A stretch of DNA of 64,000 bases, from positions 57,018,237-57,082,236 of the forward strand of contig NC_088302.1 of the NCBI RefSeq assembly GCF_032854445.1, written 5' to 3'. A program made the position numbers and the translations under genes. The stretch comes from Liolophura sinensis (Eukaryota; Mollusca; Polyplacophora; Chitonida; Chitonidae). Below the pieces are notes generated by a model. It was not told where the DNA came from, did not search any database, and saw nothing but the letters and a program-made list of their open reading frames with translations. Positions 1-64,000 of the stretch are shown here, in pieces (within the stretch, counting starts at the first letter, position 1; each line of letters opens with the position of its first letter).

Positions 1-1217
1 AATAGGGAATTTGTAGATTTCCCGCTCTCAGTGCCTGTGGGGTCTTGGGCAGGGAATTTCCCGCTCTCACTACCGGTGGGGTCTTGGGCAGGGAATTTCC
101 CGCTCTCAGTCATTGTGAGGTCTTGGGCAGGGAATTTCCCGCTCTCACTGCCTGTGGGGTCTTGGGCAGGGAATTTCCCGCCCTCAATCCCTTTGGGGCC
201 TTGGGCAGGGAATTTCCCGCTCTCACTGCCTGTGGGGCCTTGGGCAGGGAATTTCCCGCTCTCAATCCTTGTGGGGCCTTGGGCAGGGAATTTCCCGCTC
301 TCAATCCTTGTGGGGTCTTGGGCAGGGAATTTCCCGCTCTTAATCCTTGTGGGGTCTTGGGCAGGGAATTTCCCGCTCTCCATCCTTGTGGGGCCTTGGG
401 CAGGGAATTTCCCGCTCTCAGTCCTTGTGGGTTCTTGAGCAGGGAATTTCCCGCTCTCAGTCCTTGTGAGGTCTTGGGCAGGGAATTTCCCGCTCTCAGT
501 CCTTGTGAGGTCTTGGGCAGGGAATTTCCCGCTCTCAAGCCTTGTGGGGTCTTGGGCAGGGGATTTCCCGCTCTCACTGCCTGTGGGGTCTTGGGCAGGG
601 AATTTCCCGCTCTCAATCCTTGTGGGGACTTGGGCAGGGAATTTCCCGCTCTTAATCCTTGTGGGGTCTTGGGCAGGGAATTTCTCGCTCTCTATCCTTG
701 TGGGGTCATGGGCAGGGAATTTCCCGCTCTCAGTCCTTGTGAGGTCTTGGGCAGGGAATTTCCCGCTCTCAATCCTTGTGGGTTCTTGAGCAGGGAATTT
801 CCCGCTCTCAGTCCTTGTGAGGTCTTGGGCAGGGAATTTCCCGCTCTCAGTCCTTGTGAGGTCTTGGGCAGGGAATTTCCCGCTCTCAATCCTTGTGGGT
901 TCTTGAGCAGGGAATTTCCCGCTCTCAGTCCTTGTGAGGTCTTGGGCAGGGAATTTCCCGCTCTCAGTCCTTGTGAGGTCTTGGGCAGGGAATTTCCCGC
1001 TCTCAAGCCTTGTGGGGTCTTGGGCAGGGAATTTCCCGCTCTCACTGCCTGTGGGGTCTTGGGCAGGGAATTTCCCGCTCTCAATCCTTGTGGGGCCTTG
1101 GGCAGGGAATTTCCGGCTCTCCATCCTTGTGGGGCCTTGGGCAGAGAATTTCCCGCTCTCAATCCTTGTGGGGTTTTGGGCAGGAAATTTCCCGCTCTCA
1201 ATCCTTGTGGGGCCTTG
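1..1217. repeat. 39-bp minisatellite with palindromic kappa-B-like core
   Basis: About 31 units, starting before the window edge. Each unit carries ttgggcagggaatttcccgc or a close variant. The core GGGAATTTCCC is a perfect palindrome and fits the NF-kappa-B consensus GGGRNNYYCC. The period is a multiple of three, which creates spurious long reading frames on both strands. Units near 559, 681, 1115, 1143 and 1183 are variant, and the first is degenerate. Confidence 0.97.
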
Positions 1218-2935
1218 CTAACAACTTCCACCGAATGAATATGTAGGGTGTCCATATCAATACTTTGCACGTGGAAAAGTTCGTCGGTAACTTGCCAAGG
1301 TACTCTGGGTTTTTTTTCCATCCATGAAACTGAGCACCATAGTATAAGTGAAGAATTCTTTGAGTTGGCCTGTGCCGTTAAACAACTCTCAAATAAATAA
1401 ATAAATAAACCGTTATTGCCTAGCCCCGTGTGACTTCCATTTCATGGCGTTATTCTGTGTTTCCTACATTGACAGCTGTGTAAGGTTGTTACCTGGTTGT
1501 CTATAGATACCAATTAGTGGCCAAGAACTCTCTTACTTACCACAGGTAAATATAACATGACCAGGTCATTAGCGGGCGCTCTTCATCAGGCGAGTTCTTG
1601 ACCAGCGACTTGCCCTGTATAAGTTCTCTGTTTCTAACTATAAGCCGCACAGTTCCGTTTCAGGTCCCCGTTCTCACAAGCCAGTAACAAATGATGACAC
1701 TGTAAGATAACACGATCTGTTGTTGGCCGTTCTATAGCCTTCGTCGAATCGAAATCGGCCTTCATAAAGTTGGTGATATACAATACAATAACGTTTTGAA
1801 ATATGTCTTGTGATTTAGCAAAGTTTATAACCATGCCTCGTGAGATTTCACCGGTATTAGGTACTAAATATGTCTATCATTATTCTTTGCACGAACATCT
1901 GAACGAGTTTTACTTAGATTGTTCCAATTTATCGTGTTCCTTCAGCTATAAAAATAAACAAAATGAATTTTGTGACTAGTCCTATGACGAGAATCGTGCA
2001 GAAAGGGAGACGACTCCGGTTCTAACTAACAACCAAAGTTGTCTGCTCAAAAAAGCGCAAATTGATACACGTATGTGCAGCATTAATATGTTGGGTATTG
2101 GGCGGAGTTCAATATTTTTTGACGAAAGCGACACCAGTTACCAAAATTCCTATCTACTTTGATCTAAACTCTGTTTTTCACACCGCCATATATAATAATG
2201 TTGGTGCGTTTTAATATTATATAACCTTCATAAACGAATTTTGTTTTATCTCTTGTACAATGTGATCTAATCGATAGAGTTAGTCTGTTCCCTGTGACAG
2301 TACTGCAAGCTGTGTTATTTCGTGGAGTTCCGGATGTTAGTGCAGCTAATGTAAAACAAATTACTCCCCATCCCCATTCTCCAGCATGCTACATGTTTTT
2401 GTTAATAATTATGACGTCACCCGAGGCCAGGCTTATGGAGTTTAACATCATGATTAAGAAAAAGTATTCTAGCAGCATTTTCCTTGTAGTAATACTAATG
2501 TACAGCATTTCAATGTGTACAGTTTGTGTTGTTACGTGCCACTAACTAAAGGTAATTTTGGTAGCTATATTTTTACGGCCGTCAATAAATTTCACACCAT
2601 TAAACATATATGCCAACACCATAGATCGCTTTTCAGCGGTCTTTTCCATGGCGGGAGATATAAGAAACAAACAGAGACAAAGTTCACCTGATAAGATTGG
2701 TGGCTGAGCGTGTAAGGAGATATCACAGAATGTAATATTAGCACTGTTTCAGACAATATAATAGAGAAGTATAGCTTCACGTGATAAGTATGGTGACTGG
2801 CGAGCTTTCCCTGAATTAATACCACGCATAATTAAAACTGCTTGGACTGACTTAAGACTGATGTATCTAGAAAATTTAGCAACATACGCTGACACTGAAA
2901 CTGACATGGACAAAATGTATCCAGTTTATTACATT
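1218..2935. other. Unassigned AT-rich sequence
   Basis: No gene, SINE or array recognised. A short (AAAT)n run lies at about 1392-1409. Reading frames at 1634-1834 (minus) and 2294-2545 (plus) have no recognisable content. Confidence 0.6.
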
Positions 2936-2939
2936 TTGA

Positions 2940-3780
2940 AGTAATAAGAGTGGCACTAAAGTACATAGCCATAACGGAGTAATAAGTGTGGCACTAAAGT
3001 GTGTCGCCATAACGAAGTAATAAGTGTGGCACTAAAGTACATCGCCATAACGAAGTAATAAGTGTGGCACTAAAGTGAAACGTCAAGCTGTGAAGAAGCT
3101 TACTAGTATGTGGCTGCCCAAAATCACCATGTGTACAGGTCCATTGCCATAACGTGGATATCCAAAATGGCACAGAGTACATTGACATAACGTACCGTGG
3201 ATATTCAAAATGGCACAGAGAACACTGACATAACGTAACGTGGATATCCAAAATGGCACAGACTACACTGACATAACGTAATGTGGCTGTTTAACATGGC
3301 AAAGTGTACATCGCCACAACGTAACGTCGCCATCCAAAACACATCGGCAAAACGTAACGTGGCCATCCAAAATGGCAAAGTGTACATCGCCATAACGTAA
3401 CGTGGCCATCCAAAATGGCAAAGTGTACATCGCCATAACGTAACGTGGCCATCCAAAATGGCAAAGTGTACATCGCCATAACGTAACGTGGCCATCCAAA
3501 ATGGTACAGACTACACTGACATAACGTAACGTGGCTGCTTAACATGACATAGTGTACATCACCATAACGTAACTTAGATATCCAAAATGGCAAAGAGTAC
3601 AATGATAGAACGTAACATGGCTATCCAAAATGGCTCTGTGTACTTCATCATAAGGTAACGTGGCTATCCACTGACATAACGTAACGTGGCTGCTTAACAT
3701 GGCTCAGTGTACATCGCCATAATGTAACGTGGCAATATATCCAAAATATCAAAGTGTACATTGCCATTAAAGTAACACAA
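2940..3780. repeat. 43-bp minisatellite
   Basis: Units contain acgtggccatccaaaatggc followed by a variant of tgtacatcgccataacgta. The centre (about 3300-3500) is most regular. The flanks hold diverged units with insertions, and the first 150 bases use a shorter variant centred on agtgtggcactaaagt. Confidence 0.9.
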
Positions 3781-3784
3781 TGGG

Positions 3785-4790
3785 AATGAGTACAAATTGC
3801 AAATTACCACGTCTCATAAATGATGTATAATAAATGTCCTAATACTGACCTAATTAAACAGGTAAGCAGGCTATCCTGGTGCACAGTTAGCTTAAAGTGC
3901 ATATGCTTGTGTGGGCCTGATGTTTGGAACAAAACAGAACACCAATTCAGAACAAGAAAGAGCCGTTTTTTTCACTACTGAACCAATAGTGATACATGTG
4001 GAAGCAATGCTAATAGTCCTCGATTTAACAATTAAGAAAACGTTCAGCTCCTTAGATTATCCAAACCTTGTCGGATTGAAATGTCAAGGTTTATGTTCAC
4101 AAGATTGATACATGTCTACACCGTAGGGTGTGACCAACAATCGCATTGTCGGCCTTCAAATTTTATACAGCAAATTGTTTAATTAATTTCTGACAAATAA
4201 TGGATAGCGGCTGACTGGTTCTTCATTAATCTAAATATCGCTACACATTTTACATAAAAGGCCTTTGTGGTGTATTTCATAACTGGCAATACGAAACAGG
4301 CCACGTGGTGTAATTAAGACCTACAATATTGGCTCGAGGTCATAACGCTCGACGATCCTAATAACCATAGATTAGAAATTTATGAGGAACAAACACGCGA
4401 AATTCACATCTAGCAAGCGTAAGAAGTCCCGAAACAGGTGCAAAAAACCAACAGCAATTTGCATACCATTACACTAACATAGTTCGCGCGGTACTTTCAT
4501 GTTATCACATGTTTGCTGCCATCAATCAAAGCCAGCCTTTTCTTCATATTCTTTCAACAATAGGCGTATATACGCCGTTTTGGTGCAGTCAAAGTACCAA
4601 CTCTATTACGAGTTCAAAAGATCTAAGCGTGCGCAAAATGTCAAATGCAGAATCATAATCGCTGAAAGGATTGGAGGGAAAAATAAGAGCGACAAAGGAA
4701 GAATGTTCGTTTTCTTTGAGCAGTGAATTAAGTATTGCACATGAACAAGTTAATTACTTTGCAACCATAAATGTTTGCTGAAGTTGCATG
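3785..4790. other. Unassigned sequence
   Basis: Nothing recognised. Two short reading frames (3911-4108 and 4499-4726, plus strand) have no recognisable motif and no convincing splice context. Confidence 0.5.
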
Positions 4791-4796
4791 TGTAAA

Positions 4797-5450
4797 GGAT
4801 CACCACTCCCTCACCAAGGATCACCTCTCATCCCCCAAGGATTACCACTCCCCCACCAAGGATCACCACTCCCTCACCAAGGATCACCACTCATCCCCCG
4901 AGGATCACCACTCCCCCACCAAGGATCACCCCTCATCCCCCAAAGATCACCACTCCCCCACCAAGGATCACCACTCCCCCACCAAGGATCACCACTCATC
5001 CCCCAAGGATCACCACTCCCCCACCAAGGATCACCACTCCCCCACCAAGGATCACCACTCATCCCCCAAGGATCACCACTCCCCCACCAAGGATCACCAC
5101 TCACCCCCAAGGATCACCACTCCCCCACCAAGGATCACCACTCTCCCACCAAGGATCACCACTCCCCCACCAAGGATCACCACTCATCCCCCAAGGATCA
5201 CCACTCCCCCACCAAGGATCACCACTCATCCCCCAAGGATCACCACTCCCCCACCAAGGATCACCCCTCATCCACCAAGGATCACCACTCCCCCACCAAG
5301 GATCACCACTCCCCCACCAAGGATCACCAAAGATCACCATTCCCCCACCAAGGATCACCACACCAACAATAACCACTCCCCCACCAAGGGTCACCACTCC
5401 CCCACCAAGGATCACCACTCTCCCACCAAGGATCACCACTCACCAAAAAA
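4797..5450. repeat. 21-bp minisatellite
   Basis: About 31 units of ggatcaccactcccccacca with an alternating variant ggatcaccactcatccccca. The unit is C-rich on the plus strand. The period is a multiple of three, so long reading frames arise on both strands. Confidence 0.97.
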
Positions 5451-5454
5451 TGAT

Positions 5455-5600
5455 CACACGTATATCACACTGATAACTCATGACTGGTTATAGATTCATA
5501 TCAAACTGATAACTAATGACTGGTTATAGATTCATATCACACTGATAACTAATGACTGGTTATAGATTCATATCACACTGATAACTAATGATTGGCTACA
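5455..5600. repeat. 36-bp tandem repeat, four units
   Basis: Units contain actgataactaatgactgg followed by ttatagattcatatcac. It begins directly after the 21-bp array. Confidence 0.95.
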
Positions 5601-7080
5601 TTATTAACATTATTAATAACCACAGGGTGTGGCCAAGTTAGCCGGAACAATGGACAGGTTGTAAAATCACACTTATCACACTGGCGAACAAGGCGCATTA
5701 CACCCAATGATATCAATTTACAGTGGGTTTGTTAGAAGGCACTTACCAGCTACAAGTATGTGCGGCCTGCTACTTGCGCAGGTAACCATCTGCAGCCCGC
5801 TACTTGAGCAGGTAGCCATCTGCTTTGACCACAGCACTTATTTTACTTCATTTAACTCTCTACCTGGTAGCTGGCTGCTTTTCCAGGGTAGCCTTTCACC
5901 CAGGATGTATAATGAAAGCCCTGGTATAGAAACAGGTCGGCATATCCAGATACAATCATCAGCTATATGCATTTATCGTTTAATTAATAAACAGTTATGT
6001 AGCATACCAGACTGGAAATAGTTTATATAATAGCCAGGTTAGTTATTCAGTGGTAAAAACATAAGCTACACGCCAAAAGGTCCTATTTTATTTGTTAACT
6101 TTGATTTAGACAACATTTCTAGTATAAAGACAAATCATAAAAAATATGACATATGAGAATGACTGATAATCTTTTTTTTTTTTTTTGGAATACAATGAAA
6201 TCGCCCTAAGAATGTTTGTGAAAGTTTTAAGACTCCCTTCATGTACACCAAACCAAGTAATTTTTAATCATTTTCTTCAGGACAGAAGTAAAGGGCAGCT
6301 CTTTAGGCGATATACAGATGCAGTAACCATGAAGGATACAAGATTTCAAGAATCAGAAACCACACATCTTGACAAAACAGTAAGAGATAATGCTGAGTAT
6401 ACACACAGTGTTCTGGACACATATTACTAAACAAACATATTTTCTATAAGAACATGTCTTATTCCATCTTTTTGCATGGTTTATAAATATACTGATATTG
6501 ACAGGTTCAGTGGTTACCTCCCTAACAGATCATGTGACAGATGTGTACATTACCGTCCTATAGGCATAGTAAGATCGTGGCCTCACATAAAAACCTCCAC
6601 GACACTCCCAGGGTGGATTGACTTAATCAACAGTATTGTATGTAGGCGACCACTATCCACATCATAGGTTGAGGAAACCAGATTACCTGGAGTGAACCAC
6701 CAACCTTTGGCTAGTTACTGACACACTTCATCACAACAATTCCGAGGTCATTATCATTATTGTCACGTCATTAAAACATTAAATTCGAATAAAATCTTAC
6801 AACATTGCTGTTGTAGGAAAGTCAGTCAAGAGGAATGGTATATTGTACTAAAATCAGCACAGCTGAGTACCGCGTAAGCGAATTTAACTCTGACCACAGC
6901 AAGATCTTTTTGCACCATTATATCCCATCATTACCAAATCAAGCTGACTTTTTGGTATAAAGATAAAATTTCATACTTATAGCAACAAATATGTATAAAA
7001 AGATATGTCAAAAAACAGACATGAGCATGACTAACTTTCAGTTATTTCATACTGACATAATATAAACATGTAAATGTATC
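5601..7080. other. Unassigned sequence
   Basis: A 33-bp direct duplication (about 5756-5822, gctacttgcgcaggta and gctacttgagcaggta) is the only structure seen. The reading frame at 6185-6430 has an acceptor-like ttttcttcag before DRSKGQLFRRYTD but no partner exon that I could find. A poly-T run lies at about 6172-6186. Confidence 0.5.
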
Positions 7081-7083
7081 ACG

Positions 7084-7090
7084 GCTTTTC

Positions 7091-7121
<31 letters not shown>

Positions 7122-7373
7122 GATTGGGGTTTATGTCGTACTCCAGAATAATTCACTTACACAACAGCGGCCAGCATTATGGTGAGAGGAAACTGGGCAG
7201 TGCCTGGGGGACCATCAGCAGGTTGCTGCCAGACCTTCTTACGTTCGGCTAGAGAGGAAGCCAGCATGAGCTGGACTTGAACTCACAGCGACCGCATTGA
7301 CAAGATGTTCCTGGGTGATTACACAGCACTAGCGCCCTAATCAAATCGGCCACGGAGGCCCTGCTTTTAATTA
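7084..7373 (-). mobile_element. Full-length tRNA-derived SINE
   Basis: Minus orientation. The tRNA-like head is near 7280-7360, with a B-box-like GAGTTCAAGTCCAG on the minus strand near 7276-7289 and an A-box-like tggccgatttg. The tail is (TTTA)n on the plus strand at 7095-7121. Imperfect target-site duplications, gcttttcatta (7084-7094) and gcttttaatta (7363-7373), flank it. It shares its body with the element at 54003-54197. From memory, this family is widespread in molluscs. Confidence 0.85.
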
Positions 7374-8756
7374 CAGTTTATAATTAAACACATGAACATA
7401 TTATTGTTATACATAAATGATACTGGTCCATTATTTTATTGTTACACATAAATGATACTGGTACATTATTTTATTGCTACATTTGAGCACCTGTACATCA
7501 ACAACATTGCATAGCCCTGATTAATAGCAAATACTGTATAAACATGTTTTGCAAACTTTAAAATCTTTATCAATTTCTTGTTATAGAATATAACTTGTAA
7601 AACATATTTTAATTCTTGATTATGAATGGCTACAATTCGCATAGCTTTAGGTGTTTTTTTGGTATAATAAACAATATAATAAGGTTATAACCAGCCAATG
7701 AGATGAAAATAACAATAAAATTTCGGCTACACTTGACAATAAATGTGTAACCTAACAGTGCTCAATGAGATGTTTCCAGCAATCCATAAACAGTTACAAA
7801 ATACCATCTTTGCACAATGGACCAAATTGAAATCTCACATATTTCTGTATTTATAAATACACATGTGCCTGGCCCTTTAACAATTATACTGCTACGTATA
7901 TGTTCCTGGTAGGGATGACAGGTAGAAACTGAAGTGCGAGTATTTCTACAGATTTAGTTAGGTGGAGACATCGTCCATCATATAGTGAGAGATTTAACTC
8001 AGGGGTATGGAAGAAAACACGGTGCAAAGCACATCTTCCCTATGCCTGTGTGTACATGTGTATAAGTTTGGTAAAGCTGGCTTGAAGCCCTCAAAAGCTT
8101 CATTGTAATGGGGCAAAGGTGCTTGATCTTGACAAAATAGGTCAAGGTCAATGAAATCCAAACCTTAACCCTAGGATACAAATTTGCAAAATTGCTTAAA
8201 GAGTTAAGACATTTCATGTTCTCAAGCCTGTCACGAAATGTAAGAAATATAATCACCCCAAAGACCTTGAAAAAATGACCAAGGTCATCAAAAGTGAACA
8301 AAAGAAATCTTCCCGTCGCATGAGTTTGGTAACCCTAAGATCAATCCAGAGACAATAAAAAAATAATAATAATAAAGTTAATAAAAAAAAAATGATGGGT
8401 GCACAGACAACACACTTATGTGTACATGTAGGCTAATTCTAAAAACATGGCCGAGTGTGACAAATAACACTGAGCTTACCTGTATCATGTGGCATTATAC
8501 AAAATGAAAACCACTGTAAAGAATTCCCCTTTCACAATGACAATTCTAGTACTACTTAAATGTACCACAAGTAAAATTATTCTTTTAAAGATGTATTTTA
8601 TGCAGATGTAAATTAAATGAATTTTTACTTTTTCAGGTCTGGTTAAATTACTGATGCTAACTTCATGATTTTCAGAACTCAACAAAAATTCTTCCTTGTT
8701 TAAACATTCCTGAATCTAGAGTGCTTAGAATGTGAGTGTTAGAGGGCTGGCTGAAC
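7374..8756. other. 3' flank or 3' UTR of ACSF2, including a repeat-like segment
   Basis: About 8000-8340 contains spaced AGGTCA-type words (ggtcaaggtcaatg, ccaaggtcatc) that recall a dispersed molluscan repeat; this is weak. A tandem duplication of tgttatacataaatgatactgg lies near 7405-7470. I could not identify the polyadenylation site with confidence. Confidence 0.35.
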
Positions 8757-8825
8757 GTTCATACCACTGCTCACCATGCCACTGCTCACCATGCCACTGC
8801 TCACCATACCACTGCTCACCATGCC
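8757..8825. repeat. 15-bp tandem repeat just after the ACSF2 stop
   Basis: About four to five units of ctcaccatgccactg, beginning about 22 bases beyond the ACSF2 stop codon and so probably in its 3' UTR. Confidence 0.95.
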
Positions 8826-8847
8826 TTTTATGTTCCCTCCTATTCTA

Positions 8848-8984
8848 TTAGTGTGGCTTGACATGCTCCAGTCCCAAGTCGGTCACAGCGCTCTCACGTA
8901 ATTTGAACTTCTGTACCTTTCCGTCACAGTCAGAGGATAACCGTCCATAAAGAGGACATACCGAGGCACCTTGAACTTGGCCAT
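8848..8984 (-). CDS. ACSF2: ACSF2 exon 15: catalytic Lys, one-base frameshift
   Basis: The acceptor is catgtttcag. The frame encodes [20 protein letters not shown] and then Thr604. At 8921-8922 (CC on the plus strand) only two G remain on the coding strand where the family's T-G-K needs three. The next frame then reads [11 protein letters not shown] and ends HVKPH at a TAA (8848-8850), exactly as the family C-terminus should. As printed, the frame instead gives about 12 unrelated residues and a TGA at 8883-8885. Either this is an assembly or sequencing indel at a short homopolymer, or the allele has lost its catalytic Lys606. Confidence 0.9.
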
Positions 8985-11900
8985 CTGAAACATGAGGCTT
9001 CAATTTATGGTAAATCATAAATACCAGTAGCTTTGTGTTCCAGACATGAATGGTATATTTTGATTGAATAGCTTGCCCTTCCAAGATAGGACAAAGCAAT
9101 AGCCACATCGTGGGTTTTAGCGTCATTACAGTGATTGGCTAAAATGCCCTAATTCTTCAACATTTTCAACCACCTCTGCAACCAATAGTTTGAAACATCG
9201 TGAGAGAATTATGGGGTGTAAATGCAAAGTTCTATGAAGCTTCCATCTTAATTGTCACAAAATATCATTTTAGTGTCATTTTCAAAATAATTGTATGCAT
9301 ATATAAAATTCACCTTGAAAAAGTGCTTTGGTGGTTGAAAATGTTGGAAGATTTAGGGTATTTGTTAAGCTTGGGTTGGATGTGTACAGCATACAGACAT
9401 GCACGTGAACAGCATAAAGATAAGAACTTGGGTTGGATGTATACAGCATACAGATACGCCCTTGGGTTGGATGTGTACTGCATACAGATACGCCCTTGGG
9501 TTGGATGTGTAAAACATACAGATATGCATGTGTACAGCAGACAGATAAGAACTTGGGTTGGATGTGTACAGCATGCAGATATGCATGTGTACAGCATACA
9601 GACACGCACTTGGGTTGGATGTGTGCAGCATACAGATATGCACTTGGGTTGGATGTGTAGAGCATACAGATATGCACTTGGGTTGGATGTGTACAGCATA
9701 CAGATATGCATGTGTACAGCATACAGACACGCACTTGGGTTGGATGTGTACAGCATGCAGATATGCATGTGTACAGCATACAGATATACACTTGGTTGGA
9801 TGTGTACAGCATAAAGACATCCATGTGTACAGCATACAGATATGCACCAGGAATGGATATGTGCAGCATACAGACATGCATGTGTACAGCATACAAATAC
9901 GCACTTGGGTTGGATGTGTACAGCATACAGATATGCACTGTTCCATTAATACTGTACATGAGGTTTGTTGTGTTTGAGGTCAGAAAGTCATCTTAGCTGG
10001 TAAACACCAGCTAGGTTTAGATGTTTTCAATTATCAAACTGTGAACTGGCTGGTAAATACACCGCTTTGTTCAGCAGATGTTGCCATTTCCTGTGGGCAG
10101 TCACAATGACAATATTGCCCATAGTTGGTTTGGCTATGAACAGCTTCAGTGACCCAAGTACATGTAATTGTGAGAGTTACCTTCTCCTTGCAGAACTCTC
10201 TAATCTCCTTCTCCGTAGCTGCCTCCCCATCATGGACTTTAACACAGGCACATATCTCCTCCCCCATCCGCTCATCAGGAACCCCAATCACCTGGGTTTG
10301 TACAGAACACAAGATCCTCACGAACACAGTTATGAACATTATCAATTTGTTCACGCCCGATGTCTGCCCATGATCAAATTCTGCACACCTTTGACAAGTT
10401 TAAGAGAATATTGCATCAGCTAGAGTGTATAGCTTTAAAAAACTATCACTGCACATGTTAATGTTGAAATTTCAGTCGTGTAAAAAAATTGACTGGAAAC
10501 TGGCTTGAACTCTCATCAATGACATAATATTTTATAATTCCTACACCTTTACTGCATGTGCACACTTCCATTATGGTATTGATGAGGATTCTGTTGCCAC
10601 CACTTGGTGAAACCCCAATCATGGAGCTTATACTGTTGTCTCTCTCTGAGAATCTCACCTGAACATCCTGTACCTTGGGGTGTTTGTACAGACAGTTCTC
10701 AATCTCTGTGGGGTAGACGTTCTCCCCACCCCTGATGATCATGTCCTTAATTCTCCCCACAATCTTACAGTAACCCTCATCGTCCATCTCCGCAAGGTCC
10801 CTGCAACAAGAGAATAGCAGAGGAGCCATTAAGAGATTACCTGTCCTTGTACAGAGCATGAGCAAACACATCACAATCACCACTGAATTAGCATTATTAG
10901 TTTATCATATTCTCATCAAAACCAGTATCTGCACAAATGTATAGGAGGCCACTGTTATGAAAATGTGACAAGAATATACTGACCCTGTGTGATACCACCG
11001 ATCTGGTTTGACCACCTGGGCTGTCTTCTCAGCGTCATCCCAGTACCCCAGCATTGTTGTGTACCCGCGGGTGCAAAGTTCACCTGCCACACCCACCTCC
11101 ACTATCTCACCATCCTCGTTAATCACTTTGGCCTGCTCAAGACAAAAACTAAATATAGCAGGTGTCAGAAACCAAGACAGTTTTCAAGAGCAAATTACAA
11201 ATATGACAGAGTACAACACTGCATGGTCAGCCATGATCATACAATTGGAGCCTCCAACGTGTGGGGGAATTGGGGGGAGGGGGGAGGGGGATGGGGTTGT
11301 TCGCTGAAGTCAGCACATGTACATAATAACTGCACAGACTCCAAACCATGTAAGCTTACTGAAGCAAGATGTGAGAGCGTGTTGTTCACTGAGGTCAGAG
11401 CAGCCGTACATACTCTAAACTGTGGAGACTTAATGCAGCAAGATGGGAGTGTGTTCTTCACTGATGTCAGAACAATTTGCAACAGGACAAACTCAGGATC
11501 TCACCTCCTTATGAGCCATGATCTCACCTCATTATGACCCATCATTTCACCTCATTATGACCCATCATTTCACCTCATTATGACCCATCATTTCACCTCA
11601 CTATGACCCATGATCTTACCTCATTATGACCCATAATCTCACCTCATTATGACCCATCATTACACCTCATAATGACCCATGATCTCGCCTCAATATGACC
11701 CATGACCTCAACTCATTATGAGCCATGATCTCACCTCATTATCACTTATGATCTTACCTCATTATGAGCTCCAACATGGCCCACTGTGGACACTTTCTTT
11801 TCCACCGGGTCATCTCTGTAACCATTATATGTCACCGGACTGGTCTCTGTAGTCCCATAGCACACCTTAAAAACAATAGCACTTCATAAATGAACTGCAA

Positions 11901-14900
11901 TCTTTCAGTCTCCTGAAATTCTACATTTGTGGCGCTTGACTTACCAGGCTTCTTCAAATTTTAAAGCTTTTTGGCAACTCATAAATGAAATATTTCTAAG
12001 TACAGTTTAAAACACAAATCAAAAGATATACTAAATTATTTTTCTGACCAAAATGTTCTGACCATAACATAACGGCACATATACAGGTAAATGTTCACTA
12101 ATACTAGTACATGTAAATGTAGGACATCTAGAGGTCATGCCATTACTCAGCACTTAATACTCCACTAGTAACTGTTACTGCCAATCATTTTCATGGCACC
12201 AAACTAGCACTTACTTTTCGACTATTTATAAAATAACATAAAATTCCACTAACATAAAATTCTACTGAGCACTGTGGATAAGTCAAGTTTGTTTGAACAA
12301 AATGAGCTTACCACGACTTCTGGCATGTGCATCTTCTCAATGACTTGCTTCATAACTTCCATTGGGCAGGGTGACCCCGCCATGATTCCTGTGTACAGAC
12401 TGGACAGATCAAAGCGGCTAAACTCTGGGTGGTTCAGCATGTCAATGAACATGGTGGGAACACCATACACAGAGGTGCAGCTGAAACCATACACAACACA
12501 TAAACCACAATCTGAGTTAACTACAACCAACCACAATCTGGCATGTGTAAGTGAATCACATCAAACCACAATCTAAGTGACCCACCACAAACCACAATCT
12601 GAGTGAACCACAACAACCACAATCTGAGTGAACCACCACAAACCACAATCTGAGTGAACCACAACAGCCACAATCTGGGTGAACAACCACAAACCACAAT
12701 CTCAGTGAACTACCACAAACCACAATCTCAGTGAACAACAACAAAACACAATCTCAGTGAACAACCACAAACTAAAATCTCAGAGAACCACCACAAAACA
12801 CAATCTCAGTGAACCACAACAAACCACAATTTCAGTGTACCACAACAAACCACAATTTCAGTGTACCACCACAAACCAAACTCTGAGTGAACCCATAACA
12901 AACTAGTCTCAACAAACCACAACATCTTGAAATATACCCTTTATCTAGTCAATAATTTGTGTTCTGAAAACCTAACGTTTCCTCCTGAACAATGAGGCCA
13001 GGCTCCAATCATGGGGTGCAGAACACACACCAAGCACCTTAGGTGGAGATTTGTAGACAGCTTGTCGCCATGCCAAAGCAGTACTACATTGGTACCATCA
13101 TACAAATACATACAGACTGGACAGTTCAAAGTGGCTAAACTCTAGATGGTTCAGCATGTTGATGAACGTGGTGGGGTCGCTGTACACAGAGGTGCTGCCA
13201 CCAACAACACATCAACCACAACAAAATACAATCTGAGTGAGCCACCACAAACCATAATCTCAGTGAACAACAACAAAACACAATCTCAGTGAACCACTAC
13301 AAACCGCAATCTGAGTGAACAACCACACACCACAATCTGAGTGACCAACCACAACCACAATCTCAGTGAACTACCACAAATCACAATCTGAGTGAACAAC
13401 CACACACCACAATCTGAGTGAACAACCACAACCACAATCTCAGTGAACTACCACAAATCACAATCTGAGTGAACAACAAAACACAATCTCTGTGAACAAC
13501 CATAAACCACAATCTGAGTGAACCACCACAAACCACATCTCAGTGAACCACAACAAACCACAATCTCTGAACACCCCACAAACCACAATCTCAGTGAACT
13601 ACCACAATCTCAGTGAACAACCACAAACCACAATCTCAGTGAACATCCACAAACCACACTCTCAGTGAACAACCACAAACCACAATTTCAGTGAACCACA
13701 ACAAACCACAATTTCAGTGTACCACCACAAACCAAACTCTGAGTGAACCCATAACAAACTAGTCTCAACAAACCACAACATCTTGAAATATACCCTTTAT
13801 GTAGTCAATAATTTGTGTTCTGAAAACCTAACGTTTCCTCCTGAACGATGAGGCCAGGCTCCAATCATGGGGTGCAGAACACACACCAAGCACCTTAGGT
13901 GGGGATTTGTAGACAGCTTGTCACCATGCCAAAGCAGTACTACATTGGTACCATCATACAAATACATACAGACTGGACAGTTCAAAGTGGCTAAACTCTA
14001 GATGGTTCAGCATGTTGATGAACGTGGTGGGGACGCCGTACACAGAGGTGCAGCTGTAACCACTGACAACACATCAACCACAACAAAACACAATCTGAGT
14101 GAGCCACCACAAACCATAATCTCAGTGAACAACAACAAAACACAATCTCAGTGAACCACTACAAATCACAATCTGAGTGAACAACAAAACACAATCTCAG
14201 TGAACAACCATAACCACAATCTCAGTGAACCACCACAAACCACATCTCAGTGAACCACAACAAACCACAATCTCTGAACAACCACAAACCACAATCTCAG
14301 TGAACTACCACAATCTCAGTGAACAACCACAAACCACAATCTCTGTGAATCACCATAAACCACAATCTGAGTGAACTCATAACAAACTAGTCTCAGCAAA
14401 CCATAACATCTTCAAATATACCCCTATATGTAGTCAATAATTTGTGTTCTGAAAACCTAACGTTTCCTCCTGAACGATGAGGCCAGCCTCCAATCCTGGG
14501 GTGCAGAACACACACCAAGCACCTTCAGTGGGGATTTGTAGACAGCTTATCGCCATGCCAAAGCAGCACTACAGTGGTACCATCATAAAAATACATACAG
14601 ACTGGACAGGTCAAAACAGCTAAACTCAGCATGTTGATGAACATGGTGGAGACGCCATACAGAGAGGTGCAGTTGAAAGCACAGACAACATATAAAACAC
14701 AATCTGAGTGAACCACAACAAACCACAATCTGACATGTCTGAGTCAGCCACAACAAACCACAATATGACATGCCTGAACATGTCTAAACCACAATCTCAG
14801 TAAGCCACAACACACCACAATCTGAGTAAACCACAATTTGCGTGAACCATAACAAACCACAATCTGACATGTCTGAGTCAGCCACAACAAACCACAATCT

Positions 14901-17900
14901 GACCTGTGTGAGCGAACCACAGTCAACCACAATCTGACATTTTTGAACATGTCTAAACTACAATCTGATTGAACCACAACAAACCACAATCTGATTGAAC
15001 CACAACAAACCACAATCTGAGTGAGCCACAACAAACCACAATCTAAGTGAAGCACAACAAACCACAATCTGAATGAAGCACAACAAACCACAATCTGAGT
15101 GACAACACAACAAACCACAATCTGAGTGAAGCACCACAAATCACAATCTGAGTGAACCACAACAACCCACAATCTGAGTGACAACACAATATCAACTACA
15201 TGTATACCCTACATGCAGTACATCATTTGTGTTCTGAAAACCTACCGTTCATCCTGGGCAGCCTGCAAGGTGGGACCAGGCTCAAACCCTGGGCTGGGGA
15301 AGACACAGCATGCACCGTGGGTGGGGATTTGTAGACAGCCTATAACCATGCCAAAGCAGTGATACAGTGGTACCGGCATACAAATGCGACTGTCCTGTCA
15401 AGATAAAGATAGGAAGTTCATGAACAGCCAGTCGTGGGGAAGTGTCGCCTAACAACAGCGTCTCGCAGCACGTACAAACACCTTAAAACCATGTGTACAG
15501 TGTCGCCTAACAACAGCGTCTCACAGCACACACAAGGACTTGAAAACAATGTGTACAGTGTCACCTAACAACAGCGTCTCGCAGCACGTACAAACACCTT
15601 AAAACCATGTGTACAGTGTCGCCTAACAACAGCGTCTCGCAGCACGTACAAACACCTTAAAACCATGTGCACAGTGTCGCCTAACAACAGCGTAACGCAG
15701 CACGTACAAACACCTTAAAACCATGTGTACAGTGTCACCTAACAACAGCGTCTCGCAACACGTACAAACACCTTAAAACCATGTGTACAGTGTCACCTAA
15801 CAACAGCTTCTCACAGCACACACAAACACCTTAAAACCATGTGTACAGTGTCGCCTAACAACAGCGTCTCGCAGCACGTACAAACACCTTAAAACCATGT
15901 GTACAGTGTCACCTAACAACAGCGTCTCGCAGCACACACAAACACCTTAAAACCATGTGTACAGTGTCGCCTAGCAACAGCGTCTCGCAGCACGTACAAA
16001 CACCTTAAAACCATGTGTACAGTGTCACCTAACAACAGCGTCTCGCAACACGTACAAACACCTTAAAACCATGTGCACAGTGTCACCTAACAACAGCTTC
16101 TCACAGCACACACAAACACCTTAAAACCATGTGTACAGTGTCACCTAACAACAGCTTCTCGCAACACGTACAAACACCTTAAAACCATGTGTACAGTGTC
16201 GCCTAACAACAGCGTCTTGCAGCATGTACAAACACCTTAAAACCATGTGTACAGTGTTGCCTAACAACAGCGTCTCGCAGCACGTACAAACACCTTAAAA
16301 CCATGTGTACAGTGTCGCCTAACAACAGCGTCTCGCAGCACGTACAAACACCTTAAAACCATGTGTACAGTGTCACCTAACAACAGCGTCTCGCAACACA
16401 CACAAACACCTTAAAACCATGTGTACAGTGTCGCCTAACAACAGCATCTCGCAGCACGTACAAACACCTTAAAACCATGTGTACAGTGTCACCTAACAAC
16501 AGCGTCTTGCAGCACGTACAAACACCTTAAAACCATGTGCACAGTGTCACCTAACAACAGCTTCTCACAGCACGTACAAACACCTTAAAACCATGTGTAC
16601 AGTGTCGCCTAACAACAGCGTCTTGCAGCATGTACAAACACCTTAAAACCATGTGTACAGTGTCACCTAACAACAGCGTCTCGCAGCATGTACAAACACC
16701 TTAAAACCATGTGCACAGTGTCGCCTAACAACAGCGTCTTGCAGCACGTACAAACACCTTAAAACCATGTGCACAGTGTCACCTAACAACAGCTTCTCAC
16801 AGCACGTACAAACACCTTAAAACCATGTGTACAGTGTCACCTAACAACAGCGTCTCGCAGCACGTACAAACACCTTAAAACCATGTGTACAGTGTCACCT
16901 AACAACAGCGTCTCGCAGCACGTACAAACACCTTAAAACCATGTGTACAGTGTCACCTAACAACAGCGTCTTGCAGCACGTACAAACACCTTAAAACCAT
17001 GTGCACAGTGTCACCTAACAACAGCTTCTCACAGCACGTACAAACACCTTAAAACCATGTGCACAGTGTCGCCTAACAACAGCGTCTTGCAGCACGTACA
17101 AACACCTTAAAACCATGTGTACAGTGTCACCTAACAACAGCGTCTCGCAACACGTGCAAACACCTTAAAGCCATGTGCACAGTGTCACCTAACAACAGCG
17201 TCTCGCAACACGTACAAACACCTTAAAACCATGTGTACAGTGTCACCTAACAACAGCGTCTCGCAGCACGTACAAACACCTTAAAACCATGTGTACAGTG
17301 TCGCCTAGCAACAGCGTCTCGCAACACGTACAAACACCTTAAAACCATGTGTACAGTGTCACCTAACAACAGCGTCTCGCAACACGTACAAACACCTTAA
17401 AACCATGTGTACAGTGTCGCCTAGCAACAGCGTCTCGCAACACGTACAAACACCTTAAAACCATGTGTACAGTGTCACCTAACAACAGCGTCTCGCAGCA
17501 CGTACAAAGACTAGCAAACAATGTGTACAGTGTCTTCTAATAACGGCTTCTCACAGCACACACAAAGACTTGAAAACCATGTGTACAGTGCCGCCTAATA
17601 ACAGCTTCTCAAGCACAAACAAAGACTTGAAAACAATGTGTACAGTGTCTTCTAATAACGGCTTCTCACAGCACACACCAAGACTTGAAAACCATGTGTA
17701 CAGTGTCGCCTAACAACAGCTTCTCAAGCACAAACAAAGACTTGCAAACAATGTGTACAGTGTCTTCTAATAACGGCTTCTCACAGCACACACAAAGACT
17801 TGCAAATAATGTGTACAGTGTTGCCTAACAACAGCTTCTCACAGCACACACAAAGACTTGCAAACAATGTGTACAGTGTCTTCTAATAACGGCTTCTCAC

Positions 17901-20900
17901 AGCACACACAAAGACTTGCAAATAATGTGTACAGTGTTGCCTAACAACAGCTTCTCACAGCACACACAAAGACTTGCAAATAATGTGTACAGTGTTGCCT
18001 AACAACAGCTTCTCACAGCACACACAAAGACTTGAAAACCATGTGTACAGTGTCGCCTAACAACAGCTTCTCAAAGCACACACAAAGACTTGCAAACAAT
18101 GTGAACAGTGTCGCCTAACAACAGCTTCTCACAGCACACACAAAGACTTGCAAACAATGTGTACAGTGTCGCCTAACAACAGCTTCTCACAGCACACACA
18201 AAGACTTGAAAACAATGTGTAAAGTGTCGCCTAACAACAGGGTATTTTCCAAACTGGCTTTCAGAATATGGAATCAAAAAATTAATATCTTCAATACTTT
18301 TTGACATATATGTCCCTAAAAATTGTGTTTTGTTCAATTTGTTTTTGTATTTTCAGTGGGCTGCCATAGGTCATGTGAAAGATTTAGGAGATATTTGTTG
18401 CCTGATTAATATTATAGATGTATATGACAATTTGTAGAAGAAAGCCTGACAACTTTGAGTTATTATTATTCATGTAGTTGATGTCTGAACTTTGCTCCAG
18501 GACAAAAAAGCGGACATATTACCTCGTTTTTGTCTTAACTGATCCCCATGTTGACAGTTGAACACCTCTATTTTTCCACATTCAGATACATCTATTAGCC
18601 AACTATGGTAGAAAATTCAAGAGTTGTTCTCAACTCCTACTGAAATTAAATTTTTGAAAAAGACAACATTTTGATATACGTTTTATCAGCATAACCTATA
18701 TTCAGGCAATGTATTTAACCATTAAAAAGTTATTTAAAGTATTTGTATAACCACAAATGTTTATATAATCTGAAGTAGTTAAATTACTTAGAATGTGTAA
18801 TCATGTTTTTCTTCAAAACTTATTAACAATTATGTGCACTACATGAAGGTTATAAGCCTTAACAGTAAGTCAACTCAACAAGTGCTTCTAACTATACCCC
18901 ATCAAGCCAGCAAATAGATGCCTGGCATTTTCTAGAACACACCTTTGCTGAAAGTGGAATAACTCATATTCCATGTTATATACAATATTTGACCAGGGCC
19001 ACTTAAATTGCCAACAAATACCTCCTCATCTATCACATGACCTATGGCAGCTCACTGAAAATCAAAATAACGTATAAGCATTGAACTTTTTCTGTCTGAA
19101 AGCCAGGGTAGAAAATACCCTGTACTTGGATTTTCAGACTTCTGGGCCCATTGAATTGGAAGTTATGGTCATCCAAAAATGCCTCCAGAACAGACATCCT
19201 ATTCACGACAGTTAAAAATGAACTTTACAGGGTGTTTTTAGATGGTCATATCTCAAAAACCACTTGGAATTTGGGGCTATAACTTGGGAAACCTCCCTCG
19301 TATATGGTAAATCCAAGAGGGTCACCACAACAGCCGGCTTAATTTACACGGACTGACCCTCATGCATCTTCTAGGAGCAAAATTTCAACCTGAGTGGCCA
19401 GAGAATGCCAGCTGCATCTGCCTGTGATATCTCAATACATAATAAATACAGTTTGGGTTACAGCTGCTAGAGAGTTAACGTAAACCTTAAATTTTACCTG
19501 TCAATTACTTTCGGTTTGGTTGAGTTGGATGTCTTAGTTGAATGGCTTGTACCTTAATGAAGCCACACCTTATGGAGACAATTTCATCTGAAGGCACTTG
19601 ATCATCAATAACTGAGATTTTTCATGTTTACCAAATATAAGCAGAAGTTGACAGGTATTCCTTTGAAGTAACCCAGAACGACTTCAACCACGTTTTCACA
19701 ATTTCCTCTTAATGTGCATGTAAGTCGACACTAATGTTCAGGATAAGCAGTAGGCTGAATTCTTCTATTCTAACTCTGTACAAGAAGGGCTCTGCAGTTA
19801 AGCAGGTATTTGACATACCACACTCTGTATGTGTGCAGGTGCCCTTTCTCCTGATAAGGATTCCAAATTTCCATTTTTTCACAAAAAATGCAATCATTTA
19901 CTGGTATGGAACCCAAGGTTCCTCAAACGGGAAGTGCACCCAACAATTCTGTTATGACTAGAACTGAGGAAACATGAGTCATTGGTAGATACTGGTAGGA
20001 TATAGACTTGAATTTCCTGGCTTACTGCTCAGTTAAGCGTGGGCATGTTAACTGGTCTGATGCACTCCTGCGGCACCGCTCTGTCAGTAAGACAATAAGT
20101 CAGAGGAAGGGAATCATGGGATACATCTGGTAAATCTCAGGAAGAAACTTGGTCGTTATATACGGTCTATGTGTCATGATGAGGCAGCATATGACGCATA
20201 TGAACACAACACACATGATCATTCAAACAAACGATCAATCACACACAAATACTAGTATTCAATAGAAAATATAAGACATTTTCCTGCTTTGGCCTGAGAG
20301 CACGCACATGTAGGATACACCAGCCATACATACGTACCCTGGTGTGGTAGCCCACCGTTCTCCCTGTGAAATAACTGTTGTTCAGGATATTGTGATGGGA
20401 CAGTGTACTGCCTTTAGGAAAGCCAGTGGTGCCCTGTAACACAAAGAACACAACGTGTCAACATGGCCTTGCTGAAGGTCATGGTTTACTCGAGCAAGAC
20501 ATATATGTACAGGTATGTTTCCTCCAGCCATAAAGGTGATAGCCATCATACAGGTGAATATAATCAAATAAATGCATCAACATCACTTTCACATCAATCA
20601 ATACTACAGGTTATCTTACACTGTAGTCAGACATCACTTCATCATCTTAACTCAGACCAGATGTCATTAACACCCAAGTATGCACAGATGGGTATCTTAT
20701 CACTTCATCATCTTAACGCAGATCAGATGTCATTAACATCCAAGTATGCACAGATGGGTATCTTATCACTTCATCATCTTAACCCTGACCATTGTCATTA
20801 ACATCCATGTACGTACAGATGGGTATCTTATCACTTCATTAGATGAACTCAGATCAGATGTCATTAACATCCAAGTGAGCACAGATGGATATCTTATCAC

Positions 20901-23900
20901 TTCATCATCTTAACCCTGATCATTGTCATTAACATCCAAGTGAGCACAGATGGGTATCTTATCACTTCATCATCTTAACTCAGACCAGATGTCATTAATA
21001 TCCATGTATGCACAGATGGGTATCTTATCACTTCATTAGCTGAACTCAGATCAGATGTCATTAACATCCCAGTACACACAGATGGATATCTTATCACTTC
21101 ATCATCTTAACCCTGACCATTGTCATTAACATCCATGTATGCACAGATGGGTATCTTATCACTTCATTAGCTGAACTCAGACCAGATGTCATTAACATCC
21201 AAGTATGCACAGATGGGTATCTTATCACTTCATCATCTTAACTCAGACCAGATGTCATTAACATCCAAGTATGCACAGATGGGTATCTTATCACTTCATC
21301 ATCTTAACCCTGACCATTGTCATTAACATCCATGTATGCACAGATGGGTATCTTATCACTTCATCATCTTAACCCTGACCATTGTCATTAACATCCAAGT
21401 ATGCACAGATGGGTATCTTATCACTTCATCATCTTAACTCAGACCATTGTCATTAACATCCAAGTAAGCATAGATGGGTATCTTATCACTTCATCATCTT
21501 AACCCTGACCATTGTCATTAATATCCATGTATGCACAGATGGGTATCTTATCACTTCATCATCTTAACCCTGACCATTGTCATTAACATCCAAGTATGCA
21601 CAGATGGGTATCTTATCACTTCATCATCTTAACCCTGACCATTGTCATTAATATCCATGTATGCACAGATGGGTATCTTATCACTTCATCATCTTAACCC
21701 TCACCATTGTCATTAACATCCATGTATGCACAGATGGGTATCTTATCACTTCATCATCTTAACTCAGACCATTGTCATTAATATCCATGTATGCACAGAT
21801 GGGTATATTATCACTTCATCATCTTAACCCTGACCATTGTCATTAACATCCAAGTATGCACAGATGGGTATCTTATCACTTCATCATCTTAACCCTGACC
21901 ATTGTCATTAACATCCAAGTATGCATAGATGGGTATCTTATCACTTCATCATCTTAACCCTGACCATTGTCAATAATATCCATGTATGCACAGATGGGTA
22001 TCTTATCACTTCATCATCTTAACCCTGACCATTGTCATTAACATCCAAGTATGCACAGATGGGTATCTTATCACTTCATCATCTTAACCCTGACCATTGT
22101 CATTAATATCCATGTATGCACAGATGGGTATCTTATCACTTCATCATCTTAACCCTCACCATTGTCATTAACATCCAAGTATGCACAGATGGGTATCTTA
22201 TCACTTCATCATCTTAACTCAGACCATTGTCATTAATATCCATGTATGCACAGATGGGTATCTTATCACTTCATCATCTTAACCCTGACCATTGTCATTA
22301 ACATCCAAGTATGCACAGATGGGTATCTTATCACTTCATCATCTTAACCCTGATCATTGTCATTAACATCCATGTACGCACAGATGGGTATCTTATCACT
22401 TCATTAGCTGAACTCAGATCAGATGTCATTAACATCCAAGTACGCACAGATGGGTATCTTATCACTTCATTAGCTGAACTCAGACCAGATGTCATTAGCA
22501 TCCAAGTACACACAGATGTATATCTTATCACTTCATCATCTTAACTCAGACCAGATGTCATTAACATCCAAGTAAGCACAGATGGGTATCTTATCACTTC
22601 ATCATCTTAACTCAGACCATTGTCATTAACATCCATGTACGCACAGATGGGTATCTTATCACTTCATCATCTTAACTCAGACCAGATGTCATTAACATCC
22701 AAGTACGCACAGATGGGTATCTTATCACTTCATCATCTTAACTCAGATCAGATGTCATTAACATCCAAGTACACATAGATGGGTATCTTATCACTTCATC
22801 ATCTTAACTCAGACCAGATGTCATTAACATCCAAGTACGCACAGATGGGTATCTTATCACTTCATCATCTTAACTCAGACCATTGTCATTAATATCCATG
22901 TACGCACAGATGGGTATCTTATCACTTCATCATCTTAACCCTGATCATTGTCATTAACATCCAAGTATGCACAGATGGGTATCTTATCACTTCATCATCT
23001 TAACCCTGACCATTGTCATTAACATCCAAGTATGCACAGATGGGTATCTTATCACTTCATCATCTTAACTCAGACCATTGTCATTAACATCCAAGTACAC
23101 ACAGATGGGTATCTTATCACTTCATCTTAACTCAGACCATTGTCATCAACATCCAAGTAAGCATAGATGGGTATCTTATCACTTCATCATCTTCACTCAG
23201 ACCAGATGTCATTAACATCCAAGTACACATAGATGATAATCTTATCACTTCATCATCTTAACTCAGACCAGATGTCATTAACATCCAAGTACGCACAGAT
23301 GGGTATCTTATCACTTCATCATCTTAACTCAGACCAGATATCATTAACATCCAAGTACACATAGATGGGTATCTTATCACTTCATCATCTTAACTCAGAC
23401 CAGATGTCATTAACATCCATGTACGCACAGATGGGTATCTTATCACTTCATCATCTTAACTCAGACCATTGTCATTAACATCCAAGTACGCACAGATGGG
23501 TATCTTATTACTTTTATTGAAGCACATACTGAAATACTTTGATTGCTAGAGATTTGATGGCATTTTCTACCATATTTTGTCCATCTTATCCCAATGTCTC
23601 CATGTAGCACTAAATGTTGAAGCCTGTATAAGGCCTGCTATGCTGTCATTGTTAACATACTGATGTAAACTGGATGTTGATGGGGTCATCGAATTGCAGC
23701 TTGTTCTGTAGATTTAGAATGGCGGCCCGCTTTTCACTTGTGCCAGCAGAGAGGATGTCGGAAAACTTATAAGTCCCTCTGAAAATGGAGGTTTTATTTC
23801 ATGACATGAGAAAATGTTGTCAGCTTTATGATGAGGTGGGATAGCTGAGTATGATCAGGTGTGAACTGTCAGCTTTATCACCAGGTGAGATAGCTAAGTA

Positions 23901-26900
23901 TGATCTGTAGTGAGATGGCAGCTTTATGATGAAGTGGGATAGCTGAGTATGATAAGTAGTGAATTGTCACCTTTATGACCAGGTGGGATAGCTGAGTATG
24001 ATCAGGTGTGAACTGTCAGCTTTATCACCAGGTGGGATAGCTAAGTATGATCTGTAGTGAGATGGCAGCTTTATGATGAAGTGGGATAGCTGAGTATGAT
24101 CTGTAGTGAATTGTCACCTTTATGACCAGGTGGGATAGCTGAGTGCAATCTGTAGTGAAATGTCAGTTTTATCACCAGGTGGGATAGCTGAGTGTGATCA
24201 GTAGTGAATTGTCACCTTTATCACCAGGTGAAATAGCTGAGTATGATCAGTAGTGAATTGTCACCTTTATGACCAGGTGAGATAGCTGAGTATGATCAGG
24301 TGTGAGCTGTCAGTTTTATCACCAGGTGGGATAGCTAAGTATGATCTGTAGTGAGATGGCAGCTTTATGATGAAGTGGGATAGCTGAGTATGATCTGTAG
24401 TGAATTGTCACCTTTATGACCAGGTGAGATAGCTGAGTGCAATCTGTAGTGAAATGTCAGTTTTATCACCAGGTGGGATAGCTGAGTGTGATCAGTAGTG
24501 AATTGTCACCTTTATCACCAGGTGAAATAGCTGAGTATGATCAGTAGTGAATTGTCACCTTTATGACCAGGTGAGATAGCTGAGTATGATCTGTAGTGAA
24601 CTGTCACCATTATGACCAGGTGGGATAGCTGAGTGTGACCTGTAGTGAATTCTCAGCTTTATGACCAGGTGAGATAGCTGAGTATGATCAGTAGTGAAAT
24701 GTCACCGTTTTGAACAGGTGAGATAGCTGAGTATGATCAGAAGTGAACTGTCACCATTATGACCAGGTGGGATAGCCGAGTGTGATCTGTAGTGAATTGT
24801 CACCTTTATGACCAGGTCAGATAGCTGAGAGCAATCTGTAGTGAATTGTCGCCTTTATCACCAGGTGGGATAGCTGAGTATGATCTGTAGTGAATTGTCA
24901 CCTTTATGACCAGGTGGGATAGCCGAGTGTGATCCGTAGTGAATTGTCACCTTTATCACCAGGTGAGATAGCTGAGTATGATCTGTAGTGAATTGTCACC
25001 TTTATCACCAGGTGAGATAGCTGAGTGCAATCTGTAGTGAATTGTCACCTTTATCACCAGGTGGGATAGCTGAGTATGATCTGTAGTGAATTGTCACCTT
25101 TATCACCAGGTGAGATAGCTGAGTGTGATCTGTAGTGAATTGTCACCTTTATGACCAGGTGAGATAGCTGAGTGCAATCTGTAGTGAACTGTCACCTTTA
25201 TGACCAGGTGAGATAGCTGAGTATGATCTGTAGTGAATTGTCACCTTTATCACCAGGTGAGATAGCTGAGTATGATCTGTAGTGAATTGTAGTGAACTGT
25301 CACCTTTATGACCAGGTGAGATACCTGAGTATGATCTGTAGTGAATTGTCAGTTTTATGACCAGGCGAGATAGCTGAGTAGGATCTGTAGTGAATTGTCA
25401 CCTTTATGACCAGGTGATATAGCTGAGTATGATCTGTAGTGAATTGTCACCTTTATCACCAGGTGGGATAGCTGAGTATGATCAGTAGTGAATTGTCAGC
25501 TTTATCACCAGGTGAGATAGCTAAGTATGATCTGTAGTGAATTGTCACCTTTATGACCAGGTGGGATAGCTGAGTGTGATCTGTAGTGAATTCTCAGCTT
25601 TATGACCAGGTGAGATAGCTGAGTATGATCAGTAGTGAATTGTCAGTTTTATGAGGTGGGATAGCTGAGTATGATCTGTAGTGAATTGTCAGTTTTATGA
25701 GGTGAGGTAGCTGAGTGTGATCAGTAGTGAATTGTCAGTTTCATGAGGTGAGGTAGCTGAGTGTGATCTGTAGTGAATTGTCAGTTTTATGAGGTGGGAC
25801 AGCTGAGTGTGATCTGTAGTGAATTCTCAGCTTTATGACCAGGTGAGATAGCTGAGTGTGATCTGTTGTGAATTGTCAGTTTTATGAGGTGAGGTAGCTG
25901 AGTGTGATCTGTAGTGAATTGTCAGTTTTATGAGGTGAGGTAGCTGAGTGTGATCTGTAGTGAATTCTCAGTTTTATGACCAGGTGAGATAGCTGAGTGT
26001 GATCTGTAGTGAATTGTCAGTTTTATGAGGTGAGGTAGCTGAGTGTGATCTGTAGTGAATTGTCAGTTTTATGAGGTGAGGTAGCTGAGTGTGATCTGTA
26101 GTGAATTGTCAGTTTTATGAGGTGAGGTAGCTGAGTGTGATCTTTAGTGAATTGTGAGTTTTATGAGGTGAGGTAGCTGAGTGTGATCTGTAGTGAATTG
26201 TCAGTTTTATGAGGTGAGGTAGCTGAGTGTGATCTGTAGTGAATTGTCAGTTTTATGAGGTGGGACAGCTGAGTGTGATCTGTAGTGAATTGTCACCTTT
26301 ATGACCAGGTGAGATAGCTGAGTGTGATCTGTAGTGAATTGTCAGTTTTATGAGGTGAGGTAGCTGAGTGTGATCTTTAGTGAATTGTCAGTTTTATGAG
26401 GTGAGGTAGCTGAGTGTGATCTTTAGTGAATTGTCAGTTTTATGAGGTGAGGTAGCTGAGTGTGATCTTTAGTGAATTGTCAGTTTTATGAGGTGAGGTA
26501 GCTGAGTGTGATCTGTAGTGAATTGTCAGTTTTATGAGGTGAGGTAGCTGAGTGTGATCTTTAGTGAATTGTCAGTTTTATGAGGTGAGGTAGCTGAGTG
26601 TGATCTTTAGTGAATTGTCAGTTTTATGAGGTGAAGTAGCTGAGTGTGATCTGTAGTGAATTGTCAGTTTTATGAGGTGAGGTAGCTGAGTGTGATCTGT
26701 AGTGAATTGTCACCTTTATCACCAGGTGGGATAGCTGAGTGTGATCTGTAGTGAATTGTCACCTTTATGACCAGGTGAGATAGCTGAGTATGATCTGTAG
26801 TGAATTGTCAGTTTTATGAGGTGGGGTAGCTGAGTGTGATCTGTAGTGAATTGTAGTGAACTGTCACCTTTATGACCAGGTGAGATACCTGAGTATGATC

Positions 26901-29900
26901 TGTAGTGAATTGTCAGTTTTATGACCAGGCGAGATAGCTGAGTAGGATCTGTAGTGAATTGTCACCTTTATGACCAGGTGATATAGCTGAGTATGATCTG
27001 TAGTGAATTGTCACCTTTATCACCAGGTGGGATAGCTGAGTATGATCAGTAGTGAATTGTCAGCTTTATCACCAGGTGAGATAGCTAAGTATGATCTGTA
27101 GTGAATTGTCACCTTTATGACCAGGTGGGATAGCTGAGTGTGATCTGTAGTGAATTCTCAGCTTTATGACCAGGTGAGATAGCTGAGTATGATCAGTAGT
27201 GAATTGTCAGTTTTATGAGGTGGGATAGCTGAGTATGATCTGTAGTGAATTGTCAGTTTTATGAGGTGAGGTAGCTGAGTGTGATCAGTAGTGAATTGTC
27301 AGTTTCATGAGGTGAGGTAGCTGAGTGTGATCTGTAGTGAATTGTCAGTTTTATGAGGTGGGACAGCTGAGTGTGATCTGTAGTGAATTCTCAGCTTTAT
27401 GACCAGGTGAGATAGCTGAGTGTGATCTGTTGTGAATTGTCAGTTTTATGAGGTGAGGTAGCTGAGTGTGATCTGTAGTGAATTGTCAGTTTTATGAGGT
27501 GAGGTAGCTGAGTGTGATCTGTAGTGAATTCTCAGTTTTATGACCAGGTGAGATAGCTGAGTGTGATCTGTAGTGAATTGTCAGTTTTATGAGGTGAGGT
27601 AGCTGAGTGTGATCTGTAGTGAATTGTCAGTTTTATGAGGTGAGGTAGCTGAGTGTGATCTGTAGTGAATTGTCAGTTTTATGAGGTGAGGTAGCTGAGT
27701 GTGATCTTTAGTGAATTGTCAGTTTTATGAGGTGAGGTAGCTGAGTGTGATCTGTAGTGAATTGTCAGTTTTATGAGGTGAGGTAGCTGAGTGTGATCTG
27801 TAGTGAATTGTCAGTTTTATGAGGTGGGACAGCTGAGTGTGATCTGTAGTGAATTGTCACCTTTATGACCAGGTGAGATAGCTGAGTGTGATCTGTAGTG
27901 AATTGTCAGTTTTATGAGGTGAGGTAGCTGAGTGTGATCTGTAGTGAATTGTCAGTTTTATGAGGTGAGGTAGCTGAGTGTGATCTTTAGTGAATTGTCA
28001 GTTTTATGAGGTGAGGTAGCTGAGTGTGATCTTTAGTGAATTGTCAGTTTTATGAGGTGAGGTAGCTGAGTGTGATCTGTAGTGAATTGTCAGTTTTATG
28101 AGGTGAGGTAGCTGAGTGTGATCTTTAGTGAATTGTCAGTTTTATGAGGTGAGGTAGCTGAGTGTGATCTTTAGTGAATTGTCAGTTTTATGAGGTGAAG
28201 TAGCTGAGTGTGATCTGTAGTGAATTGTCAGTTTTATGAGGTGAGGTAGCTGAGTGTGATCTGTAGTGAATTGTCACCTTTATCACCAGGTGGGATAGCT
28301 GAGTGTGATCTGTAGTGAATTGTCACCTTTATGACCAGGTGAGATAGCTGAGTATGATCTGTAGTGAATTGTCAGTTTTATGAGGTGAGGTAGCTGAGTG
28401 TGATCTGTAGTGAATTGTCAGTTTTATGAGGTGAGGTAGCTGAGTGTGATCTGTAGTGAATTGTCAGTTTTATGAGGTGAGGTAGCTGAGTGTGATCTGT
28501 AGTGAATTGTCAGTTTTATGAGGTGAGGTAGCTGAGTGTGATCTGTAATGAATTGTCAGTTTTATGAGGTGGGGCAGCTGATTGTGATCTGTAGTAAATT
28601 GTCAGTTTTATGAGGTGAGGTAGCTGAGTGTGATCTGTAGTGAATTGTCAGTTTTATGAGGTGGGGTAGCTTAGGGTGATCTTTAGTGAATTGTCAGTTT
28701 TATGAGGTGGGATAGCTGAGTTTGATTTGTAGTGAAAAATCAATGTGCTCAGAAACAATTAAAATTGTAGAATTGAACTTTAGTTGTGTAAAAATTACTG
28801 ACTAAATTACAGAGAGATGTATTCTTCCAATAACAGACAACTGGACAATATAATCTATAGTGACTTTACATGTATTCTGAGACAATTTTATGTATATCTG
28901 AACAGAAAAACATCAACCAATCAAAATATGGTTTGGATACTCTCTCAACTTCAGAAAGATGCTGCACATACAACAGAGAACACATACTCACGGGTAATCG
29001 TTGTCACCCATCATTATTACGGTAGACAGATGTGGTAATCTGAAATACACGAAAATACAAGCACGCTGTTTTAAATCTGCCATACGACCTCTGCGTTAGA
29101 TTTACATGTACAAGTACACTGTATTAAACCGGCGGTATGACTTACACATCAGATTTACATGTACAAGTACACTGTATTAAACCGGCAACTTGACCTACGC
29201 CTCAGATTTACATGTACAAGTAAACTGTATTAAACCAACGGTATGACCCACACGTCAGATTTACATGTACAAGTACACTGTATTAAACCGGCAACTTGAC
29301 CTACGCCTCAGATTTACATGTACAAGTACACTGTATTAAACCAACGGTATGACCCACACGTCAGATTTACATGTACAAGTACACTGTATTAAACCGGCAG
29401 CATGACCCACACGTCAGATTTACATGTACAAGTACACTGTATTAAACCAACGGTATGACCCACACGTCAGATTTACATGTACAAGTAAACTGTATTAAAC
29501 CGGCAGCATGACCTACACGTCAGATTTACATGTACAAGTACACTGTATTTACCCATCGACATGACCCACACGTCAGATTTACATGTAGAAGTACACTGTA
29601 TTGAACCGGCAGCATATCCTACGTGTCAGATTTACATGTCCAAGAACACTTTATTAAACCAACGTTATGACCTACGCCTCAGATTTACATGTACAAGTAC
29701 ACTGTATTGAACCGGCGGTATGACTTACACATCAGATTTACATGTACAAGTACACTGTATTAAACCAACGGTATGACCCACACGTCAGATTTACATGTAC
29801 AAGTACACTGTATTAAACCAACGGTATGACCCACACGTCAAATTTACATGTACAAGTACACTGTATTAAACCAACGGTATGACCCACACGTCAGATTTAC

Positions 29901-32900
29901 ATGTACAAGTACACTGTATTAAACCGGCGGTATGACTTACACATCAGATTTACATGTACAAGTACACTGTATTAAACCAACGGTATGACCCACACGTCAG
30001 ATTTACATGTACAAGTACACTGTATTAAACCAACGGTATGACCCACACGTCAGATTTACATGTACAAGTACACTGTATTAAACCAACAGTATGACCCACA
30101 CGTCAGATTTACATGTACAAGTACACTGTATTAAACCAACGGTATGACCCACACGTCAGATTTACATGTACAAGTACACTGTATTAAACCAACGGTATGA
30201 CCCACACGTCAGATTTACATGTACAAGTATACTGTATTAAACCGGCAACTTGACCTACGCCTCAGATTTACATGTACAAGTATACTGTATTAAACCAACG
30301 GTATGACCCACACGTCAGATTTACATGTACAAGTACACTGTATTAAACCAACGGTATGACCCACACGTCAGATTTACATGTACAAGTACACTGTATTAAA
30401 CCGGCAACTTGACCTACGCCTCAGATTTACATGTACAAGTATACTGTATTAAACCAACGGTATGACCCACACGTCAGATTTACATGTACAAGTACACTGT
30501 ATTAAACCAACGGTATGACCCACACGTCAGATTTACATGTACAAGTATACTGTATTAAACCAACGGTATGACCCACACGTCAGATTTACATGTACAAGTA
30601 CACTGTATTAAACCGGCAACTTGACCTACGCCTCAGATTTACATGTACAAGTATACTGTATTAAACCAACGGTATGACCCACACGTCAGATTTACATGTA
30701 CAAGTACACTGTATTAAACCGGCAGCATGACCCACACGTCAGATTTACATGTACAAGTATACTGTATTAAACCGGCAACTTGACCTACGCCTCAGATTTA
30801 CATGTACAAGTATACTGTATTAAACCGGCGGTATGACCCACACGTCAGATTTACATGTACAAGTACACTGTATTAAACCGGCAACTTGACCTACGCCTCA
30901 GATTTACATGTACAAGTATACTGTATTAAACCGGCGGTATGACCCACACGTCAGATTTACATGTACAAGTACACTGTATTAAACCGGCAACTTGACCTAC
31001 GCCTCAGATTTACATGTACAAGTATACTGTATTAAACCAACAGTATGACCCACACGTCAGATTTACATGTACAAGTACACTGTATTAAACCAACGGTATG
31101 ACCCACACGTCAGATTTACATGTACAAGTACACTGTATTAAACCAACGGTATGACCCACACGTCAGATTTACATGTACAAGTATACTGTATTAAACCAAC
31201 GGTATGACCCACACGTCAGATTTACATGTACAAGTACACTGTATTAAACCAACGGTATGACCCACACGTCAGATTTACATGTACAAGTACACTGTATTAA
31301 ACCAACGGTATGACCCACACGTCAGATTTACATGTACAAGTATACTGTATTAAACCGGCAACTTGACCTACGCCTCAGATTTACATGTACAAGTATACTG
31401 TATTAAACCAACGGTATGACCCACACGTCAGATTTACATGTACAAGTACACTGTATTAAACCAACGGTATGACCCACACGTCAGATTTACATGTACAAGT
31501 ACACTGTATTAAACCAACGGTATGACCCACACGTCAGATTTACATGTACAAGTACACTGTATTAAACCGGCAACTTGACCTACGCCTCAGATTTACATGT
31601 ACAAGTATACTGTATTAAACCAACGGTATGACCCACACGTCAGATTTACATGTACAAGTACACTGTATTAAACCGGCAACTTGACCTACGCCTCAGATTT
31701 ACATGTACAAGTATACTGTATTAAACCAACGGTATGACCCACACGTCAGATTTACATGTACAAGTACACTGTATTAAACCAACGGTATGACCCACACGTC
31801 AGATTTACATGTACAAGTATACTGTATTAAACCAACGGTATGACCCACACGTCAGATTTACATGTACAAGTACACTGTATTAAACCGGCAACTTGACCTA
31901 CGCCTCAGATTTACATGTACAAGTATACTGTATTAAACCAACGGTATGACCCACACGTCAGATTTACATGTACAAGTACACTGTATTAAACCGGCAACTT
32001 GACCTACGCCTCAGATTTACATGTACAAGTATACTGTATTAAACCAACAGTATGACCCACACGTCAGATTTACATGTACAAGTACACTGTATTAAACCAA
32101 CGGTATGACCCACACGTCAGATTTACATGTACAAGTACACTGTATTAAACCAACGGTATGACCCACACGTCAGATTTACATGTACAAGTATACTGTATTA
32201 AACCAACGGTATGACCCACACGTCAGATTTACATGTACAAGTACACTGTATTAAACCGGCAACTTGACCTACGCCTCAGATTTACATGTACAAGTACACT
32301 GTATTAAACCAACAGTATGACCCACACGTCAGATTTACATGTACAAGTACACTGTATTAAACCAACGATATGACCCACACGTCAGATTTACATGTACAAG
32401 TATACTGTATTAAACCAACGGTATGACCCACACGTCAGATTTACATGTACAAGTACACTGTATTAACCCGGCAGCATGACCCACACGTCAGATTTACATG
32501 TACAAGTACACTGTATTAAACCGGCAACTTGACCTACGCCTCAGATTTACATGTACAAGTACACTGTATTAAACCAACAGTATGACCCACACGTCAGATT
32601 TACATGTACAAGTATACTGTATTAAACCAACGGTATGACCCACACGTCAGATTTACATGTACAAGTACACTGTATTAAACCGGCAGTATGACCCACACGT
32701 CAGATTTACATGTACAAGTACACTGTATTTACCCGGCAACATGACCCACGAGTCACATTTACATGTAGAAGTACACTGTATTTAACCGGCGACATGACCC
32801 ACGCGTCAGACTTACAGGTACAAGTACACTGTATTAAACTGGTGGTGGGTGACCCACGCATCACATTTACACGTACATGTACAAGGGAACTATGATACCA

Positions 32901-35900
32901 TTTAGTCTGCTGGAATTGAGTGCATGTGTTTTCATGGATGCAAGAGTTACCTCCCATTTGACTTCCTGACAAATGACAGCTTCTATTGCTGCAGTGAAAA
33001 ACTTGTTATCAGGTATGTATGTATGCTGCAGTGAACAACTTGTTATCAGGTATGTATGTATGCTGCAGTAAACAACTTGTTATAAGGTATGTATGTATGC
33101 AGCAGTGAGCAACTTGTTATCAGGTATGTATGTATGCAGCAGTGAACAATTTGTTTATCAGGTATGTATGTATGCTGCAGTGAACAACTTATCAGGTATG
33201 TATGTTGCAGTGAACAACTTGTTATCGCGTATGTATGTATGCTGCAGTGAACAACTTGCTATCAGGTATGTATGTATGCTGTAGTGAACAACTTCTTATC
33301 AGGTATGTATGTATGCAGCAGTGAACAACTTGTGTATCAGGTATGTATGTATGCAGCAGTGAGCCACTTGTTATCAGGTATGTATTTTGCAGTGAACAAC
33401 TTGTTATCAGGTATGTATGTTGCAGTGAACAACTTGTTATCGCATATCTATGTATGCTGCAGTGAACAACTTGTTATCAGGTATGTATGTATGCAGCAGT
33501 GAGCAACTTGTTATCAGGTATGTATGTATGCAGCAGTGAACAATTTGTTTATCAGGTATGTATGTATGCTGCAGTGAACAACTTATCAGGTATGTATGTT
33601 GCAGTGAACAACTTGTTATCGCGTATGTATGTATGCTGCTGTTTATGCTGAAATGTACCTGTAAGCTGTGTCCTTACCTGTGGCTATGGACCTGACCCAC
33701 TGGGCTCTTAATGAGTTCTGGTATCAGGTGAAACAAAATCTCGTAGTAATCCTGGGTTCGGTACTTCTCTGCTGACACCAAAGCTTTACAGCCAACCTAT
33801 GGTAACAAACATGCTAAATCTAGTTATCTATTGTTGAGTCTTTATAGATTAGTCAAATCAAATCCAAACAAAATCAAAACTTGTTGCCATAGAGATCTGT
33901 TTAATTGATATGAGAGAGTTTCCTTTCTTCAAAACATATCTGAAAACATACAACATGACAAAGAAAATCAACTCTGCTAGCAATAATAGCAACAATACCA
34001 CCTAAAACAACAAATGAAAATGAGCCACATATCTAACTTGGGGTCAAACACAACCTATAAACAAGTCATCTCCAGCTCATCAAGCAACCAGCAAAAAAGG
34101 TAGCCGCTGACATTGCAGAATTCATCTTGCAGACAGATCAACCATCACCGATTGTGGTTTCATGCCTTTATACTCTACCACATCTTTTCAATAATTTGAA
34201 ACCCTTTTTTGTTAACAAAAAACCATAATGCTTTGGGGGAGCTGTTGCCCCAAATTCTCTGTGGAGAGTACATTACTAACAGATTGTGGGGTACAGTCTT
34301 GATGCTTTGGAAGAGCTGTTGCCCCAAATTCTCTGTGGAGAGTACGTTACTAACAGATTGTGGGGTACAGTCTTGATGCTTTGGGAGAGCTGTTGCCCCA
34401 AATTCTCTGTGCAGAGTACGTTACTAACAGATTGTGGGGTACAATCTTGATGCCTTGGGAGAGCTGTTGCCCCAAATTCTCTGTGGAGAGTACGTTACTA
34501 ACAGATTGTGGGGTACAGTCTTGATGCTTTGGGGGAGCTGTTGCCACAAATTCTCTGTGGAGAGTACATTACTAACAGATTGTGGGGTACAGTCTTGATG
34601 CTTTGGGGGAGCTGTTGCCCCAAATTCTCTGTGGAGAGTACGTTACTAACAGATTATGGGGTACAGTCTTGATGCTTTGGGGGAGCTGTTGCCCCAAATT
34701 CTCTGTGGAGAGTACGTTACTAACAGATTGTGGGGTACAGTCTTGATGCTTTGGGAGAGCTGTTGCTTCAAATTCTCTGTGGAGAGTACGTTACTAACAG
34801 ATTGTGGGGTACAGTCTTGATGCTTTGGGAGAGCTGTTGCTTCAAATTCTCTGTGGAGAGTATGTTACTAACAGATTGTGGGGTACAGTCTTGATGCTTT
34901 GGGAGAGCTGTTGCCACAAATTCTCTGTGGAGAGTACGTTACTCACAGATTGTGGGGTACAGTCTTGATGCTTTGGGGGAGCTGTTGCTTCAAATTCTCT
35001 GTGGAGAGTACGTTACTAACAGATTGTGGGGTACAGTCTTGATGCTTTGGGAGAGCTGTTGCCCCAAATTCTCTGTGGAGAGTACATTACTAACAGATTG
35101 TGGGGTACAGTCTTGATGCTTTGGGGGAGCTGTTGCCCCAAATTCTCTGTGGAGAGTACATTATAAAAACAGATTGTGGGGTACAGTCTTGATGCTTTGG
35201 GGGAGCTGTTGCCCCAAATTCTCTGTGGAGAGTACGTTACTAACAGATTGTGGGGTACGGTCTTGATGCTTTGGGGGAGCTGTTGCCACAAATTCTCTGT
35301 GGAGAGTACGTTACTAACAGATTGTGGGGTACGGTCTTGATGCTTTGGGGGAGCTGTTGCCCCAAATTCTCTGTGGAGAGTACGTTACTAACAGATTGTG
35401 GGGTACAGTCTTGATGCTTTGGGGGAGCTGTTGCCACAAATTCTCTGTGGAGAGTACATTACTAACAGATTGTGGGGTACAGTCTTGATGCTTTGGGGGA
35501 GCTGTTGCCCCAAATTCTCTGTGGAGAGTACGTTACTAACAGATTGTGAGGTACGGTCTTGATGCTTTGGGAGAGCTGTGGCCATAAATTCTCTGTGGAG
35601 AGTACGGTATTACTGGACTGTGAGGTACAGTCTTGATGCTTTGGGAGAGCTGTTGCCACAAATTCTCTGTGGAGAGTAGGGTATTACTGGATTAAGAGGT
35701 ACAGTCTTGATGCTTTAGAGAGTAGGGTATTACTGGATTGTGAGGTACAGTCATGCTGCTTTGGGAGAGCTGTTGCCACAAATTCTCTGTGGAGGGTATA
35801 GTATTACTGGATTGCGAGGTACAGTCATGGTGCTTTGGGAAAGCTGTTGCCATAAATTCTTTGTGGAGAGTAGGGTATTACTGGATTGTGGGGTACGGTC

Positions 35901-38900
35901 TTGATGCTTTGGGAGAGCTGTTGCCACAAATTCTCTGTGGAGGGTAGGGTATTACTGGATTGTGAGGTACAGTCATGGTGCTTTGGGAGAGCTGTTGCCA
36001 TAAATTCTCTGTTGAGAGTAGGGTATTACTGGATTGTGAGGTACAGTCATGCTGCCTTGGAAGAGCTGTTGCCACAAATTCTCTGTGGAGGGTAGGGTAT
36101 TACTGGATTGTGAGGTACAGTCATGCTGCTTTGGGAGAGCTGTTGCCATAAATTCTCTGTGGAGAGTAGGGTATTACTGGATTGTGAGGTACAGTCATGC
36201 TGCTTTGGGAGAGCTGTTGCCACAAATTCTCTGTGGAGGGTAGGGTATTACTGGATTGTGAGGTACAGTCATGCTGCTTTGGGAGAGCTGTTGCCACAAA
36301 TTCTCTGTGGAGGGTAGGGTATTACTGGATGGTGAGGTACAGTCATGGTGCTTTGGGAGAGCTATTGCCACAAATTCTCTGTGGAGGGTAGGGTATTACT
36401 GGATTGTGAGGTACAGTCATGCTGCCTTGGAAGAGCTGTTGCCACAAATTCTCTGTGGAGGGTAGGGTATTACTGGATTGTGAGGTACGGTCATGGTGCT
36501 TTGGGAGAGCTGTTGCCCCAAATTCTCTGTGGAGTGTAGGGTATTACTGGATTGTGAGGTACAGTCATGATGCATACTTAGTATAACTGAAGTCCAGAGT
36601 TATCTACCTTATTCAAGGCATACTCCACTTCTTCCGGCCTGTACATTGGATTGATGTTTACCTGGAAATACAGGGAAGTACTCAAAATTGCACAGGTATT
36701 TGAAAATTTTTTTTCTATCAATCGCAAATATCACCATCCTATGAAATACATGAATGGGTGTTGTTTAGGGTGAATTCTGAGCAGTCTTGATTACTGTATG
36801 AGCTTTACAAGCACCAGTCTTCTTGTATTTTCCATACATCATTGACAATTCTTGATATGTATAAACTATAACAATGTATTACTATGACTATGTTTTACAT
36901 TGTACCCAAGAATATTCCAATTTCATACAGGCCCTGTTCCTGTGAGGAGGTTACTAGACAAAGCACAAGGTAAACTAGCCTACCTGACCAGGTGCTGACA
37001 ATCCTGCCCATGTCCTGTGTGGAGCTTACTAGACAAAGCACAGAGTAAACCAGCCTACCTGACCAGGTACTGACAATCCTGCCCATGTCCTGTGTGGAGG
37101 TTACTAGACAAAGCTCAGAGTAAACCAGTCTACCTGACCAGGTACTGACAATCCTGACCATGTCCTGTGTGGAGGTTACTATACAAACCCCAGAGTAAAC
37201 CAGCCTACCTGACCAGGTACTGACGATCATACCCTTGTCCTGTGTGGAGCTTACTAGACAAAGCACAGAGTAAACCAGCCTACCTGACCAGGTACTCACA
37301 ACCCTACCCATGTCCTGTGTGGAGGTTACTATACAAACCCCAGAGTAAACCAGTCTACCTGACCAGGTACTGACAATCCTGCCCTTGTCCTGTGTGGAGC
37401 TTACTAGACAAAGCACAGAGTAAACAAGTCTACCTGACCAGGTACTGACAATCCTACCCATGTCCTGTGTGCAGGTTACTAGACAAAGCCCAGCGTAAAC
37501 AAGTCTACCTGACCAGGAACTGACAATCCTACCCTTGTCCTGTGTGCAAGTTACTAGACAAAGCCCAGCATAAACCAGCCTACCTGACCAGGTACTGACA
37601 ATCCTACCCTTGTCCTGTGTGGAGGTTACTAGACAAAGCACAGAGTAAACCAGCCTACCTGACCTGGTACTGACAATCCTACCCTTGTCCTGTGTGCAGG
37701 TTACTCTACAAAACCCAGAGTAAACCAGCCTACCTGACAAGGAACTGACAATCCTACCCATGTCCTGTGTGGAGGTTACTAGAAAAAGCCCGGAGTAAAC
37801 CAGCCTACCTGACCAGGTACTCACAACCCTACCCATGTCCTGTTTGGAGGTTATTATACAAAACCCAGAGTAAACCAGCCTACCTGACCAGGTACTGACA
37901 ATCCTGCCCATGTAATGTGTGGAGGTTACTAGACAAACCCCAGAGTAAACCAGCCTACCTGACCAGGCACTGACAATCCTACCCTTGTCCTGTGTGGAGG
38001 TTACTATACAAAAACCAGAGTAAACCATTCTACCTGACCAGGTACTGACAATCCTGCCCATGTCCTGTGTGGAGCTTACTAGACAAAGCACAGAGTAAAC
38101 CAGTCTACCTGACCAGGTACTGACAATCCTACCCTTGTCCTGTGTGGAGCTTACTAGACAAAGCACAGAGTAAACCAGTCTACCTGACCAGGTACTGACA
38201 ATCCTACCCTTGTCCTGTGTGCAGGTTACTAGACAAAGCCCAGCATAAACCAGCCTACCTGACCAGGTACTGACAATCCTACCCTTGTCCTGTGTGGAGC
38301 TTACTAGACAAAGCACAGAGTAAACCAGCCTACCTGACCTGGTACTGACAATCCTACCCATGTCCTGTGTGCATGTTACTAGACAAAGCACAGAGTAAAC
38401 AAGTCTACCTGACCAGGAACTGACAATCCTACCCTTGTCCTGTGTGCAGGTTACTAGACAAAGCACAGAGTAAAGAAGTCTACCTGACCAGGAACTGACA
38501 ATCCTACCCTTGTCCTGTGTGCAGGTTACTAGACAAAGCCCAGCGTAAACCAGCCTACCTGACCAGGTACTGACAATCCTACCCTTGTCCTGTGTGGAGC
38601 TTACTAGACCAAGCACAGAGTAAACCAGCCTACCTGACCTGGTACTGACAATCCTGCCCATGTCCTGAGTGCAAAATACTAGACAAATCGCATAGTAATC
38701 CATCTTACTTGTCCAGGTACTGACAATCCTACCCAGGCCATGTTTGGAGGTTACTAGAAAAAGCCCATGGTAAAGCATTCTACCTGACCTGGTACTGACA
38801 ATCCTACCCATGTACATGTCCATGCACAGCCAAAGCAGTAGAAGCTGGACACAAGCATAGAAGACCTCACTGATTAACAGGTAGTTATCTGTTTGGAGAG

Positions 38901-41900
38901 CCCATCAAATGGCTTGGATGAGAAATTAGCCATGCTGTCCTTTATAGCCCCAGTGGGGCTATTTCTTGTGTTTTCTAGGGCAGTCAATGGTAAACCATAC
39001 ACCATATCACGTCAATTCTGATGAATCTTTTTGTAAACGTATTTTTTTTTTTTTTTGTAAAACATTTTGCCAAAGTTGAAACCTGTTTTGGATAATAGTC
39101 ATTGTCTATAAAGGACTTATCAGACATGGTGTGAATCGGTGTATGGTTTGCCGTAGATCACCCCTGTGGCTGTGATTCTCTGCCAGCCCAGTATAAAGAA
39201 AGGAGTTGAAATAGTGACCTGGGGCTAAGCATATTTGACCTATGACAACAAAGAGGTGATGTCAGTAGCAGAGAGTAACTTACCAGGATCATGCCTGCCC
39301 TGGCAGTGGCAAACTGCGTGACGACCCACTCCCAAGAGTTTGGTCCCCAGATTCCAATACGGTCACCCCTCTTAAACCCCAGCTCCATTAAGCCTGCAGC
39401 TAGCTGGTCACTCTGAGGGAGAAGCATACAACCAGAAGCCTTGCCATGTTCAAATATGTCATCACTACACACACAATGACGTGTACACAGATAGCCTAGG
39501 TACGACATTAAACAACAATCAAATGAACTTACAATCATGTTTTAGCCAAAAATGCTCAATCTCGACAAAGTTTTAATCTGGAATTGAGTGAGTGAGTGAG
39601 TGCTTGGGGTTTAACGTCGTACTCTGGAAATGAGCATGTTAGACATAATATTAATTTACTGGATTACTCAACCCCATATTCATTAATCAACGCCATGACT
39701 ATCACTCAACAACATACTCATTACTCAACGCCATGACCATCACTCAACAACATACTCATTACTCAATGCCATGACCATCACTCAACAACATACTCATTAC
39801 TCAATGCCATGACCATCACTCAACAACATACTCATTACTCAATGCCATGACCATCACTCAACAACATACTCATTACTCAACGCCATGACCATCACTCAAC
39901 AACATACTCATTACTCAACGCCATGACCATCACTCAACAACATACTCATTACTCAATGCCATGACCATCACTCAACAACATACTCATTACTCAACGCCAT
40001 CACCATCACTCAACAACATACTCATTACTCAACGCCATCACCATCACTCAACAACATACTCATTACTCAACGCCATGACCATCACTCAACAACATACTCA
40101 TTACTCAACGCCATGACCATCACTCAACAACATACTCAATACTCAACGCCATGACCATCACTCAACAACATACTCATTACTCAACGCCATGACCATCACT
40201 CAACAACATACTCATTACTCAACGCCATGACCATCACTCAACAACATACTCATTACTCAACGCCATGACCATCACTCAACAACATACTCATTACTCAACG
40301 CCATGACCATCACTCAACAACATACTCATTACTCAACGCCATGACCATCACTCAACAACATACTCATTACTCAACGCCATGACCATCACTCAACAACATA
40401 CTCATTACTCAACGCCATGACCATCACTCAACAACATACTCATTACTCAACGCCATGACCATCACTCAACAACATACTCATTACTCAACGCCATGACCAT
40501 CACTCAACAACATACTCATTACTCAACGCCATGACTATCACTCAACAATATACTCATTACTCAACGCCATGACCATCACTCAACAACATACTCATTACTC
40601 AACGCCATGACCATCACTCAACAACATACTCATTACTCAAAGCCATGACCATCACTCAACAACATACTCATTACTCAACGCCATGACCATCACTCAACAA
40701 TATACTCATTACTCAAAGCCATGACCATCACTCAACAACATACTCATTACTCAAAGCCATGACCATCACTCAACAACATACTCATTACTCACAACCACAC
40801 TTATTATTTAGCTTCATAGACCTACGCATTAATCAATGCCACACTCATTACTCAATGCCATATTTCACTTATCCAAAGGTCAGTTTTATTGGTGGGGAAA
40901 ACCACCCATAAATCCCAGAGTGCCCATGGTAAACCAACGATGTTTGGCAAGTTACTGACATACCTTCCCAGGTGTGACGCACATGTACAGATATGCAAAC
41001 CACACTGGGGAAAGACAAGAGGTCTTCAGTGAATGCTGGACAGAGCATACCACCACCAGAATGTTGTAGACCACTTCTTGTCATCAATGCTCCACAACCA
41101 GTGAGAGCCGGACTGAGGCCAAAACCAGAAAGGGATTGACCCTAAGGCCGAATGACTGAAAGGCAACTGCGACCTGCTGCCAACGTATTCAGTCAGATAT
41201 CTTAATGTCTCATCAGTCAGATATCTTAATGTCTCATCAGTCAGATATCTTAATGTCTCATCAGTCAGATATCTTAATGTCTCATCAGTCAAACTTGCGA
41301 CTACCTCCTGCACAACCTACATCTTCCAGAAGCTGAGAGAAGGTTTTCCTGATGCCCTGTTCCACAAACACAGCCGCCTCTTTGTCCGGGGTAAGCTCTG
41401 CCCTCTCCCCCAGGCATCTCCCTATTGTAACCCCCTGTAGGGGTACATCTGTCTGCCCACACACATAGCTCCACCTCAGCTTCTCATCTTCCCTGCCCAC
41501 ACTGGTGGACAACGTTCTGAAATAATCACAACATTATTATGGTGGTAAAACCATGCACAAGATTTCTCAATTAACCCGAAGGGACATTAGCAATTTCCAG
41601 AGGATGTCAGGTTTACAGTTTGTACCTGTTAAAATGCTCAAAACCGAATCTCCTATTTTGGTTTTCAAAACACATATTTTAGACAGGACTAGCCTTTAAA
41701 TACTGAGACCCATTAGTCATTATGAAATAAATGAATGATTACTTCTAATACTGTACAAAAGTAAGGCCTAGGAGTATCGTGTGAGTTTACACCATTTGTC
41801 TGTCATATTCAATGTTAATATGGCAGCCAAACTTGCGGTTATTATAATAGCTGCCATGTTGAAAGCATTAAGAAGATTTGGCTGCTCCAGAATCTGAAAT

Positions 41901-44758
41901 TTATCTGCAGTGAATGTTTTTGACTTTAAATGCCTTATGGCACCCAATCATCATTAATCAACAGTGTTTCCTTTCTTTGTGTATTGAAGTGATATGTAAG
42001 CTCTCTCTACCTCCAGGCTGGAGGGAAATTGGCTTTCAGTCTAGCAGATGAGTGAACTCCAAACTCAGAGATCGCTGGTTCAAATTCAAAGGTGATAAGC
42101 CGTCACACTTTGTGATGGTTACTGGGTTGGATTAATCATACAGTTGGCCGTGATGCTTTGGCGGGCCTCTGTCCATGCACCATACCTCTCAGGTAGGATC
42201 AGTCAATACCATGCACCACTTTGTATCTGTTACCTCCCCAAGTAGCATCCGTGAATACCGTGCACCATACCACCCCAGGTAGTATCCGTGCATACCGTAC
42301 ACCATACCTCCCCAAGTAGCATCTGTGAATACCATCCACCATACCTCCCCAGGTAGGATCAGTCAATACCATGCACCATACCTCCCCAGGTAGCATCCAT
42401 GAATACCATGTACCATACCTCCCCAGGTAGGATCAGTCAATACCATGCACCATACCTCCCCAGGTAGGATCAGTTAACACCATGCACCATACCTCCCCAG
42501 GTAGGATCAGTTAATACCAATGGTAACCATGCACCATACCTCCCCACACAGTACCGGTGAATACCATCCACCATACCTCCCCACATAGTACCAGTGAACA
42601 CCATCCACCATACCTTCCCACATAGTACCAGTGAATACCATCCACCATACCTCCCCACATAGTACCAGTGAATACCATCCACCATACCTCCCCACATAGT
42701 ACCGGTGAATACCATGCACCATACCTCCCCACATAGTACTGGTAAATACCATCCACCATACCTCCCCACATAGTACCAGTGAACACCATCCACCATACCT
42801 CCCCACATAGTACCGGTGAATATCATCCACCATACCTCCCCACATAGTACCGGTGAATACCATGCACCATACCTCCCCACATAGTACCAGTGAATACCAT
42901 CCACCATACCTCCCCACATAGTACCGGTGAATACCATCCACCATACCTCCCCACATAGTACCGGTGAATACCATCCACCATACCTTCCCACATAGTACCG
43001 GTGAATACCATCCACCATACCTCCCCACATAGTACCGGTGAATACCATCCACCATACCTCCCCACATAGTACCGGTGAATACCATCCACCATACCTTCCC
43101 ACATAGTACCGGTGAATACCATGCACCATACCTCCCCACATAGTACCAGTGAACACCATCCACCATACCTCCCCACATAGTACCGGTGAATATCATCCAC
43201 CATACCTCCCCACATAGTACCGGTGAATACCATGCACCATACCTCCCCACATAGTACCAGTGAATACCATCCACCATACCTTCCCACATAGTACCGGTGA
43301 ATACCATGCACCATACCTCCCCAGGTAGAATAGCTCATAGTTTGTACAGTGAATTATATATATAGACTGGTTACCCATCAATCAAATCTTTGCTGGGCGT
43401 TCTTTTATTCCTTGTACACATTTATTTTCTGTAGGTTAAAATGAATAATAAAGCACACAGGGTATACCAGTATCATGTCTCCCTGGTAGCTACAGAGTGA
43501 TACTTGGAGATCTACGGGAGGAGGTAATTACCATGGGTGTTACTGGTACGAGTTCACGTCTCCCCACTTTGAGTGAGTGAGTGAGTGAGTGAGTGCTTGG
43601 GGTCTCCCGACTTTGAGATGGGCGCTCTAACCATTAGGCCACAGAAGCAAACTATTTTTTTGTGTCATACAAGCACCAGACAACTAGTACAGACTACTGA
43701 TGGTCAAAGATGGTGGGGGACAACGTCGACGTAGCGTTTTGATGTTTATTCCTAGAAATGTGCTAGATTCACATCAGTGTATCCCATTCCATTTTATTAT
43801 CATGCTGCATGAGGGTGCAAGAATGGCAGGCAGCAATTAGGTCTCTAGAAGAGTCTACCCTGCTTGACATAGACTGCCACATAGCTTTGAAGGAAGAGAA
43901 TAAGAAATACACCACATGCAGTATAACACGAACAATACTTCACAACCACATTGTTTACTCTTTCAGCTGGTGCAGAGGTATGTCTAAATGTAGATTACTT
44001 TAGTTTACTTATCAAATTGCCTAAACAAGTATATATAGGCTTAATACATCTGAATACACTCATAGTGCTATTTTAAAACTCGAGGACTGTAAGAATTCAA
44101 AAATAGCCCAACTACATCTAGACTAATACGGTAGTATCTTTTTATGGCCTTTTCCTATTTCATATTATTCGTGATCATTTTATATACGACAATCACTGTT
44201 GTAACGCTTGAGGCCATGTTGAATCTCTACCAAAGGAATTCCATGTCCCAATGCACACTGACGATAGACACATTTCAACGGAGACCAGAACAGTGTTTTG
44301 TTAAGGATCCAACATTGCTATAAGAGTGCAGGTCACTATCAGATTGGGGGTTCAAGGTGCAAAGCAATACTGATGCATTGTTGCTGACTGACTATAGTAT
44401 TTTCTACCAATTTTTCAAACTGAAAAGTATAGCCTGATTTCAGAAAAAGTTAGTGAAACGGCTGAGTTTTTATTGGTTTTTTTTTTTTTTTGGTCATTCT
44501 TATTCTCACAGACCGGCTTATAGGCCGTGCCTGTAGTTTGCGTTGCTGCTGTTGTTGTTGCGATTATACTTAATGCAACTATTAAAAACTTTCTCACCGG
44601 AACGAAACTCCCGAAAAAAGCAAGGGCCGATAGGTGCATTGGGTGTTCAAAGGCAATGAATGAGCTTTGATGACATGGCCGTCATCGATGGATTTTCTTA
44701 AACGGCTCGCAAAACAATTTCTCCCCACAGAAGTACACCCTCGTCGCAACGACGCCAT
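8848..44758 (-). CDS. ACSF2: ACSF2 gene, mitochondrial acyl-CoA synthetase, 15 coding exons
   Basis: Activates medium-chain fatty acids to acyl-CoA through an acyl-adenylate, probably in the mitochondrial matrix. Exons (high to low): 44598-44758, 41321-41516, 39284-39412, 36608-36661, 33678-33796, 28992-29039, 23661-23778, 20338-20433, 15246-15394, 12312-12480, 11758-11865, 10984-11132, 10659-10800, 10181-10291, 8848-8984. All introns are GT-AG and all phases fit. The implied protein is about 628 residues, close to the 615 of human ACSF2. Visible motifs are an Arg-rich N-terminus, the P-loop [10 protein letters not shown] (about 274-283), YGTTE (416-420), YHTGD (496-500), [16 protein letters not shown] (514-529) and PLTVTGK (600-606), the last broken by a one-base deletion. 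Bacterial long-chain ligases share these motifs, but the introns and leader favour ACSF2. Eleven introns are filled by minisatellites. Confidence 0.93.
9370..9950. repeat. 35-bp minisatellite in ACSF2 intron 14
   Basis: Units contain cttgggttggatgtgtacag followed by catacagatatgcac. Partial units of about 23 bp (atgtgtacagcatacagat) are interspersed. Confidence 0.95.
10181..10291 (-). CDS. ACSF2: ACSF2 exon 14
   Basis: Thirty-seven codons in phase 0 encode [19 protein letters not shown] and then EIREFCKEK (residues 547-583), the 'V[15 protein letters not shown]' segment of the C-terminal domain. The acceptor is acaaacccag and the donor AAG|gtaact. Confidence 0.97.
10659..10800 (-). CDS. ACSF2: ACSF2 exon 13: hinge and ATP motif
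   Basis: Completes YHTGD and encodes [20 protein letters not shown] and HPKVQDVQ (residues 500-546). 'GR-x-KDMI-x-RGGEN-(I/V)-YP' is the hinge at which the C-terminal domain rotates between the adenylation and thioesterification steps. The acceptor is cttgttgcag and the donor CAG|gtgaga. Confidence 0.97.
10984..11132 (-). CDS. ACSF2: ACSF2 exon 12
   Basis: Encodes [37 protein letters not shown] and RWYHTG (residues 450-499): the 'GEL-x-x-RG-x-x-MLGYW' block and the start of the YHTGD motif. The acceptor is cttgagcag and the donor ACAGG|gtcagt, a weaker donor. The Gly codon is completed in exon 13. Confidence 0.96.
11290..11480. repeat. Diverged tandem repeat, about 85 bp, in intron 11
   Basis: Two to three degenerate units: ttcgctgaagtcag, ttcactgaggtcag and ttcactgatgtcag are each followed by related sequence ending in agcaagatg-g-gagtgtg. 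Confidence 0.7.
11505..11757. repeat. 23-bp array resembling the exon 11 donor junction
   Basis: About 11 units of ctcacctcattatgacccat. On the minus strand each reads CATAATGAG|gtgaga or a near variant, matching the real exon 11 junction CATAATGAG|gtaaga with which the array is contiguous. Confidence 0.93.
11758..11865 (-). CDS. ACSF2: ACSF2 exon 11: YGTTE motif
   Basis: Thirty-six codons in phase 0 encode [13 protein letters not shown] and end VGAHNE (residues 414-449). YGTTE is the adenine and Mg-ATP binding motif of the superfamily. The acceptor is tgtttttaag, which ends in AAG and is therefore weaker than the others. The donor is AATGAG|gtaaga. The 23-bp array just beyond the donor appears to be built from this junction. 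Confidence 0.95.
11866..12311. other. ACSF2 intron 10, no array
   Basis: 446 bp of ordinary intron sequence. It is one of only three ACSF2 introns without a minisatellite; the others are intron 12 (183 bp) and intron 13 (367 bp). Confidence 0.85.
12312..12480 (-). CDS. ACSF2: ACSF2 exon 10
   Basis: Encodes [20 protein letters not shown] and, further on, [13 protein letters not shown] (about residues 358-413). This matches 'YG-x-PTMF-(V/I)-D-(I/M)-LN-x-P-(D/E)-F' and 'G-x-(I/M)-AGSP' of ACSF2. The acceptor is tggtttcag and the donor GTG|gtaagc. The first 80 or so bases are the source of the exon-10 part of the intron 9 pseudo-exons. Confidence 0.96.
12976..13196 (-). pseudogene. Chimeric exon 10/exon 9 copy A
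   Basis: On the minus strand this reads the first 80 or so bases of exon 10 fused to most of exon 9. The join lies in tacagactggacag. Compared with exon 9 it carries an in-frame TAG where TAT encodes the Tyr of PLYHC, and its donor has changed from gtaggt to gttagg. It is not expected to be coding. Confidence 0.88.
13832..14052 (-). pseudogene. Chimeric exon 10/exon 9 copy B
   Basis: Same structure and same join as copy A, 856 bp further on. It retains the exon 10 acceptor context gaggtgcag|ctg on the plus strand and has the same in-frame stop and lost donor. It is nearly identical to copy A. Confidence 0.88.
14461..14672 (-). pseudogene. Chimeric exon 10/exon 9 copy C
   Basis: Third copy of the fused unit, with a 9-bp or similar deletion in the exon 10 part (aaactcagcatgttg) compared with copies A and B. 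The lost donor and the join are shared. Confidence 0.85.
15246..15394 (-). CDS. ACSF2: ACSF2 exon 9
   Basis: Forty-nine codons plus two bases (about residues 308-357) encode [16 protein letters not shown] and then VFPSPGFEP, the 'P-x-PLYHC-x-G' block of ACSF2. The acceptor is tatcttgacag and the donor GAACG|gtaggt. Three degenerate partial copies of this exon, fused to exon 10 sequence, lie in intron 9. Confidence 0.94.
15431..18240. repeat. 58-bp minisatellite in ACSF2 intron 8
   Basis: About 48 units. The main form contains acagtgtcgcctaacaacag and tacaaacaccttaaaacc. From about 17500 to the end a second subfamily appears, with agcttctcacagcacacaca and aaagacttg, in a sharp switch. Confidence 0.97.
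18238..19122. repeat. Imperfect inverted repeat in intron 8
   Basis: The left arm (18238-18400) and right arm (19012-19122) are reverse complements over several blocks, including cagggtattttc, ctggctttcag and gctgccataggtcatgtga. The spacer is about 610 bp. It may be a foldback element or MITE remnant; I see no transposase. Confidence 0.7.
19123..20337. other. Non-repetitive part of intron 8
   Basis: No array or recognisable element was seen, apart from short reading frames without motifs. Confidence 0.6.
20338..20433 (-). CDS. ACSF2: ACSF2 exon 8: P-loop
   Basis: Thirty-two codons in phase 0 encode [20 protein letters not shown] and then YFTGRT (residues 276-307). GTTGFPKG is the ATP-phosphate-binding loop, and SHHN-x-x-NNS follows as in the family. 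The acceptor is tgtgttacag and the donor AGG|gtacgt. Confidence 0.97.
20620..23505. repeat. 65-bp minisatellite in ACSF2 intron 7
   Basis: About 44 units containing atgggtatcttatcacttca, then tcatcttaac, then either cctgaccattgtcattaaca or ctcagaccagatgtcattaa. The two variants are interspersed. A few units carry ttagctgaactcag in place of tcatcttaactcag. Confidence 0.97.
23661..23778 (-). CDS. ACSF2: ACSF2 exon 7: first half of P-loop
   Basis: Encodes [18 protein letters not shown] and then [13 protein letters not shown] (about residues 236-275). 'DPINIQFTS' is the conserved sequence just before the P-loop of ACSF2. The acceptor is ccattttcag and the donor TCA|gtatgt. The intron splits the motif FTS|GTTG between Ser and Gly. 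Confidence 0.95.
23810..28735. repeat. 49/46-bp minisatellite with a higher-order duplication, intron 6
   Basis: About 100 units of the 49-bp form (ctgagtatgatctgtagtga, then attgtcacctttatgaccag, then gtgagatag), changing to a 46-bp form with ttttatgaggtgaggtag. A block of about 1564 bp starting at 25281 is repeated from 26845 with near identity. The largest array in the window. Confidence 0.97.
28736..28991. other. Spacer between the intron 6 array and exon 6
   Basis: About 250 bp of ordinary intron sequence containing the donor side of exon 6. Confidence 0.7.
28992..29039 (-). CDS. ACSF2: ACSF2 exon 6 (48 bp)
   Basis: A very small exon encoding [15 protein letters not shown] (about residues 221-235), equivalent to the 'LP-x-L-x-x-VI' segment of human ACSF2. 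It was found by phase: one base completes the Arg codon from exon 5 and two trailing bases pass to exon 7. The acceptor is atttcag and the donor CCC|gtgagtatg. It is isolated between arrays of about 4.9 kb and 3.8 kb. Confidence 0.88.
29048..32870. repeat. 53-bp minisatellite in ACSF2 intron 5
   Basis: About 72 highly similar units containing cagatttacatgtacaagta and cactgtattaaacc. Two main types alternate in irregular order: one with aacggtatgacccacacg, one with ggcaacttgacctacgcc. The low divergence suggests recent expansion or active homogenisation. It starts within about 10 bp of exon 6. Confidence 0.97.
33000..33640. repeat. 37-bp minisatellite in ACSF2 intron 5
   Basis: About 17 units of ggtatgtatgtatgctgcag followed by tgaacaacttgttatca, some shortened. 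On the minus strand each unit holds an acceptor-like ttgttcactgcag. It ends about 40 bases from the exon 5 donor. Confidence 0.96.
33678..33796 (-). CDS. ACSF2: ACSF2 exon 5
   Basis: Thirty-nine codons plus two bases encode [20 protein letters not shown] and then a Pro-Glu-Leu segment (about residues 181-219), matching the 'VGCKALV-x-x-(K/Q)-x-(K/R)-TQ-x-YY' block of ACSF2. The acceptor is gttaccatag and the donor CACAG|gtaagg. Phase 2 joins the single leading base of exon 6 to give Arg. Confidence 0.93.
33797..34225. other. Non-repetitive part of intron 4
   Basis: About 430 bp upstream of the intron 4 array with no recognisable element. Confidence 0.6.
34228..36575. repeat. 74-bp minisatellite in ACSF2 intron 4
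   Basis: About 31 units containing gagctgttgccccaaattct and ctgtggagagtacgtt. From about 35600 a second subfamily appears with gtagggtattactggattgt and acagtcatgctgc. It ends about 30 bases from exon 4. Confidence 0.97.
36608..36661 (-). CDS. ACSF2: ACSF2 exon 4 (18 codons)
   Basis: A small phase-0 exon encoding [18 protein letters not shown] (residues 163-180), the 'VNP-x-Y' segment of the family. The acceptor is tgtatttccag and the donor AAG|gtagat. It sits between a 74-bp array on its lower side and a 75-bp array on its upper side. Confidence 0.92.
36950..38822. repeat. 75-bp minisatellite in ACSF2 intron 3
   Basis: About 25 units containing cctacctgaccaggtactga and caatcctacccttgtcctgt. 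The period is a multiple of three and the minus strand stays open for 642 codons (36895-38823) with a 25-residue period ([20 protein letters not shown] and so on). Each unit holds a donor-like GGTCAG|gtaggc on the minus strand, the sense strand of ACSF2. Confidence 0.97.
38823..39283. other. Non-repetitive part of intron 3
   Basis: About 460 bp with a poly-T run near 39042-39056. Nothing else recognised. Confidence 0.6.
39284..39412 (-). CDS. ACSF2: ACSF2 exon 3
   Basis: Forty-three codons in phase 0 encode residues 120-162, with [20 protein letters not shown] and [20 protein letters not shown]. This is the conserved 'G-(D/N)-R-(I/L)-G-x-W-x-PNS' stretch of ACSF2-type synthetases. The acceptor is cttctccctcag and the donor is CTG|gtaagt. 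Confidence 0.95.
39585..39640 (-). mobile_element. SINE fragment, tail end only
   Basis: gagtgagtgagtgagtgctt followed by ggggtttaacgtcgtactc is, from memory, the (GAGT)n end of a common molluscan SINE. The homology stops after about 55 bases, and the 38-bp array begins shortly after. Confidence 0.65.
39660..40800. repeat. 38-bp minisatellite in ACSF2 intron 2
   Basis: About 30 units of caacgccatgaccatcactc followed by aacaacatactcattact. Very low divergence. Confidence 0.98.
41185..41290. repeat. 24-bp tandem repeat next to exon 2
   Basis: About 4.5 units of cagtcagatatcttaatgtc followed by tcat. It ends about 30 bases from the exon 2 donor. Confidence 0.97.
41321..41516 (-). CDS. ACSF2: ACSF2 exon 2: N-terminal region
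   Basis: Encodes about residues 54-119, including [26 protein letters not shown] and [12 protein letters not shown]. This is the start of the AMP-binding domain, where family members read like 'P-(D/E)-(K/R)-EA' followed by 'TF-x-QL'. The acceptor is gattatttcag and the donor is GAT|gtaggt. A 24-bp tandem repeat begins about 30 bp beyond the donor. Confidence 0.9.
41517..42165. other. Non-repetitive part of intron 1
   Basis: Nothing recognised in about 650 bp upstream of exon 2. Confidence 0.6.
42170..43330. repeat. 37-bp minisatellite in ACSF2 intron 1
   Basis: About 31 units of catacctccccacatagtac followed by cggtgaataccatccac. Below about 42535 an older subfamily carries aggtaggatcagtcaa instead. 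Three units make 111 bases, so frames stay open on the minus strand and give a 37-residue period; these are not taken as genes. Confidence 0.97.
43570..43652 (-). mobile_element. Internally deleted SINE
   Basis: The (GAGT)n tail and gtgcttgggg are joined directly to a tRNA-like head, which reads gcttctgtggcctaatggtt then agagcgcccatctcaaagtc on the minus strand. The central body is missing. Confidence 0.65.
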
Positions 44759-45984
44759 GTCTAGCGTTACCTCCCTTGTGGATCACCCGCGCTGACGGCT
44801 CAGGACTTGGCTGGGATCTCCACAACTTGTCAACGCAACTTTGTCACAACACCCACAATTTTAACTCATGAATAAAACAAAACAGCTGAGAAGGATGTCA
44901 AGCCATGGGAAGACTTTGTGAAGAGACAGCTATATCAGAGAATAACTCAGGAAACCATAATCATGATATTTTCTCCTGCATGTCGATCTTTAACCTTGTT
45001 AGTTCTTACCAGTAGGCCTACATGTCTAAAGTTATATAATGCATGATGCAGGCCTGTAGGTAGGCCTACGGTATAATTTTCTTGTATCCATAGACCCCAA
45101 TACTTACTGAATTAGTTGACCACGTTGGACAGACCGCCTAGGCGTGTAGCAACAATTGCAATCAAAGCCCAACTGAGATAGCCTATAGGCAGGTACACTT
45201 TTATTTCCGACAACCTATAACTAACGTGGTACAAGAGTTTGATAGGCTTAGGGGCCTACATGATTTCATTCACTGGCCTAGAACAATTCCCGCATCTTTC
45301 CGACATCACTGAAAATCGGTGAAAACTGCTTCTCTAGATTTTGTATGAATCCGTCTTAATTTCGTAGCCCTAGGCTACTTACTTTCTTATCAGTTCTTCA
45401 GTGGTTAAATTTATGTTTAACGTCGTCCTTGCCATTATTGACCTGGCCCATACTTTTTACAAAATGTCAGAAACAAAAAATAAGTTTTGTTTCTGCAAAT
45501 GCCTACCCACGAGAATGAGGTCAGCTGAAAATTAAGTAGAATTAGTCGTCCTTCTGCAAAGCATTCACAGGTCTATCCTTTACACAGAAACACAATTTCT
45601 GCCTGTCACACTAGGAATAGACATTTTAACTAAAACCCACTAAAAGCTGGATGTGTACAAAAATACACAAGATGTGTACCACAGGTAGGCCTACACACTA
45701 AATTTTACAAATTTGCACGCGGGTACATTAAATGATGTGTACTTCGCATAATTATGCACAGGTCTACACTTAAAATCTGTACATATATTCACAAACGCAT
45801 GTGTACAAAACAGTACAGGCATTTGTTATATAACAGTAGCCTATATTTTGTAACGGTGATTTTCTATTTTATTTCAGTTAATGATCGAGGACAAAACTAT
45901 GCTGACAGAGTTTCACAGTTCTGGGGATGTCTTATAAATGGTCATCCGGTTTATAAGCACAGGGTCCAGGAACTCTGCTCTTAG
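43809..45984 (+). CDS. Weak candidate two-exon gene antisense to ACSF2 exon 1
   Basis: Exon 43809-43977 (ATG, 56 codons plus one base, donor AGAG|gtatgt) can be joined in phase to exon 45878-45984 (acceptor ctattttatttcag, stop at 45982-45984), giving 91 residues. The first part includes [20 protein letters not shown] and the second NYADRVSQFWGCLINGHPVY. I recognise no family. The intron would span ACSF2 exon 1 on the opposite strand. Both splice sites are good, but a phase match has a one-in-three chance, so this is only a candidate. Confidence 0.2.
44598..44758 (-). CDS. ACSF2: ACSF2 exon 1: start codon and mitochondrial leader
   Basis: The ATG at 44758 has G at -3 and G at +4. The first 23 residues begin [16 protein letters not shown] and contain Arg and Ser but no acidic residue, as expected of a mitochondrial presequence. 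The frame runs 53 codons plus two bases to the donor CG|gtgaga. Phase 2 matches the single leading base of exon 2. Sequence conservation cannot support this exon because leaders diverge quickly; the support is phase, donor quality, leader composition and position. The same frame reaches a stop immediately past the donor, so splicing here is needed. Confidence 0.8.
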
Positions 45985-46055
45985 AAAGCCAAACCTATAT
46001 TCAACCTAACATCGTATGTTTGCTAAGATTCAGGTCGCTGAACCTAAAATTTGAC
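44759..46055. other. ACSF2 upstream flank
   Basis: The ACSF2 promoter should lie just above 44758. I see no TATA box or other site I would defend. A run of related words (gatgtgtac, tgtgtacaaa) at about 45648-45800 is only weakly repetitive. The second exon of the weak plus-strand candidate is at 45878-45984. Confidence 0.5.
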
Positions 46056-46059
46056 CAAT

Positions 46060-46390
46060 GAACCAGGTCTCTTTGTTAGGCACGGTGGTTGGTTACGTGG
46101 CGTGCATGCATTCAATATTTTACCTTACCGTAGAGGCTTCGTTAGGCCCAATGGTTGGCTAGGTGGAGTGCATGCATTCAAGGTTTTACCTTATAGATTG
46201 TGTTAGGCACGGTGGTTGGTTAGGTGGAGTGCATGCATTCAAGGTTTTACCTTGTAGGATTTGTTAGGCCCGGTGGTTGGTTAGGGGGAGTGCATGCATT
46301 CAAGGTTTTACCTTATAGGATTTGTTAGGCACGGTGGTTGGTTAGGTGGAGTGCATGCATTCAAGGATTTACCTTATAGGCTTTCTTAGG
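46060..46390. repeat. 60-bp tandem repeat, five units
   Basis: Units contain ttgttaggcacggtggttgg, then ttaggtggagtgcatgcatt, then caaggttttaccttatagga. Confidence 0.95.
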
Positions 46391-48420
46391 CGCGGTACTT
46401 GATTTCCCCCGGACTTTGTTAAGTGCTGCACTTGGTTGCCCCGAGCTTTGTTAGGTGCGGTGCTTGCTTTGCAATGAACTTTGGCAGATGCGGTACCGTA
46501 CCTGGTTTCCCCGAACTTTGGTAGTTGCCGTGTTTGGCTCACAACGAACCTTTATAGATGCGTGGCTTTGTTTCCCCCAAACTTTGTTACGTGTTGTACT
46601 TGGTTTGCCCGAACTTTGTTACGTGTTGTACTTGGTTTGCCCGAACTTTGTTAGGTGTGGTACTTGGTTTGCCCGAGCGTTGTTAGGTGTAGTACTTGGT
46701 TTGCTCGAACTTTGTTAGGTGCGCTACTTGCTTTCCCCCGATTTTTATGAGGTGCTGTGCTTGGTTTGCCCCGATTTATGTGAAGCGTGGTACTTGGTTT
46801 GCCCGAACTTTGTTAGGTGCTGTGCTTGGTTAGCACCGAACTTTGTGAGGTGCGGTACTTTGTTTGCCCCAAACATTGTTAGGTGCGGTTCTTGGATTGC
46901 CCCGAACTTTTTGAGGTGTGGTACTTGGTTTCCCCGAAGTTGTTAGGTGCGATGCTTGGTTTAGCCCCAACTTTGTGAGATGCGGTACTTGGTTTGTCCC
47001 GAACTTTATGAGGTGCTGTGCTTGGTTTGCACCGAACTTTGTGCGGTTCGGTACTTGGTTTACCCCGAGCTTTGTGAAGTGCAGTACTTGGTTTGCGGTA
47101 CTTGGTTTGCCCCGAACTTTGTTAGGTATGGTGCTTGGTTTGTTCCGAACCTTGTTATGTGTTTGTGCTTGGTTGCTCCGAACTTTGTGAGGTGCGGTAA
47201 TTGGTTTGCCCCGAACTTTTTGAGGTGTGGTACTTGGTTTCCCCGAAGTTGTTAGGTGCGATGCTTGGTTTAGCCCCAACTTTGTGAGATGATATGTGCT
47301 GTACTTGGTTTGCCCCGATCTTTATGAGGTACTGTACTTCGTTTGCCCGGGTCTTTGTGAGGTGCGATACTTGTTTTGCCTCGAACTTTGTGAGGTGCTG
47401 TGCTTGGTTTGCCCAGCTTTTTATGAGGCGTGGTACTTGGTTTACCCCCGAAGTTTGTGAGGTTGGGTGCTTGGTTTGCCCCCAAAATTTGTTAGGTGCG
47501 GTACTTGGTTTGCCCCGAACTTTGTGAGGTGCTGTGCTTGGTTTCACCAGAACTTTATTATGTGCTGTTTATGAGCTGTGGATAGTTTTCCCCACACTTT
47601 GAGTTGTCGGGGGTTGGTCGCTTACAAAGATAAGCGCGGTGCTTGTTTCCACCAGACTTGGTTATGTGTGGTGCATGTACGGTTTCCTGAGGGCTTTGCT
47701 AAGTTGTGTGTGCATGATTTTTTTCTTGGTCTCCGTTAGGTGCGTTGGTTTTCCCTCAAGTTTGTTAGGCGCAATGTTTAGTTTCTCTAGAGCTATTTTA
47801 GGGTCGGTGCTTGGTTTTCCCTAAAGATTTTTAGGTGCAATGCTTAGTTGCTCTAGCGCAGTTTCAGGTGCGTTGCTTGGTTTTCTCTCAAGTTTGTTAC
47901 GTGCCATGCTTAGTTTCAGGTGCGGTGGATGGTTTCCCTGTGTTAGTTGCGGTGCTTGGCTTTTACCGGTAATGTTAGGTGCAGTGCTTGGTTTGACATG
48001 AACCGTGTTACTTGTGGTGCTTCCAGGACATTTTGGCGTGCGATGCATGGCTTTCCTTGGCTGTGTTAGGTGCGATGCTTGGTTTTCCTTGGCTGTGTTA
48101 AGTGCGGTGGATGGTATCCCTTGGACTGTGTTAAGTGACGTGGATGGTTTCCACTGGACTGTTTTAGTTGCGGAGATGGTTTCTCTTGGACTCTTTAGTT
48201 GCGGTACCTCGCCTCCAGGGCATTGTGAGGTTCGATGCTTGGTTTTCCTTGGACTGTGTAAGAACTGTGTTTAGTTTCCCTTAGACTGGGTTTGTGATGC
48301 GATTGGTTTCCCTTGAACTGCGTTAGCGCGGTGCTTGCTTTCCTTGGACTGTTTTAGGTGGGTGCCGTGCATGGTTTCACCCTGACTGTATTAGGTGTGG
48401 TGCATGGGTTCTTCCCGAGG
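46390..48420. repeat. Degenerate 33-35-bp minisatellite
   Basis: Units are variants of cgaactttgttaggtgcggt followed by acttggtttgcccc, with much substitution and length change. Related by sequence to the 60-bp repeat beside it (both carry ttgttaggtgcggt). From about 47600 the units degrade further. Confidence 0.9.
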
Positions 48421-49060
48421 ATGGATGACGGGGGAGAGTTGGGGGAGTCGTGTAATTTGCTGCTGTTCATGCGTTGGCATAAAAAATAAAACTGGCAAAA
48501 GGTCGTACTTAACCGGTTACCTGTGATCATTTACCGGCTATTCTGTACGTCTTTAATTATACATTGTTTGTAGGGTGTGGTGCACGGGTTCGTTTGTCAG
48601 GTGACCTCCATTTCTAAACCCCTCCAGGAAATATTTCTGCCACATATAAAGCGTTAAAAATCCAATACAAAGACAAATGTTCAGTTAACTCAATAGTCTT
48701 TTAATGCTGAATTCCTATATCCAAAACGATAATTCATAATTGTATACGGCAAATTGAGCATATCCTTGGTGCACTTACGTATCCTTTACGTAAAGCTTTC
48801 TTGTTCGACCTTGAAAGTTAGATAAAAAGACATGGAGTGATTGAAAACTGAAAAATAAACGTTGTTTGTCTTCAAGTTTTCAGTTTTGTACTCAGCCTAA
48901 AAAATGTGTAACATTCTACTAGATATGAACTAAAACTGCTGCTGTTACCCTTTCACATTGGCGAACTGCATTGGCTGCGGAGTTTGGCTAAAGTAAAATA
49001 TAAAATATGACTTAACACCATTGTTAGTTAATACACTTTCGCACGACTGGGCCGACGTCT
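48421..49060. other. Unassigned sequence downstream of the secreted-protein gene
   Basis: Nothing recognised. It probably contains or follows the 3' end of the minus-strand secreted-protein gene, but no polyadenylation signal is certain. Confidence 0.5.
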
Positions 49061-49065
49061 TACAA

Positions 49066-49660
49066 AGCTGGTAAGAAATGCTCGAGTTACTAGGTCTTAT
49101 AAAACTGGTAAAAAGTGCTGGAACTATCAGGTCTTATAAAGCTAAAAAAAAAATGCTGGAACCACTAGGTCTGACAAAACTGTTAATGAGTGCTGGATCT
49201 ACCTGGTCATAGGAAGCTGGTAAAAAGTGCTGGAGCTACCAGATCTTACAAAAACTGGTAAAAAGTGCTGGAGCTACCAGATCTTACAAAAACTGGTACA
49301 AAAATGCTTGAACTACAAAGCCTGATAAAGCTGATAAGATTGCACGATATAACAAACATTAAAAAACTGGTAAAAATGTGAATATACCAGGTCTGACAAA
49401 ACTAATCAAAGTGTTGAAGCTGTCAGGTCTTATGAAGCTGTTAAAAAGTGCTTGATCTAACAGGTTTTACAAGACTGATAAAAGTGCTGGAGCTACCAGG
49501 TCTTACAAAGGTGTTATAAGTGCTGGATATGCAAGATATTACAAAGATGTTAAAAGTGCTGGATCTACAAGGTTTTACAAAGCTGTGAAAAGTGAGGAAT
49601 CGACATTGTTTTACAAATTTGTTAAAAAGTTTTGGATCTACCAGTTTTTACAAAGCACCA
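49066..49660. repeat. 37-bp array overlapping the 3' end of the secreted-protein gene
   Basis: About 16 diverged units of tcttacaaagctggtaaaaa followed by gtgctggagctaccagg. The last unit overlaps the final codons and TAG stop (49638-49640) of the gene. Confidence 0.88.
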
Positions 49661-49927
49661 CTGTAAACAGCCCTTTACAGTCTCCCGTGACAAATAATCT
49701 GTCCTTTTTAAATTGAAACTTCCCCTCACAACTGGGTTCACACAGCTTCTCTGCCAAGCCGACCGATCTTATCGGATGCGCAAATTTGCATTCACCATCA
49801 CTTCGACCGTTACTTGGGTGTCCAGGCCGACTGACTGAGCTGTTGACGGCCGGGATGGTTTCTGGCCTGACGGTCCTTTCTGGTCCACAGATAGCTTCAA
49901 GGGCCAGTAGTATTCCATCACAGGCAA
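49638..49927 (-). CDS. Secreted-protein gene, main coding exon
   Basis: Ninety-five codons plus a TAG at 49638-49640, opened by two bases that complete an Ile codon from the signal-peptide exon. The first residues are ACDGILLALEAICGPER and the cysteines are well spread. The frame stays open for 290 bases with no repeat structure until its last few codons, which match the adjoining minisatellite. Confidence 0.65.
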
Positions 49928-52054
49928 CTGGAAGAAGACAAAAATGGCGTAATAGTTACATGCAGCTTAAACCGTACAAAAGTAATTAAGGGTTTAACAC
50001 CGCCGAAGCGGTGTTTGTTGTGTAATTCGATACCGCTGAACCTTGTTTCGTATTGAGTCAAATCCTGAGAATGCGCAGCATTGGATTTATTTGACGAGGT
50101 ACGAAACAACAAAACAACAACATATTTCATGCTGCCATTCTGTTTTACTTCGTTCACACAGGTCATGTATTTTAGATCAATCAACGACAATCTGAGGTCA
50201 GAAACGTCAAATTTATTTGTCGACATAAACAGCATAAAATTGTATTAATCGTTGGGGGGGGGGGGGGGGGGAAACGTACCGGTCGGAGTGTAGCGTGACA
50301 CACTCGATGTTGTTTAATATAATATGCATATTTGCATACAGCCCGCAACTAACAGCGGGGTAGAATATACGTCAACCACATGATGGTCATTTACGAGTTG
50401 TGTACAAATTACATGTAGAGAGCGAGTCAACTGCATGAAGGTCATATACAAGTGGTGTATAAACTACACGTGGGGAGAGAGTCAAGGCCACGCCAACCGT
50501 ATGAACATCATATATAAGTGATGTAGAAACTGCGTGTAGAGGACGATTCATGGTCGCGGCAACCGCATGAAGATCATACACGAGTGGTGTATAAATCACA
50601 CGTAGGGAGCGAGTCATGGCCGCGTCAACCTGCATGAAGATCATACACGAGTGGTGTACAAACTACACGTAGGGAGCGAGTCATGGCCGCGTCAACCTGC
50701 ATGAAGATCATACACGAGTGGTGTACAAACTACACGTAGGGAGCGAGTCATGGCCGCGTCAACCTGCATGAAGATCATACACGAGTGGTGTACAAACTAC
50801 ACGTAGGGAGCGAGTCATGGCCGCGTCAACCTGCATGAAGATCATACACGAGTGGTGTACAAACTACACGTAGGGAGCGAGTCATGGCCGCGTCAACCTG
50901 CATGAAGATCATACACGAGTGGTGTACAAACTACACGTAGGAAGCGAGTCATGGCCGCGTCAACCGTATGAAGGTCATATACGAATGGTGAGTAAAATAC
51001 AGGTAGGGAGAGAGTCATGGCTGCGTCAACCGCATGAAGGTCATATACAAGTGGTGTATAAACTATAAGTAGGGAGCGAATCATGGCCACATCAACCGTA
51101 TGAAGGTCATGGCACATTCTAAAACGTTTTTTCCAGGTCACTTGTCTTCCACCATTATTCTGGAGTATCTATAGGTCACAATTTGGAAGGCTGCAATTAA
51201 TTTGCCAAAATCTGGCGGTTTAATTAGGGTACTCTCCACGTATAAATCTGACCAACATTGTGTAAGGGATAAAATCCTGAGTGTGCCACGAAACAATAAT
51301 GTAGTACATAAATTTATACCGCGTACAGATTCCCATTTTTGCGTCGGATCTTATTACATCCGCTGTATTAATACATTTCCATAAATATATAAATACTAGG
51401 CCCCATTTATCGCATTTCCGTAGTTACATGTAATTTTTATGCAAATTCCCATATATTCCTCGGACCTTATTACATCCGGTGTATTAATGCATTTCCATAA
51501 ATAAATAAATAAATACTAAGCCCATTTATCGCATTTCTGTAGTTACATGTAATGTTTATGCAAATTGCCATGTATTCGTCGGCCCTTATTACATCCTTAC
51601 CTTATTAAATGAGTTTTTAGTGAAACCTTTTCAAAACAAAACCCTTGGTACAAACTCTGCTTAAAACTATCTACATGTAGATCATCAGGTACACATTATT
51701 ATCGTTATATTAAAGAGATCTGTATAACACGTATACCAGTCTCATACAAATCATTGTTAAATTCTTCAAAAGAACAAAACTGCCTTATCACAGTTTATCT
51801 TGAGCACTGAATATAATCCTTGTTTCACACATTCACATAATCCCGATTATCTTCGCGTCCACTATTTTTGAACAGCATACATAGCAAACCCATAATGCGA
51901 ATGATCAACTTTTTACTTGGATGTAACTTTGCTGCGACAATGACTATATTGCTAGGTATTGTAACCTACTGTGGAACTGCTTGAGGATTGGGGTGGCTTC
52001 TGTGAGGACCAGACAGCTGACGACAGTCAGGGACACGGTAAAAGAGAGTTTCAT
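49638..52054 (-). CDS. Small secreted Cys-containing protein, two coding exons
   Basis: I do not recognise the family. Coding exon 1 is 51970-52054 and coding exon 2 is 49638-49927; the donor CACA|gtaggt and acceptor tcttcttccag are phase-matched. The 124-residue product starts MKLSFTVSLTVVSCLVLTEA, a clear signal peptide with likely cleavage after TEA. The mature part has seven cysteines, an NSS glycosylation sequon near residue 57, and ends with DRLFVTGDCKGLFTVVLCK and a tryptophan. The pattern C-x-G-x2-L-x-L near the start and F-x2-GDC-x-G near the end loosely recalls SUEL/rhamnose-binding lectin domains; this is a guess, not an assignment. The 2.0-kb coding intron contains a 67-bp array, and the stop codon lies in the first unit of a 37-bp array. 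Confidence 0.65.
50252..50270. repeat. Poly-G run of about 19
   Basis: An uninterrupted G tract inside the coding intron of the secreted-protein gene. Its printed length is likely unreliable. Confidence 0.9.
50380..51115. repeat. 67-bp minisatellite in the secreted-protein coding intron
   Basis: About 11 units containing catgaagatcatacacgagt, then ggtgtacaaactacacgtag, then ggagcgagtcatggccgcgt. Central units are nearly identical and edge units are diverged. Confidence 0.96.
51335..51600. repeat. Direct duplication of about 130 bp
   Basis: Two and a bit copies contain cttattacatccgctgtatt or cttattacatccggtgtatt, catttccataaat and gtagttacatgtaat. It may be two copies of a short dispersed element. 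Confidence 0.85.
51601..51969. other. Unassigned intron sequence
   Basis: Nothing recognised between the 130-bp duplication and the signal-peptide exon. Confidence 0.5.
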
Positions 52055-52069
52055 CTCTTCCAGGATTGT
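51970..52069 (-). CDS. Secreted-protein gene, signal-peptide exon
   Basis: The acceptor cctctttcag ends at 52070, followed by 15 bases of 5' UTR. The ATG at 52054 opens 28 codons plus one base, with a hydrophobic core FTVSLTVVSCLVL. The presence of an acceptor just before the ATG implies at least one upstream noncoding exon. The donor is CACA|gtaggt. Confidence 0.65.
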
Positions 52070-52289
52070 CTGAAAGAGGAAGAAAACACGGTCAATATTT
52101 ACAGGCGAGGAATACATGTCACTAATGTCTCACACATAGTCAATATAACAGTATGTAACACTTCATGAAATGGAGTGGTTTGTACACAACCTCCCCTAGA
52201 ATCACTGTTTACAGACCTTTCCAAACTGTCAGTCAAGGGCACACATTTAACCAGTAATCGATGTAAGTGCAAGAAGGTCAAAAGGATTT

Positions 52290-53715
52290 TCCTGGACTAC
52301 ACGTGACAATTTCACGAGAAGGATTGGTGGGACATCGGATGTGGAGGATCCGTCCATTACTCTCATCTGTGGGACAGCCATCTGGACTACACATGTGACA
52401 TTTTTACAGAAGAGGTGGTGGGACATCGGATGTGGAGGATCCGTCCATTACTCTCATCTGTGGGACAGCCATCTGGGCTACACATGTGACATTTTTACAG
52501 AAGGAGTGGTGGGACATCGGATGTGGAGGATCCGTCCATTACTCTCATCTGTGGGACAGCCATCTGGACTACACATGTGACATTTTTACAGAAGGAGTGG
52601 TGGGACATCGGATGTGGAGGATCCGTCCATTACTCTCATCTGTGGGACAGCCATCTGGACTACACATGCGACATTTTTACAGAAGGGGTGGTGGGACATC
52701 GGATGTGGAGGATCCGTCCATTACTCTCATCTGTGGGACAGCCATCTGGACTACACATGTGACATTTTTACAGAAGGGGTGGTGGGACATCGGATGTGGA
52801 GGATCCGTCCATTACTCTCATCTGTGGGACAGCCATCTGGACTACACATGTGACATTTTTACAGAAGGAGTGGTGGGACATCGGATGTGGAGGATCCGTC
52901 CATTACTCTCATCTGTGGGACAGCCATCTGGACTACACATGTGACATTTTTACAGAAGGAGTGGTGGGACATCGGATGTGGAGGATCCGTCCATTACTCT
53001 CATCTGTGGGACAGCCATCTGGACTACACATGTGACATTTTTACAGAAGGAGTGGTGGGACATCGGATGTGGAGGATCCGTCCATTACTCTCATCTGTGG
53101 GACAGCCATCTGGACTACACATGTGACATTTTTACAGAAGAGGTGGTGGGACATCGGATGTGGAGGATCCGTCCATTACTCTCATCTGTGGGACAGCCAT
53201 CTGGACTACACATGTGACATTTTTACAGAAGGAGTGGTGGGACATCGGATGTGGAGGATCCGTCCATTACTCTCATCTGTGGGACAGCCATCTGGACTAC
53301 ACATGTGACATTTTTACAGAAGGAGTGGTGGGACATCGGATGTGGAGGATCCGTCCATTACTCTCATCTGTGGGACAGCCATCTGGACTACACGTGTGAT
53401 ATTTTCTCAAGAAGGAGTGGTGGGACATCGGATGTGGAGGATCCGTCCATTACTCTCATCTGTGGGACAGCCATCTGGGCTACACATGTGACATTTTTAC
53501 AGAAGAGGTGGTGGGACATCGGATGTGGAGGATCCATTCATGACTCTCATCTGTGGGACAGCCATCTGGACTACACGTGTGATATTTTCTCAAGAAGGGG
53601 TGGTGGAACATCGGATGTGGAGGATCCATCCATTTGCTTCCATCTGTAGCACAGCAGTCTGGGCTACACGTGTGATATTTTCTCGAGAAGGGGTGGTGAG
53701 ACATCGGATGTTGAG
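52290..53715. repeat. 91-bp minisatellite upstream of the signal-peptide exon
   Basis: About 15 units containing gtggtgggacatcggatgtg, gaggatccgtccattactct and gggacagccatctggactac. The period is not a multiple of three, yet frames of 79 to 170 codons occur. The first and last two units are diverged and carry tgatattttctcaagaagg. Confidence 0.98.
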
Positions 53716-53984
53716 GAGTATTATATATTACTCCACAAATTGACATCTTTGGAATTTACAGGCATGGGAAAAAGGTGACCGTTATTTGTCAATTTCACTT
53801 TTCCAAAACTAGTGTCACATATGTAGCTCAGACACCATGTAAGCTGTTCAATACTTTGGAGAGAGATCGACTAGAGCTGTAGAAGCAACGTAAATGTATT
53901 ATATCTTGACAAATTATTGAGTTCATTCATAGGTATTCCCTACTACTGCAAGTTCTCAAAGAATTTTAATATGACGACAGACAT

Positions 53985-54221
53985 CATACCTAAAAAAAAT
54001 AATGATTTATTTATTTGATTGGTGTTTTAACGCCTTACTCAACAATATATCACTAGCATTATGGTGGGTGGAAACCGGGCACAGCGCGGGGGAAACCCAC
54101 GACCCATCCGCAGGTTGGTGGCAGACCTTCCCACGTACGGCCGGAGAGGAAGCCAGCATAAGCTGGACTTGAACTCACAGCGACCGCATTGGTGAGATTC
54201 ATACCAAGAAAAATAATGATT
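53985..54221 (-). mobile_element. 5'-truncated SINE with target-site duplication
   Basis: The body is 54003-54197, with a (TTTA)n tail on the left, and it stops at cgaccgcattggtgaga, so the tRNA head and A box are missing. Flanking duplications of 22 bases (53985-54006 and 54200-54221) end in aaaataatgatt. Same family as 7084-7373. Confidence 0.85.
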
Positions 54222-54309
54222 CGGACATGCAGCAGACTGCAGTGGAGAGGTCATGCATGAGGATTTTTTCTGCATTTCGCATACTGATACGATGTATAGC
54301 AGTATACAG

Positions 54310-55120
54310 CGTGGTTTATGTAAGATACAATGGTGTTCATTTAGCCTAGCATACAGTGGGATTCATGTAGCCTATCATACTGCGGGTTTTATGTAGCCTA
54401 TCATACAGCGGTGGTTATGTAGACAAACATATAGCGGGGTTTATGTTGCCTATCATACAGCTGGGGTTCATGTAAGCTAGCATATAGTGGGATTCATGTA
54501 GCCTATCATACTGCGGGGTTTATATATCCTAGCATACATTGCCGTTCATAAAGCCTAGCATATAGTGGGGTTTATGTATCCTATCATACTATGTTGCCTA
54601 GCACAACCTGTACAACGGGACCCAGTATATTGCGGGTTTTATGTAGCCTGTGATACAGCGAGGTTTATGTAGCCTATCATATTACGGGGTTTACGAAGCC
54701 TAGCATACAGCGGGGTTCATGTAGCATATCATACTGCGGGGATTATGTACCCTAGCATACAAGGGGGTTTATGTAGCCTAGCATACCGGTACAAGGGGGT
54801 TTATGTAGCCTAGCATACAGTGGAGTTTATGTAGCCTTTCATATTGCAGGGTTTATGTAGCCTAGCATACAGCGTGCCTAAAGTAGCCTATTATACGGCG
54901 GAGTTCATGTAGCCTAGCATACAGCAAGGTTCATGTAGCCTATCATGCTGCGGGGTTCTTGTAGCCTGGCATACAGTAGGAATCATGTAGCCGAACAGAA
55001 AGAGAGGTTCACGTAACCTAGCATACAGGGTGGGTACAGACAAGTGTACAGCCGGGTTCATGTAGCGTAGCATACAGCGGCGTCTATGTAGCCTAGCATA
55101 AGTGGGGTTCATGTATAGCG
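54310..55120. repeat. 26-bp degenerate minisatellite
   Basis: About 30 units of tagcatacagcggggtttat followed by gtagcc, heavily diverged. Confidence 0.93.
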
Positions 55121-55242
55121 AATGGATGCGGCGTCTATAAACGGATCTTTGAAATAAAAATTTACATAGGCGGGGAAAGGACATTTTTTGCTTCTACATT
55201 TTTGTATCTGCATGTACTACATGTATTTCTCACACCCAGTAA

Positions 55243-55312
55243 CTAATGACGTGGGTGTGGCTATGACGTGGGTGTGGCTATGACGTGGGTGTGGCTATGA
55301 CGTGGGTGTGAT
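55243..55312. repeat. 17-bp tandem repeat, four units
   Basis: Four near-exact units of tgacgtgggtgtggcta. Each unit contains a CACCC-type box and TGACG. Confidence 0.97.
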
Positions 55313-55439
55313 TCCCAGTGACTGAGATGTTTTCTGAAAGACCGAGATGTTATCTGGAAGATGTCTTCTTGCAATCAACTTAGCGATCATTTGCTTTTGG
55401 ACTTCTGTATGGCTCTGTTAAACAGGCCCCGGAGGACGG

Positions 55440-58400
55440 GAACAGGTGTCTGGACTAAATATGTGACATTCTAATCTGATCTCCCAGAACGACCAAGCTG
55501 TCTTGTAACCAGAGGACGGAGAGCCGCCTGGACTAAACATGTGACAATCTGATCTGATCTCTTAGAACGATCAGGCGGTCTTGTAACTGCAGGCCGGACA
55601 GCCGTCTGGACTAAACATGTGACATTCTGATCTGATCTCCCAGAACCACCAGGCTGTCTTGTAACCATAGGACGTACAGCTATGTGAAGTAAACATGTGA
55701 CATTCTGATCAAATCTCCCAGAACAACCAGGCTGTCTTGTAACTGCAGGCCGGACAGCCGTCTGGACTAAACATGTGACATTCTGATCTGATCTCCCAGA
55801 ACCACCAGGCTGTCTTGTAACCATAGGGCGGACAGCTATGTGAAATAAACATGTGACATTCTGATCAAATCTCCCAGAACAACCAGGCTGTCTTGTAACC
55901 GGAGGACGGACGGCCGTCTCGACTAAACATGTGACATTCTGATCAAATCTCCCAGAACAACCAGGCTGTCTTGTAACTGCAGGCCGGACAGCCGTCTGGA
56001 CTAAACATGTGACATTCTGATCTGATCTCCCAGAACCACCAGGCTGTCTTGTAACCATAGGGCGGACAGCTATGTGAAATAAACATGTGACATTCTGATC
56101 AAATCTCCCAGAACAACCAGGCTGTCTTGTAACCGGAGGACGGACGGCCGTCTCGACTAAACATGTGACATTCTGATCTGATCTCCCAGAACAACCAGGC
56201 TGTCTAGTAACCGGAGGACGGAGAGCCGCCTGGACTAAACATGTGACATTCTGATCAAATCTCCCAGGACAATCAGGCTGTCTTGTAACCATAGGACGGA
56301 GAGCTGTCTAGACTAAACATGTGACACTCTGATCAAATCTACCAGAACAACCAGGCTGTCTTGTAACCGGAGGACAAACGGCCGTGTGGACTAAATATGT
56401 GACATTCTGATCTGTATCTCTAGAACGACCAGGCTGTCTTGTAACCAGAGGACGGAGAGCCGCCTGGACTAAACATGTGACAATCTGATCTGATCTCTTA
56501 GAACGATCAGGCTGTCATGTAACCGGAGGACGGACGGCCGTCTGGACTAAAAATGTGACATTCTGATCTGATCTCCTAGAACGACCAGGCTGTCTTGTAA
56601 CCAGAAAACGGACAGCCGTCTGGACTAACCATGTGACATTCTGATGTGATCTTCCAGAACAACCAGGCTGTCTTGTAACCATAGCACGGGCAGAGGTCTG
56701 GACTAAACATGTGACATTCTGATCAAATCTCCCAGAACAATCAGGCTGTCTTCTAACCAGAGGACGGACGGCCGTCTGCACTAAACATGTGACATTCTGA
56801 TCTGATCTCCTAGAACGATCAGGCTGTCTTGTAACCATAGGACGGAGAGCTGTCTAGACTAAACATGTGACACTCTGATCAAATCTACCAGAACAACCAG
56901 GCTGTCTTGTAACCGGAGGACAAACGGCCGTCTGGACTAAACATGAGACATTCTGATCTGATCTCCAAGAACGATCAGGCTGTCTTGTAACCGGAGGACG
57001 GAGAGCTGTCTAGACTAAACATGTGACACTCTGATCAAATCTACCAGAACAACCAGGCTGTCTTGTAACCGGAGGACAAACGGCCGTCTGGACTAAACAT
57101 GTGACATTCTGATCTGATCTCCCAGAACCACCAGGCTGTCTTGTAACCGGAGGACAAACGGCCGTCTGGACTAAATATGTGACGTTCTGATCTGATCTCC
57201 AAGAACGACCAGGCTGTCTTGTAACCGGAGGACGGACGGCCGTCTGGACTAAAAATGTGACATTCTGATCTGATCTCCTAGAACGACCAGGCTGTCTTGT
57301 AACCAGAAAACGGACAGCCGTCTGGACTCACCATGTGACATTCTGATCTGATCTTCCAGAACAACCAGGCTGTTTTGTAACCATAGGACGGGCAGAGGTC
57401 TGGACTAAACATGTGACATTCTGATCAAATCTCCCAGAACAATCAGGCTGTCTTGTAACCAGAGGACTGACGGCCGTCTGGACTAAACATGTGACATTCT
57501 GATCTGTATCTCTAGAACGACCAGGCTGTCATGTAACCGGAGGACGGACGGCCGTCTGGACTAAAAATGTGACATTCTGATCTGATCTCCTAGAACGACC
57601 AGGCTGTCTTGTAACCAGAAAACGGACATCCGCCAGGACTAAACATGTGACATTCTGATGTGATCTTCCAGAACAACCAGTCTGTCTTGTAACCATAGGA
57701 CGGGCAGAGGTCTGGACTAAACATGTGACATTCTGATCAAATCTCCCAGAACAATCAGGCTGTCTTCTAACCAGAGGACGGACGGCCGTCTGGACTAAAC
57801 ATGTGACATTCTGATCTGATCTCCCAGACCGACCAGGCTGTCTTGTAACCAGGGTCGGACAGCTGTCTGGACTAAACATGTGACATTCTGATCTGATCTC
57901 CCAGAACGATCAGGCTAAATCGTCCGGAGACCGGACGGCCGTCTGGGTTAAACGTGACATTTTGATCTCATCTCCCAGAACGATCAGGTTGTCTCGTAAC
58001 CAGAGGACGGACGGCCGTCTGGACTAAACATGCGACATCCTGATCTGATCCCTTAGAACGACCAGGCTGTCTTGTAACCATAGGAGGGAGAGTCGTCTGG
58101 ACTAAACATGCGACATTCTGATCAGACCTCCTAGAACGATCAGACTGTCTTGTAACCATAGGACGGAGAGCCGTCTGGACTAAACATGTGACATTCTGAT
58201 CTGATCTCAGATCTCCCAGAACGATCAGGCTGTCTTGTAACCATAGGACGGAGAGCCGTCTGGACTAAACATGTGACATTCTGATATGATCTCTCAAAAC
58301 GATCAGGCTGTCTTGTAATTGGAGGATGGAGAGCAGTCTGGACTGAGCATGTGACATTCTAATCTGATCTCCCAGAACGATCAGGCTGTCTTGTAACCGG

Positions 58401-59880
58401 AGGACAAACGGCCGTCTGGACTGCAAATGCGACATTCTAATCTGATCTTTCAGAACGATCAGACTGTCTTGTAATCATAGGACGGAGAGCCGTCTGGACT
58501 GAACAAGAGACATTCTGATCTGATCTCCCGGAATGACCAGGCTGTCTTGTAACCGGAGGAAAGACAGGTGATGGATAGCCGTCTGGACTGAACAAGAGAT
58601 ATTCTGATCTGATCTCCCAGAATGACCAGACTGTCTTGTAACCGGAGGAAGGACAGGTCATGGAGAGCTGTCTGGACTGAACAAGAGACATTCTGATCTG
58701 ATCTCCCGGAATGACCAGGTTGTCTTGTAACCGGAGGAAGGACAGGTGATGGAGAGCCGTCTGGACTAAACAAGAGATATTTTGATCTGATCTCACAGAA
58801 TGACCAGGCTGTCTTGTAACCGGAGGAAAGACAGGTGATGGAGAGCCGTCTAGACTGAACAAGAGACATTCTGATCTGATCTCCCAGAATGACCAGACTG
58901 TCTTGTAACCAGAAGACGGACAGGTGATGGGGAGCCGTCTGGACTGAACAAGAGACATTCTGATCTGATCTCCCAGAATGACCAGGTTGTCTTGTAACCG
59001 GAGGAAGGACAGGTGATGGAGAGCCGTCTGGACTGAACAAGAGACATTCTGATCTGATCTCCCGGAATGACCAGGCTGTCTTGTAACCAGAGGAAGGACA
59101 GGTGATGGAGAGCCGTCTGGACTGAACAAGAGACATTCTGATCTGATTTAGTAGAACGATCAGGCTGTCTTGTAACCACAGGACGGAGAGCCGTCTCGAC
59201 TAAACATGCGACATTCTGATCTGATCTCCTAGAACGACCAGACTGTCTTGTAACCGGAAAAGAAACGGCCGTCTGGACTAACCATGTGACATTCTAATCT
59301 GATCTTTCAGAACGATTAGGCTGTCTTGTAACCATAGGACGGAGAGCCGTCTGGACTAAACATGTGACATTCTGATCTGATTTCGTAGAACGATCAGGCT
59401 GTCTTGTAACCGGAGGACGGACAGGTGATGGAGAGCCGTCTGGACTAAACAAGAGACATTCTGATCTGACCTCCCAGAATGACCAGGCTGTCTTGTAACC
59501 AGAGGAAGGACAGGTGATGGAGAGCCGTCTGGACTGAACAAGAGACATTCTGATCTGATCTCCTAGAATGACCAGGCTGTCTTGTAACCAGAGGAAGGAC
59601 AGGTGATGGAGAGCCGTCTGGACTGAACAAGAGACATTCTGATCTGATCTCCCAGAATGACCAGGCTGTCTTGTAAGCGGAGGAAGGACAGGTGATGGAG
59701 AGCCGTCTGGATTGAACAAGAGACATTCTGATCTGATCTCCCAGAATGACCAAGCTGTCTTGTAACCGGAGGAAGGACAGGTGATGGAGAGCCGTCTGGA
59801 CTAAACAAGAGATATTCTGATCTAATCTCCCAGAATGACCAGGCTGTCTTATAACCGGAGGAAGGACAGGTGTCTGGACT
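55440..59880. repeat. 78/89-bp minisatellite with higher-order structure
   Basis: About 54 units. The 78-bp form contains gacattctgatctgatctcc, cagaacgaccaggctgtctt and ggccgtctggactaaacatg. From about 58500 an 89-bp form adds aggacaggtgatggaga. A block starting at 56515 recurs at 57529, an offset of 1014 bases, or 13 units. Frames stay open on the minus strand because 78 is a multiple of three. Confidence 0.97.
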
Positions 59881-59955
59881 ACTGATGACCGGATCTGTTT
59901 TGTTTTAGTATATACATGTATACAAATGTAGGCATGTAAAGCACTTAATACTTAC

Positions 59956-60012
59956 GGCAGCTTCAGTTTGATGAACTTGTGATTACGGGCCTGTCAGCGA
60001 TGTGTTCTTTCG
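59956..60012 (-). promoter_or_regulatory. Probable noncoding first exon of the secreted-protein gene
   Basis: A perfect 5' splice site, GCTGCC|gtaagtatt, ends at 59956 on the minus strand. A TATA-like box about 30 bases upstream would place transcription start near 60012. Phase cannot test this exon because it is noncoding. The link to the signal-peptide exon, across about 7.9 kb of mostly tandem repeat, is inferred from orientation and from the acceptor before the ATG. Confidence 0.4.
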
Positions 60013-60038
60013 GTGAAATGTGGCTGCTCGTCTTCGTC

Positions 60039-60046
60039 ATTTATAT
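60039..60046 (-). promoter_or_regulatory. TATA-like box
   Basis: The minus strand reads ATATAAATG here, about 30 bases upstream of the inferred start of the noncoding exon. It lies in generally AT-rich sequence, so chance occurrence is possible. Confidence 0.35.
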
Positions 60047-60049
60047 TTT

Positions 60050-60690
60050 ATTATCTTTACATGAAAAAATGTGTCAAAATGTCAAATTTCAGGATGCCAT
60101 TCCTTGATTTATTGGATTGCTGTCTTACGCCTGGTTCAAGAACCGGTCACATCAAAATCAAATTAAATTGACCAGTCTGCAATTAACAGATTCACTGTAA
60201 TTAAAGCTCAAATGCTTTGTGATCTTCCGGTTCTCTAACCTATCGTTTTGATCAGGATCTACCACCCGATGTTGCCATTTCCCCTATTGAATGCTTAGGA
60301 TGAGATTGCACACTATACAGTACTTTAGTAAATGACGTATGATATGGTTCCGTATGGTAAAAGATAAAGCTCAATATAGCCGATCTAAGTACGAGATAGA
60401 ATTAAACATGTCACCAGAAATTTAAGAAGGGTGTTGTTACTAATAACATAAGTCATCTGTATGTAATTATCAGATCGAAATCGTTCCCATAGGGTTAATT
60501 AAGTATCGTTGCCACAAGCGCACATAAAAGAAAAAAAAACATCAAGCTTTCCTCGATGCACGACATTTTTGTTATATTTGATTTTAACTTTGTATCTACA
60601 AAACCTACACTGCAAAAAAACGGGGGTAAGAACAGCTACTTGTTAAATATGAGATGTGCTTGGCTTGTACTCATATATATAGGTGTTCAC
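60050..60690. other. Unassigned sequence upstream of the putative promoter
   Basis: Nothing recognised beyond the TATA-like box noted separately. Confidence 0.5.
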
Positions 60691-60960
60691 CAGGGACCCG
60701 TAATAAAGGCTGGTGGTCATTTACTCCGGGCACTCATCAAGTAGATGTTCATCAGAGACCTGGCGAAAGATTAGTTGTCATTTACTCCGGGCACTCATCA
60801 CTTATACACGCAAATGTTCATTAGAGACCTGGCGAAAGATTAGTTGTCATTTACTCCGGGCACTCATCACTTATACACGCAAATTTTCATCAGGGACCTG
60901 GTGAAAGATTGGTGGTCTTTTACACTGGGCATTCCGACTTCTTCCTCCTATTAAACTGGA
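60690..60960. repeat. 70-bp tandem repeat, about four units
   Basis: Units contain gtcatttactccgggcactc, atcacttatacacgcaaatg and agagacctggcgaaagatt. Confidence 0.94.
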
Positions 60961-61137
60961 CGCCATCATGTAAATGAAAAAGTTCTGAGTGCGACCTTCA
61001 AATCCAAACGAATAAATAAATAATAACATGTACTTGAACCTTTGTATTAAATAAAGTAAAATATATACAACACATTTTATGAACATCTTTCCACTTCGAT
61101 CATTAGGCTTATGTATTTTGGTTCGCATCTTTTCAGG

Positions 61138-61385
61138 TTTTTTAGGCGTATGGACTACACATAACCTGGTCACCATATCAAACTGTCAATACCACTGTGA
61201 AGACGTTAACTGAACAACACTTAGGCGTACGGACTACACATAACCTGGTTACCATATCAAATTGTCAATACCACTGTGAAGACGTTAACTGAACAACACT
61301 TAGTAGACGTATGGACTACACATAAACTAAGTACCATATCAAACTGCAAACACCATTTTGAAGACGTTAACTGAACAAGACTTTA
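61138..61385. repeat. Tandem repeat of about 80 bp, three units
   Basis: Units contain taggcgtatggactacacat, ccatatcaaactgtcaatac and gaagacgttaactgaacaac. Confidence 0.95.
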
Positions 61386-61789
61386 TTCTCCTCAACTGTG
61401 AGAACAGTAGGTAAAACAAACACCCATACAACTTTACAGATATAGGCACAGGTTCAAGACATTTCACTGACATACACAATCATGTATATATGACCACTGG
61501 TTTCTTTTCTCAGTGGCAATGTGAGTTCAGCAGTGGAGTGTAACACTAAAAAAAACAGGGAAAAAATACCGACGTTTCGCACAAAACTCGGCACTTTCTT
61601 AATGCAGCATGAAAGTCAGACTTTCAAAATAAGTTTCATCATAACAGATGGTAAACGGACACTATATTTAGGGGATAGCCACCAAGGTTAGCTAGAGTAT
61701 ATTACCTGACTACAAATGCGCGATATAAACGACAATTAATCGAGAAGACTTACTCATGATGTCTAATATTTATACAAGGATAAAAGGAA

Positions 61790-62225
61790 TCGCCCAGGCA
61801 TCCGAGGCAGGTGTCCAAACATATTCAGATATCCGAGACAGGTGTCCAGATGTCCCAGAGAAGTGTAAAGACATCCCAGACAGAGGATTCAGACACTGCA
61901 TACAGATGTGTTATGTCCACCTAATCGAGACAGATGTCCAGACCAGTGCGTTATGTCCAGACATCAAAACTGGTGTCCAGACGTTCCATACAATCCATGT
62001 GTTATGCCCCAGAAATCTCAAATAGGTGGCCGGATGTTTCAGACAGGTGGGTTATGTTCAGACACCTCAGACAGTTGTCCAGATATTCCTGACAGGTGTG
62101 TTACGTCCAGACATCACAAACAGAAGTCACCATGTTCCAGACAGGTGTGTAATGTCCAGACTTCTCAAACAGGTTGTCCACACAGGTGTTTTATGTCCAG
62201 ACATCAGAAACAGGTTTTCAAATGG
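61790..62225. repeat. Degenerate array with tgtccagac words
   Basis: Variants of gacaggtgtccagac and gtgttatgtccagacatc recur about every 20 to 45 bases. No fixed unit length survives. Confidence 0.8.
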
Positions 62226-63675
62226 ACATCCTTTATTAGGAGTATTTTAATGACAATTATACAGTTTTGAGAACCTAGCATAAAACACACATATTACCCG
62301 GACCCAAAGTAAACTGCAACAAAAAAGAAGCCGGGTTTCTGCCTGACTTGTCTCCACCGATGTCTTTCATTACCTAAACTGTTCTATTGCCTGGCTTGAC
62401 AGTAAAAAAACAGGTGGCTTTGAAGCGGACGGTTTGACCATGTTACTCGCCAATGTCGCCTTTTGTCGTAATATCGGAAGGTCAACCTCTAGTCAATACT
62501 ACTCAGGATAAATAATCATGTCAGAGTGACTTTATAAGCGACACTAAGTGTATGCCTATAACCATGGATAGGAACATGTCCAATAACTACCTGCTACAAG
62601 TGCTAATTGCATATTGCCATTAGTGATCTAAAGGTGGATTTAAAGTCAATATTACGTTTCTCAGAAGCCACCTCGCCCCCGCCGTAAGTAATATACTGTT
62701 TATACAGAATATACTCTTTATAACCATGGCCAGGAGTTAAATCTGGACACTAATAGTTAGCCCACACAAAACACCTTAGCAAAAATTTACTAGAAGACAA
62801 TGACAACCTTGTCAGTCGATAATGACTAAAACAATAATAATACAACTTATGAGTATTTCCTCCAACTGAGCAGTAAATAAAGTATGCCAGATATTTTGAT
62901 TAGAGACTGGAACTTTAAAAAATATTCCAGTAAACGATGTAAAATGATTTCATAATTACTGGTTGTGGCAAATAGGTCTACACGTACTTATGTAGTGTTC
63001 CTTCAGAAACAGGTACGTGTACCTGTAACAAAAGAGTAAATGAAACACGTATGGGGATGGAAGCAATGTGTCTACATGAACCAGGCTTTTGGAGTAATCT
63101 TTATCACCAGCTAATAAAAACATGGCACTGCAAAAGAAAGACTGAACTCATAGTTCTGAACGATACACCGGGAGGCCTGAGAAAGAAATAAAAGGACAAT
63201 CTCGCTACGAGTTTGATCACATACATGTAAATATTTCAAATATAACTGCACACAAAATTATGTTGCGATGCATTAAACAGCCTCGTTAAAACATAAGATG
63301 AAGTGGGCACCCTGTATCAAAGCTCACGTGACGGGCAAACGGAGAATTAGTATCCATTTCCGAAGAGGCAATACGTCAGAAGTTTGACTTAAAATTACAC
63401 ACTGGTTAAAAAAATACTTGACAAACCGATTTTTCAATATGGGATTGTTTTCAATTTTTCTTTTTTTTGCAGTTTTTGGAAGCACCTGTAGAATAGAAAT
63501 CAACATCAAGTGGAACAGAACCTGACAAACAACAAAACAACAAAAAAGACAGAACATACTTCCTGGAAACTTGAGCCGACTCTTTTTCAGAGTTGTGATG
63601 ACCCTCACTTTAAATGAATGAATGAATGATTAAAGGATAAAAGCTTAACGCTTCCATGTTTTGAGATTACTAAGA
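62226..63675. other. Unassigned AT-rich sequence
   Basis: No gene, element or array recognised. The reading frame at 63324-63608 (minus) has no recognisable motif. Confidence 0.5.
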
Positions 63676-63679
63676 AAAT

Positions 63680-63755
63680 ATTTTAGTGTACCCAATGTTA
63701 TTTTAGTGTACCCAATGTTATTTTAGTGTACCCAATGTTATTTTAGGGTACATAA
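63680..63755. repeat. 20-bp tandem repeat, four units
   Basis: Three exact units of ttttagtgtacccaatgtta followed by one diverged unit. Confidence 0.97.
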
Positions 63756-64000
63756 TGATATTTTCGATGCTTGCTCACGTTTCATAATTAAACAACCCAA
63801 TGGATCATTCCTGACGTCCTCTTACTCTAATGTCTAATCTGCATCAAAAAGCTGAGAAGTTGGGTATTAATAAAGGCATTCAAGACATAAATATGATAAT
63901 AGTGGACAAAAACTATGCAAAACAGATTAATGTTTAACCATGTAAAGATGCAATTTGGCACATTTTTGTTCTTCTGAGCCCTGACAAACTACACAGTCAG

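Follow-up and report, generated by a model that had tools for sequence, protein, structure and literature searches.

Decayed copies of a two-exon fusion in an intron of a chiton acyl-CoA synthetase gene, the probable remains of one tandem duplication multiplied with a short repeat

Internal gene duplication with intron creation was reportedly described by Gao and Lynch in 2009. That study is cited on internal gene duplication in the available text of PMC3488318 and PMC7605655, and for potato the available part of PMC4974935 reports a duplication that spans an exon-intron boundary. Degenerate exon duplicates lying in introns are a recognised class, as excerpts of two further papers set out (PMC12343006, PMC9013439). 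According to the available text of the first, about 4-7% of vertebrate genes have full-exon events, while partial, inter-boundary and intronic events affect significantly more genes than full-exon events do (PMC12343006). The case described here is a degenerate intronic tandem exon duplication of this recognised class, in which the duplicate is a two-exon fusion, is tripled and lies in a minisatellite intron of a chiton gene. Among the papers listed in literature searches, titles and abstract openings contained no description of this case, and the available text of a chiton genome comparison makes no mention of minisatellites or tandem repeats (PMC12005716).

The window analysed, C8:57018237-57082236, is a 64,000-nt stretch of the genome of Liolophura sinensis; the chiton genome paper (PMC11068029) uses the name Liolophura japonica in its available text, and a correction (PMC12441733) gives the species of that paper as L. 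sinensis. The minus strand of the window carries an acyl-CoA synthetase gene. We take this gene to be ACSF2-like. Exons from 41470 down to 8863 were placed by two bacterial homologues, and all 12 introns placed by hand have GT..AG ends, indicating a usable splice path in the live gene. Exons 9 and 10 (E9 and E10) keep the numbering of the earlier note and are the eighth and ninth coding exons found here. The best match of the E9+E10 peptide was PRK12583 (NCBIfam; 2.3e-47), this fragment scoring far under the model's whole-protein cut-off. In nine ORFs of the window the sole Pfam domain found was AMP-binding, which came from the ORF that includes the exon at 39412-39284, and a tRNA search of the window found none. 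In the last coding exon (8984-8848, minus strand), the homology to the C-terminal motif switches reading frame around 8922, and the reading frame that enters the exon stops early; this frame change may be a real allele, an assembly error or a sequencing error. Elsewhere, a cluster of six AMP-binding matches lies at C10:2512613-2619849, four of them in open frames of 564-569 codons and one with two stops.

The window lies about 1.3 Mb from the scaffold end, and tandem arrays make up 59.6% of it. The two flanking 50-kb stretches have tandem-array fractions of 0.32 and 0.36, and single 50-kb stretches taken from C6 and C10 have 0.05 and 0.08. Within the gene, the tandem-repeat fraction is at least 0.42 in nine of the 12 mapped introns (8985-39283) and is 0.94, 0.96 and 0.57 in the three longest, and array periods differ among the long introns (37/53, 46/49, 65, 58, 26, 74 and 75 bp, and others). 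The unit of a 78-bp array at 55432-59881 was matched 55 times genome-wide, all within C8:57073668-57078117, by a search in which one candidate region was scored and common words may be missed. A 144-nt element outside the arrays has two dispersed copies (54055-54198 and 7173-7306; 80% identical).

The earlier note had described three tandem chimeric copies inside an intron at 12481-15245, separated by the same minisatellite. Indeed, this interval is exactly the E9-E10 intron (2765 bp, minus strand, GT..AG ends), the three copies are present, and a 26-bp repeat occurs in every spacer. In transcript order on the minus strand, E9 (15246-15394; 149 nt), a live coding exon by homology, frame and splice sites with the donor ACG/GTAGGT, is followed by spacer 1 (14673-15245; 573 nt), which is the first ancestral intron copy, and by the fossil chimeric exon copy C (14461-14672; 212 nt). 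Spacer 2 (14054-14460; 407 nt), the fossil copy B (13832-14053; 222 nt), spacer 3 (13197-13831; 635 nt), the fossil copy A (12976-13196; 221 nt) and spacer 4 (12481-12975; 495 nt) come next, and the live coding exon E10 (12312-12480; 169 nt) closes the series. Every copy reads as nt 1-87 of E10, 3 extra nt and then E9 from nt 10, and in all three the blastn similarity stops at nt 87 of 169 in E10 and begins at nt 10 of 149 in E9. The single common joint between a 5' part of E10 and a 3' part of E9 was thus recovered, but the E9 part covers almost all of that exon.

Short chance words, named in the earlier note as what would speak against homology, were not what blastn returned. The matches within the window have E values of 2.6e-27 to 8.9e-15. 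Copy A, used as a DNA query against the 609-Mb genome, matched five places, namely the three copies, E9 (E 4.6e-30) and E10 (E 1.9e-23), in a search that scores the best candidates only, here five of five. Chance words as the source of the similarity are ruled out by the blastn E values and the genome search. Nor did the assembly show another copy of the gene, or a haplotig, at a different place that could be the source, since the E9+E10 peptide gave seven places and the DNA five, all at this locus. Among the 14 coding exons tested (the first, 41491-41330, with approximate ends), further matches in the window (E 0.01) were found for E9 and E10 only. Unmasked direct-repeat pairs less than 6 kb apart number nine in the window, and every one is formed by the copies, E9 and E10. 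The tandem-repeat fraction between the members of these pairs is 0.56-1.00, whereas for the 20 such pairs in the controls it was at most 0.23. Pairs separated mainly by tandem repeat were therefore 9/9 in the window versus 0/20 in the controls, which are a small sample of four 50-kb stretches (two beside the window, one on C6 and one on C10) with differing repeat content. The intronic copies are homologous to exons of the same gene, lie on the same strand and in tandem, and carry intron flanks duplicated with them.

The flanks bear on how the copies arose. The donor-side 60 nt of the intron of E9 are identical to the flanks of the copies at 44-47 of 59-60 positions, and the acceptor-side 60 nt of E10 at 51/60 positions for C and 40-41 of 50 for B and A. 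Since intron flanks were copied on both sides, from upstream of E10 and from downstream of E9, the pattern supports a genomic tandem duplication with both breakpoints in exons, as the earlier note had proposed, and not retroposition, which is excluded by the reversed order of the parts (E10, then E9) and the presence of these flanks. The proposal of four ancestral introns in a row also fits, as all four spacers are of E9 type at the donor side and of E10 type at the acceptor side. To judge from this anatomy, what was duplicated is the genomic stretch E9(10-149)-intron-E10(1-87), repeated head-to-tail. Relative to the exons, all three copies have in common the joint, a deletion of 8 nt close to where the E9 part ends, a TAG and a G>T change at donor position +1, which points to one founder that was multiplied later. 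The observation was confirmed, and the three copies are very probably the decayed remains of one old tandem duplication, multiplied together with a short repeat.

One event followed by neutral decay should leave the two halves equally diverged, but the changes common to all copies are unequal, at 24/132 for the E9 part and 4/77 for the E10 part (Fisher p = 0.010). On these counts the E10-derived part is nearer its exon than the E9-derived part, which was unexpected, and an equal age of the halves was not borne out. Changes after the copies split showed no significant difference (11/132 versus 11/77, p = 0.24). In the E10-side intron flank, the count of shared changes depends on the alignment (5 in 55 columns with the end of A misplaced; 2 in 57 where an insertion displaced A and B), and neither count was used, nor the p = 0.0003 computed with the latter. 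The inequality suggests that E10 converted the fossil at an early stage, prior to amplification, and this would explain it; the alternatives are chance and a more complex or two-step founding. In a two-step origin, an older stray intronic copy of E9 would have been joined later to a younger copy of E10, and the halves would differ in age, as the shared changes do. However, the contrast in total divergence is weaker (for B, 28/132 versus 10/87, p = 0.07), the E10-side intron flank is itself diverged to the extent given above, and two events would be needed where one with conversion is enough, so we consider this origin unlikely.

Under the preferred single duplication, which would have started near nt 10 of E9, taken in the intron and stopped at nt 87 of E10, the anatomy implies that one chimeric exon would have formed, consisting of the 5' part of E10 and the 3' part of E9 and equipped with the acceptor of E10 and the donor of E9. 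Its splice sites have fared unequally. The acceptor-like context claimed for the copies is kept in B, with AG in the ancestral place, but not in C, which has AA there, nor fully in A, where a local deletion has left the AG two bases further in. The claimed loss of the donor stands in full, with +1 G>T in 3/3 copies. Sites were scored with a matrix made from 12 donors and 13 acceptors of the same gene with a light pseudocount. Its separation is weak, live sites scoring 0.0-12.2 (acceptors) and -3.0 to 9.8 (donors) when left out, and it gives the donor sites of the copies 4.6 despite the lost GT; it was used for rough background comparison only. On this scale, the AGs of A (5.4) and B (4.9) fall within the range of live acceptors, 7/13 of which score lower, and the case for silence therefore rests on the donors. 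The cryptic GTs after A and B are of ordinary background strength. By sequence, donor and acceptor are paired only at E9 and E10, which would leave one longer intron.

The in-frame TAG that had been noted in at least A and B is present, in the frame of E9, in all three copies including C, and A and B each have two more stops. Read from E9 through a copy into E10, the frame runs into a stop after 64 (A), 82 (B) or 98 (C) residues, of which the first 49 are from E9; from its own shifted AG, copy A stops after 81 residues. Today's exons, used as proxies for the founder, give a stop after 78 residues without the filler at the joint and 94 with it. The shared changes in the E9 part are not significantly uneven over codon positions 1:2:3 (7:6:11, p = 0.42), nor are those of both parts together (p = 0.16). 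Past coding use of the chimera was rejected on this codon-position pattern and on the founder proxies being out of frame. As alternative or mutually exclusive exons the copies would have an intact acceptor and donor and a kept frame, but all three have lost the donor +1 G and give a premature stop between E9 and E10, and C has AA in place of the acceptor AG. The earlier view of fossil rather than alternative exons is supported by the lost donors, the stops and the codon-position pattern.

The copies share with poison exons a premature stop on inclusion, but not usable splice sites at both ends. In such a role, one copy, most likely B or A, would be conditionally spliced via a cryptic donor and would lower the enzyme level, as the premature stop and the acceptor scores of B and A could allow. 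However, the ancestral donor +1 G is gone from every copy, the best cryptic donors score 4.3-5.2 where GTs scoring at least 4 occur about 7 times per kb of strand, C is without AG at the ancestral site, and the codon positions carry no significant signal of constraint. We thus regard a functional poison exon as very improbable, and the copies probably do nothing now.

Site patterns give the order of multiplication. The E9 part has 132 gap-free columns, in 24 of which E9 differs from every copy; in 3 columns A and B stand together apart from E9 and C, in 4 only C is changed, in 2 only A, and 1 has three states; a single column (A and C versus E9 and B) runs against the tree. The 77 columns of the E10 part include 4 shared changes, 3 uniting A and B, 4 in C only, 3 in A only and 1 with three states. 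A and B are identical at 129/132 positions of the E9 part and 84/87 of the E10 part, while C is identical to A or B at 122-123/132 and 66-69/77. The copy tree read from these patterns is (C,(A,B)). The two units of the latest duplication, 12564-13523 and 13430-14376, have 90% identity including gaps. This A/B unit ends in the minisatellite on both sides, indicating that the later exchange used the minisatellite, which the founding breakpoints did not. Together with the single founder, this agrees with the suggestion that the duplicate was copied further by unequal exchange. Over exon parts and donor-side flank, A and B differ at 7/255 sites (2.7%), about twice the heterozygosity of 1.22-1.26% given in the available text of PMC11068029; the last duplication step therefore looks recent, at about twice the age of an average allele pair if A and B have not been homogenised. 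Copy A or B being a false duplication of one haplotype is scarcely credible: their divergence is near the published heterozygosity of about 1.24% (PMC11068029), but their spacers differ by indels and length (407 versus 635 nt), the HiFi reads average 8,347 bp by the same available text, longer than the 2.8-kb intron although coverage is 14-fold, and copy C would be left unexplained.

Taken together, the history with by far the best standing, which we hold to be very probable, is one tandem duplication that gave a poison exon, followed by loss of the donor, amplification in the minisatellite and decay without function. As the founder proxies suggest, the hybrid would have acted as a poison exon from the start, provided that the splice sites it inherited were both working, because its joint is out of frame and inclusion would put a stop codon into the message. 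Loss of the donor +1 G would have made it harmless, after which the spliceosome would join E9 directly to E10 and treat the whole insert as intron. Unequal exchange within the shared 26-bp minisatellite would then have multiplied the silenced unit to three, first separating C from the ancestor of A and B, and recently A from B, and the copies would now be decaying. The order of duplication, donor loss and amplification is the likeliest one, judged from which changes are shared, a pattern that conversion could imitate; placing donor loss ahead of amplification requires that conversion did not spread the shared +1 change. Going further, minisatellite and chimeric exon may form a higher-order repeat whose copy number is still changing in populations, with exchange with E10 keeping that part young and A or B serving conditionally as a weak poison exon with a copy-number-dependent dose, but to this we give very little credence.

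The locus is a legible case of a gene surviving a duplication that cut two exons, in which the hybrid would have been silenced at its donor and then multiplied as intron. It illustrates one way in which capture of coding sequence can enlarge an intron, the founding breakpoints being in exons and the later ones in the minisatellite. Should copy number prove variable within the species, the locus would offer a natural test of the burden of fossil exons on splicing; unless copy number is polymorphic or a copy is used, its interest is moderate to low. Among known systems, the copies resemble tandem exon duplications that leave a degenerate or unannotated exon in an intron (PMC9013439), called an 'intronic match' in Exonize (PMC12343006), in being exon-like, on the strand and in the gene of their parents, beside them and with intron flank copied. 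Unlike that class, they fuse parts of two exons, are present three times and belong to a unit that includes a minisatellite. Like internal gene duplication with intron creation, as far as the available accounts go, the event was segmental, lay inside a gene and took in exon and intron, but here the mature gene would gain no intron; one intron would lengthen and swallow the duplicate. As in the known boundary-crossing duplication, the block spans an exon-intron boundary and former exon would be spliced out as intron. In contrast to that case, where a new intron with a new donor arose, the chiton gene keeps its original donor and acceptor.
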